DNA of 39,529 nucleotides from the IMG/VR virus record IMGVR_UViG_3300048587_001138, positions 1 through 39,529 of that record; one strand, 5' to 3'. A program made the translations under genes and the position numbers. This DNA is from a virus. Below are positions 1 through 39,529 of the stretch, piece by piece; position 1 is the stretch's first letter; each line of letters starts with the position of its first letter. The notes under the pieces are model-generated. The model was not told where the DNA came from. It searched no databases and saw only the letters and a list, made by a program, of their open reading frames with translations.

Positions 1-1041
1 CGAGCGATGCACGAAGACGATCTTCTCCGCGGTGCAGCGCTGGCCGTTGAAGCCGAGCGAACCCTTCACGATGGCGGTCGCGGCGGCCTCGAGGTCGGCG
101 TCAGCCAGCACCACGGCGGCGTTCTTCGCTCCGAGCCCGAGGATCTTGTGCAGCGTGATGGGCGTCGGGTGCGCCCGCAGGATGGCGTTCGCAGCGCCCT
201 CGCTACCGATGAAGGCGAGCACGTGCACGACCCCGGTCGGGTTGCCGCTGACGTCCTGCTCCGTCGCCGACATCACCGCGGGGATGACGACGCGCCCATC
301 GCCAGGCAGGAGGCTCACGACGCCCTTCGGGAAGCAGTCGCGGAACGCCTCGAGCAGCACGAGGTTTGCCAGCACCCCGAAGCGCGGCGTCTTCGCGATG
401 ACGACGTTCCCCATCAGCAACGCGGGGATGACGGTCGTGAGGAACTCGTTCACCGGGTAGTTGAAGGGGGCGACGCACAGCACGACGCCCAGGGCCCGGC
501 GGTGCGTGCGCGCGAAGTGCTGCTTGCCCCCGGCGGTGCCGGTCTGCACGCCGAGGTCCTCCGCGCGCAGGCGCTCGAGCTCGACGAGGGTGTTGCGAAT
601 GTAATCGACGCTGCGGGTCACCTCGTCGCGCGCGGAGGGGCGGGCCTTGCCGATCTCCCACATCAGCAGCGTGGCGATCTCCTCGGTCTTCGCCTCGACG
701 GCGGCGGCGAAGCGCTTCACCGCGGCGATGCGCGCCTCGACGTGGGCCGACGGCCACTCCCCTTCCCCGTTGGCCCAGGCCCGCTGCGCGGCGGCGACGG
801 CGAGCCTCGCATCGTCCGCGGAGAGCTGCGCCTCGTGGCCGAGCAGCGTCGTCGAGAGCGTCGAGCCCTCGCGGACCGCGACCCGGGAGCGCACCTCGCG
901 GGTGGGACCGCCGAAGGCGCGGATCTCCCCGTCCACCAGCCAGCGGGCGCCGTGCGCGACCGGACCGACCCGGACCTCCGTGGGCACCGCACCGGCCTCG
1001 GGGAACAGCGGGATGAAGGCGTCGTCGTTCCAGGTGCTCAT
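1..1041 (-). CDS. gapN: NADP-dependent glyceraldehyde-3-phosphate dehydrogenase-like aldehyde dehydrogenase, partial
   Basis: Host gene, cut by the left edge of the window, so only the first 347 residues are present. The reading frame is open from the ATG at 1041 to base 1. It has aldehyde dehydrogenase superfamily signatures: APFNYPVNEF (Rossmann-side motif), FIGSEGAANAI, and near the window edge NGQRCTAEK with the catalytic Cys. The NGQRCTAEK context is typical of non-phosphorylating GapN, which oxidises glyceraldehyde-3-phosphate directly to 3-phosphoglycerate with NADP. Another aldehyde dehydrogenase subfamily cannot be excluded without the C-terminus. The start at 1041 follows an AAGG; an in-frame ATG at 1059 is the alternative. 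The start lies only about 52 bp from attL. Confidence 0.88.
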   Translation of the reverse strand, partial: MSTWNDDAFIPLFPEAGAVPTEVRVGPVAHGARWLVDGEIRAFGGPTREVRSRVAVREGSTLSTTLLGHEAQLSADDARLAVAAAQRAWANGEGEWPSAHVEARIAAVKRFAAAVEAKTEEIATLLMWEIGKARPSARDEVTRSVDYIRNTLVELERLRAEDLGVQTGTAGGKQHFARTHRRALGVVLCVAPFNYPVNEFLTTVIPALLMGNVVIAKTPRFGVLANLVLLEAFRDCFPKGVVSLLPGDGRVVIPAVMSATEQDVSGNPTGVVHVLAFIGSEGAANAILRAHPTPITLHKILGLGAKNAAVVLADADLEAAATAIVKGSLGFNGQRCTAEKIVFVHRS

Positions 1042-1093
1042 GGGCGCGAACCTTGCCATGGCGGCGAGCCGGTCGCGCGCCGGCAGGAATGGA

Positions 1094-1115
1094 GTGGCCC
1101 TCCCCGGACTCGAAC
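1094..1115. other. attL core
   Basis: This 22-bp segment (begins GTGGCCCTCCCC, ends GACTCGAAC) is identical to 39494-39515; identity stops on both sides. On the minus strand it reads as TTCGAGT T-loop, 3' T-stem and acceptor 3' strand of a tRNA. The 5' T-stem partner here (CCTTG, 1119-1115 on the minus strand) does not pair with CCGGG, so this copy is a displaced 3' remnant and not a working tRNA. Confidence 0.9.
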
Positions 1116-1235
1116 AAGGGAAACAGGGCGCCGTTGATGGCGATTCGGGCGCGACTGCGGCATCGGTCCCGAGTGAAAACGAGGGTGAAGGTGGGGGCGA
1201 ACCTCCGATAACCGGCGTCGCCGCGCTGGCGCGTG

Positions 1236-1250
1236 GTACCAAAGTACCAA
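1236..1250 (-). promoter_or_regulatory. Left-arm integrase-binding sites (putative)
   Basis: Two GTACCAA heptamers start at 1236 and 1244, about 120 bp inside attL. Their complement TTGGTAC occurs twice on the plus strand near attR (39437, 39449). Paired heptamers on both arms in opposite orientation are the usual layout of tyrosine-integrase arm-type sites. They lie within the displaced int coding segment. Binding is inferred. Confidence 0.5.
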
Positions 1251-1365
1251 GCCCGGGGAGCGCGACCGTCGTGCGGTCGTTGATCGCCCTGGCTCTCGAG
1301 GCCGGCGTCGACGCCGACCACCCGAAGCTGGCCGCGGCCCGCGCCTGGCTCAAAGGGGGCGCCCG

Positions 1366-2496
1366 ATGAGTGCCCTCAAGGCGCCGTTCCCGTGGTTCGG
1401 CGGCAAGAGCCGGGTCGCGCACCTGGTGTGGAACGCCTTCGGTGACGTGCCGAACTACGTCGAGCCCTTCGCGGGAAGTCTGGCGGTCCTGCTCGGCAGG
1501 CCGAGCTCGCCGCGCATCGAGACGGTCAACGACCTCGACTGCTACCTCGCGAACTTCTGGCGTGCCACGCAGCTCGCGCCCGACGAGGTCGCGCGGTGGG
1601 CCGACTGGCCGGTCAACGAGATCGACCTGCACGCCCGTCACCGCTGGCTCGTGGCCCAGGCCGAGTTCCGCGAGCGCATGCGGGGCGACCCCGAGTTCTA
1701 CGACGCCAAGGTCGCGGGATGGTGGGTCTGGGGAATCTGCCAGTGGATCGGCGGGGGCTGGTGCGCGGAGTCGAACTGGAACCCCGAGGTGCGCCGGCCC
1801 GCAGGCGACAAGACCGCGGAGCAGCGGCGGGGCGACCGAACGGCCGCCGAGAACCGGCGCCCTCAGCTCCACAACTCAACCGGGGTCCACAAGCGCGACA
1901 CCCGGGGCGTCTCAGCCAACTGGGGCAAGCGCCCGTCGCTCGGCAAGGGTGCCCGAGGGGTTCAGCGGGCGCCGAGCAACCAGATGCCGATGCTGAGCGG
2001 TGACGCCGGCGCGTCGGGGCTCGGCGGGCACGCGAGCGCCAAGAGCGCCAAGAGCGCCAGCACCGTGTACGACTGGATGCAGCACCTCTCCGACCGCCTG
2101 CGTCGGGTGCGCGTGTGCTGTGGGGACTGGACCCGGGTGCTCGGGCGCTCGAGCACCGAGCTCATCGGCGTGACGGGCGTCTTCCTGGACCCGCCCTACC
2201 TCGCCGACTTTCGCGACCCCTCGCTCTACGGCACCGAGAGCGGCGACGTCGCGCACGCCGTTCGCGAGTGGGCCATCAAGAACGGGAAGAACAAGAAGCT
2301 GCGCATCGCCCTGTGCGGCTACGAGGGCGAGCACGAGATGCCCGGCGACTGGCAGTGCGTCGCGTGGAAGGCGGCCGGTGGCTATGCCGCGGCGGCCGGG
2401 AACACCGAGAACAGCGCGAAGGAGCGCATCTGGTTCAGCCCTCACTGCGCGCGCGCTGAAGACCAGGCCAGCCTCTTCGATCGGAGGATCGCGTGA
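1366..2496 (+). CDS. D12-class (Dam-like) N6-adenine DNA methyltransferase
   Basis: A 376-residue protein with the order of a D12-class adenine methyltransferase: motif X-like PWFGGKS at residues 9-15, SAM-binding motif I EPFAGS at 33-38, and catalytic motif IV DPPY at 275-278. Between motifs I and IV is a long hydrophilic insert (about residues 145-220, rich in Arg, Gly and Lys) that is probably disordered or a recognition insert. It should transfer a methyl group from SAM to adenine N6 in phage DNA, most likely protecting it from host restriction; the target site is unknown. The ATG overlaps the stop of the displaced int 3' end, so on the circular genome it is the gene directly after int. 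Confidence 0.92.
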   Translation: MSALKAPFPWFGGKSRVAHLVWNAFGDVPNYVEPFAGSLAVLLGRPSSPRIETVNDLDCYLANFWRATQLAPDEVARWADWPVNEIDLHARHRWLVAQAEFRERMRGDPEFYDAKVAGWWVWGICQWIGGGWCAESNWNPEVRRPAGDKTAEQRRGDRTAAENRRPQLHNSTGVHKRDTRGVSANWGKRPSLGKGARGVQRAPSNQMPMLSGDAGASGLGGHASAKSAKSASTVYDWMQHLSDRLRRVRVCCGDWTRVLGRSSTELIGVTGVFLDPPYLADFRDPSLYGTESGDVAHAVREWAIKNGKNKKLRIALCGYEGEHEMPGDWQCVAWKAAGGYAAAAGNTENSAKERIWFSPHCARAEDQASLFDRRIA

Positions 2497-2723
2497 ACGC
2501 CTTCGATCTGATGAAGGCGGCCACCAGCGACGTGGTCCGCCTCCGGAACCACCTCGCGCGGTGCCGTGAGCACGCCCGCGCCCTAGGCTTCGATGAGCGC
2601 TTGCTTCGCGAGGTCCAGGCCGCGCACGCGCTCGAGCTCAGCCTCCGGGTGCTCGCCGAGCAGCTCGGCATGGCCGAAGCCCGCCGCCGCGTCGCAGCTC
2701 GCCGGCAGGGGCGTGCGGCGTGA
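2493..2723 (+). CDS. Small hypothetical early protein
   Basis: A 76-residue, mostly helical, Arg- and Ala-rich protein, not recognised. The GTG start overlaps the methyltransferase stop (GTGA), and its own stop overlaps the next start. The sequence predicts two or three amphipathic helices and no Cys clusters. The coupling and position in the early operon support expression; function unknown. Confidence 0.65.
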   Translation: MNAFDLMKAATSDVVRLRNHLARCREHARALGFDERLLREVQAAHALELSLRVLAEQLGMAEARRRVAARRQGRAA

Positions 2724-3094
2724 GCGCCATCCTCAAGCAGGTCGAGCAGCGCATGGCCGAGCTCGACGAGCAGTTCGGCCGCCGCCGGCGCCCGCTGGCG
2801 CCCCCCTCCCCCTACCCTCGCGACAACCGCCTCCGCCGCGACGTGTTCGCGCAGCTCGGACTGCCCGACGCCATCGCGGCGCGCGTGGCTAGCAAGAAAG
2901 CCTTCGCCGCTGGCCGGGGCTCCTACGCCTCGCTGCTCGTCTGCCGCACCTCGGCCGTCGTCGAGGCCTTCTGCTTCGAGGGCGTGCCGGGCATCCGCGC
3001 CGCCCTCGTCGACCTCGCCGCCTTCGCGCTGGTCCTTGCCGACTGCGTCGACGCCCTCTCCACCCCCACCACGAAGCCCAGGAGCACCGAATGA
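2720..3094 (+). CDS. Hypothetical early protein
   Basis: A 124-residue protein of unknown function. The N-terminal third is charged and Pro/Arg-rich; the C-terminal half is hydrophobic and helical (VDLAAFALVLADCVDAL) but too polar to be a clear membrane segment. The GTG start at 2720 overlaps the previous stop, and the stop overlaps a short ORF at 3091. It lies just upstream of the replication initiator. Confidence 0.65.
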   Translation: MSAILKQVEQRMAELDEQFGRRRRPLAPPSPYPRDNRLRRDVFAQLGLPDAIAARVASKKAFAAGRGSYASLLVCRTSAVVEAFCFEGVPGIRAALVDLAAFALVLADCVDALSTPTTKPRSTE

Positions 3095-3144
3095 AGACCC
3101 GCCCGCACTCCGAGATCGCCATCCAGAACGCAAAGGGGCTGTGA
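3091..3144 (+). CDS. Possible 17-residue coupling ORF
   Basis: The ATG at 3091 overlaps the previous stop (ATGA). It encodes MKTRPHSEIAIQNAKGL, and its TGA overlaps the ATG of the replication initiator (TGATG). The double overlap would carry ribosomes from one gene to the next, so it may serve coupling rather than make a useful peptide. Only the overlaps support it. Confidence 0.35.
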   Translation: MKTRPHSEIAIQNAKGL

Positions 3145-3959
3145 TGAGCGCGAAGTGGATTCGGGTCGAGACGGACTTCGTCGATCACCCCAAGGTACTT
3201 CGTCTCGCGGTCGCTCTCGGCGGAACCGAGGCCGAGGCAGGCTGGTACGTCCTGCGCGCCTGGAGCTGGCTGTCCCGATTCTGTCCCACGGGACAGCTTC
3301 GGGACACAGACCGGGACGCGCTCGAAAGCGCGTGTCGTTGGCGGGGCGCGCCGGGCGAACTGCTCGCGGCGATGGTGTGCTCGGAGTGGCTCGAGACGTG
3401 GGACATCGACGGGACGCGCGCAGGCTGGGCCGCACACGACTGGCCTGAGCACCAAGGCAAGGTCGCCGACAAGGCCGCGAAAGAACGAGACCGCAAGCGC
3501 GCCTACCGGGAGAAGAAGCGCGCCGCCACGGCGGCCACTGTCACGCGGGACACTGGCGGGACAAATGGCGGGACAAATGCGGGACGTCCGGCCCAACGTG
3601 ACGTAACGGGACGTGACGTGACGGGACGTGACGTGTCGTCTTCTTACGAAGACGACGGGCCTGCGGCGCCGCCGTCGCCGGCGGTTGGGTTCTACGAACG
3701 CTTCCAGGCGACCCGACAGGGCCTCGGCTGGGCTCACGAGGAGCCGCCCACGAGGGCCGAGCTCGAGGAGTTCTTCTCGGGGGTCGCCGAGCAGCTCGAC
3801 GACACGCTCGAGGGCGCGAAGGCGGCGCTCGAGGTCGCCTGCCGCGGGTACGCGAAGGACCCGTACTGGCTGCAGCGGGCCCTGCCCTGGGCGGGGTTCG
3901 CGAAGCAGTGGCGGCGCTACGTGCGGTCCGGCCTGGGCGACTCGGAGGCCGTGGCATGA
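3144..3959 (+). CDS. Phage replication initiator / replisome organiser
   Basis: A 271-residue protein. Residues 1-115 resemble the winged-helix N-terminus of phage replisome organisers: WIRVETDFVDHPKVLRLA, GWYVLRAWSWL, and W-x-x-H-D-W-P-E-H-Q before a basic K/R-rich stretch. A low-complexity linker (about 130-170) is encoded by the tandem DNA repeats at 3543-3640, and a C-terminal helical domain follows (about 175-271). It should bind the origin and recruit host helicase; no phage helicase gene is present. Having the iterons inside the initiator gene parallels lambda O. It is coupled to the RusA-like gene downstream. Confidence 0.78.
   Translation: MSAKWIRVETDFVDHPKVLRLAVALGGTEAEAGWYVLRAWSWLSRFCPTGQLRDTDRDALESACRWRGAPGELLAAMVCSEWLETWDIDGTRAGWAAHDWPEHQGKVADKAAKERDRKRAYREKKRAATAATVTRDTGGTNGGTNAGRPAQRDVTGRDVTGRDVSSSYEDDGPAAPPSPAVGFYERFQATRQGLGWAHEEPPTRAELEEFFSGVAEQLDDTLEGAKAALEVACRGYAKDPYWLQRALPWAGFAKQWRRYVRSGLGDSEAVA
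3543..3640 (+). repeat. Iteron-like tandem repeats, putative replication origin
   Basis: Two adjacent repeat families lie in frame in the initiator gene. A 12-bp unit GGCGGGACAAAT is perfect at 3555-3566 and 3567-3578, with degenerate units on each side (ACGCGGGACACT at 3543; GCGGGACGTCC at 3579). A 15-bp unit ACGTGACGTRACGGG follows at 3596-3610, 3611-3625 and, partly, 3626-3640. The motif GGGAC also recurs earlier in the gene (near 3292, 3301, 3312, 3403 and 3413). This arrangement is typical of initiator-binding iterons; origin function is inferred. Confidence 0.62.
3635..3656. repeat. Perfect inverted repeat next to the iterons
   Basis: GTCGTCTTC (3635-3643) and GAAGACGAC (3648-3656) form a 9-bp perfect stem around the loop TTAC, directly after the last 15-bp repeat. 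It could be part of the putative origin (initiator site or extruded hairpin). It lies in coding sequence and has no U-tract, so it is not a normal terminator. Confidence 0.5.
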
Positions 3960-4495
3960 AGCTCACGCCCTTCCTCGAGCGGCGGGCCCGCGCCATCGCG
4001 ATCATCGCCGCGGCCGACGCGCCCCTGCGCGCGCGGACCTTCCCGGGCGTGCGCATCAAGGGCACGACCAACGGCTCCCAGGGCGTCACGCTCGACGGCC
4101 GCCGCTTACGCCGCGACCAGCAGCGGGGCCTGCGCTCGCTCGGCAACAGCGCCGCGCGGGCCCTGGGCCTCAAGGAGCTGGTCGCCATCCGGCCGATGGT
4201 GGTGCGCATCGTGCGCGTGGCGCCCAACCGCCTCGACGGTGACAACCTCGAGGCCGCGCTCAAGCGAGTGCGCGACGGGGTCGCGAAGGCCATCGGCGTC
4301 GACGATCGCTCGCCGGTGGTCGAGTACGTGGCCGACGACGAGCGCGGGGCCGTGCGCGAGTACGCCGTGCGCTTCGAGGTCTACCCGCAGGCCTACTCGC
4401 AGGCCGAGCTCTGCACCGCCGTGCGCGAGTCCCTTCCTGCCGAGGCGCCTCGCGCGCCCCGGCTCTCCCCCAACGTCGTGCAGGCCTCGAGGTGA
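3956..4495 (+). CDS. RusA-like Holliday junction resolvase
   Basis: A 179-residue protein whose central part matches the RusA pattern: RLDGDNLEAALKRVRDGVAKAIGVDD. The acidic pairs D94/D96 and D116/D117 correspond in spacing to the metal-binding Asp residues of RusA, a dimeric nuclease that cuts four-way junctions. The protein is longer than RusA (about 120 residues), with an N-terminal extension and a C-terminal tail. The ATG overlaps the initiator stop. Position in the replication block fits recombination or branch resolution before packaging. Activity is inferred from motif and context. Confidence 0.68.
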   Translation: MKLTPFLERRARAIAIIAAADAPLRARTFPGVRIKGTTNGSQGVTLDGRRLRRDQQRGLRSLGNSAARALGLKELVAIRPMVVRIVRVAPNRLDGDNLEAALKRVRDGVAKAIGVDDRSPVVEYVADDERGAVREYAVRFEVYPQAYSQAELCTAVRESLPAEAPRAPRLSPNVVQASR

Positions 4496-5625
4496 TCCCC
4501 GTGCAGCTCCAGCCGCACCCCGCAGCCACGCTGTTCCCGATGATGAGCGACGCCGAGCTCGACGACCTGGCGGCCGACATCAGGGCCCATGGCCAGCACC
4601 GCCCCATCATCGTGTGGGAGGGCTCGATCCTCGACGGCCGGAACCGCTTCGAGGCCTGCAAGCGCGCGGGGGTCACGCCCCAGCTCCTGCCCTGGCGCCC
4701 CGGTACCCCGAACGAGTCCCCGACGCAGTGGGTGCTCTCGGAGAACCTGCACCGGCGGCACCTCAGCGTCGACCAGCGGGCGCTCATCGCGCTCGAGGCG
4801 CAGGCGATGTTCCAGGCCGAGGCGAAGGCCCGGCAGCGTGCCGCCGGCGGTGACCGGCGACAGGCGAAGGAGGAGCCCGAGCGGTTACCGCCCCGGGGCG
4901 GTAAGCGGTCCCCCACCTCGGCTGCCCAGGCTGCGACGGCCGCGGGGGTGAGCGCGCGCAGCGTGGAGCGAGCTCGGCGCGTGCAGCTGGCGAAGCCGGA
5001 GATCCTCGAGCAGGTCCGCAAGGGGGAGCTCACCCTGAAGCAGGCCGAGAAGGTGGTCGCCAAGGGGGAGCGCCTCCGGGAGGTGCTCGAGTACCAGCCG
5101 CCCACGGGGAAGTACTCCGTGATCGTCGCGGACCCGCCCTGGCGCTACGACGACACGCTCGATGGCAGCGACCTCGCCCGCGGTGGCCTCGACTACCCGA
5201 CGATGAGCGTCGAGGAGATCTGCGCCATGCGCGTGGGCGAGAACCTCGCCACGAAGGACTGCGCGCTCTGGCTGTGGACCACCAACGCCTTCCTGCTCGA
5301 CGGGTCGGCCGCCCGGGTGGTGCGCGAGTGGGGCTTCGAGGCCAAGGCCCTGCTCACCTGGCGGAAGGACCGCATGGGGGCCGGGCGCTACCTGCGCAAC
5401 CAGACCGAGCACGCGATCCTCGCCATCAAGGGCCGCCCGGTGGTCGCCGGCGAGAGCGTGCCCACGGTCTTCGACGCGCCCCGGCGGGGCCACAGCGTGA
5501 AGCCCGAGGAGGCCTTCACGCTGTTCGAGAAGGTGACGCCGGCAGCTGCCTCGGCCCGGCTCGAGCTCTTCGCGCGCAAGCCGCGGAAGGGCTGGCTGGC
5601 GTCGGGCTCGGAGGTGCGGCGGTGA
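4492..5625 (+). CDS. ParB/Srx nuclease-like domain fused to MT-A70 adenine methyltransferase
   Basis: A 377-residue two-domain protein. Residues 1-110 are a ParB N-terminal-like domain with LDGRNRFEA at 48-56 and ENLHRRHLS near 94-102. A helical ParB-like middle (AAGVSARSVERARRV) follows. From about 205 there is an MT-A70 methyltransferase domain with catalytic DPPW at 214-217 and an RNQTEHAILAIKGRP block near 303-317. It should methylate adenine N6; the ParB-like part probably binds DNA. The linker between the domains (residues 132-141) is encoded by a 28-bp palindromic repeat also found upstream of xis. This is the second adenine methyltransferase of the prophage. Confidence 0.87.
   Translation: MIPVQLQPHPAATLFPMMSDAELDDLAADIRAHGQHRPIIVWEGSILDGRNRFEACKRAGVTPQLLPWRPGTPNESPTQWVLSENLHRRHLSVDQRALIALEAQAMFQAEAKARQRAAGGDRRQAKEEPERLPPRGGKRSPTSAAQAATAAGVSARSVERARRVQLAKPEILEQVRKGELTLKQAEKVVAKGERLREVLEYQPPTGKYSVIVADPPWRYDDTLDGSDLARGGLDYPTMSVEEICAMRVGENLATKDCALWLWTTNAFLLDGSAARVVREWGFEAKALLTWRKDRMGAGRYLRNQTEHAILAIKGRPVVAGESVPTVFDAPRRGHSVKPEEAFTLFEKVTPAAASARLELFARKPRKGWLASGSEVRR
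4885..4912 (-). repeat. 28-bp palindromic repeat, copy A
   Basis: Inverted relative to, and identical over 28 bp with, 37847-37874. The core is TTACCGCCCC-GGGGCGGTAA, flanked here on the right by GCGGTCCC. It sits in frame in the interdomain linker of the ParB/MT-A70 gene, encoding R-L-P-P-R-G-G-K-R-S. It may be a small mobile palindromic element or a protein-binding site. Confidence 0.75.
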
Positions 5626-5936
5626 ACGTCGAGCGACACGACCGGGCCCGCTTCGCCGCGGAACTCCGGAGGAAGGGGACGCTGCTCAGCGACGAGGCCA
5701 TCGCGGACGTGTGCGAGGCCTACCTCGAGCTGGTCGAGGACGGGACCATCACGCTCGAGCTGCACGAGCAGCTGCTCTCCACGTCGAGGAAGGAGGCGAG
5801 CGACGCTCGCAACGACGTGACCGAGCTGCTGCGGTACGTCGACGACGCGAAGATCGTCGCCCAGCGCCTCGGGCGAATTCAGGGCGAACCTCTCGACGAG
5901 TTCCTCAAGCGGCTTGAGGCGGAGGGCCTACCGTGA
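5622..5936 (+). CDS. Hypothetical protein, helical
   Basis: A 104-residue acidic helical protein, not recognised. The GTG start overlaps the ParB/MT-A70 stop and its stop overlaps the next GTG. It begins VNVERHDRARF; there are no Cys and no membrane segment. Predicted helices cover most of the chain (SDEAIADVCEAYLELVEDG; FLKRLEAEGLP). Confidence 0.65.
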   Translation: MNVERHDRARFAAELRRKGTLLSDEAIADVCEAYLELVEDGTITLELHEQLLSTSRKEASDARNDVTELLRYVDDAKIVAQRLGRIQGEPLDEFLKRLEAEGLP

Positions 5937-6334
5937 GCCAGGAGAAGCGGCAGCGCGCGGCCCAGCTCCGAGCCGAGGGGCTCACCCTCTCGGTGGTCGC
6001 CGAGCGTCTGGGCGTGCACCCCACCACCGTGCACAGGTACTCGACGTCGAGGCCGACAGCGCGCCCACGCGTGCGCAAGCAGAGCTCCGAGGTGTGCCGG
6101 GTCGAGGGGTGCGGGCGCGCGGTCGACGCGTCCGGGCTCTGCTCCACGCACCGGCGGCGCCGCCGGCTCAAGCTCGACATGGGCCTGCCGATCCGGCCCA
6201 TCCGCACCGAGGTCACCCTCACCGACCTGCTCGACGCTGCGTTCGACCTGTACGAGACCGAGGACGAGGTCGAGTACACGCGCAAGCGCCGCAGGTTCGC
6301 CGCGATGGTCAAGAGGTGGGCGACGTGCCAGTGA
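5933..6334 (+). CDS. Helix-turn-helix protein with zinc knuckle
   Basis: A 133-residue protein. Residues 5-38 form a clear HTH of the Hin/resolvase-recognition type (LTLSVVAERLGVHPTTVHRY). A zinc-binding cluster C55-x4-C60-x9-C70-x2-H73 follows, with a basic tail and a C-terminal helical region. The same CR-x2-GC ... G-x-C-x2-H pattern starts the next gene product. It is probably a DNA-binding protein. Its place just before the packaging genes would suit a late-gene regulator or a packaging factor, but no direct evidence separates these. Confidence 0.68.
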   Translation: MSQEKRQRAAQLRAEGLTLSVVAERLGVHPTTVHRYSTSRPTARPRVRKQSSEVCRVEGCGRAVDASGLCSTHRRRRRLKLDMGLPIRPIRTEVTLTDLLDAAFDLYETEDEVEYTRKRRRFAAMVKRWATCQ

Positions 6335-6690
6335 GCGCACCGCGCCCGTGCAGGGCGCCCGGCTGCAGCGCGCTGGTGAAGACCGGCGGCTACTGCCTGG
6401 CGCACGCCACGCGGGCCTCGGAGTCGCGCACGTACGGTGGCCGCGGCACCGCGCACCAGCGCGGCTACGACGCGCGATGGCGCCGAGCTCGCGCGGCGTA
6501 CCTGGCTGCGCACCCGCTCTGCGCCGAGTGCTCGAGGCAGGGTCGGGTTACGCCCGCGCGCGTGGTCGACCACGTGGTGCCCCACCGTGGTGACCAGGCG
6601 CTCTTCTGGGACGAAGCGAACTGGCAGCCGCTGTGCGACCACACGTCGCCATTCGACTGCCACGGCGCGAAGACCGGGCGAGGCCAGTGA
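6331..6690 (+). CDS. HNH endonuclease next to terminase
   Basis: A 119-residue HNH nuclease. An N-terminal zinc knuckle (C7, C12, C22, H25) precedes the HNH fold: C64-x2-C67, catalytic D80-H81, N97, and C102 paired with C110-H111 before K114. The second zinc pair is wider than the usual C-x2-C (C-x7-CH). In HK97-like cos phages an HNH protein encoded beside the terminase cooperates in cos cleavage and packaging; the position directly before terS fits. The GTG at 6331 overlaps the previous stop; GTG 6325 is an alternative. Confidence 0.85.
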   Translation: MSAPRPCRAPGCSALVKTGGYCLAHATRASESRTYGGRGTAHQRGYDARWRRARAAYLAAHPLCAECSRQGRVTPARVVDHVVPHRGDQALFWDEANWQPLCDHTSPFDCHGAKTGRGQ

Positions 6691-6805
6691 TGCGCGCCGG
6701 CGGGTGGGGTGGTCCAAAAGTCTGCCTACATGGACCTACTAGACCGACCGGGAAGTTCGGAGCGGTCCGGGCAGCAAAACCGCAGTGAAAGTGGAGGCGA
6801 TTCGC
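6691..6805. other. Non-coding gap before terminase; candidate cos / late control region
   Basis: About 115 bp break the otherwise overlapping operon between HNH nuclease and terS. It contains dyads GGTCCA (6711-6716) / TGGACC (6731-6736) and GACCG (6742-6746) / CGGTC (6763-6767). It is where a cos site or late promoter would be expected in a phage with HNH-TerS-TerL order. No convincing -35/-10 pair is seen. The role is inferred from position. Confidence 0.4.
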
Positions 6806-7327
6806 ATGGGTGGCAAGGGTTCAGGCGGGCACAACCGACTGCCGACGGCGGTGAAGAAGGCTCGCGGCACGCTGAAGAAGTCGCGCGAGGTGGCGCGGCC
6901 GGTCTCGCTGGGGGCTGACGAGCCGGTGAACGTCGCCTCGCCGGCGTACCTCACCAAGGGCGCGAAGGCCGAGTGGGCCCGAGTCGTCGGGCTGCTCGAC
7001 TCCGCTCGGGTGCTGACCGAGGCGGACCGCACCGCCCTGGCGCTCTACTGCACGGCCGTCGACCGCGCGCAGCGTGCGGATCGCCAGGTCGAGAAGGAGG
7101 GCATGACGCTCGAGAACCCGACGACGGGCGCCGTGCACGCGCACCCGCTGCTCAGCGTCGCGAAGGAGGCCCGCGCCCAGGCGCTCCGCTACGCCTGTGA
7201 GTTCGGGCTCACGCCGGCGAGCCGCGGGAAGATGAGCGCGCCGGGCGCCGCCGACAAGCCGGCCGACACCGATCCGCTCGCCGCCTTCCTCGGCGCTCCG
7301 AAGCTCGAGCTCGTGAAGGCCAAATGA
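6806..7327 (+). CDS. terS: Terminase small subunit, P27 family
   Basis: A 173-residue protein starting MGGKGSGGHNRLPTAVKKARGTL, the typical opening of P27-family small terminases, followed by an alpha-helical DNA-recognition region (AEWARVVGLLDSARVLTEADRTALALYC). It recognises the packaging site and passes DNA to TerL. The ATG at 6806 is chosen because GGAGG ends 8 nt upstream; an in-frame GTG at 6785 has no such site. The stop overlaps the terL ATG. Confidence 0.9.
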   Translation: MGGKGSGGHNRLPTAVKKARGTLKKSREVARPVSLGADEPVNVASPAYLTKGAKAEWARVVGLLDSARVLTEADRTALALYCTAVDRAQRADRQVEKEGMTLENPTTGAVHAHPLLSVAKEARAQALRYACEFGLTPASRGKMSAPGAADKPADTDPLAAFLGAPKLELVKAK

Positions 7328-9006
7328 GCCCGGCAGTGCAGCGCGCCGTCGGCAAGTACGAGCGCCTGTGCTTCGAGCGGCACGAGCGAGACCTCGCGCT
7401 CACGCAGCAGCCGGGCGGCCACCCCAAGGGCCTGCGCTACGTGCCCGAGCTCGGCGAGCGCGCGGTGCAGTTCGTCGAGCGCTTCTGCCGACACCACAAG
7501 GGCGAGTGGGCGGGGCGGCCGCTCCTCCTCGAGGAGTGGCAACGGCGCATCGTTCGCATCATCTTCGGGTGGGTGCGTGCCGACGGCACCCGGCGGTTCC
7601 GCACCGCGTACGTCGAGGTCGCGAGGAAGAACGGCAAGTCGCTTCTCGCCTCGGGGCTCGGGCTGTACCTGCTGGTCGCCGACCAGGAGCCCGGCGCTGA
7701 GATCTACTCCTTCGCCACGAAGGAGGAGCAGGCGCGCCTGCTCTGGCTCGAGGCCGGCAAAACCGTCACCAAGAGCGAGCTGCTCAAGCGGCACGTGAAG
7801 GTGCTCGCCGACTCCATCACCTTCGACGCGGCTGGCGGCTTCTTCAAGCCGCTCGGCTCCGACTCCGACACGCAGGACGGCCTCAACCCACACGCCGGCA
7901 TCGCCGACGAGCTCCACGCGCACAAGACCCGCGGCATGTGGGACGTCATCCAGTCCGGCATGGGCGCGCGGCGCGAGCCGCTGATGGTGGCCATCACCAC
8001 CGCCGGCGTCTTCCGCCCGGAGTCCATCGGGTGGGAAAAGCACGACTACGCGCAGAAGGTGCTCGACGGGGTGTTCGAGGACGAGGCCTTCTTCGCCTTC
8101 ATCGCCGCGCCCGACGAGGGCGACGACCACTTCGGCGACGTCGCCCTCCAGAAGGCGAACCCGAACTGGGGCATCAGCGTGAAGCCCGCGTGGCTGCGCG
8201 AGCGAGCCGAAGAGGCGCGCGCCCTGCCCTCCGCGCTCAACGAGTACCTCCGCAAGCACCTCAACGTGTGGAGCCAGCAGAGCACCGCCTGGCTGTCGCT
8301 CGAGGACTGGCGCGCGTGCGACCCGATGCCGCTGCCTCGCGAGGACCATGAGCGCTCGCTCGAGGGGCTCTCCTGTCGCGCCGGCCTCGACCTCTCCAGC
8401 AAGCTCGACCTCACGGCCCTGGTGCTCGAGTTCGAGACCGAGCGGGGGCGCGAGCTGCTCTGCCGCTTCTGGCTGCCGGAGGACCGCGCCACCGACGAGG
8501 AGCAGCGGGGGCGCACGCACTACGCCCAGTGGGCCCGCGAGGGCTGGCTCACGCTCACCCCGGGCAACGCCATCGACTACGACTACATCAAGGCAGAGCT
8601 CGCCCGCCTCTCGAAGCGCTACCGCATCCTCGAGCTCGCCTTCGACCCGTGGGGGGCGCAGAAGCTGGTGAACGACCTGGTGAAGGAGGAGATCGCCTCG
8701 CTCGAGCCGGGCACCGAGCGGCCGGTCTGCGTCGAGTGCGGCCAGGGCTACAAGTCGCTGAGCGAGGCGACGAAGGACTTCGAGGTCTCCGTCGTCACCG
8801 GGAAGCTCAAGCACAACGGGCACCCGGTGCTGCGCTGGTGCGCGAACAACGTGGTGGTGGTCCAGGACGAGGCCGGCAACGTGAAGCCGAACAAGGCGAA
8901 GGCCACCGGGAAAATCGACGGCATCGTCGCCGCCATCATGGCCCGCTCGCGCTCCATCGTGGCCCCCGCGGAGGAGACGCCGGAGGCGGGGTTCAGCGTG
9001 CTCTAG
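7324..9006 (+). CDS. terL: Terminase large subunit
   Basis: A 560-residue packaging motor of the HK97-like Terminase_1 family. The N-terminal ATPase has a Walker A variant ARKNGKS (100-106) and Walker B with catalytic Glu at GIADELHAH (D195, E196). The C-terminal RNase H-like nuclease has DLSSKLDLTALVLEF, an acidic residue in AFDPWGAQKL, and KIDGIVAAIMA near the end. It translocates DNA into the prohead and cuts it. Length is normal for the family and no motif is damaged. The stop is followed by a roughly 70-bp spacer before the portal gene. Confidence 0.96.
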   Translation: MSPAVQRAVGKYERLCFERHERDLALTQQPGGHPKGLRYVPELGERAVQFVERFCRHHKGEWAGRPLLLEEWQRRIVRIIFGWVRADGTRRFRTAYVEVARKNGKSLLASGLGLYLLVADQEPGAEIYSFATKEEQARLLWLEAGKTVTKSELLKRHVKVLADSITFDAAGGFFKPLGSDSDTQDGLNPHAGIADELHAHKTRGMWDVIQSGMGARREPLMVAITTAGVFRPESIGWEKHDYAQKVLDGVFEDEAFFAFIAAPDEGDDHFGDVALQKANPNWGISVKPAWLRERAEEARALPSALNEYLRKHLNVWSQQSTAWLSLEDWRACDPMPLPREDHERSLEGLSCRAGLDLSSKLDLTALVLEFETERGRELLCRFWLPEDRATDEEQRGRTHYAQWAREGWLTLTPGNAIDYDYIKAELARLSKRYRILELAFDPWGAQKLVNDLVKEEIASLEPGTERPVCVECGQGYKSLSEATKDFEVSVVTGKLKHNGHPVLRWCANNVVVVQDEAGNVKPNKAKATGKIDGIVAAIMARSRSIVAPAEETPEAGFSVL

Positions 9007-9075
9007 GGTGGTAACGGTCGGTGATTCCCAGCACGGGCGTACAACCTTCCCGTGCGTTTCTCGTTCGGCGGGGTC

Positions 9076-10359
9076 ATGCGAGGTCTGCTCGCTGCCTTCG
9101 GGTGGCGGGGCGACTCGCGCCTGCTGCCGACGCCGATGCCGGGGAACTTCGCCGGGCTGAGCCTGCGCCGCGAAGACGCGCTGATGCTCTCGGCGGTGTG
9201 GGCGTGCATGGACGTCATCGCGAAGAACATCTCCGCGTGCCCCTGCAACGTCTACGAGCCGCTCGAGGGCACGAAGCGCCGACGGCGCATCGAGCGCGAC
9301 GGGCGGGTCTGGCTGCTGAACGTGCGGCCGAACGAGGAGATGACGGCCATCGGCTTCCGCGAGGCGCTCTTCTTCCAGGCCCTGGCCGACGGCAACGCCT
9401 ACGCGGAGATCAGCCGTGACCGCGCGGGCCGCATCGCAGCGCTGTGGCCCATCATCAACACCCGCGTCACGCCGCGCCGCAACGAGCGGGGAACCCTCGT
9501 CTACGACGTCGACGAGGACGACGCCGGCACCGTGCGCACGCTCGAAGCGCGTGACGTGTTCCACCTCCGCGGCCCGTCGCTCTCCGGCCTCATGGGCGAG
9601 AGCGTCATCGTCCGGGCGGCCCGCTCCCTGGCGGTCGCCGCCGCGCACGAGCGCTTCTCGGCCGCCTTCTACGGCCGCGGCGCGCAGCTCGGCGGCGTGC
9701 TCAAGGCGCCGTCGAAGCTGACCGAGGAGACGAAGATCGAGCTCCGCAAGCAGTGGGAGGAGAACCACGCGGGGCTCGGGCGCTCCCAGCGGCTGCTCGT
9801 GCTCGAGGGCGGGTTCGACTTCGTGCCCACCACGGTGGAGCCCGCGAAGGCCTCGCTCGTCGAGGACAAGAAGTTCAGCATCGAGGAGATCGCCCGCTGG
9901 TTCGGCGTCCCGCTCCACAAGATCGGCCACCTCGAGCACGCCACCTTCTCGAACATCGAGCACCAGGGCCTCGAGTTCGTCACGTCCTGTCTCTACCCGT
10001 GGGCACAGCGCTTCACGCAGGAGCTCAACGCGAAGGTCTTCAACACCGGCGCGAAGGGTCCCTGGTGGTACGCGGAGATCGACCTCTCGCACCTGGTGCG
10101 CGGCGACGCCCAGTCGCGGGCCGCGGCCGCCGCCCAGTGGATTCAGAACGGCGTGAAGACGCGCAACGAAGTGCGCGCCGAGGAAGGGCTCGACGACGTC
10201 GGCGCCGACGGCGACCTGCTCACCGTGCAGTCGAACATGACCACGCTCGAGCGCATCAAGGTGGCCGCCCCGGGCGCGGCCGCCAGCCAGCCGCCGGCGG
10301 AGGACGTGGCCCGCCTCCCCAGCAGCACCAGCCCCCGCCGTCTCGGAGACGCCGCATGA
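9076..10359 (+). CDS. Portal protein, HK97 family
   Basis: The dodecameric ring at the capsid vertex through which DNA passes and to which TerL docks. The sequence has the HK97 portal pattern: SLRREDALMLSAVWACMDVIAKNI, PNEEMTAIGFREALFFQALADGNAY, then FSIEEIARWFGVPLHKIGHLEHATFSNIEHQ with the stem/crown region. The C-terminal tail is Ala/Pro-rich. From the ATG at 9076 it has 427 residues (MRGLLAAFGWRGD); a GTG at 9052 would add 8. Neither start has a strong ribosome-binding site. The stop overlaps the protease ATG. Confidence 0.93.
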   Translation: MRGLLAAFGWRGDSRLLPTPMPGNFAGLSLRREDALMLSAVWACMDVIAKNISACPCNVYEPLEGTKRRRRIERDGRVWLLNVRPNEEMTAIGFREALFFQALADGNAYAEISRDRAGRIAALWPIINTRVTPRRNERGTLVYDVDEDDAGTVRTLEARDVFHLRGPSLSGLMGESVIVRAARSLAVAAAHERFSAAFYGRGAQLGGVLKAPSKLTEETKIELRKQWEENHAGLGRSQRLLVLEGGFDFVPTTVEPAKASLVEDKKFSIEEIARWFGVPLHKIGHLEHATFSNIEHQGLEFVTSCLYPWAQRFTQELNAKVFNTGAKGPWWYAEIDLSHLVRGDAQSRAAAAAQWIQNGVKTRNEVRAEEGLDDVGADGDLLTVQSNMTTLERIKVAAPGAAASQPPAEDVARLPSSTSPRRLGDAA

Positions 10360-11153
10360 AGACGTTCGCCTTCTCGCCCGAGGCCTTCGCCCGCGCGCGT
10401 ACGCTGGCCGATGGGTTCGCGTCCAGGCTGCACCGGCCGGCCATGCACCGCGCGGCGAACCCGCGCGCCGAGCTCGCCGGAGACGGCTCGGCCGAGGTGT
10501 ACATCTACGACGCGATCGGCGGCTGGTGGGGCGGGCTCACCGCGGACTCCTTCCGGCAGCAGCTCGAGAGCCTCAAGGGCGCCAAGCGCCTGAACATCTT
10601 CGTCAACTCGCCCGGCGGCGACGTCTTCGAGGCGAAGGCGATGCTCTCGCAGCTCGAGCGCTTCGACGCCCAGAAGGTGCTCTACGTCGACGGGCTCATC
10701 GCCTCGGCGGCCACCTTCCTCGCGATGGGCGCCGACCGCATCGTCACCGCGCCGCACGGCACGTGGATGGTGCACAACGCATGGGGCCTCGCCGCCGGCG
10801 ACGCCCAGGCGATGCGCGACTACGCCGAGCTCCTCGACCTCGTGAGCGCCGACATCGCCGGCGTCTACGCCCGGCGGACGAAGCAGCCGCTCGAGAAGCT
10901 CCAGGAGCTCATGGACGCCGAGACCTGGATGAACGCCGAGCAGGCGCTCGAGCTCGGCTTCACCGACAAGGTGGCGACCTTCCGCGACGACACGGCGCCG
11001 GCCGAGCCCGCGCCGGAGGACACGGCGGCGGCCGCGCAGCTGCGCCAGACGGTGGGCCTGCTCGAGGCCACCCGCGCGCAGGTCGCGGCCTTCGAGGCGC
11101 ACCGCACCGCCGCGGCGACCAGGTCGCGAGTTCGCAGCACGAGAGGCAGCTGA
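10356..11153 (+). CDS. ClpP-like (S14) prohead maturation protease
   Basis: A 265-residue serine protease. NIFVNSPGGDVFEA at 80-93 is the oxyanion-side loop, GLIASAAT carries the nucleophile S117, and MVHNAWG has H140. The acid is probably the Asp of MDAETWMNAEQA, as in ClpP. It should remove scaffold and the capsid delta-domain during prohead maturation. A coiled-coil C-terminal tail (QLRQTVGLLEATRAQVAAFEAH) may be a scaffold-like extension. It overlaps the portal stop and lies just before the capsid gene, the HK97 order. Confidence 0.93.
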   Translation: MKTFAFSPEAFARARTLADGFASRLHRPAMHRAANPRAELAGDGSAEVYIYDAIGGWWGGLTADSFRQQLESLKGAKRLNIFVNSPGGDVFEAKAMLSQLERFDAQKVLYVDGLIASAATFLAMGADRIVTAPHGTWMVHNAWGLAAGDAQAMRDYAELLDLVSADIAGVYARRTKQPLEKLQELMDAETWMNAEQALELGFTDKVATFRDDTAPAEPAPEDTAAAAQLRQTVGLLEATRAQVAAFEAHRTAAATRSRVRSTRGS

Positions 11154-11172
11154 GCGCTCCGAGGAGGAGCGC
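11154..11172. terminator. Hairpin between protease and capsid genes
   Basis: GCGCTCC (11154-11160) and GGAGCGC (11166-11172) form a perfect 7-bp stem with loop GAGGA directly after the protease stop. No U-tract follows. It probably stabilises or segments the mRNA before the highly expressed capsid gene. Confidence 0.35.
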
Positions 11173-11220
11173 CGACGGTCCACGACGGGCCACCACACCG
11201 CAGCACCGAACGAGGAAGAC

Positions 11221-12588
11221 ATGACCAGGGAACAGATGAAGCTGATGACGCTCGCGGCGCTGGTGGCGCACGCCGAGGGCCTCGCCGAGACGCTCACCAC
11301 CAAGGCCAGCGAGCTCGAGAACGCCTCGACGCCGGCGACGGCCGAGCAGGTCGCGGCGATCCGCGCCGTGCAGGCCTCGCTCAAGGACGCTCAGGAGGTC
11401 ATCGCCGAGAAGGAGGCGGGCGAGCGTGAGCAGCAGGAGCTCGTGGCGCAGGCCCGCCAGGCGGCCGCGGCCGTTGCCGAGCTCGCGCGCCCCGTGCGCA
11501 AGACGAGCCCCGAGCCCGTCGCCCGCATCACCGGCGGCGACAAGCCCGGCGCCAGCAAGGGCACCTGGGGCTTCCAGAACGAGGGTGAGTTCGTCCTCGC
11601 CGCCCGCAACCACAAGGCCGGGCGCAAGGACCCGCGCATCCTCAACGCCGCCTCGACCTTCGGGAGCGAGGGCGTGAACGAGGACGGCGGCTTCGCGGTG
11701 CCCCCGGACTACCGGGCGGCCATCCGCAAGGCGCTCGAGGGCCCGGACTCGCTCGCGGCACTCTGCGACGATCAGCGGACCAGCTCGAACCGCATCTCGT
11801 TCCCCGTCGACGAGAACGCGCCGCACGACTCCGCGTCGGGCATCTCCGTCGGCTACGTGGCCGAGGGCGCCAGCTTCAGCGCGAGCAAGCCGAAGCTCAA
11901 GCTGCTCGAGACGAAGCTCACGAAGATCGGCGCGCTGGTGACGCTCACCGAGGAGCTCATCGAGGACGCCGCGGCGATGACCAGCTACGTGCGCACCAAG
12001 GTGCCCGAGAAGACGGTCGCCTTCCTCAACCAGGAGATCGTCACCGGCTCCGGCGCCCCGGGCAACCTGCTCGGCATCATGGAGTCGGCCGCGAAGTACA
12101 CCGTCGCCGCGAAGGCGAGCCAGGGCGCCGGCACCGTGGTGTCGGACAACATCGCGAAGATGTACTCGGCGCTCCCGCTCAAGTCGCGCTCGCGCGCGGT
12201 GTGGCTGGTGCACGCCGACGTCGAGGCGGTGCTGCCGCTCCTCTCGATCAGCAACCAGCCGGTCTACATGCCGCCCGGCGGGCTCCTGAACAAGCCGTAC
12301 GGGACGCTCCTCGGCCTGCCGGTCATGGTGTCGGAGGACTGCAAGGCCATCGGCACCGAGGGTGACATCATCCTCTGGGACCCGAAGGAGTACCTGCTCG
12401 CGACGAAGACCGGCCCCGGCGCGATGCGCGAGGACGTGTCGATCCACGTCTACTTCGAGCAGGACCTCACGGCGATGCGCTTCGTCCAGCGCATCGGCGG
12501 CCAGCCGTGGTGGTCCGCGCCGTTCTCGCGGAAGAACGGGAGCTCGAAGTCGAGCCCCATCATCACGCTGAGCAGCACGCGCACGTAA
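11221..12588 (+). CDS. Major capsid protein, HK97 fold, with N-terminal scaffold domain
   Basis: A 455-residue protein. Residues 1 to about 95 are a charged coiled coil typical of the HK97 delta (scaffold) domain removed by the protease. The HK97-fold core starts around 115-150, with the common GVNEDGGFAVPPDYRAAI block, then SFPVDEN, a long spine helix, GSGAPGNLLGIM and a C-terminal region YFEQDLTAMRFVQRIGG. It forms the icosahedral shell. GAGGAAG lies 3-9 nt before the ATG. Whether subunits cross-link as in HK97 cannot be told from sequence. Confidence 0.95.
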   Translation: MTREQMKLMTLAALVAHAEGLAETLTTKASELENASTPATAEQVAAIRAVQASLKDAQEVIAEKEAGEREQQELVAQARQAAAAVAELARPVRKTSPEPVARITGGDKPGASKGTWGFQNEGEFVLAARNHKAGRKDPRILNAASTFGSEGVNEDGGFAVPPDYRAAIRKALEGPDSLAALCDDQRTSSNRISFPVDENAPHDSASGISVGYVAEGASFSASKPKLKLLETKLTKIGALVTLTEELIEDAAAMTSYVRTKVPEKTVAFLNQEIVTGSGAPGNLLGIMESAAKYTVAAKASQGAGTVVSDNIAKMYSALPLKSRSRAVWLVHADVEAVLPLLSISNQPVYMPPGGLLNKPYGTLLGLPVMVSEDCKAIGTEGDIILWDPKEYLLATKTGPGAMREDVSIHVYFEQDLTAMRFVQRIGGQPWWSAPFSRKNGSSKSSPIITLSSTRT

Positions 12589-12600
12589 GCCGTCCTGACC

Positions 12601-12635
12601 GAGGGGGCGCGCCTGCCGCACTGGCGCGCTCCCTC
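12601..12635. terminator. Strong hairpin after the capsid gene
   Basis: GAGGGGGCGCGCC (12601-12613) pairs with GGCGCGCTCCCTC (12623-12635): 13 pairs with one G-U, 9-nt loop. It lacks a U-run, so it may be a leaky or processing hairpin that sets capsid mRNA above downstream genes. Confidence 0.5.
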
Positions 12636-12675
12636 CTCACCCCTCGCAGCGAACCCAACACCGAAGGAGCAGCAC

Positions 12676-13092
12676 ATGGAGAACAACACCGAGACGATGA
12701 AGGTCGTCCCCATCGTCCCCCCCCAGGCGGCGCTCACCGCCGACACCGACGGCCTCGTCATCGACACCAAGGGCTACGAGAACGTCACGTTCGTCGTGGC
12801 CTCGGGCGGCACGATGGCCGGGCAGTTCGACCTCGAGGTGAAGGAGGCCGCGGCCCACACCGGCACGCTCGGCAACGACGCCGCGCTCACCGACGGCACC
12901 GCGGCCTCGCTCATCGGCACCGCGCCCTCGATGGCGGCCGCCGACACCAACAAGGTGAAGCAGTGCGGCGTGAAGCTGAACCCGGCGAAGCGCTACCTGC
13001 GCGCCACGCTCAAGGAGACCTCCGCGTCGACGGGCTCGCTCCTGTCGGTCGTGGCCATCCTGAGCAACCCGCGGATCGCCCCGGTCTCGTAA
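12676..13092 (+). CDS. Putative head decoration / minor capsid protein
   Basis: A 138-residue, beta-rich, low-Cys protein (GYENVTFVVASGG; GQFDLEVKEA; NPAKRYLRATLKETSAS) just after the capsid gene with its own site AAGGAGC before the ATG. Position and composition suggest a capsid decoration or related structural protein; the N-terminal part has the look of phage beta-sandwich virion proteins. No family is recognised with certainty. A short gap separates it from the connector gene at 13096. Confidence 0.68.
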   Translation: MENNTETMKVVPIVPPQAALTADTDGLVIDTKGYENVTFVVASGGTMAGQFDLEVKEAAAHTGTLGNDAALTDGTAASLIGTAPSMAAADTNKVKQCGVKLNPAKRYLRATLKETSASTGSLLSVVAILSNPRIAPVS

Positions 13093-13095
13093 GCC

Positions 13096-13680
13096 ATGCC
13101 GCTGCGCGTCGTCACTCCTCCTGGCGCAACGCCCGTCTCGCTGCTCGAGGCGAAGGTGCACCTGCGTCTCGAGGAGTCCGTCGACGACGCGTACGTCGCA
13201 GCCCTCATCGAGGCGGCCCGCTCGCACGTGGAGAAGACGTGCGAGCGGGCCCTCGTGAGGACCACCGTGGAGCTCACCACGCCCGCCCCGGAGTGCCTGG
13301 GCGACGCGGTGCGGCTGCTGGGTGGCTCGCTGCAGGCCGCCGAGGACGTGCTGAGCGTCTCGTACCTGGACACCGATGACGTCCTCCAGAGCCTCGCCCT
13401 GGTCGACGTGGCGGTGGTGCTGGGTGGAGACTCCAGCCCGGGCCTGCTGCTCCCCGCCTCCGGGAGCTGGCCGACGATGAGCGCGCGCCCCGATGCGCTG
13501 CGCGTGCAGTACCGCGTGGGGTGGCCGACGGCGGCCGAGGTCCCCGCGCCCCTGCGACACGCGGTGTTGCTCATGGTGTCGCAGCTGTACGAGCACCGAA
13601 CGCCGGAGGTCGCCGGCTCCCTGGCCACATCGAGCGCCCTCGAGGCGCTCATGGCTCCCTACCGAATTCGCAGCATCTGA
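13096..13680 (+). CDS. Head-tail connector (gp6-like)
   Basis: A 194-residue protein of the phage gp6 / phiE125 gp8 connector type: VSLLEAKVHLRLEESVDDAYVAALIEAARSHVEKTCERAL at the start, a beta-rich middle, and APLRHAVLLMVSQLYEHRTPE near the end. It forms the ring below the portal that links head to tail. No overlap with its neighbours; the next gene starts 13 bp later after a strong ribosome-binding site. Confidence 0.87.
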   Translation: MPLRVVTPPGATPVSLLEAKVHLRLEESVDDAYVAALIEAARSHVEKTCERALVRTTVELTTPAPECLGDAVRLLGGSLQAAEDVLSVSYLDTDDVLQSLALVDVAVVLGGDSSPGLLLPASGSWPTMSARPDALRVQYRVGWPTAAEVPAPLRHAVLLMVSQLYEHRTPEVAGSLATSSALEALMAPYRIRSI

Positions 13681-13693
13681 GGAGGTAACGCAC

Positions 13694-14035
13694 ATGGCGG
13701 TCCTGACGGTTTCAGCGGCGAAGCGCAGCGGCAACGGTGTCGACCTGGCGGGCGTGGCGGCCGCCGGCGGCGGTGACTCGTTCCCCACCACCGGCAAGGA
13801 GGTGCTCGTCATCAAGAACGGTGGCGGCGCCCCCATCACCCTGACGGTCACCACGCCCGCCGCGGTGGACGGGCTCGCGGTGACCGACCTCACCGCCACC
13901 ATCGGCGCCGGTGAGACCCGGCTGCTCGGCCCGTTCCCGCCGGCCATCTACGCGGCCGACGGCCAGCCCGGCGGCAGCGTGGCGCTCGGCTACAGCTCGG
14001 CCACCAGCGTCACCGTGGCGGTGGTCAGCGTCTGA
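13694..14035 (+). CDS. Small beta-rich virion protein
   Basis: A 113-residue protein: MAVLTVSAAKRSGNGVDL, then AAGGGDSFPTTGKEVLVIKNGGGAPITLTVTTP and a glycine-rich beta region. Short proteins of this pattern occur in siphophage head modules and are thought to be beta-sandwich decoration or fibre proteins. It has an excellent ribosome-binding site (GGAGGT at 13681-13686, 7 nt before the ATG), suggesting abundant synthesis. Its stop overlaps the next start (TGATG). Confidence 0.7.
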   Translation: MAVLTVSAAKRSGNGVDLAGVAAAGGGDSFPTTGKEVLVIKNGGGAPITLTVTTPAAVDGLAVTDLTATIGAGETRLLGPFPPAIYAADGQPGGSVALGYSSATSVTVAVVSV

Positions 14036-14373
14036 TGACCGCGGCGGGCCCCATGCGGGAGGTCGTGTACCTCCAGGCGCAGTCGACGGCTCAGGACGCC
14101 GCCGGCCAGCGTGTACTCACATGGGGCACCGTCGCCACCCGGCGCGCGGAGGTGACGCAGACGCCGGGCTCGGAGCCCTTGGCGTCCCCGGGCCGCGTGG
14201 CCCGGGTGCCCACCACGTTCCGCATCCGGTTCCCGCGCGAGCTCGAGGTCACCCCGGCCATGCGCCTGGTGCACCGCGACCGCGTCTTCAACGTCCTCTC
14301 GGCCGCCGACCCCGACGGCCGGCGGGTCGACATGCTGCTCACCTGCGAGGAGCTCGTCGGGGAGGCGCCGTGA
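14035..14373 (+). CDS. Head closure / head-tail adaptor protein
   Basis: A 112-residue protein of the H_T_join (SPP1 gp16-like) type: MREVVYLQAQSTAQDAAGQRVLTWGTVATRRAEVTQ, then FRIRFPRELEVTPAMRLVHRDRVFNVLSAADPDGRRVDMLLTCEEL. This small beta-barrel closes the portal-connector channel and receives the tail. The start overlaps the previous stop; an internal ATG at 14053 is possible but less well coupled. Confidence 0.85.
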   Translation: MTAAGPMREVVYLQAQSTAQDAAGQRVLTWGTVATRRAEVTQTPGSEPLASPGRVARVPTTFRIRFPRELEVTPAMRLVHRDRVFNVLSAADPDGRRVDMLLTCEELVGEAP

Positions 14374-14834
14374 AGCTGCGGGGCCTCAAGGAGCTCGACA
14401 AGCAGCTCAAGCAGCTGTCCGCCGAGGTGCGCCCGAAGGTGATGAAGTCGGCGGTGCGGGCGGCCTTCAAGCCGGTGGTGGCCGCGGCGAAGGCGAAGGT
14501 GCCGGTCGACACCGGCGAGCTCCAGGCGGGCATCGCCCTGGCGACCGCCTACGACAAGAAGAAGGGCACGGTGGCCGCGGGCATCGTCATCGCGAGCAAC
14601 ACCACCGCGCTCAAGCAGGCGCGCGTGGCCGCTGCGGCCTTCGGCGAGGCGCAGTATCGCGGCTCGCCGGGCCGCCGGTGGCACCTCACGGAGCTGGGCA
14701 CGAAGCACTCGAAGGCGCAGCCCTTCCTGCGGCCGGCCCTCGACGAGAACGCCGCCGCCGTCCTCGAGGCGTTCAAGGTGCAGCTCGGGAAGCGCCTCAA
14801 GCGAGCGCTCAAGAAGAAGGGCGGCGCCAAGTGA
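14370..14834 (+). CDS. HK97 gp10-like tail completion protein
   Basis: A 154-residue protein starting VKLRGLKELDKQLKQLSAEVRPKVMKSAVRAAFKPVV, then KVPVDTGELQAGI, and a C-terminal RRWHLTELGTKHSKAQPFLRPALDENAAAVLEAF. VDTG near the middle and AQPFLRPA are the hallmarks of HK97-gp10 family proteins, which cap the head-proximal tail end. The GTG start overlaps the previous stop. Confidence 0.9.
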   Translation: MKLRGLKELDKQLKQLSAEVRPKVMKSAVRAAFKPVVAAAKAKVPVDTGELQAGIALATAYDKKKGTVAAGIVIASNTTALKQARVAAAAFGEAQYRGSPGRRWHLTELGTKHSKAQPFLRPALDENAAAVLEAFKVQLGKRLKRALKKKGGAK

Positions 14835-15217
14835 GCCTGCACGAGCAGCTCTTCGCGACGCTCACGGGCACGGCCGGCGTGGCCGCCCTGGTGGGCACGC
14901 GCGTCTTCCCGGACCTGGCGCCACAGGACGCGGCCGTGCCGCTCCTCGTGGTGACGGTGGTCGACGACGTGGCCGAGCAGACGCTGAGCGGCGGCATCGC
15001 CGGGACCCTGTCGAACGCCCGGGTGCAGGTCGACGCCTACGCCAGGACGCGGCTCGGCTCCACCCAGCTCGCTGCCGCGGTGCTGGCCGCCGTGGGCGAC
15101 AAGAAGACGGCGAAGTCTGGCGGCTTCGATGCGTGGGCCGTCGGCCCCGGCCGCCACCTGTACGACGACGAGGCGCAGCTCTACCGCGTCGTCCTGGAGT
15201 TCCACGTCTGGCGGTGA
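14831..15217 (+). CDS. Tail terminator / completion protein (DUF3168-like)
   Basis: A 128-residue protein: SLHEQLFATLTGTAGVAALVGTRVFPDLAPQDAAVPLLVVTVV, VQVDAYARTRLGSTQLAAAVLAAV, ending RVVLEFHVWR. This matches DUF3168, the family that forms the ring ending tail-tube assembly. GTG at 14831 overlaps the gp10-like stop. Position before the tail tube gene is standard. Confidence 0.85.
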   Translation: MSLHEQLFATLTGTAGVAALVGTRVFPDLAPQDAAVPLLVVTVVDDVAEQTLSGGIAGTLSNARVQVDAYARTRLGSTQLAAAVLAAVGDKKTAKSGGFDAWAVGPGRHLYDDEAQLYRVVLEFHVWR

Positions 15218-15244
15218 GCCAGCTTCCACAAGGAGAGCAGCACC

Positions 15245-15691
15245 ATGACCACCCTCGCGAAGTCCACCAAGGGCACCACCATCAGCATCGGCAACGGCGA
15301 CGGGCCGCCGGAGACGTTCGACGAGATCGCCGAGGTGACCAACTTCCAGATGCCCGGCGTCCAGGCCAACAGCATCGAGGTCACCCACCTCAAGAGCACG
15401 GCCATCGAGCGCATCGCCGGCCTGGCCGACGGCGACCAGGTGACGTTCGACGTGAACTTCATCTCGAGCGACGCCCAGCAGCAGGAGCTCTTCACCATGG
15501 CCGCTGCGGGCACGAAGAAGAACTTCAAGATCAACTTGAACGACCACCCCACCACCCCGAGCACGGCCGTCTTCGAGGCCTTCGTGCAGAACCTCCCGGG
15601 GCCCGGCGGCGGCGTGAACGAGGCCGTGAAGATCTCCGGCATCACCCTGCAGGTGTCCGGCCCGGTCACCCGCACCTTCGCCCCGGCGTAA
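15245..15691 (+). CDS. Major tail tube protein
   Basis: A 148-residue protein typical of siphophage tail tubes: LAKSTKGTTISIG, ETFDEIAEVTNFQMPGVQANSIEVTHLKSTAIERIAGLADGDQVTFDVNF and a C-terminal beta domain ending ISGITLQVSGPVTRTFAPA. Its hexamers stack to form the tube. AAGGAGAGC lies just before the ATG. A strong hairpin follows the gene. Confidence 0.92.
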   Translation: MTTLAKSTKGTTISIGNGDGPPETFDEIAEVTNFQMPGVQANSIEVTHLKSTAIERIAGLADGDQVTFDVNFISSDAQQQELFTMAAAGTKKNFKINLNDHPTTPSTAVFEAFVQNLPGPGGGVNEAVKISGITLQVSGPVTRTFAPA

Positions 15692-15715
15692 GCCGGCTGA
15701 GTTCCACCCACCACA

Positions 15716-15747
15716 GGGCCGGGCCTCGCTGCCCGGGGGTCCGGCCC
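15716..15747. terminator. Strong hairpin after the tail tube gene
   Basis: GGGCCGGGCC (15716-15725) pairs with GGTCCGGCCC (15738-15747), 10 pairs with one G-U and a 12-nt loop, followed by the pyrimidine-rich CTCTCCTTCTCCCC. It is the best terminator-like structure in the late region and probably lowers transcription from tail tube into chaperone and tape measure genes. Confidence 0.55.
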
Positions 15748-15778
15748 GCTCTCCTTCTCCCCTCACCCCGAGAGACAG

Positions 15779-16117
15779 ATGTCCTTCATCAGCCAGGAAA
15801 CACTCAAGAACATGCGCAAGAAGCGCGCCGTCGAGCTCGACCTCTCCCAGTACGTGGGCGAGCCGAAGAAGCTGCTCGTGCGGCCCATCCCCTTCTTCGA
15901 TGCGGTGGCGCTGCACGACCTGAACGAGCTCGCGCCCGGCGCCCGCGTTCCGAAGCTGGTGAAGGCGCTGGCCTCCGCGTCGCTCGACCCCAGCACCCTC
16001 GAGCCCATCAGCGAAGCGGAGCTGAGCGCGCTCTTCTCAGAGCTCGACCAGGGCGAGGCCCAGCAGCTCCTCGGCGAGCTGCAGAAGCTGGCGGTGCGGT
16101 CGACCTCGGGAAACTGA
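15779..16117 (+). CDS. Tail assembly chaperone gpG-like
   Basis: A 112-residue helical protein (SQETLKNMRKKRAVELDLSQYVGEPKKLLVRPIPFFDAVAL), between tail tube and tape measure genes. This is the slot of gpG-type chaperones, which coat the tape measure before tube assembly. The last sense codons are GGA AAC directly before TGA, forming the slippery heptamer GGGAAAC. A -1 slip there joins it to the gpT-like segment at 16114-16458. Confidence 0.85.
   Translation: MSFISQETLKNMRKKRAVELDLSQYVGEPKKLLVRPIPFFDAVALHDLNELAPGARVPKLVKALASASLDPSTLEPISEAELSALFSELDQGEAQQLLGELQKLAVRSTSGN
16108..16114 (+). promoter_or_regulatory. Programmed -1 frameshift site GGGAAAC
   Basis: The heptamer is in the X-XXY-YYZ phase relative to the gpG-like frame (G GGA AAC), immediately before the zero-frame TGA. 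The -1 frame is open from here to 16458. A slippery sequence at the end of the first chaperone gene is conserved across long-tailed phages. Confidence 0.85.
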
Positions 16118-16458
16118 CGGGGCCACTCCGGCACCAGCGGGACTTCCTGTTCCGCCTGTGCCTGCAGCTGGGGTGGCCCCACCCTGACTTTCTCGGCGAG
16201 GTGCTCACGGCCGAGCAGGTGGCCGAGTGGCAGGAGTTCTACTCGAGGGAGCCCTTCGGCTTCGCAGCGGAGGACCACCGAAACGCGCTGCTCGCCTTCA
16301 CCGTGGCCAGGAGCGCCGGCAACAAGCGGGCGCGCATCGACGACTTCCTCCTGGGCCCTAAGCTGGAACAGTCGGCGACGGCCGGGAAGCCGGAGGACCC
16401 GGAGACCCTGAAGGAACGACTGCGGGCGGCCTTCGGCCTGCACCGCCCGAAGAAGTGA
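16114..16458 (+). CDS. gpT-like part of the frameshifted tail chaperone (gpGT)
   Basis: Made only as a fusion: 15779-16114 then -1 to 16114-16458, giving 226 residues. The new part reads LTGPLRHQRDFLFRLCLQL, then GEVLTAEQVAEWQEFYSREPFGF, AEDHRNALLAFTVARSAGNKRARIDDFLLGPKL. This matches the DUF4035 / tail assembly protein T pattern (E-W-x-x-Y/F ... EPFG). It has no credible start of its own. It should bind the tape measure and recruit tail tube subunits. Confidence 0.85.
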   Translation: MTGPLRHQRDFLFRLCLQLGWPHPDFLGEVLTAEQVAEWQEFYSREPFGFAAEDHRNALLAFTVARSAGNKRARIDDFLLGPKLEQSATAGKPEDPETLKERLRAAFGLHRPKK

Positions 16459-16467
16459 GGGGACACC

Positions 16468-19155
16468 ATGGCGAAGCTCGAGAGCCTCATCGTCGACCTG
16501 CAGGCCCGCACCGAGAAGCTCCAGTCGGGGCTCGACGACGCGAACAAGAAGCTCAAGGGGTTCGGCGACAACTTCAAGAAGATGGCCGGCATCGCCAGCG
16601 GGGCGGCCGCCTTCGCCGTGCTGGGCAGCGCGGCGATGGATGCGGGGCGAGAGCTGGCCGCCTTCGCCGCGAAGGGCATCGAGTCGCTGGACCGCCTGGG
16701 CAAGCAGGCCGGGCAGCTCGGCACGAGCTCGGAGGAGTTCTCGAAGCTGGCCTTCGCCTTCCGGCTAACGGGCGTCGAGGGTGAGGACTTCGCCAAGTTC
16801 ATGGGCCAGCTCGGGAAGAACCTGAGCGCCGCCGCCTCGGGCTCGAAGGAGCAGGTCGCGCTGTTCTCCGCGCTGGGTGTCTCCGCGGTGGACGCGAACG
16901 GCCGGGTCCGCGACACCAGCACGGTGGTGAAGGAGCTGGCGGGCGCCTTCGCCTCGATGAACGACGGGCCCGCGAAGGCCGCCATCGCCGTGGAGCTCTT
17001 CGGCAAGGGTGGCGAGGCGATGCTCGACACCCTCAACAAGGGAACCGGGGCCCTCGCCGCGGCGGGCCTCGAGGCGGAGAAGTATGGCGCCGTGGTGGGC
17101 GGGCCCGCGGCGTCGGCCGCCGGGGCCTTCAACGACATGGTGGCGAAGCTCAAGGCCATCGTCGACGCCCTGGCGATGTCGCTCGCGGCCGAGCTGCTGC
17201 CCACCATCAACAAGCTCCTCGACGCCATGCTCGAGGCCGCCGGTTCGACGCAGGGGTTTGGCACGACCGCGAAGAGTATCGGCGAGTGGTTCCGAGCCGC
17301 CGCCGCTGGCGTCGACATCTACATCATCAGGCTCCAGGGCGCGCTCGCGGTGCAGGGCCACCTCGCCGATGCGCTCATAGAGCTCGGCTCCGGGCCGCTT
17401 GGGCTGATGAACGTCGCCACGCACGTGCGCGCCGCGTCGAAGGCGTGGGATGACATGCAGGTAAAGCAGGCGAAGGCCGCACTCTCTTGGGTTCAGCTGC
17501 CGAACCTGACGCCCCCGAGCGGCGCCCCGGCGCCCGCGCCGACGAAGAGCGCCGAGGCGGTGCTGCGCGCGACGAAGACGGCGGGGGACGCCGCGAAGAA
17601 GGCGCTCGACGCCCAGAAGAAGGCGGCCGACGAGGCGGCGAAGGCGATGGCCGACCTCAAGAAGGAAGCCGAGGGCCTCGAGAAGAAGGTGACGCTCTTC
17701 GGCAACAAGGACCCGCTCGCCGAGATGGAGCACCGGCTCAGCAAGGGCGACCTCGCCGAGTCCCTCGCCAAGGTGGGTGACCAGGCGGGGGTGATGAGGG
17801 AGCGCATCCTCGCGGCCGCGAAAGCGCTGGCGGCGCTCGAGTCGGCCAAGTTCGAGAAGGAGCTCGGCGTCACCGTGCAGGCCCAGCGGCGTGGCCTGAC
17901 CACCGACATGGCCGCGCGCGAGAGCCAGTATCAGCTCTCGAAGATGAGCCCCGAGGCCGCGGCACGCTACCAGACCGGCGCCCACGGGAATCGGCAGCAG
18001 GCCCTCGAGGCGTACGCGAAGTACATGGAGCAGTCCTTCGAGCTCGGTGCTGCCGCGGCTCGAGCCGCGAAGGACAACAACATCGACGCCCAGCAGAACT
18101 ACCTCTCGCTGCAGCAGGCGGCGGAGCAGTCGGCCGACTCGGCGATGAAGGCGGCCGACGCGCACGCGCAGATCGAGGAGGCGGGCAAGCAGCAGGGCCG
18201 GAAGCTCGCCCAGGGACTGGCCGCCGTCGGCACTTCGATGGCGGGGAAGATGGGCGAGCTCGGCGACGTGATGAGCGCCGGCATCCAGGGCTTTCAGCAG
18301 GGCGGGCCCTGGGTGGCCCTCGCCGCTGTAGTGATGGAGCTGTTCTCGAAGTTCGAGGGCTTCGGGCAGATCGTCGACTACGGGAACCGGCAGCTCAAGA
18401 TGGTGATGGACGTCCTGAAGCCGGCGTTCGACGAGCTGCTCAAGGCGGTGATGACCGTCATGGAGGCCAGCGGCCCGCTCACCAAGGCGATCTTCTCCAG
18501 CCTCGTGCCGGTCATCAAGGCCATCTCGGGGGCGCTCGACAAGGTCTTCAAGGTGCTGAAGCCCATCTTCAGCATCATCTCGATGCTGACCGACATGACG
18601 ATGCCGGTCATCGACGCGCTCCAGAGCCTCGCCGATGCGTTCGACCCCTTCGAAATCGGCCTGCAGGTGCTGGGCACCATCTTCAACGTCATCGGCTTGG
18701 TGATGCTCGGCATCGCCCGCGGCGTCGTGTGGGTCGTCGAGGGCGTGCTCTACATCGTGAAGGGCATCTCCGACTTCTTCGGCGGGAACGCCGGCATCGA
18801 CAAGGCCTACAACGACGTCGCCGACGCGGGCCGGAAGATGGACGAGAAGCTCAAGTACCTCTCCGAAAACCTCACCAACGTCAACGCCACCTTCGAGGAC
18901 CCGCCCGACCTCGAAGACACGAAGGACGGCCTGGCCGAGTTCACCAGCGCGCTCACCAACGCCCCGGCCGGGTTCCGGTACGCGGCGGCAGCCTTCGACG
19001 CGCAGGGCTACGGCAGCGAGGCGGTCTTCGGCCAGGCACCGGCAGAAGAGGTGACGAACATCACGCTGAAGGTCGACGCCGAGAAGCTCGCCGACATCAT
19101 GCACCGCACGGTGCGGCGGCGGAGCTTTCGGCGCGACGGCTGGGGGGAACCGTGA
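16468..19155 (+). CDS. Tape measure protein
   Basis: An 895-residue, Ala/Lys-rich helical protein that sets tail length. It has N-terminal coiled coil (LESLIVDLQARTEKLQSGLDDANKKLKGF), long heptad-rich regions (for example KAALDAQ-type repeats around 365-410), and hydrophobic segments at about 610-625 and 731-775 that may form the channel in the host membrane. By the usual relation of about 0.15 nm per residue the tail would be roughly 130 nm; this is an estimate. GAGGGG precedes the ATG. The stop overlaps the distal tail gene. Confidence 0.95.
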   Translation: MAKLESLIVDLQARTEKLQSGLDDANKKLKGFGDNFKKMAGIASGAAAFAVLGSAAMDAGRELAAFAAKGIESLDRLGKQAGQLGTSSEEFSKLAFAFRLTGVEGEDFAKFMGQLGKNLSAAASGSKEQVALFSALGVSAVDANGRVRDTSTVVKELAGAFASMNDGPAKAAIAVELFGKGGEAMLDTLNKGTGALAAAGLEAEKYGAVVGGPAASAAGAFNDMVAKLKAIVDALAMSLAAELLPTINKLLDAMLEAAGSTQGFGTTAKSIGEWFRAAAAGVDIYIIRLQGALAVQGHLADALIELGSGPLGLMNVATHVRAASKAWDDMQVKQAKAALSWVQLPNLTPPSGAPAPAPTKSAEAVLRATKTAGDAAKKALDAQKKAADEAAKAMADLKKEAEGLEKKVTLFGNKDPLAEMEHRLSKGDLAESLAKVGDQAGVMRERILAAAKALAALESAKFEKELGVTVQAQRRGLTTDMAARESQYQLSKMSPEAAARYQTGAHGNRQQALEAYAKYMEQSFELGAAAARAAKDNNIDAQQNYLSLQQAAEQSADSAMKAADAHAQIEEAGKQQGRKLAQGLAAVGTSMAGKMGELGDVMSAGIQGFQQGGPWVALAAVVMELFSKFEGFGQIVDYGNRQLKMVMDVLKPAFDELLKAVMTVMEASGPLTKAIFSSLVPVIKAISGALDKVFKVLKPIFSIISMLTDMTMPVIDALQSLADAFDPFEIGLQVLGTIFNVIGLVMLGIARGVVWVVEGVLYIVKGISDFFGGNAGIDKAYNDVADAGRKMDEKLKYLSENLTNVNATFEDPPDLEDTKDGLAEFTSALTNAPAGFRYAAAAFDAQGYGSEAVFGQAPAEEVTNITLKVDAEKLADIMHRTVRRRSFRRDGWGEP

Positions 19156-19946
19156 GCGCGCTCAAGCTGTCGGGCATCGAGATCGACGCGGTCGTCGCCG
19201 CGGCCAAGGACATCAAGCAGAGCACCCGCAACATCGGGGAACAGAGCCCGGCGAGCGACGGCACGATGCACCAGACGCGCTCGGCTCGGAAGCTGGACTT
19301 CGCCTTCCAGACCGTGCCACTCGCGCTGTCGACGGCCGCCGCCTGGTGGGCCTTCTTCAGCGGCGAAGGCGAGGCCTGGAGCTTCGATGCCCACCTGTAC
19401 GGCAGCAAGGGGACCGGGCCATCGAGCACCAGCGGGACCGTCTTCCAGTCCGCTGGCTCGGCCAAGTTCGGCGCCGGCAAGCTGTCGCTCACGAACTCGG
19501 CCTCCATCACCTGGGCGGGGGCTGCGAAGAACAGCTTCTCGCGGTCGGACACATGGACCGTCAGCCTCTGGCGCAACGCCGGCTCGTGGAGCCACTACGT
19601 CGTCAACAGCGCCGGGCAGAAGTGGGTCGACGGCGTGCGCAACGACGCGGCCACCACCACCTTCCTGAGCGTCTCCTCGGGCGACGTCACCTTGAGCAAC
19701 AGCTCGGGCACCGTCACCTTCGATGACCTGGTGGTGGTGCCGTACCTCATGCCCACCGACTGGCCCGCGCAGCTCGCGGCCGCCACCGCGGCCTTCGGGC
19801 CCCTGCCCGCTCACGCCCTCACGGGCGACTTCGTCACCGAGCAGGCCACGCGCCTCGTGCTGGGTGACGCGAAGGAGAGCGAGTACCAGAAGGTCGCCGG
19901 AGGCCTGGTGCTCGTCACCCTCAACGTGGAGCTCCAGGCGCGATGA
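19152..19946 (+). CDS. Distal tail protein with an inserted LamG/concanavalin-like domain (putative)
   Basis: A 264-residue protein in the Dit position, after the tape measure and before the tail hub. The N- and C-terminal parts would form the tail-tip ring. The middle (about 80-200) looks like a LamG-type jelly roll: SAKFGAGKLSLTNSASITWAG, TWTVSLWRN, FDDLVVVPYLMP. Such an insert could bind sugars on the cell surface. The GTG start overlaps the tape measure stop, and the stop overlaps the hub start. Dit identity comes from position, the lectin-like part from sequence pattern. Confidence 0.68.
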   Translation: MSALKLSGIEIDAVVAAAKDIKQSTRNIGEQSPASDGTMHQTRSARKLDFAFQTVPLALSTAAAWWAFFSGEGEAWSFDAHLYGSKGTGPSSTSGTVFQSAGSAKFGAGKLSLTNSASITWAGAAKNSFSRSDTWTVSLWRNAGSWSHYVVNSAGQKWVDGVRNDAATTTFLSVSSGDVTLSNSSGTVTFDDLVVVPYLMPTDWPAQLAAATAAFGPLPAHALTGDFVTEQATRLVLGDAKESEYQKVAGGLVLVTLNVELQAR

Positions 19947-22645
19947 GGACCCTCAGCACCACTGCCACCTACGCCCGCGCGGCCGGCGCCCAGGCCGACT
20001 TCGTGCGCGTGTCGGTGAAGGACGGGGGCGGCACCTGGCGCGACCTCACCACGTACCCCGGGCTCAACCTGGTGAAGACCGCCAACTGGCAGGAGAGCGC
20101 CTCGGAGCCGCACCGCACGGCCGACGTGCGCCTCGTGCGCGAGGCGTTCAAGCTGTCCATCTCGCCGTGGATCGCCGACAGCGCCCTCAACCTCGGCTTC
20201 GTGCACACCGCCTCGCCGGACCCTCTCCTCCGCCTCGCCCGCGAGTTCCGCATCGAGGCCGCGGTGGTGCCCGTCGACCGCCAGCCGGCGGCCGGTGACT
20301 GGCTGGTGGTGTTCCACGGGCGCATCGACTTCATCGACCCGGGCGGAGACGAGGTGAAGTTCGGCGGGCGCGACCTCGCCGGGCGCGTCGCCGACCAGCA
20401 GCTCAAGCGCGAGCTCGTGTACTGCCTGGCGGTCGACGGCAGCACCTCCCCTGCCCTCCGCCCCTGGGAGCCCGGCATGTCGGTGGCCGTCGGCGAGTAC
20501 GTGCTCCCGGCCTCCAGGGGCGACGGGGACCCCGGCCAGGGGCGCTTCTACAAGTGCACGGTGGCCGGCACGACGGCCAACACCGAGCCGACCTGGCCCG
20601 GCGGTGGCACCGTGGCCGATGGAACGGTGACGTGGAGCTACTTGAGCACCACCACCTCCCTCGGCCGGCCGGTGGAGCAGGTCATCCAGGCCATCCTCGA
20701 CAACGCCAAGGCGACCGGGGACTCGACGGTCACGCTCGAGGTGCCGAGCTCGCCGGGCTGGGCGGTCAAGGAATACCTCCAGGGTCGCGACAAGGCGCTC
20801 GCGGCGGTGCGCGCCCTGGCGCAGCAGATCGGCTGGGACGTGCGCATGAAGTGGCACGCCGCCTCGAGCTCGTTCCGGCTCACCCTGTTCGAGCCCGAGC
20901 GCGCGAAGACGACGGCGGACCACACGTTCACCGCCTCGCAGTTCAAGACGCCCTCGAAGTTCGAGGTGAACCTCGAGAACATCCGCAACGCCTGGTGCAT
21001 CAAGTACAGCGACTCGGCCGACACCTGGCCCGACGGGTCGCCGAAGCGGAAGGAGATTACCGTCACCGACGCGGCCAGCGTCGCGAAGTACGGCGAGCTC
21101 TGGGCGGAAATCGCCGAGGGGACGGCGTCGAACATCGACACCTCCACCGAGGCGACGAAGATGGTGAACGCCGCGCTGGCCGACTGCGCCGAGCCCACCG
21201 CCGACTTCGCCGTCGAGCTCGTCGGCGGCTTCCCCTGGTGCGAGGTGGGCGACCTCTACGCCTTCGACCCCGACGGCCGGGTCTTCTCGGCGCAGCAGAA
21301 GCTGGCCGTCACGAAGTGGGCCCAGAGCTTCGACGGCGGCAAGCTGACCACCACGCTCGAGCTCCGCGGCAAGCCGTCGCTCGGCGCGCGGCCCTGGCTC
21401 GCGAAGCTGACGGACCACCCGGGGCTGGCGCTCATCAACGGCATCTTCGGCAACGGCAAGACGCCGCCGCTCGCGATGTACGGCGGCATCGAGACGGTGA
21501 AGCCGGCGCCGGTGCCAGTGCCGGGCGGCATCGAGGTGCGCCTCGAGGACTCGACCATCGCGCGAGGGAGGGACCTCACCGAGTACGAGGTGCACGTGTC
21601 GGAGAGCAACTCGCTCTTCACGCCGAGCTCGGCGACGCTGAAGGCGGTGACGCGCGCGGACCGCGTCACAGTGCTGGGCACCGGCGGCGGCAAGCCCATG
21701 GTGGTGCGCGTGGTGCCCCGGGCCGTGCGGGGCGGGCGGCTGGTGCGTGGGCAGCCGTCGGTGCAGGCCCCATCGGTCGCGGGGCGTGTGCTGGCCGACC
21801 TGCTCGACTCCCAGACGGTCATGGCGCTCGGCCCGCTCAACGGCCACTTCCAGCACCAGAGCCTGGCCGTGGCGGAGAACCTGCCGGACCAGTGGCAGCT
21901 GACCGCCGGCACGTGGGGCGAGTCCTCCGACGCATACGTCGGCAGCGACACGACGAACGGCCGGCACCTGAGCCTCAAGCTGACGGGCACCAACGCGGTG
22001 GTGGAGAGCGGCGCCTGGCCGCTGCCACGCGGCTGCCGCAGGGCGAAGCTCGTGGCAGCCGTGCGGAGCCAGGGGACGCAGGCGGCGACCCGCACCCTGA
22101 AGTTCCAGGTGGCCTACTACACCGAGGAGGACCTCACGACGGAGGTCGACACCGGACTGCTCGAGGTGCCCTACGACTTCACCGCGGTGAACACCTGGGG
22201 GGAGTTCGTCGGCGACCTCGACATCCCCGAGGGTGCGAACTTCGCGGTGCTCCGCTTCTTCAAGAACGCGGTGTCGAGCGCCTACGGGTGGGACGTCGGC
22301 AACGTGCAGTTCATCCCGGCGACGCCCATCTCCGTGGAGGAGTGGATCGCGGTGTCGTTCGGAACGGGGTGGAGCGACTACGGGTCAGCCTGGCAGACCG
22401 CCGCCTACTGCAAGGACGCCGCCGGCTTCGTCCACGTACGAGGCCTGGTGCAGCGAACGAGCGGCTCGGGGACCACCATCCTCACGCTGCCCGCCGGCTA
22501 CCGCCCGGCGGCGCAGAAGATCTTCGCCGTGTACGGCGACGCCGGCGCCGGTCGCATCGACGTGCGCACCGACGGCGTGGTGCTCTACACCGCCGGCGGC
22601 ACCGGGTTCCTGTCGCTCGAGGGCATCACGTTCGACACCCGGTGA
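19943..22645 (+). CDS. Tail hub / baseplate protein with C-terminal receptor-binding region
   Basis: A 900-residue multidomain protein. About 1-160 and 280-470 resemble the hub (gp27-like) fold: WQESASEPHRTADVRLVREAF, VVFHGRIDFID, VEQVIQAILDN, VTKWAQSFDGGKLTTTLELRG. An inserted module at about 175-235 has the carbohydrate-binding pattern Y-K-C-T-V-A-G-T-T ... EPTWP ... DGTVTW. After 500 come fibronectin-III-like and beta-sandwich regions and a tail-fibre-like end (ISVEEWIAVSFGTGWSDYG). It likely joins the tail tip to host receptor recognition. No peptidoglycan hydrolase motif is seen. Confidence 0.8.
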   Translation: MRTLSTTATYARAAGAQADFVRVSVKDGGGTWRDLTTYPGLNLVKTANWQESASEPHRTADVRLVREAFKLSISPWIADSALNLGFVHTASPDPLLRLAREFRIEAAVVPVDRQPAAGDWLVVFHGRIDFIDPGGDEVKFGGRDLAGRVADQQLKRELVYCLAVDGSTSPALRPWEPGMSVAVGEYVLPASRGDGDPGQGRFYKCTVAGTTANTEPTWPGGGTVADGTVTWSYLSTTTSLGRPVEQVIQAILDNAKATGDSTVTLEVPSSPGWAVKEYLQGRDKALAAVRALAQQIGWDVRMKWHAASSSFRLTLFEPERAKTTADHTFTASQFKTPSKFEVNLENIRNAWCIKYSDSADTWPDGSPKRKEITVTDAASVAKYGELWAEIAEGTASNIDTSTEATKMVNAALADCAEPTADFAVELVGGFPWCEVGDLYAFDPDGRVFSAQQKLAVTKWAQSFDGGKLTTTLELRGKPSLGARPWLAKLTDHPGLALINGIFGNGKTPPLAMYGGIETVKPAPVPVPGGIEVRLEDSTIARGRDLTEYEVHVSESNSLFTPSSATLKAVTRADRVTVLGTGGGKPMVVRVVPRAVRGGRLVRGQPSVQAPSVAGRVLADLLDSQTVMALGPLNGHFQHQSLAVAENLPDQWQLTAGTWGESSDAYVGSDTTNGRHLSLKLTGTNAVVESGAWPLPRGCRRAKLVAAVRSQGTQAATRTLKFQVAYYTEEDLTTEVDTGLLEVPYDFTAVNTWGEFVGDLDIPEGANFAVLRFFKNAVSSAYGWDVGNVQFIPATPISVEEWIAVSFGTGWSDYGSAWQTAAYCKDAAGFVHVRGLVQRTSGSGTTILTLPAGYRPAAQKIFAVYGDAGAGRIDVRTDGVVLYTAGGTGFLSLEGITFDTR

Positions 22646-22651
22646 CGCGGG

Positions 22652-22712
22652 TGGTCACTGGCGAAGGTGACCAGTTGCACCGGCTGAAAAGCCCGGGGCA
22701 CGGTCGTCGGGC
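22652..22712. terminator. Hairpins closing the virion gene block
   Basis: TGGTCAC (22652-22658) pairs with GTGACCA (22667-22673), 8-nt loop; a second weaker stem GCCCG (22691-22695) / CGGGC (22708-22712) follows. They lie in the 84-bp gap between the tail hub gene and the exported-protein cassette. Without U-tracts, intrinsic termination is uncertain. Confidence 0.42.
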
Positions 22713-22729
22713 CCTCGCTGGAGACGCCC

Positions 22730-23224
22730 ATGACCCGGATGCTCGTCGTGCTCGCAGTGCTCACCGCCGCAGTCGTCGTCTTCTGGGCTGCTCCTGCCCC
22801 CGCGCAAGACATCCCGCGCGTCACCACGCCGCAGCTCGTCGGCGGCCGGCTCCCCGATGCCGGAACCTCGGCTGTCGCCCTCGACACCGCGGGCTACCTG
22901 CGCACCGCGGCCGCGCCGCTGCGCTGTGAGTCCCTCGTGGTCCGCACCGTGTCGTGCGGCACCACTCCAGCCGTCGTGCCCACCTCCCGCACCGCGGGCT
23001 CGGCGGGGCTGGAGATCGTCAACTCGCCGGAGAACTCGGGCTCGCCGAAGGTGAAGTGCGACGTGAACCCGACCGACGGCGGCGTGGGCTTCGGCGCCAC
23101 GAACCCCGGCCTCGTGCGCTCGCCGGGCGAGTCGCTGTACCTCGCGCTCGACTCCACGCACACGGTCGTCTGCGTCTGCGACACCCCGGCCACCGGGCTC
23201 ACGACGACGGAGTGCGTGCAGTGA
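22730..23224 (+). CDS. Exported protein with signal peptide, Cys-rich
   Basis: A 164-residue protein. Residues 1-26 form a signal peptide (hydrophobic core LVVLAVLTAAVVVFWAA, cleavage after APAPAQ/A-region). The rest is beta-rich and has six Cys (CESLVVRTVSC, KCDV, VCVCDTP, ECVQ), fitting disulfide bonds outside the cytoplasm. Not recognised. GGAG precedes the ATG. It is coupled to the next, larger exported protein by a GTGA overlap. A role in the virion tip, or in modifying the lysogen's surface, is possible. Confidence 0.7.
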   Translation: MTRMLVVLAVLTAAVVVFWAAPAPAQDIPRVTTPQLVGGRLPDAGTSAVALDTAGYLRTAAAPLRCESLVVRTVSCGTTPAVVPTSRTAGSAGLEIVNSPENSGSPKVKCDVNPTDGGVGFGATNPGLVRSPGESLYLALDSTHTVVCVCDTPATGLTTTECVQ

Positions 23225-24807
23225 ATCCCCGCGTGGCGGCCGGTGCCGGCGCCATCCTCCTGGGCGCCCTCGGCGTCTACTTCGCGACCGGCGGCAGCGG
23301 CGGGGCCGCGGGGCTGGCGGTGGGCCAGTGCGGCATCAGCATCACCTCGCCCGCGCGCGCACGCGACGGGCAGCTCCACCTGCGCAGCGGCCAGTCCCTC
23401 GCTCTCTCGCTCGCCGGCACCGCCACGCGCTGCCCGAACACAACCCTCACCCGCCTCTTCGACGACGGCGGCTCGGCGAGCGTCACGGTCGACGACGCGG
23501 GCACCTGGACGCACAGCGCCACGGTGGCCGACGGCGTCACCACCACCATCAGCGTCTCGAGCGTCGACGGCGGGGCCGCGGTGCTCCTCGTCGAGGCCGC
23601 CACCTCGGCGCCGCGCGTGCAAGTGACGGCCCCGACCCGAGACGACTGGGACGCCTGGCGGCTGGTCGCGCCGAAGTTCGACGCGGGGTGCGGCGGGGGC
23701 GGGAACATCCACGCGGAGCGGTACGCCCGCGCCGGCTACGTCTCCGATGCCGACTGCGCCGACGGTGGCCAGCTCCGAGCGTCGGTGACGGTGACGGGGG
23801 CCTCCGGCGGCTGGCTCAGCGTCACCTGGAACGGCACGCCGCTGGTCGACGCGGGCATCGCGAGCTCCCCGGCGACACTCACCGAGGCGCAGCTCGGCAC
23901 CCTCACCCTGCCGGACCTCGAGACGGGCGAGCTCGCCTTCACCGCTACCACGGCCGGTGGCGTGTCGACCTCGCTCGTCACCTACGCCACGGTGCGCACC
24001 CTCTCCCCGCCGGCGCTCACGGGGCCCGACGGCGGTGCGCCCGTGGCGTCCCTTCTCGACGCGCGCCGAGCGTCGGTGCAGGTCGACTACGTGCTGCCCC
24101 ACGTGCCGGTGGAAATCGGCGCGGCTCACACCGAGTTCGTGTGGACGACCTCGAGCGTACCATGCGTTGGCGGCGGCCGCGCCGCGGGCGAGGCCTGCTA
24201 CTCTCTCGAGGACGGCGACGCAGGCTTCTTCGCGATCTCCAACTCGACCACGAACCCGGCCATCTGCGGCACCGTGCCGGTGCCGGACGGTGGCTGCGCC
24301 TACGCCTCCGAGCTCATCTGGGTGAAGACCGACGGCGGCTGGGCCTCCGCGAGGAGTACCCCGGGCAGCGGTGACCGTCTCGGCGTCGCGGCCATCACGC
24401 GCAGCTCGACCTGCGCCGGAGCCGTGGTGGCCGTCAGCCCGTTGGGTGGCTGCGTCTCCTCGATTCCTCGCCCCGCCGCCAACGCCTACACGATGAGCGA
24501 CGGCGGCGGCTCGACGCGGGACTACTGGGACAGCTACTACCTTGAGGGCGGGGCCGCGCGGGTCCTCCTCGCGAGCCCGGTGTTCGACACCGGGTCCGCC
24601 CTCTACCCGTCTTCAGGCGCGCCACCAGGCGGCTACTTGGCCGCGCGCCGCGGGCTACAGGACTGCCAGCTCTACGACGCCGAGGCCTCGCCACAGGAGT
24701 GGCGGTGTGCCGGCGGAGCCGTGGCCTACGAGGGGGACGTGCGCCGGGGCGTGGTGGACCTGCCGCCGCTCAACTCCTACGTCGTCATCCCGGTGCTCGC
24801 GTGGTGA
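23221..24807 (+). CDS. Large exported Cys-rich protein of unknown function
   Basis: A 528-residue protein with an N-terminal hydrophobic stretch (VAAGAGAILLGALGVYFATGG) acting as a signal or anchor. The body is rich in Gly, Ser, Thr and Ala with Ig-like beta sequence (SVTVDDAGTWTHSATVADGVTTTISVSS) and many Cys in pairs (for example CPN, GCGGGG, DADCADGG, VPCVGG, ACYSLEDG, ICGTV). It looks like a surface-exposed, disulfide-stabilised protein and is not a recognised virion component. It overlaps genes on both sides, forming a unit with the metallopeptidase and sigma factor. Confidence 0.65.
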   Translation: MNPRVAAGAGAILLGALGVYFATGGSGGAAGLAVGQCGISITSPARARDGQLHLRSGQSLALSLAGTATRCPNTTLTRLFDDGGSASVTVDDAGTWTHSATVADGVTTTISVSSVDGGAAVLLVEAATSAPRVQVTAPTRDDWDAWRLVAPKFDAGCGGGGNIHAERYARAGYVSDADCADGGQLRASVTVTGASGGWLSVTWNGTPLVDAGIASSPATLTEAQLGTLTLPDLETGELAFTATTAGGVSTSLVTYATVRTLSPPALTGPDGGAPVASLLDARRASVQVDYVLPHVPVEIGAAHTEFVWTTSSVPCVGGGRAAGEACYSLEDGDAGFFAISNSTTNPAICGTVPVPDGGCAYASELIWVKTDGGWASARSTPGSGDRLGVAAITRSSTCAGAVVAVSPLGGCVSSIPRPAANAYTMSDGGGSTRDYWDSYYLEGGAARVLLASPVFDTGSALYPSSGAPPGGYLAARRGLQDCQLYDAEASPQEWRCAGGAVAYEGDVRRGVVDLPPLNSYVVIPVLAW

Positions 24808-25385
24808 CGCGCGGCCTCGCCCTCTCGCTGCTCCTCGCCGCGCCGGCGCTGGCGGGTCCGCCCGTGCAGTGGTGCGTGGGCGTGACGTGCGCCGAGTCCT
24901 TCGCGGGGCTCCCAGAGTCGGCCGCCGGCGAGCTCGTGGCGGTCGACGCCGTGGGCAACGCCGCGCGCCAGGGGATCTTCTGCTCGTGGCGGGGCGTGCG
25001 CGTGACGGCTGCTGGAAGGTGGACGCAGGGCGGGTGTGCCACCGCGAAGGCGCGCCTCGAGGATGCGCTGCAGGCTCTGGGGAGGGCCGGGCTGGTGCGA
25101 CCCGAGGAGTGGGCCAGCGTCTTCGCGGTGGCGCTGAGGGGTGTGCTGCTCTACCCGGCCCGCAGCCTCGAGGTGCCCCGAGGAGAGGAGCTCGTCGCCG
25201 GCGTCTACGTGCCGGAGACGGGCGCCATCCACCTCACCGCCACCCTCGAGGGCGCCGCGCACGAGCTCTTTCACGCGGTGCTCGCGGCCCGGGGCGGCTC
25301 CGTCGACCACGACGCCTTCCCGCCCGTCGTTGAGGCCCTGTCGCTCGCCGCTCGCTCGCGGTGGCGGGGGAGGCCGGTGCTGTGA
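24804..25385 (+). CDS. Exported protein with HELFH zinc-metallopeptidase motif
   Basis: A 193-residue protein with a short signal peptide (VTRGLALSLLLAAPALAG) and Cys residues near the mature start (WCVGVTC). GAAHELFHAVLAARGG contains the zincin motif H153-E154-x2-H157; a later Glu (VVEALSLAAR) could be the third ligand. Around it, ELVAGVYVPETGAIHL resembles the strand before the active helix in zincins. It could process an exported neighbour or a host surface protein. Activity is inferred from the motif alone. Its stop overlaps the sigma factor start. Confidence 0.68.
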   Translation: MTRGLALSLLLAAPALAGPPVQWCVGVTCAESFAGLPESAAGELVAVDAVGNAARQGIFCSWRGVRVTAAGRWTQGGCATAKARLEDALQALGRAGLVRPEEWASVFAVALRGVLLYPARSLEVPRGEELVAGVYVPETGAIHLTATLEGAAHELFHAVLAARGGSVDHDAFPPVVEALSLAARSRWRGRPVL

Positions 25386-25921
25386 CGACGGACCTCGACT
25401 TCCGCCGGGTGTACGCCCGCCACCGGCCCCAGGTGAAGCGCCACCTGAAGAGACTGGGCGTGCCGCCGGGCGTGCAGCGAGACCTGCAGCAGGACGTGTG
25501 GCTCGAGGTGTGGCGCTGCCTGCACACCTTCAAGGGGAAGAGCACCTTCGGCCACTGGCTCTACGGGCTCACGGAGAATGTGGTGCGGAGGAGCAAGCGC
25601 GAATACGCCCGGAGCCGGCTCGACATGAGCGCGAGCCTTCCCGAGGTCGTCGACGAGGGTCCGTCGCCGGAGGAGCCCTCGCAGGCGCGCGAGCGACACG
25701 AGCGGCTCGAGGAGCTCCTCCAACGACTGGCGCCGAAGAAGCGCGTCGTCCTCGAGCTGCATGACCTGCAGGGCCTGCACGCCGCACGCATCGCGGAGAT
25801 GGTCGGCGCCCCGCTTCTCACCGTGCGCACGAGGCTCTTTTATGCGCGCCAGGACCTCGAGGCGCTCGCCCGTGGTGAGCCCGCCCTCGCGGAGTTCTTC
25901 ACCCCGGAGGCCGCTGCATGA
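25382..25921 (+). CDS. ECF-like RNA polymerase sigma factor
   Basis: A 179-residue protein with the two-domain layout of group 4 (ECF) sigma factors. Region 2 at about 8-75 contains DLQQDVWLEVWRCLHTFKG, STFGHWLYGLTENVVRR; region 4 at about 110-162 contains LQRLAPKKRVVLELHDLQGLHAARIAEMVGAPLLTVRTRLFYARQDL with its HTH. Region 3 is absent, as expected. It should direct host RNA polymerase to its own promoters. GTG at 25382 overlaps the metallopeptidase stop; upstream GTG 25361 is an alternative. The single-span membrane protein directly downstream overlaps it and could be an anti-sigma factor or a lysis protein. Confidence 0.85.
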   Translation: MTTDLDFRRVYARHRPQVKRHLKRLGVPPGVQRDLQQDVWLEVWRCLHTFKGKSTFGHWLYGLTENVVRRSKREYARSRLDMSASLPEVVDEGPSPEEPSQARERHERLEELLQRLAPKKRVVLELHDLQGLHAARIAEMVGAPLLTVRTRLFYARQDLEALARGEPALAEFFTPEAAA

Positions 25922-26292
25922 GCACCCCACCGCCGCCCACCATCCCGGCCATGCTCTGGGCCCTCGCTGGACTCATCTTCAAGCGCGAGGCCCTCCTCGT
26001 CGTCGCGAGCCTCGCTGTCATCGCCGGCATCGGCGCCGGCGGGGCCGTGTGGGCGCAGTCGCGGCTCGATGGCGGGGTGGCGCCCGTGGTGGCCCGGGTC
26101 GAAGCGCTCGAGCGGCAAAGCCGGGAGGACCGCCACGCCCAGGCCGTGGAGGCCGAGGAGCAGCGCCGCAAGATGGCGAGCCTCGAGCGCGTGACGATGG
26201 AGACGTCGCTCAACGTCCGGCTCCTGCTCGAGCAGCAGAAGATTCAGCCGGTGGTGCTGGATCTGCGGCCGGTCCTGGATGGTGGCCGATGA
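25918..26292 (+). CDS. Single-span membrane protein with coiled coil (spanin-like or anti-sigma candidate)
   Basis: A 124-residue protein: Pro-rich N-terminus, hydrophobic segment about 23-46 (REALLVVASLAVIAGIGAGGAVWA), then a coiled coil about 55-110 (VARVEALERQSREDRHAQAVEAEEQRRKMASLERV). The topology suits an inner-membrane spanin (Rz-like) with periplasmic coiled coil, and the next gene is the lysin. The overlap with the sigma factor makes a membrane anti-sigma role possible, although no zinc anti-sigma motif is present. Spanin-type is preferred. Confidence 0.6.
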   Translation: MSTPPPPTIPAMLWALAGLIFKREALLVVASLAVIAGIGAGGAVWAQSRLDGGVAPVVARVEALERQSREDRHAQAVEAEEQRRKMASLERVTMETSLNVRLLLEQQKIQPVVLDLRPVLDGGR

Positions 26293-26732
26293 CGACAGCC
26301 CTCCGCTCCCGCTTCTGGCTGCGCGCGCTCGAGCAGGCCGTGCGCGCCATGCCCTACGTGTGGGGCGGCCGACGCGACGACGGGTGCGACTGCAGCGGCT
26401 TCGTGACGCTCGCGCTCTACAAGGCCAGCGAGGGGCTCATCGACTGGAGGGCCACCCACAACACCGACGCCCTGTGGGCGCTCCCGCGCCTGAAGGCGGC
26501 CGAGCTGCTCCCCGGCGACCTGGTGCTCTACTGGGGCCCGACGCCCAAGGACGAGCACGACGTGTCGCACGTGATGGTCTACGCGGGCGCCGGCGTCGTC
26601 GTCGGGCAGGCCTGGGGTGGGCCGTCGGACACCGACCCCGCCCGCAGCCGGGCCCTCGGGCACGTCACCAAGGCGATGCCGATGCACTACCGCACCGACC
26701 TCGCCGGATTCACCCGCCTCCCGCTGCTCTGA
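26289..26732 (+). CDS. NlpC/P60 peptidoglycan endopeptidase (endolysin)
   Basis: A 147-residue protein made of one NlpC/P60 domain: PYVWGGRRDDGCDCSGFV places the catalytic Cys at C35, and DVSHVMVYAG gives His94; a third polar residue follows in the HVTKAMPMHY region. It cuts peptide stems in peptidoglycan. There is no signal peptide or wall-binding domain, so a holin is needed. The ATG overlaps the previous stop. The two-membrane-domain protein at 26743 is the likely holin. Confidence 0.9.
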   Translation: MTTALRSRFWLRALEQAVRAMPYVWGGRRDDGCDCSGFVTLALYKASEGLIDWRATHNTDALWALPRLKAAELLPGDLVLYWGPTPKDEHDVSHVMVYAGAGVVVGQAWGGPSDTDPARSRALGHVTKAMPMHYRTDLAGFTRLPLL

Positions 26733-26742
26733 AAGGACCCCC

Positions 26743-27285
26743 ATGCGCCACTTCGCCCTGCTGACCCTCACCCTCGCCATCTTCACCGCGCCGCTCACCG
26801 CCTTCGCCCAGGAGCCGGCGCCGCCGCCGGTCCCCACCGTGACGAGTTCGCCGCCGGTGCCGCTCCCGGCCGGGGTGCCCTCGCTCGACGACAACGCCCT
26901 CGCCTTCGCCGGCGTGCTGGTGCAGCTCGCCCAGGCGGGCCAGTGGGGCAGCTTCGCCGCGCTCATCGTCTTCGCCCTGGTGTGGGCCGTGCGCCGCTTC
27001 GCCGGGCACCTGCCCGCGGGGAAGGTCCGCGACTTCCTCACCGGGAAGTGGGGCGGCTGGCTGCTGAACTTCGGCGCCGCCATCGCCGCAGGGTTCGCCA
27101 CCGTCGCCCTCACCGGCACGCCGATGGGGTTGGTCACGGTGCTCGGCATCATCGGGGGCGGCGTCACCTACGCCCTCGGCGCCGCCGGGCTCGTCGAGCT
27201 GAAGAAGGACGTGATGCCGGCGCCAGTGCCCGTCACCGAGAAGGCCGAGGCGCTGCGCATCATGGAGCAGGGGCCGCGACCGTGA
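26743..27285 (+). CDS. Holin-like membrane protein with signal peptide
   Basis: A 180-residue protein. Residues 1-22 are a signal peptide (FALLTLTLAIFTAPLTAFA), then a Pro-rich linker. Hydrophobic segments lie at about 70-84 (SFAALIVFALVWAV), 105-124 and 128-150 (a Gly-rich pair). It follows the lysin and fits a multi-span holin that lets the lysin reach the wall. GAAAGGA precedes the ATG. No holin family is matched with certainty. Confidence 0.7.
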   Translation: MRHFALLTLTLAIFTAPLTAFAQEPAPPPVPTVTSSPPVPLPAGVPSLDDNALAFAGVLVQLAQAGQWGSFAALIVFALVWAVRRFAGHLPAGKVRDFLTGKWGGWLLNFGAAIAAGFATVALTGTPMGLVTVLGIIGGGVTYALGAAGLVELKKDVMPAPVPVTEKAEALRIMEQGPRP

Positions 27286-27569
27286 AGCTGGCCGAACTCG
27301 AGCCCGGCTGGGTGAGCCGGTCGACGACCGATGCGACGCGCATCGGCGTGCACTTCCTCTGCCCGGCCTGCCGCAAGCAACAGCTCTACATCCCCACCAA
27401 CGACCCCGAACACCGGGTGAACTGGGGCTGCGCGGGCGAGCTCGAGCAGCTCACCCTGACGCCGTCGGTCGTCGCCAGGCACGTCAACGGCGGGGCAGGC
27501 ACCGACGAGCCGCGCGCCGAGTGCCACTGGCACGGGTGGATTCGGAACGGCGAGGCCATCGCGTGCTGA
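27282..27569 (+). CDS. Small zinc-ribbon-type protein, DUF6527-like
   Basis: A 95-residue protein: HFLCPACRKQQLYI, W-G-C-A-G-E, LTLTPSVVARH, ECHWHGWIRNGEAIAC. The order Cys pair, W..., LTPS..., C-x-H-x-x-I-x-N-G-x-I matches the DUF6527 pattern of small phage proteins near lysis or terminase genes. The Cys/His residues probably bind zinc. Function unknown. GTG at 27282 overlaps the holin-like stop. Confidence 0.7.
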   Translation: MKLAELEPGWVSRSTTDATRIGVHFLCPACRKQQLYIPTNDPEHRVNWGCAGELEQLTLTPSVVARHVNGGAGTDEPRAECHWHGWIRNGEAIAC

Positions 27570-27877
27570 CCCGCGCCCTCGCCCTGGCTCTCGCGCTGTC
27601 GGGAGGGGCCGCGCGAGCCCAGGACGGGGGCCTGCCCGCCGTCGTCGACGTCGAGCTCGCCACGCTGCACCAGCCCGACGGCGGGGTGGTGCTCGTCACC
27701 GGCGGCGCCTGGCTGCGCGACGACGTGCTGCTCGAGCGGGCCAACAACCTCAAGCACCCGCCCGCACCGGCGCCGGCGCCCGCCACGCCCCCGCCGCCGG
27801 CGCAGGTGGTCATCGCGACGGCCGTCATCGCTGCCCTCGCCGGCTACGTGGGCGGGCTGCTCACGCCCCGGCCCTGA
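27563..27877 (+). CDS. Small exported protein with C-terminal membrane segment
   Basis: A 104-residue protein with a signal peptide (VLTRALALALALSGGAARA-Q), a beta-like middle, a Pro/Ala linker and a C-terminal hydrophobic segment (VVIATAVIAALAGYVGGLL). It overlaps the previous gene by 7 nt. It could be the outer part of a spanin pair or another lysis accessory, but there is no lipobox. It ends the rightward late operon; the 44-bp gap to the convergent gene contains no clear terminator. Confidence 0.62.
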   Translation: MLTRALALALALSGGAARAQDGGLPAVVDVELATLHQPDGGVVLVTGGAWLRDDVLLERANNLKHPPAPAPAPATPPPPAQVVIATAVIAALAGYVGGLLTPRP

Positions 27878-27921
27878 GCACCGCCCGGGCCACCGCCTCG
27901 GCGACCTAGCGAGAATCGAGC

Positions 27922-28929
27922 TCAGGTCACCTGGCGTAGCACCGGGGCCACGTCCTCGCGCTCGAGCGCGACGAGGATGGGCGGGAGCCACCGCACCTCC
28001 CGGCGCTGCACGCCCTCGCGCGGGCCCAGCAGGTACGTGTGCCAGTGCGCCCGGCGCACGTGGCCGCGGCGCTTCGAGCCCTCGCCCTCGGCCCGCCCGA
28101 CCTCGCGCGCCGCGCGCAGCGCGGCGCCGAGGGCGCCGCCCAGCGGGAAGACCGCCGGCGCCGCCGGCGGGTAGTAGCGCGGGGGCTCGCCGCGGCGCCC
28201 GGGGCGCGGGGCCGGGCGCTCGGGGATGCGCCCGTCGGCGGTGCGCAGCGCCTCGGCCGTGGTGGCGAGGTAGAGCAGCACCGAGACGAGCGGCCGCATC
28301 GTCTCGGCGAGGGCGCGAGCGTCGACGCTGGCGACGAGCTGGGCGTCGAGCGGGTGGAGGTGCAGCGCGGCGTTGGCGGCGGCCTCGCCCAGCATCCCGA
28401 GGCCCGCCTCGGCGAGGGTGCCCGTCCCGCGGCCGAGGTGGAGCGGCACGCCCACCGGCCCGCTGTCCTGGTCGAGCAGCAGCCGGAGCTCTACGCGGCC
28501 GCTGTTCGCGTCGCTCTCGAGGTGCGCCCAGTAGCCGTGGAGCCGCTGGCCCAGCAGCTCTCGCCCGGGTGTCTCGACGTACACGCACCACTCCGGCAGG
28601 TGCTCCAGTACCGTCGTGGGGATGGCGCCCTCGAGCTCAGAGCCCCAGAGCTCGTCGAGGAGCGTCTCGTCGAGACGGTAGATGCCCTGGGTGAGCCGCC
28701 AGGTGGCGAGCGCGCCCACGCGGGCGACGTCGGAAGCGCGCGCCGGGTCGAGGCTCTTCCCGTCGGAGACGAGGGCGTAGGCGCCGGCGAGCGGGAGCCA
28801 GCACCACTCCGGCCAGGTGACTCCCTGGGCGCGCACGTCGTGGCGGAGCTCGTCGAGACGACGCCAGCACCCCGGGTAGTCCTGGGCCAGCAAGGAGAGC
28901 GCCGCCTGGGCGCGGTGGGGCGCACTCAC
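27922..28929 (-). CDS. acrVA2: AcrVA2-family anti-CRISPR (probable)
   Basis: A 335-residue protein. WRLTQGIYRLDETL (77-90), AIPTTVLEHLPEWCVYVE (102-119), HGYWA and the C-terminal HVRRAHWHTYLLG (290-302) with RREVRWLPPILV (314-325) agree with the conserved blocks I remember of AcrVA2 from Moraxella (GIYQLDE, PTSIF..LPDWCVYV, HIRRGHWHGYW, RVRWQP). AcrVA2 blocks type V-A CRISPR by lowering Cas12a production. It is the last gene of a minus-strand cassette facing the late operon, a normal place for anti-defence genes. The GTG at 28929 overlaps the upstream stop. The target in this host is unknown. Confidence 0.78.
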   Translation of the reverse strand: MSAPHRAQAALSLLAQDYPGCWRRLDELRHDVRAQGVTWPEWCWLPLAGAYALVSDGKSLDPARASDVARVGALATWRLTQGIYRLDETLLDELWGSELEGAIPTTVLEHLPEWCVYVETPGRELLGQRLHGYWAHLESDANSGRVELRLLLDQDSGPVGVPLHLGRGTGTLAEAGLGMLGEAAANAALHLHPLDAQLVASVDARALAETMRPLVSVLLYLATTAEALRTADGRIPERPAPRPGRRGEPPRYYPPAAPAVFPLGGALGAALRAAREVGRAEGEGSKRRGHVRRAHWHTYLLGPREGVQRREVRWLPPILVALEREDVAPVLRQVT

Positions 28930-29135
28930 TGCTCGACCTCTGGCCAGCCGAGGCGGACCCGGGCAGCCCGGCGCCACCACTCCACCACCGCCACGCCCTC
29001 CTGCTCCGCTGCGTCGGTCGCCGCGTCGATCAGCTCGAGCGGGCCACGCACCAACTGCGAGGCCTCGGAGAGGCCCTCGCTCGGGCGCCCCGCGGGGTTG
29101 TTGCTCTGCCTGCGTCGTCGTCGTCGTGTCGCCAT
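28926..29135 (-). CDS. Small basic protein before the AcrVA2-like gene
   Basis: A 69-residue protein starting MATRRRRRRQSNNPAGRPSE, then helical LELIDAATDAAEQEGVAVVEWWRRAARVRLG. The Arg run comes from a CGT/CGA repeat. The stop overlaps the GTG of the AcrVA2-like gene, so the two are coupled. Not recognised; it could be an accessory or regulatory protein for the anti-CRISPR, but lacks an HTH. An upstream GTG at 29192 is a less likely start. Confidence 0.6.
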   Translation of the reverse strand: MATRRRRRRQSNNPAGRPSEGLSEASQLVRGPLELIDAATDAAEQEGVAVVEWWRRAARVRLGWPEVEQ

Positions 29136-29273
29136 CTCGCAGGCCCGTCGGCGACAGGCCCTCGAGACGACGGGCGAGCTCGCGCTCGCCACGTCGCTGC
29201 CGGGTGGTGGACACCGTACCCCGGCGCGGTGCCCGGCTCCGAGGAGACGGGCCGGGAGGTCACCCGGCGGCGC

Positions 29274-29564
29274 TCACAGCTTCACCGCATCGACGGCAGC
29301 GAGCAGCGCCAGCGTCGACTCCTCGCCGAGCATCTCGCGAGCGTCCTCGATCTGCCGACGCAGTGCAGCCAGCGCCTCGCGCCGCAGCTCGTCGCGCCGG
29401 GCGCGAAAGGTGACGATGGTGCCCTCCAGCGACGCCACGCCCTGAAAACTCATCCACCCGCCGGTCTCCAGCGTCGCAGTGACCTGCCCCTTGCTGCTGG
29501 CGGTCTGGTCGGAGGGGTCACCATCGAAGTACGACCCCCACGTCACCGACAGCCCGGCGCTCAC
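29274..29564 (-). CDS. Hypothetical protein in the anti-defence cassette
   Basis: A 96-residue protein: VSAGLSVTWGSYFDGDPSDQ, a beta-rich N-terminal half, then a charged helix (RARRDELRREALAALRRQIEDAREMLGEES). Not recognised. The GTG start overlaps the stop of the gene at 29561-29803. A 138-bp gap with no convincing gene separates it from the next gene downstream. As a small gene next to a probable anti-CRISPR it is a candidate anti-defence gene. Confidence 0.55.
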   Translation of the reverse strand: MSAGLSVTWGSYFDGDPSDQTASSKGQVTATLETGGWMSFQGVASLEGTIVTFRARRDELRREALAALRRQIEDAREMLGEESTLALLAAVDAVKL

Positions 29565-29803
29565 TGGGCGGCCTCGCGCACGTACACCGTCCGCACCACC
29601 TCGCCGCGCCGCTCCGCCGTCGCGCGGTAGTCGGGCGACACGTACTCCCAGCGCGACTCGGCGACGTCGTAGTAGGCCAGGACCGCGCCCTCCTTCCCGG
29701 CGGCCAGCGACTCGCGCACCAGCTCCTCGGTGGGCAGGCCGGAGCACATCTCTCCTGTGTCGTAGCGGTACACGTCGTAGGTGTCGGCGTCGATTCGGCG
29801 CAT
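29561..29803 (-). CDS. Hypothetical protein, first gene of the anti-defence cassette
   Basis: An 80-residue acidic protein (MRRIDADTYDVYRYDTGEMCSGL; LAYYDVAESRWEYVSP), Tyr- and Glu-rich, probably a small alpha/beta fold. A good ribosome-binding site (GAGGAG, 8 nt before the ATG) and the AT-rich palindrome at 29856-29877 show it begins a transcription unit running left through 27922. Function unknown; small acidic proteins at such positions are sometimes DNA mimics, which is speculative here. Confidence 0.62.
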   Translation of the reverse strand: MRRIDADTYDVYRYDTGEMCSGLPTEELVRESLAAGKEGAVLAYYDVAESRWEYVSPDYRATAERRGEVVRTVYVREAAQ

Positions 29804-29835
29804 GGTCGTTTCTCCTCGTGTCCCCGTCCCCGGGG

Positions 29836-29877
29836 TCACCGCAGCATGCGGTGATGAGATATAGATATCACTATCTC
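29836..29877. promoter_or_regulatory. Palindromic control region upstream of the anti-defence cassette
   Basis: Two dyads side by side: TCACCGCA-GCA-TGCGGTGA (29836-29854), and an AT-rich 22-bp imperfect palindrome with half-sites GAGATA / TATCTC around GATATC (29856-29877). In such GC-rich DNA the AT-rich block stands out and probably holds the leftward promoter and an operator. The 238-bp region 29804-30041 otherwise has no gene; a CATAAT hexamer at 29915-29920 could be a rightward -10 for the lipoprotein gene. Confidence 0.52.
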
Positions 29878-30041
29878 GACCGACCGCAAGCAGGAATCGA
29901 CCGACGCGCGGCGTCATAATGCAAAACCAGGCAGTTGCAGGACTGGAGCTACGGGCTGGCTGTGACTGCTCGGGTCACACGTGGTCGCCCCGAGCGCCGC
30001 AGCTCGTTGACGAGCGCGGCAGGAGGGCCTTTCCTCGGCCC

Positions 30042-30287
30042 ATGCGAACGCTCCTGGCGGCGGTGGTGGTGTCGTTGATGGCGCTCGGCAGCAGCGGCTG
30101 CCGGAAGCGCGTGAAGGTGGCGTCGACCCCCGCGGGGAAGAAGTGCCAGCGGGAGTGCATGTTGGTCTACCAGTCCTGCATGGGGGCCCGAGGGGGTGGG
30201 CGCCACGTGTGCCGAGGCCACGAGAACGAGTGCCTCCGCACGTGCCCGATGGACGAGCCTTCGGCGAGCGCGTACGAGCCCGAGTAG
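30042..30287 (+). CDS. Small Cys-rich lipoprotein
   Basis: An 81-residue protein with a lipoprotein-type signal: MRTLLAAVVVSLMALGSSGC, lipid-attachment Cys at C20. The mature part has six further Cys (KKCQREC, QSC, VCRG, ECLRTC), suggesting disulfides outside the cytoplasm. Small prophage lipoproteins expressed alone often act in superinfection exclusion or lysogenic conversion; this is inference. AGGAGG at 30021-30026 is 15 nt before the ATG, farther than usual. It converges on the DUF5131 gene with an 8-nt gap. Confidence 0.72.
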   Translation: MRTLLAAVVVSLMALGSSGCRKRVKVASTPAGKKCQRECMLVYQSCMGARGGGRHVCRGHENECLRTCPMDEPSASAYEPE

Positions 30288-30295
30288 GACTCCCC

Positions 30296-31249
30296 TTACG
30301 AGGTCGAGGCCGGCACCCACGGGAACTCGCGCACGCGGAGGTCCTCGGGCCACTCGGCCGGGTCACCGCCAGAGGGGTCGGCGAGCTTCATCCGCGCGGG
30401 GACCAGCTCGGAGCCGAGCACCACCCCGCCGCCCTCGTTGACCGGCGCAACGGGTCGCGCGCCGAGCTGCTTCACGAACGGCGCGGCCTCGGCCCTGCCG
30501 CCGTCCCGACACTGGCGGATGATGGCCCGGGCCCACTCGATGGCGAACGGCCGAGCACCAGGTCCCGACTCGCCCCCGATGATGACCCAGCCGATCAGCC
30601 CGACGAAGCCGGTCGCGTCCTCATCGAGCCAGCGGTGGAGGTCCACCCGCTCGAGCAGCGGCTCGCACGAGAGGAAGCGCACGACCGCTGGCACCTCGAC
30701 CAGCGCAGGAATGCGCTCATCGGCTCGCCGCTGGTCCTCGACCGTGGTGCCGAGCCACACGTTCGCTGGTGGGTGGCCGAAGTCCATCCAGTTCACCAGC
30801 CAGGTGTCGAGAGGCGTCGAGCTGGGGATCGAGTAGCGGGCGGCGCGCAGGCTCGGCAGCACGTTCGCGGGCCTCTTGGTCAGCAGCAGCCAATCGAGGT
30901 CGGGCGTCGTGCGGATGAGCTCGAGCAGCTCGAGCCGCCACGATGCGAGCTCGGGTCGATCCTCGAAGACGTCGGCGAGGGAGGCGCAGAACACGCGGTC
31001 GCGCCGGCCGGCCTCGGCCGCGGCCTTGTTCCATGCGATGGGCTTGCGCCAGTTCGCGGGGCTCGTGCGCACGCGAGGCGCCGTCGGCCCCCAGCGCAGC
31101 GCCTTCGTGCCGTTGGGCAGCTTCGCCCCGCCGACGCGCTTGTCGTAGGCCTCGGCGTAGCAGTGCTCGCATCCGGGCGAGACGCGCTGGCAGCCCACCC
31201 ACGGGTTGAAGGTGTGCGTCGTCCACTGGATGCCGCTGTTCTCACCCAT
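30296..31249 (-). CDS. DUF5131 (phage Gp37/Gp68) three-Cys-motif protein
   Basis: A 317-residue protein starting MGENSGIQWTTHTFNPWVGC, then C20-x6-C27-x2-C30-Y-A-E, the three-Cys signature of the phage Gp37/Gp68 family. Other family blocks are WLLLTKRPANV, NVWLGTTVEDQRRADERIP, RFLSCEPLLE and WVIIGGESGPGARPF. The cluster resembles an iron-sulfur or radical-SAM-like site. Its role is not established; relatives elsewhere are paired with a three-Cys-motif partner protein (TcmP), which is not seen here. AGGAGAG precedes the ATG, which overlaps the upstream gene by 8 nt. Confidence 0.9.
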   Translation of the reverse strand: MGENSGIQWTTHTFNPWVGCQRVSPGCEHCYAEAYDKRVGGAKLPNGTKALRWGPTAPRVRTSPANWRKPIAWNKAAAEAGRRDRVFCASLADVFEDRPELASWRLELLELIRTTPDLDWLLLTKRPANVLPSLRAARYSIPSSTPLDTWLVNWMDFGHPPANVWLGTTVEDQRRADERIPALVEVPAVVRFLSCEPLLERVDLHRWLDEDATGFVGLIGWVIIGGESGPGARPFAIEWARAIIRQCRDGGRAEAAPFVKQLGARPVAPVNEGGGVVLGSELVPARMKLADPSGGDPAEWPEDLRVREFPWVPASTS

Positions 31250-31670
31250 GGCTCTCCTGGGGGTTGGGGTTGAGGGGCAGCTCGACCTGCTCACGCAGCC
31301 GGGCCGTGGCCGGGCGCTCGCGGGGGTCGATGGTCTTGAGGTCCTCCACGGAGACCAGGGCGGAGCTCACCTTGCCCGGGACCGGGTCGAACTCCACGCG
31401 CCGGTGGTCGCGCCAGGGGAAGCGCAGCGCGTCGTCGACCACGACGCCCGTGCGGTCGCTCGAGGCCCGGCCGTCGGAGGAGCGGACCTTCACCGAGGTG
31501 CCGACGGGGAAGCGCAGTTGCCCGGTCGCGGCGCCGTTCTGGAGCGCCCGGGTGACGGTGTGCACGCTCACGTCGAAGCGCTTCGCCAGGTCGCGCTTCG
31601 TCAGCTCGGGGTCCGCCCGCGCGGCCTTGCGGATGCCGTCGATCACCACCTGGCTGTTGGCGCGCTTCAT
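31242..31670 (-). CDS. HTH protein with KOW/SH3-like C-terminal region
   Basis: A 142-residue protein. Residues 5-48 are an HTH (VIDGIRKAARADPELTKRDLAKRFDVSVHTVTRALQ). From about 55 a beta-barrel-like region follows (FPVGTSVKVRSSDGRASSDRTGVVVDD). Probably DNA-binding; it may regulate this operon or accompany the DUF5131 protein it overlaps. The ATG at 31670 overlaps the upstream stop (ATGA). Confidence 0.7.
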   Translation of the reverse strand: MKRANSQVVIDGIRKAARADPELTKRDLAKRFDVSVHTVTRALQNGAATGQLRFPVGTSVKVRSSDGRASSDRTGVVVDDALRFPWRDHRRVEFDPVPGKVSSALVSVEDLKTIDPRERPATARLREQVELPLNPNPQESHG

Positions 31671-31879
31671 GGCCCCCTCGCGCCCGCTTCGAGAGGAGCC
31701 GTGCCGTGGGTCTTCGGCCCCCGACAGGTGTGCGGCAGCCCCACGGCCTTCCAGCACCACCGAGTGCGCCGGGAGCCCTTGAGCGCGTTCGTCGCGCCGG
31801 GCACCGGGCGGGGGAGGTCCTCCTCGAACCCCATCAGCCTGCCGCAGTTGGTGCACACCTTGCGCTTTCGCTTGGTCAT
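31667..31879 (-). CDS. Small zinc-finger protein
   Basis: A 70-residue basic protein: MTKRKRKVCTNCGRLMGF, later RWCWKAVGLPHTC. The Cys pairs C9-x2-C12 and C-x8-to-10-C could bind one zinc. Unknown function; RNA or DNA binding is plausible. The ATG overlaps the upstream stop and the stop overlaps the HTH gene start. Confidence 0.62.
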   Translation of the reverse strand: MTKRKRKVCTNCGRLMGFEEDLPRPVPGATNALKGSRRTRWCWKAVGLPHTCRGPKTHGTAPLEAGARGP

Positions 31880-32019
31880 CGAGCCCCCAGCAGCCGGCTG
31901 GCCGCCTCGATGGCGCGGGGGTCCGGCGAGCTCGCCATCAGGATGCGGCGCACGAGCCCATCGTCGTACGACTCGCGCAGCAGGAGCCACACCGGCCCGG
32001 CCTTGACCGCGTACATCAC
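31876..32019 (-). CDS. Very small hypothetical protein
   Basis: A 47-residue protein (VMYAVKAGPVWLLLRESYDDG, LVRRILMASSPDPRAIEAASRLLGAR). The GTG at 32019 overlaps the upstream stop; an ATG at 32016 is the next codon. Tight coupling on both sides supports it as a gene; nothing suggests a function. Confidence 0.5.
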   Translation of the reverse strand: MMYAVKAGPVWLLLRESYDDGLVRRILMASSPDPRAIEAASRLLGAR

Positions 32020-32231
32020 CGCGGCACCTCGCTGCGCACCGCGGCAGCCGCCGCCCTCGCGACGGCCTGCCATTCCCGCGCAGGGACCGTGCCCGGCGCC
32101 TGGTCGGCCACGGCGCGAGCCAGGCGGCCCGCGTCGGTCCGCAGCACCAGGGCGCGCAGGTCCCGGAGGGCGTCGAGCTCGCGGGCGTCCTCGCGCTCGC
32201 GCTCGGCCCAGGCCTTGAGGTCCTCGCTCAC
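32016..32231 (-). CDS. Small helical hypothetical protein
   Basis: A 71-residue protein, strongly helical and charged (VSEDLKAWAEREREDARELDALRDLRALVLRT), ending in an Ala-rich helix. GTG at 32231 overlaps the upstream stop. Possible coiled-coil partner of a neighbour; not recognised. Confidence 0.55.
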   Translation of the reverse strand: MSEDLKAWAEREREDARELDALRDLRALVLRTDAGRLARAVADQAPGTVPAREWQAVARAAAAAVRSEVPR

Positions 32232-32371
32232 GTGCGCCTCCGGAGCCCGAGCTCGCCCACCACCACGCGGTTGCAGCGGTCGCACATGTACGCGATGGAC
32301 CGCGCCTTCGACACGCCCGGCGGGCAGCAGTGCCCGAAGAGCCAGCACACCAGGTCACGAAGGGCGCGCAT
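32228..32371 (-). CDS. Very small zinc-ribbon protein
   Basis: A 47-residue protein: MRALRDLVCWLFGHCCPPGV, then YMCDRCNRVVVGELGLRRRT. The clusters C9...C15-C16 and C-x2-C suggest a zinc ribbon. Its ATG at 32371 overlaps the stop of the zinc-knuckle gene (ATGA), and its TGA overlaps the next GTG. Short, but the frame and both overlaps fit the rest of the operon. Confidence 0.55.
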   Translation of the reverse strand: MRALRDLVCWLFGHCCPPGVSKARSIAYMCDRCNRVVVGELGLRRRT

Positions 32372-33693
32372 CAGAATGGGGCCTCGGCGGTGGTGGGCTC
32401 GTCGACGTACTTCATGCGGCGCTGTTTCTTCGGGCAGCGCTGCCCGTCGTGGTCGCCGAACGGCAGCCCACAGGCGGTGCAGGGCTCCATGATGTCGCCG
32501 CCCTTCGGGAACTTCTTCGAGGCGCGCCGCTTCTTGGGTCGCGCTCGAGCGGCGGCCTGCTCGAGCTCGGCCTTCGCCAGCGACTCGACCATCGTCGGCC
32601 GGTCGTCCTCACGGGCCGCGCAGTCCTCCGGCTTGTGGCCGTCGGCCTCGCCGCAGTGGGGGCACTCCGGGTGCTCCACCTCCGGCTCCTCGGCCTTCGC
32701 CTTCGGGCAGCTCGAGGTGACGTGCCCGTCGGTGAGCTCGTCGCACGTCTCGCACCTGGAGTAGACGTCCCACACCCGCTGCTTGCGGGGCTCGTACACC
32801 TCGAAGCCGCCGATGCAGCGCCGGCGGCCGTCCTGCTCGGCAACATCGCGATCCGCGTAGTGCCCGGCCAGCTCGACGCCGTTGACCCGGAGCACGTAGG
32901 GGCTCGTCTTGCAGACCTTGCAGCCAGCCGGGTGCTCGTCCTCGTCGGGTCGGTCGGCCGGGCGAAGCGCGGCCTGATTGCCGAGCTCGGCGACGCGGCG
33001 CACGTAGTGGTCGCGCTCCGCGTCCAGGGCCATCGCGTAGCCCCGGGCCACCTCGAGCGCCTCCGTCCAGCTCGTGTCGACGCCGACGCCCAGGGCCCGC
33101 GCTAGCTCAAGCGCGAGGAGCTTGCGCAGGCTCGCGGCGAACACCTCGTCGCGGGCGGCTGCCTGGCTCTTCTCACGCCTCACCGCGGCCGGGTGCGGCA
33201 GCTCGCGGGACTGCGCGGGCTCGTCGACCCTGTTGAGCGCCTCCGTAATCTCGGCGGCGCTGAGACCCGCGCTGAGAGCCTCACCCACGGCACTGGCCAT
33301 GAGCCCGACGGCACGTTCCTTTTCCTGAGTCGCCGAGCGAGACGGAGGCGCGGCAGGCGCCCCGCCACGCCGCGCCCGGCGCTCCTCCTCCAGAGCCAGG
33401 ACGTAGCCCCGGGCGACTTCCACCAGGTCGGTGCGCGCGTCACAGCCAAGCACCTTCGCCATGAGCGCGCGGTCGCGGTCGATGTCGAGGAGCGCAGCAG
33501 CGAGCTCGCGCCGCGCCTGCTCGTCATGGTCGACCGCCGCGCCGGCCATCGCGACGAGCTGCGCCCACTCTGCAGCCGGGACCTCGAAGTCCCCGTCGCC
33601 GGCGTCGGCGCGCTCCTCGAGGTCGAGCACCAGCTCCGCGAGCGTGGTGGGCACCGCCCTCGGCTTCGGCTTCCGCACCGCCGCCGCCGTCAC
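32371..33693 (-). CDS. Large helical protein with three CCHC zinc knuckles
   Basis: A 440-residue protein. The N-terminal 270 residues are helical with repeated motifs (VEVARGYVLALEEERRAR and LEVARGYAMALDAERDHY), suggesting an internal duplication. C-terminally there is a CKVCK site and three zinc knuckles: C314-x2-C317-x6-H-x4-C329, C344-x2-C347-x5-H-x4-C358 and C405-x2-C408-x6-H-x4-C420. CCHC knuckles usually bind single-stranded nucleic acid. Not recognised as a known phage protein. GTG at 33693 overlaps the BRCT gene stop. Confidence 0.72.
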   Translation of the reverse strand: MTAAAVRKPKPRAVPTTLAELVLDLEERADAGDGDFEVPAAEWAQLVAMAGAAVDHDEQARRELAAALLDIDRDRALMAKVLGCDARTDLVEVARGYVLALEEERRARRGGAPAAPPSRSATQEKERAVGLMASAVGEALSAGLSAAEITEALNRVDEPAQSRELPHPAAVRREKSQAAARDEVFAASLRKLLALELARALGVGVDTSWTEALEVARGYAMALDAERDHYVRRVAELGNQAALRPADRPDEDEHPAGCKVCKTSPYVLRVNGVELAGHYADRDVAEQDGRRRCIGGFEVYEPRKQRVWDVYSRCETCDELTDGHVTSSCPKAKAEEPEVEHPECPHCGEADGHKPEDCAAREDDRPTMVESLAKAELEQAAARARPKKRRASKKFPKGGDIMEPCTACGLPFGDHDGQRCPKKQRRMKYVDEPTTAEAPF

Positions 33694-34082
33694 GACGCCA
33701 CCTCGAGCATGGCGCGGAACCGAGCCGGGGTGACGATGGCGGTGAGCGAGCCCCGCCGCTGGGCCACCGCGAGCCGCGAGCCGGGCAGCTCCCCGGCGAC
33801 GAGGAGGTCGGTGGAGCCGTCGACCGAGCGCTGCACCACGGCGCCCGCCTGCTTCGCGAGCTCGCGGAGCCGCCGGTGCTCGGTCTCGTCCGCCTGGACC
33901 GCCGCCCGGGTGGCCGCCCGCTCCTCCCGGCTCTGGCGGGCCACCGGCTTCTGGCTCGGGAGGGGCACCATGGCCCCCGTGAAGGCCACGCGGAGCCCCC
34001 GCAGGCTGGCGATAGGCATGCCTCCAGACTCCTGGCTGACGCGGGCGCTCTCGCCCACGTCGCCGATGCTCGACGCTTCCAT
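33690..34082 (-). CDS. BRCT-domain protein, first gene of the eight-gene operon
   Basis: A 130-residue protein. SLRGLRVAFTGAM (27-38) and RRLRELAKQAGAVVQRSVDGSTDLLVAGE (70-98), GSRLAVAQRRG, AIVTPARFRAML form a BRCT fold as found at the end of NAD-dependent DNA ligase; about 30 extra residues lie between the first strand and helix. BRCT domains bind DNA ends or phosphopeptides; no ligase domain is present. The ATG at 34082 has AGGAGGAGC about 6-8 nt upstream, and the start of this unit faces the palindromic region at 34217-34268. Confidence 0.82.
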   Translation of the reverse strand: MEASSIGDVGESARVSQESGGMPIASLRGLRVAFTGAMVPLPSQKPVARQSREERAATRAAVQADETEHRRLRELAKQAGAVVQRSVDGSTDLLVAGELPGSRLAVAQRRGSLTAIVTPARFRAMLEVAS

Positions 34083-34216
34083 GGTGGTGCTCCTCCTGAA
34101 TGGGGGTGCTGCCTCTGCCCTGCCCTCGCTCGACGCCGTTTCTTCGAGGGGCGACCCCTCGATTCCGACCCGCCACCACTTCCCGCCCGTCCCGGACGCC
34201 AATCCGACTGCGCCAA

Positions 34217-34268
34217 TTTACAGAAATTTCTGCTTGTGTCTAGACTTCTTTTCTGCGACAAGTCGCAG
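34217..34268. promoter_or_regulatory. Divergent promoter/operator region
   Basis: An AT-rich stretch between divergent genes. A rightward promoter is possible: TTTACA at 34217-34222 and TAGACT at 34241-34246, 18-bp spacer. Two perfect dyads overlie it: CAGAAATTTCTG (34221-34232) and CTGCGAC-AA-GTCGCAG (34253-34268); the latter ends 2 nt before the ATG at 34271, so a bound protein would block transcription start or ribosome access. It probably also controls the leftward BRCT operon. Confidence 0.58.
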
Positions 34269-34270
34269 TT

Positions 34271-34639
34271 ATGACAGCAACTCACCCCGGAGTGTTGCGA
34301 GCGCAGTTCCGCTCGGGTAGGCGGAAGGACGTGGCGAAACTGTCTGGCCCCAAAACGACGATGCGCGGGCTCTCGGTGTCCTTGGTGACACTCAAGCAGC
34401 TCGACGCAATCGTTGCGGCCGCGACGGAGGCGTACGAGCGCCTCGGCGCCACGTCCAAGGTGAAGCAGTCGGACCTCGCCACGGAAGCGGTCGACGACTG
34501 GGTGGCCCGCTGGCTCCAGCGCTTCGGCCCCGTGCCTGACGCCGCCGACAAGGCCGGTCGGCGCGCCTACGTCGAGAAGCTCGTGCAGGCGCTCGAGGCC
34601 GACGGCATCGAAGCCTTGCTCTCGCGCAAGGTCAGCTGA
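34271..34639 (+). CDS. Putative ribbon-helix-helix-type regulator
   Basis: A 122-residue basic protein. After a 30-residue lead, MRGLSVSLVTLKQLDAIVAAATEAYERLG ... KVKQSDLATEAVDDWVARWL has the strand-helix-helix pattern of RHH DNA-binding proteins. It is transcribed alone from the divergent region whose dyads abut its start, so autoregulation and a part in lysogeny control are plausible. No CI-like repressor is present in the window, which makes it a leading candidate. The start is uncertain: ATG 34271 lacks a good ribosome-binding site; later candidates are GTG 34331 and ATG 34361. Confidence 0.58.
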   Translation: MTATHPGVLRAQFRSGRRKDVAKLSGPKTTMRGLSVSLVTLKQLDAIVAAATEAYERLGATSKVKQSDLATEAVDDWVARWLQRFGPVPDAADKAGRRAYVEKLVQALEADGIEALLSRKVS

Positions 34640-34662
34640 CCCCGATCAAGACCCCGTAGTGC

Positions 34663-34685
34663 TTCTTCGCCGTGACGGCGAGGAG
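34663..34685. terminator. Hairpin between convergent genes
   Basis: TTCTTCGCCG (34663-34672) pairs with CGGCGAGGAG (34676-34685) around TGA, 10 pairs including G-U. It lies between the converging genes at 34639 and 34744 and may end transcription in both directions, though neither side has a U-tract. Confidence 0.4.
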
Positions 34686-34743
34686 CGCCTGCGTTCAACC
34701 CGCCGTGCCCGGAGGCCCCGCCATGGGCTTCAGCTACACCCAG

Positions 34744-35319
34744 CTACTTCTGGTCGAGCTCGGCCAGGGCATCCTCAAGCCAGCGCTGCTCCTCGGCCTG
34801 CAGCTCGTCGGGCAGGTCGTCGGCCTTGAGCGCGGTGAGGGCCGCCTCGAGGTGGCGCCGCTTCGCGCTCGCCGTCTTGAGCCCGTCCACCTTCGTGAGC
34901 ACCGCGTCGACCTCGATGCGCGAGGCCTCCAGCAGCAGGCGCTGGCGGTCGGGGCCGGCGGGGATCTCCGTGAGCGCCTGGGCCAGGGCGTTGCGCCGGG
35001 CCGCGGGGCCCTTCGCGGACTCGAGGCGCTCGAGGGTCGAGGCGACGAGCGCGCTCATCGCCCGCTGCTGGCCGAGGGTGCAGTTGACATGACGCACGGT
35101 GCGCCGGTGCTTGTGCCAGAAGATGTCGTCGCCGGCGGCGACTGCGCGGTTGCAGGTGGTGCAGCGCCCCCGCCAGTTCGCCACGAGCTGCGCCTCGTCG
35201 GAGACCTGCGCCGCGGGGGCGGGCGGGCTCGGGGTGATCGCCAGCAGCACCTTGACGAACACCACCACGCCCAGCACCACCACCGCCGACGCCAGCACGC
35301 ACCACAGCAAGCTCTCCAT
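34744..35319 (-). CDS. Membrane-anchored protein with Cys/His cluster
   Basis: A 191-residue protein. Hydrophobic segment about 5-28 (LWCVLASAVVVLGVVVFVKVLLAI), Pro-rich spacer, then a zinc-type cluster C53-x2-C56 ... H69/H71 ... H77-x2-C80, and a helical C-terminal half. GGGAGGG precedes the ATG. It is a single-gene minus-strand unit between plus-strand genes. This isolated, membrane-anchored layout is typical of lysogen-expressed accessory genes such as superinfection exclusion; function is not recognised. Confidence 0.65.
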   Translation of the reverse strand: MESLLWCVLASAVVVLGVVVFVKVLLAITPSPPAPAAQVSDEAQLVANWRGRCTTCNRAVAAGDDIFWHKHRRTVRHVNCTLGQQRAMSALVASTLERLESAKGPAARRNALAQALTEIPAGPDRQRLLLEASRIEVDAVLTKVDGLKTASAKRRHLEAALTALKADDLPDELQAEEQRWLEDALAELDQK

Positions 35320-35399
35320 CAGCCGTCCCTCCCGTGTCCGAGGCGGCCGACTGTCGCCCAGCGGAGCCGGAGTTCAACTTCTTCTCCCCGAGGTGTCGC

Positions 35400-35963
35400 A
35401 TGAGTCTCCCCGACGAGTTCAACGCGCTGCCCCGCCCGTCGGGGTTCACGCAGTCGAAGGCCACCGAGGCTGAGGTGGCCGTGCTCCGAGAACAGCGCGA
35501 TCGGCTCGCCACCGACGCGCTGGCTGCGCTCGCTGGCGCCGGCATCGCGACGCCCATCGAGGGCTACACCGGCGCGCCCTGGGCGCTGCAGGGTGACATC
35601 GAGCGGCTCGCGAAGGAACGCGACGCCGCCGTTCAGTTGGCTGCGCAGGCGGCCGAGGCGCTCGCCACCGCTCACCGCCGGGCTGCCGACTTCGAGGCCG
35701 CCCTCGCCGACGCGAAGGCCGTGCAGGCCTGCACCGACGCCTGGCTCGACACCGCCCTCGAGGAGCTGGCGCAGGTCCGCGTACGGGCGGCCGAGCTGCA
35801 GGCGGAGCGCGACGAGGCCCGCGATGCCCACATGGTGATGACCCGCCGGCTGTTCGCCACCGAGAAGGAGCGCGACGAGGCTCGGGCCGAGCTGGACCAA
35901 CTGCGAGAGGCCACGCGCATCGCTCTGTCGCTGGCCCTCGAGAAGGCGGAGGGCCGCCCGTGA
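35400..35963 (+). CDS. Coiled-coil protein
   Basis: A 187-residue, mostly alpha-helical protein with heptad character throughout (TEAEVAVLREQRDRLATDAL; AAELQAERDEARDAHM). It starts the rightward block that leads to xis-int. The ATG at 35400 with GAGGTG 5 nt upstream is preferred to the earlier GTG. Function unknown. Confidence 0.65.
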   Translation: MSLPDEFNALPRPSGFTQSKATEAEVAVLREQRDRLATDALAALAGAGIATPIEGYTGAPWALQGDIERLAKERDAAVQLAAQAAEALATAHRRAADFEAALADAKAVQACTDAWLDTALEELAQVRVRAAELQAERDEARDAHMVMTRRLFATEKERDEARAELDQLREATRIALSLALEKAEGRP

Positions 35964-36244
35964 AGACCGGCGACGCGGAGCTCGAGCTGTGGGTCGAGGC
36001 GAAGGACGGCCGGGCCTTCTGCCTGGTGGTGTTCTCCCGCCGGCGGGGTGTGCCGGGCAGCAAGGCCTGGGCGCGCCCCCAGTACCGCTGGTGGGTCGAG
36101 GAGTGGGCCTCGGAGGAGCAGGCCGACACACTGGGTGAGCCCGACCGCCCCACCCGGCGCAGCCCCGTGCGCGTGGAGAGCACCTTCCAGGAGGCGATGC
36201 GCCGAGCTCGCCGCCAGGCCGAGAAGATGGAGGCCCGCCGTTGA
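35960..36244 (+). CDS. Small hypothetical protein
   Basis: A 94-residue protein, Trp/Arg-rich (ELELWVEAKDGRAFCLVVFSRRRG; YRWWVEEWASEEQ), likely a small alpha/beta fold with a basic C-terminal helix. GTG start overlaps the previous stop; its own stop overlaps a TTG start. Not recognised. Confidence 0.6.
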   Translation: MKTGDAELELWVEAKDGRAFCLVVFSRRRGVPGSKAWARPQYRWWVEEWASEEQADTLGEPDRPTRRSPVRVESTFQEAMRRARRQAEKMEARR

Positions 36245-36642
36245 GCTTCGACGACCGCCTCCAGAAGCGCCCGCCGCTGCCCATCGCCATCGGTGCGCCG
36301 ACCAAGTCGGTGGGGCTGGCGCTGTGCATGCCCCAGGTGGTCGCCGTGGCCGGGCAGGCGCAGGGCCTCCTCACCGGCGACCTCGCGCCGCTGGTGGCCG
36401 GGGGGCTGGGCGCCCTGCGGCTGCTCGACGCGGTCGACGAGCTGCTCGGCGAATTCGTGCAGCAGGTCGCCGAGCCGGCGGCCGAGGGCCTGGGCTACGC
36501 GGTGCTGCCGGGCGCGCTCGCGGCCGAGCTCCACGCCGCGGCGAAGCTCATCCGCGCGCACATGCAGTCGGTCGACGCCGCCCAGGCTGAGGCCCGCGCC
36601 GCGCACGAGCGCTTCCACGCGCACGGGGAGCCCCTCCATTGA
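36241..36642 (+). CDS. Hypothetical protein with TTG start
   Basis: A 133-residue Ala/Leu-rich helical protein (VGLALCMPQVVAVAGQAQGLLTGDLAPLVAGGLGALRLLDAVDELL). The TTG at 36241 overlaps the previous stop (TTGA), the same overlap style as the neighbouring genes. The hydrophobic stretch is more likely a packed helix bundle than a membrane domain. Unknown function. Confidence 0.58.
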   Translation: MSFDDRLQKRPPLPIAIGAPTKSVGLALCMPQVVAVAGQAQGLLTGDLAPLVAGGLGALRLLDAVDELLGEFVQQVAEPAAEGLGYAVLPGALAAELHAAAKLIRAHMQSVDAAQAEARAAHERFHAHGEPLH

Positions 36643-37043
36643 GCCTCGCCGCCGCCATCGCCCGCCGCATGCTGGCGAAGAAGGGTGCACCCCGAGAGGT
36701 CTCGAAGGGCACCTCGAAGGTCCCACCGACGAGCCGCCCGGAGGCGCGTAGCCCGGAGCGTACCCCGGCCCCCCCCCCCCCGCCCATCACCCTGCCCCCG
36801 CTGGTGCTCGAGGTGGCTCCGCCGCCCCCGCCCGTGCTTCGGCCGGGCTGGTCGTCGAGCTGCAAGGCGGTCAACGCCGCCACGGGCCGCCAGTGCGCGC
36901 TGCTCCATGGCCACTCCGGGGCCCACCGCCACGGGTCCACCGCCTTCGTGACGGTCGCTCTCTCCGATGCCGAGGTCGCCCGCGCCAGGGCCCGCTTCGA
37001 CGATGCCGCGCAGTCCCGCCGTCTCAACCCGATGTCCACCTGA
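36639..37043 (+). CDS. Proline-rich protein with Cys/His motif; contains a 13-C tract
   Basis: A 134-residue protein with TTG start (TTGA overlap). A basic N-terminus is followed by a Pro-rich centre encoded partly by 13 consecutive C residues, then a compact C-terminal region with CKAVNAATGRQCALLHGHSGAHRH. That Cys/His block is common in small actinobacterial and phage proteins and may bind zinc. The C tract could slip and switch the last 85 or so residues on or off. Not coupled to the next gene. Confidence 0.58.
   Translation: MSLAAAIARRMLAKKGAPREVSKGTSKVPPTSRPEARSPERTPAPPPPPITLPPLVLEVAPPPPPVLRPGWSSSCKAVNAATGRQCALLHGHSGAHRHGSTAFVTVALSDAEVARARARFDDAAQSRRLNPMST
36769..36781 (+). repeat. 13-base poly-C tract in a coding region
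   Basis: Thirteen C residues in a row, in frame as part of the PAPPPPP segment. Homopolymers of this length are prone to slippage during replication, transcription or sequencing. Confidence 0.8.
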
Positions 37044-37053
37044 AGGCCTCCCC

Positions 37054-37356
37054 ATGAGCGACGACTTGAAGACGTGCACCCGTACCGGCTGCGGCAAGAG
37101 GCTGCGCAGCGACAACACCACCGGCGTCTGCGGCTCCGGCTGCCTCAGCGACGAGGCCCCGCCGGCGAAGCGCGCGAAGGCCTCGAAGGTCGCGGGGCCG
37201 CGCAAGCCGAAGCGCGAGGCCAGCGCCGCCGGCGACGGCGAGGCCGTGGAGCGCTTCCGCACCGTGGCCACCGCCCTGGGCCTGGACCCGGAGGAGATCC
37301 TCGCCGAGTTCGCGGAGGCGTGGATCGCCGAGCTCCGCGGGAAGGTGGCCGCGTGA
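37054..37356 (+). CDS. Small zinc-finger-like protein
   Basis: A 100-residue protein. CTRTGCGKRL ... GVCGSGC (residues 8-29) is a likely zinc site; a basic linker (KRAKASKVAGPRKPKRE) and a C-terminal helix follow (VERFRTVATALGLDPEEILAEFAEAWIAELRG). Possibly a small DNA-binding protein. ATG at 37054 follows the previous stop by 10 nt; its stop overlaps the next GTG. Confidence 0.6.
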   Translation: MSDDLKTCTRTGCGKRLRSDNTTGVCGSGCLSDEAPPAKRAKASKVAGPRKPKREASAAGDGEAVERFRTVATALGLDPEEILAEFAEAWIAELRGKVAA

Positions 37357-37874
37357 AGCCCGTCACCACCACCGACTGGCGGGCCGCGATGGATGGGCCG
37401 CAGCACTTCTGGACCTGCGACGACACCGCCGAGAGACTCACTCACGACTGCCTCAGCGACGCTGTCGAGGAGTACATCGACGGCCTCTTCGTGCCAGCGC
37501 GCGGCCTCGAGGCGTTCCTCCGGGAGAAGGTCTCGCCTCTCACCATCTTCGGCTACTCGCGCGCCAAGGTGACGGACGAGCGGCTCGCCGACCTCGCCAA
37601 CGACCTCGCGGACCACCTGCAGGAGCGGCTCGATGACGGCTACGACGACTGGAGCGACCCGGACGGGCAGCACCAGGTGATCGACGACACCGGCAAGGCC
37701 GCGCTCGCCGAGCGCTTCTTCGCCGTGCTGCGGGATGAGCGGGCGCACATCGAGCCTTGGGGCTGCGAGGTCACCGCGAAGGTGACGGTCGAGGGCGACG
37801 AGCTCGTCGCGATGGTCCGGGAGCTCTGCCCGTACTGGTTCGAGGAGGGACCGCTTACCGCCCCGGGGCGGTAA
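37353..37874 (+). CDS. Hypothetical acidic protein
   Basis: A 173-residue acidic protein (FWTCDDTAERLTHDCLSDAVEEYIDGL; LDDGYDDWSDPDGQHQVIDDTGKAALAERFF). Not recognised; proteins of this general look occur in phage accessory regions. GTG start overlaps the previous stop. Its last codons and stop (P-L-T-A-P-G-R, TAA at 37872-37874) lie inside palindromic repeat copy B, so the repeat may have changed the original C-terminus. Confidence 0.65.
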   Translation: MKPVTTTDWRAAMDGPQHFWTCDDTAERLTHDCLSDAVEEYIDGLFVPARGLEAFLREKVSPLTIFGYSRAKVTDERLADLANDLADHLQERLDDGYDDWSDPDGQHQVIDDTGKAALAERFFAVLRDERAHIEPWGCEVTAKVTVEGDELVAMVRELCPYWFEEGPLTAPGR

Positions 37875-37876
37875 GC
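37847..37876 (+). repeat. Palindromic repeat copy B, upstream of xis
   Basis: The 28 bp 37847-37874 are identical, inverted, to 4885-4912. Here the central 24 bp (37853-37876) are a perfect palindrome with half-site GCTTACCGCCCC. It ends 16 nt before the xis ATG and supplies the stop codon of the previous gene. It could be an operator controlling xis-int or a small mobile palindrome. Confidence 0.78.
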
Positions 37877-37892
37877 GCTTCGAGGAGGGGTC

Positions 37893-38246
37893 ATGCGCAC
37901 CATCGAGGACACCATCCGCGTCGTCGTTCGCGAGGAGGTTCGCGCCGCCCTCGACGAGGTCCGCAGCGCCCTCGCCGAGCTCCGGCCCGCGCCCGTGCCC
38001 GACACGATGCTCACCGTGGAGCAGGTGGCGCAGCGCGTCGGCGGGGTCTCGCCTGAGACGGTCCGCGACTGGATTCGCCGCGGGAAGCTGGCGGGGCGGC
38101 GCGCGGGGAAGCGGCTCCTCGTGGCCCCGCAGGCGCTCGAGGCCTTCCTCGCGGGCGTGGTCTCCGAAGAGAAGGTCGAGCTGGGCGAAGATGAGCACAT
38201 GGCTTTGTTGATCGATCGCATCGGGAGCAAGCGCCCCGCGCGCTGA
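37893..38246 (+). CDS. xis: Excisionase-type HTH protein
   Basis: A 117-residue protein. After a helical N-terminal 30 residues, MLTVEQVAQRVGGVSPETVRDWIRRGKLAGRRAGKRLLVAPQALEAFLAG (39-88) is a MerR/Xis-like winged HTH (HTH_17). Its place 11 bp upstream of int indicates an excisionase / directionality factor that bends att DNA. GAGGAGGGG precedes the ATG. Another role in regulation of int is possible. Confidence 0.82.
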   Translation: MRTIEDTIRVVVREEVRAALDEVRSALAELRPAPVPDTMLTVEQVAQRVGGVSPETVRDWIRRGKLAGRRAGKRLLVAPQALEAFLAGVVSEEKVELGEDEHMALLIDRIGSKRPAR

Positions 38247-38257
38247 AGGAGACGACC

Positions 38258-39529
38258 ATGGGCAGCGTCTACCCGAAGGGCCGGCGGCTCTACTTCAAGG
38301 TGAAGGTCGACGGCGCGTGGCGGGCCATCCGCACCGAGTACGTCGTCGGCCAGGAGCGCCAGGCCCGGGCGATGCTGGACCGCCTCGAGGAGCGCCGCGC
38401 CGCCGGCATCGAGAGCATCGGCGATCTGGGCCCGCCGACCGTCGCCCGCTTCGCCGACGCATGGATCAAGCAGCGCCAGGCGCACGTGCGCACGTGGAAG
38501 AACGACGACGCGGTGCTCCGGCTGCACGTGCTGCCGAGCCTCGGCGGCCTCCGCCTCGACGAAGTGCGCGCGAAGCACATCGTCGACCTGGTGAAGGGCT
38601 GGCGGTCGAAGCCCGAAGAGGAGCGCCTGGCGCCGAAGTCCATCTACAACGCCTACTCGACGGTGAGCGCCCTCTTCCGCGACGCCGAGCTCGAGGGGCT
38701 CATCGACTCCGACCCCTGCCGCCTGACGAAGCACCAGCTCGGCCCGAAGGTGGACAAGGACCCGGAGTGGCGCCCCACCGCCCTCTTCACGCTCGCCGAG
38801 CTCGAGCTGCTCATCTCCGACGAGCGGGTGTCCATGGATCGCCGGGTGCTCTATGCGCTCGAGGGCATCGCCGGCCTGCGTCACGGCGAGGCCGCCGGGC
38901 TCCTCTGGCGCAACGTGCAGGCCGAGCTCGCGCCGCTGGGGATGATCTACGTGGCCCACAACTACGAGCACCCGCTCCCGAAGGGCGACGTCTGCCGCCC
39001 GGTGCCGGTCCACCCCGCCCTCGCCGCCATCCTCGCCGAGTGGAGGCTCCACGGCTGGGCCCGGATGATGGGCCGCCCGCCACGGCCCGAAGACCTGGTG
39101 CTTCCCCTGCCCCCCGAGGCCTCGAGCACCACGGGGCGGTGGCGCCGGAAGGGGTACTCCTACGACCGGCTCGAGCGGGACCTCGAGACCCTCGGGCTCC
39201 GGCACCGCCGCGGGCACGACCTGCGGCGCACGATGATCAGCCTCTGCCGCTCCTCCGGCGCCGTGGCCGACATCCTGCGCCGCGCCACGCACAAGCCGCC
39301 GAAGGAGGTCATCGAGGGCTACACCACCTTCGAGTGGGCCGTGGTCTGCGCCGAGGTGGCCAAGCACCCGATCCGCCGGCCCTCCGCGGCCGAGGTCATC
39401 ACCCTCCGCCGGGCCGCGAGCGCGAGCGCCGAAAGCTTGGTACCGGCCTTGGTACCGCCTCCCGCAAGCGGCTGGAACATGCCGCCGAAAAGTGTGGCCC
39501 TCCCCGGACTCGAACCGGGATGCCCGTGA
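38258..39529 (+). CDS. int: Tyrosine-family site-specific integrase (attR form)
   Basis: A 423-residue phage integrase: arm-binding N-terminus, SAM-like core-binding domain (about 60-145), and catalytic domain with R208 (AGLRHGE), K242, H320-x-x-R323 (GHDLRRT), H345 and nucleophile Y355 (EGYTTF). GAAGGAG precedes the ATG. Residues 413-419 (VALPGLE) come from the att core; the last four residues and stop come from host tRNA sequence. On the phage circle the same frame runs on to 1369, giving a 503-residue protein. The prophage form therefore has 84 phage residues replaced by 4. The arm-type sites also lie within the coding sequence. Confidence 0.95.
   Translation: MGSVYPKGRRLYFKVKVDGAWRAIRTEYVVGQERQARAMLDRLEERRAAGIESIGDLGPPTVARFADAWIKQRQAHVRTWKNDDAVLRLHVLPSLGGLRLDEVRAKHIVDLVKGWRSKPEEERLAPKSIYNAYSTVSALFRDAELEGLIDSDPCRLTKHQLGPKVDKDPEWRPTALFTLAELELLISDERVSMDRRVLYALEGIAGLRHGEAAGLLWRNVQAELAPLGMIYVAHNYEHPLPKGDVCRPVPVHPALAAILAEWRLHGWARMMGRPPRPEDLVLPLPPEASSTTGRWRRKGYSYDRLERDLETLGLRHRRGHDLRRTMISLCRSSGAVADILRRATHKPPKEVIEGYTTFEWAVVCAEVAKHPIRRPSAAEVITLRRAASASAESLVPALVPPPASGWNMPPKSVALPGLEPGCP
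39437..39456 (+). promoter_or_regulatory. Right-arm integrase-binding sites (putative)
   Basis: TTGGTAC occurs at 39437-39443 and 39449-39455, 12 bp apart, about 40 bp from the att core and within the int reading frame. They face the complementary pair on the left arm (1236-1250). Confidence 0.5.
39494..39515. other. attR core
   Basis: The 22-bp repeat identical to 1094-1115. It covers the discriminator, acceptor 3' strand, 3' T-stem and T-loop of a minus-strand tRNA gene, so the prophage restores the tRNA's 3' end here. Confidence 0.9.
39495..39529 (-). tRNA. 3' part of the target tRNA gene (partial)
   Basis: On the minus strand, T-stem CCCGG (39519-39515), loop TTCGAGT, T-stem CCGGG (39507-39503), acceptor GAGGGCC and discriminator A (39495). 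CCA is not encoded. The anticodon lies beyond the window, so the isoacceptor cannot be named; the matching 5' acceptor strand should read GGCCCTC. Confidence 0.78.

Follow-up and report, generated by a model that had tools for sequence, protein, structure and literature searches.

An Mx8-type integrase gene that spans its own attachment site in a tRNA-Leu prophage, with an integrase C-terminus predicted to change on integration

The window, the whole 39,529-base stretch of an IMG/VR virus record, is a tailed-phage prophage flanked by a host aldehyde dehydrogenase gene on one side and a tRNA 3' end on the other, its gene content including terminase, portal, head protease, major head protein, adaptors and tape measure. 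The aldehyde dehydrogenase gene (1-1041, minus strand; Pfam Aldedh, E 6.9e-53) is cut by the start of the record, and no DNA match placing it beside tRNA-Leu(CAA) was found in the flanks fetched from other genomes. Close to this end resides a gene for a D12-class N6-adenine DNA methyltransferase (1366-2496, plus strand), which would follow int directly in the circular phage. The opposite end is taken up by int itself (38,258-39,529, plus strand), encoding in its prophage form a tyrosine integrase of 423 aa, matched by a PHROG integrase family (E 2.9e-29) and by Pfam Phage_int_SAM_3. The catalytic residues R208, K242, H320, R323, H345 and Y355 were located by alignment, at invariant columns. 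Directly upstream of int lies a HTH_17/MerR-like gene (37,893-38,246, plus strand; Pfam HTH_17, E 3.5e-11), which also matches PHROG excisionase and regulator families (E 1.5e-8), and occupies the position held in the annotation of Myxococcus phage Mx8 by uoi, a candidate excisionase. Two near-identical palindromes (CCGCTTACCGCCCCGGGGCGGTAAGCGG-like) are found 33 kb apart, at 4880-4912 and at 37,847-37,879, the second directly upstream of the HTH and int genes; both look like copies of a candidate shared operator site.

The ends of the prophage are marked by a 22-bp direct repeat, GTGGCCCTCCCCGGACTCGAAC, present at 1094-1115 (attL) and 39,494-39,515 (attR), both on the plus strand, no third copy being found in the record. 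The right copy is antisense to the 3' end of tRNA-Leu(CAA). The last 36 bases of the record correspond to the 3' part of this tRNA in seven genomes, four of the seven matches being exact, and the body of the tRNA falls outside the record. The int gene does not stop before the core, as an ordinary tRNA-targeting integrase gene would, but traverses it in frame, reading VALPGLE, just as the original prediction had it. The start of the host DNA beyond the core (39,516-39,529; tRNA-Leu(CAA) on the minus strand, within the 36-nt match) encodes the residues PGCP and the stop codon, so that the 423-aa protein ends in KSVALPGLEPGCP and its stop codon closes the record. When the phage-side flanks of the two cores are joined in silico, the frame continues for 84 codons 3' of the core (1116-1369, plus strand), the first of them spanning the junction, and encodes a 503-aa Int ending in ARAWLKGGAR. 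The TGA closing the joined gene (1367-1369) overlaps the ATG (1366) of the methyltransferase gene. Insertion swaps the last 84 amino acids of Int for four encoded by the host; all catalytic residues precede the core and are kept in both forms, linker and tail alone differing. The lengths of the two forms, the tRNA-derived end of the shorter and the position of the distal stop had all been called from the sequence, and are right.

The DNA surrounding the core has the features of an attachment site. Two direct arm-type repeats, CTTGGTACC, lie left of the core and inside int (39,436-39,444 and 39,448-39,456, plus strand), and inverted copies of them (GGTACCAAAGTACCAAG; 1235-1251, minus strand) lie right of the core, inside the sequence coding for the tail. 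In the attP layout, two 8-9 bp repeats in direct orientation stand 11-13 bp apart on the left, and inverted copies lie on the right. Of 15 attP sites, 9 contain exact 8-mer pairs, where shuffled sequences would yield 0.33. Left and right arms of one element match each other in 8 of 15 sites, those of different elements in 16 of 210 comparisons. Since arms match their own partner, and their letters vary among elements as the layout stays constant, the DNA on the two sides of the core makes up one site, as the join requires.

The open frame seen on joining is weak evidence if taken alone, because a random start in the window prophage is open for at least 84 codons with P 0.525, and the case thus rests on comparison. 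Significance drawn from the single open frame of the window was rejected on this account, P being about 0.5 in GC-rich prophage DNA, and the stop/start overlap was set aside as evidence of coding, such overlaps being common in GC-rich DNA. Twelve elements for which both core copies were found, the window included, were rejoined (cores of 21-31 bp, elements of 8.7 to 53 kb). The Int frame is open for 74-118 codons in all 12, the other two frames mostly for 3-55. Tails are homologous within subgroups, as those of G069C1, G071C44 and the experimentally defined Mx8 (E 1e-38 to 1e-7), or those of G102C1 and G117C9 (E 1e-20), and their dN/dS values, 0.48-0.77, are below one, denoting a constraint weaker than in the catalytic part. 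The tRNA-Asp core is read in frame 2 in Mx8 and G069C1, in frame 1 in G071C44, and yet the tails of G069C1 and G071C44 are 61% identical. Frame changes before and after this core must therefore have compensated each other, a history which would be hard to explain if the tail were unimportant. The comparisons demonstrate, at the level of sequence, that tails in the family are kept in frame, and that those of one subgroup share homology and are constrained as protein.

Mx8, which had been named as the precedent, is the sole match to the window Int in a collection of 50,697 phage records (38% identity), and its record has a misc_recomb feature (2387-2415) annotated inside intP. A closer relative resides in an uncultured Archangium MAG, where a prophage-form Int 56% identical to that of the window ends in TVALPGLEPGCP inside tRNA-Leu(CAA); it finishes VALPGLEPGCP, and belongs to an independent prophage in the same state as that of the window. 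Another contig of the same MAG (L017) carries a decayed Int whose frame crosses the same core, identical at 21 of 22 bases, and goes on into a homologous tail ending in GSTVANALSELLKLARELGADEAHPAMAQAVALLGAGYRV. Along 45 aa the window and L017 tails share 44% of residues (E 0.002, 19 tails being compared), a modest match as sequence similarity goes. With L017, one record thus contains the predicted phage-form gene uninterrupted by integration, if in a decayed copy; the expectation that a tail contiguous with VALPGLE would be found in the databases was borne out to this extent, in a single DNA record and not in an intact gene. The only exact match to the core in viral contigs, L184, is a phage-borne tRNA-Leu, unrelated.

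Relatives of the window Int were detected by profile search in 45 of 145 genomes of the order. Of the 22 Ints with a tRNA called at the 3' end, 20 enter or cross it in antisense, the exceptions being G038C112 and G138C56, in which Int stops before the tRNA. Eleven anticodons are hit: Leu CAA and GAG, Lys TTT and CTT, Glu, Asp, Val, SeC, Gly, Gln and Arg. Two elements, G015C1b and G018C35, are integrated in a selenocysteine tRNA gene. Long tails are found in 13 of about 17 distinct viral contigs in which the Int frame continues without reaching an edge (Mx8, L003, L007, L009-L012, L189, L192, L194, L196, L197 and L199). Homologous Ints do not, then, all end near residue 400, the outcome which would have told against the original prediction. 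Ints at contig edges (L187, L191, L193) have tRNA-derived ends. The tail is absent in about four contigs, tail-less viral integrases being L200, L204, L205, L206 and L208, which end right after the catalytic domain; such relatives and the two Ints stopping before the tRNA indicate that the arrangement can be lost. The module with attP in int is found also in small elements, below the length of a typical tailed phage: G083C39 (8.7 kb), G040C128 (9.3 kb), G040C6 (10.0 kb), G014C1, G015C1a and G015C1b (11.6-12.8 kb), and G025C1 (15.6 kb). In two of these elements of 9-16 kb, some of the genes were searched against Pfam, with matches to a serine resolvase, to HTH genes and to a DNA polymerase of viral type, but none to capsid or terminase.

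Other integrases of 14 genomes bearing the family served as controls, 12 of them having strong PF00589 scores and lying beside an antisense tRNA. Eleven of the 12 stop 5-93 nt before the tRNA, and one overlaps it by 8 nt; Int ends before the tRNA in 11/12 controls versus 2/22 members of the window-type family. In a phylogenetic tree a single clade, supported at 100%, unites the window Int with Mx8 and their relatives to the exclusion of the controls, read-through labels of contigs with no called tRNA being based solely on a T-arm-like end or the long tail. In the same genomes, the int genes of a second clade of weaker integrases (L174, L179-L181, L183) also run into tRNAs, possibly a separate, independent origin of the arrangement. 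Besides its place in the clade, the window Int has an in-frame core 3' of the catalytic tyrosine, a longer C-terminus in the circular form, arm repeats within int to either side of the core, a core corresponding to a tRNA 3' end, and a uoi-like HTH gene upstream. The comparative evidence, namely the L017 read-through, the extension of all 12 rejoined elements, the clade shared with Mx8, the frame shift around the tRNA-Asp core and the controls, assigns the window Int to the Mx8-type integrases.

At 13 of 40 loci, int contains a hairpin with an A-run shortly ahead of the core, compared with 12 of 2400 random windows. The A-run is a T-run on the minus strand, and the structure is antisense and resembles an intrinsic terminator. 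Loci of this kind include Mx8 (L005, about 2345-2385), G069C1, G071C44, G025C1, G020C343, G138C2, G026C32 and others. As predicted terminators, these hairpins would end the host tRNA transcript, and spare int from antisense read-in. No terminator-like antisense hairpin was found before the core in the window int.

Taken as a whole, the data are best explained by a temperate phage, integrated in tRNA-Leu(CAA), which carries an Mx8-type module with attP in the 3' part of int and an Int tail depending on the state of the element; we put the probability of this reading at roughly 0.85. The host of the phage is probably a myxobacterium. In the circular form, int encodes a 503-aa Int made up of the catalytic domain, an attP-encoded linker and a C-terminal tail, and the full-length enzyme, made after infection, would favour attP x attB recombination. 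Integration would strip the tail, leaving a weaker 423-aa enzyme and a stabilised prophage, and would also separate int from the methyltransferase gene next to it in the circle. Excision, aided by the upstream HTH gene, a candidate excisionase, would restore the full int gene. The 503-aa form may be made by the window phage, and the 423-aa form may be less active and the lysogen thereby stabilised. In Mx8, a C-terminus of 112 residues gives way on integration to one of 13, and the resulting enzyme has lower activity, according to the passages on this phage in PMC4701971; a modified specificity of the prophage-form Int is mentioned in a passage of PMC6070905. The AlphaFold model of the L003 Int has a confident core, a disordered linker (372-478) which holds the att core, and two C-terminal helices of low confidence.

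A broader reading also seems rather probable, in which the self-exchanged integrase C-terminus is a conserved design of a large clade of Myxococcota phages and small elements, using at least ten tRNA genes, the tail being under selection as a removable, integration-sensing regulatory domain. In this reading the tail, a disordered, attP-encoded linker plus C-terminal helices, would be kept in frame by selection while core, arms and core frame change. The extent of the family, the small elements and the antisense terminators in int go beyond the literature found, the coverage of which is partial, and no priority is claimed for them.

Integration might matter mainly because it cuts int from the early genes, switching their expression, with the C-terminal swap as a by-product. 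The tail stop overlaps or abuts the following start in the window (ATGA) and in several rejoined elements, in agreement with this view, but contacts of this sort arise often by chance in GC-rich DNA, the tails are conserved as protein within subgroups, and altered Int activity is described in the portion of PMC4701971 dealing with Mx8; we regard the explanation as unlikely. A little less likely still is that attP drifted into the 3' end of int and the tail is tolerated, the swap having no regulatory effect. A few tail-less relatives would fit such neutrality, as would the low-confidence placement of the tail outside the folded core by AlphaFold; against it stand the long tails kept in a diverse clade, the frame compensation, and the lower activity of the Mx8 prophage form reported in that same portion of PMC4701971. 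That the frame 3' of the core is open by chance in GC-rich DNA, Int of the circular phage having no functional tail, is very improbable. An equally long open frame does follow a random start in the window prophage with P about 0.5, yet extension in 12/12 rejoined elements, homologous tails with dN/dS below 1, compensation of the frame around the core, and long tails in contigs where the frame is uninterrupted are not accounted for. Least probable of all is a suicidal integrase of the SSV kind, destroyed on integration and needing a second copy for excision, since, for all that the att site is inside int, the whole catalytic domain is kept in the prophage form, R208, R323, H345 and Y355 included, and the SSV-type split falls ahead of that domain (PMC8371274).

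In the preferred reading, an Mx8-type module with a state-dependent Int tail, a recombinase that rewrites its own gene would constitute a self-resetting, heritable switch, the protein reporting the integrated state. Self-altering integrases are described as very few, Mx8 being the example (PMC4701971). Dozens of natural variants, differing in tRNA target, arm sites and tail, now open the function of the tail to comparison and experiment. Read-through of the integration site explains myxobacterial integrase frames ending in tRNA-derived residues, such as RRRESNPRP or GLEPVASG, and calls for caution, as Int sequences derived from prophages lack the form that acts in integration.

The closest known system is Mx8 Int/IntX (Tojo 1996 and Magrini 1999, as cited in parts of PMC4701971 and PMC6070905). 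Mx8 and the window share attP in the 3' part of int with flanking arm repeats, a core antisense to a tRNA 3' end, a tail lost on integration and an HTH gene just upstream, and belong to the same clade. They differ in that the Ints are 38% identical, arm sequence and tail are not the same, a methyltransferase gene directly follows the window int, and the target in the window is tRNA-Leu CAA, whereas the Mx8 core is the tRNA-Asp core of its relatives. The integrase of Myxococcus phage Mx9 (Julien 2003) follows a similar integration principle, according to a passage of PMC6070905. Archaeal SSV-type integrases also have the att site inside the integrase gene and target tRNAs, but in them the split lies before the catalytic domain (PMC8371274) and destroys the enzyme, whereas the window exchanges the C-terminal tail only. 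Streptococcal ICEs in rumA resemble the window in having attR in the integrase gene and different C-termini in the excised and integrated forms (PMC4701971). Their enzyme is however a serine recombinase, and neither protein nor target is related to those of the window Int. In mycobacteriophage BPs the gene bearing attP is that of the repressor, not int. There too attP lies inside a coding gene and integration alters a regulatory protein, as stated in a section of PMC4557955.
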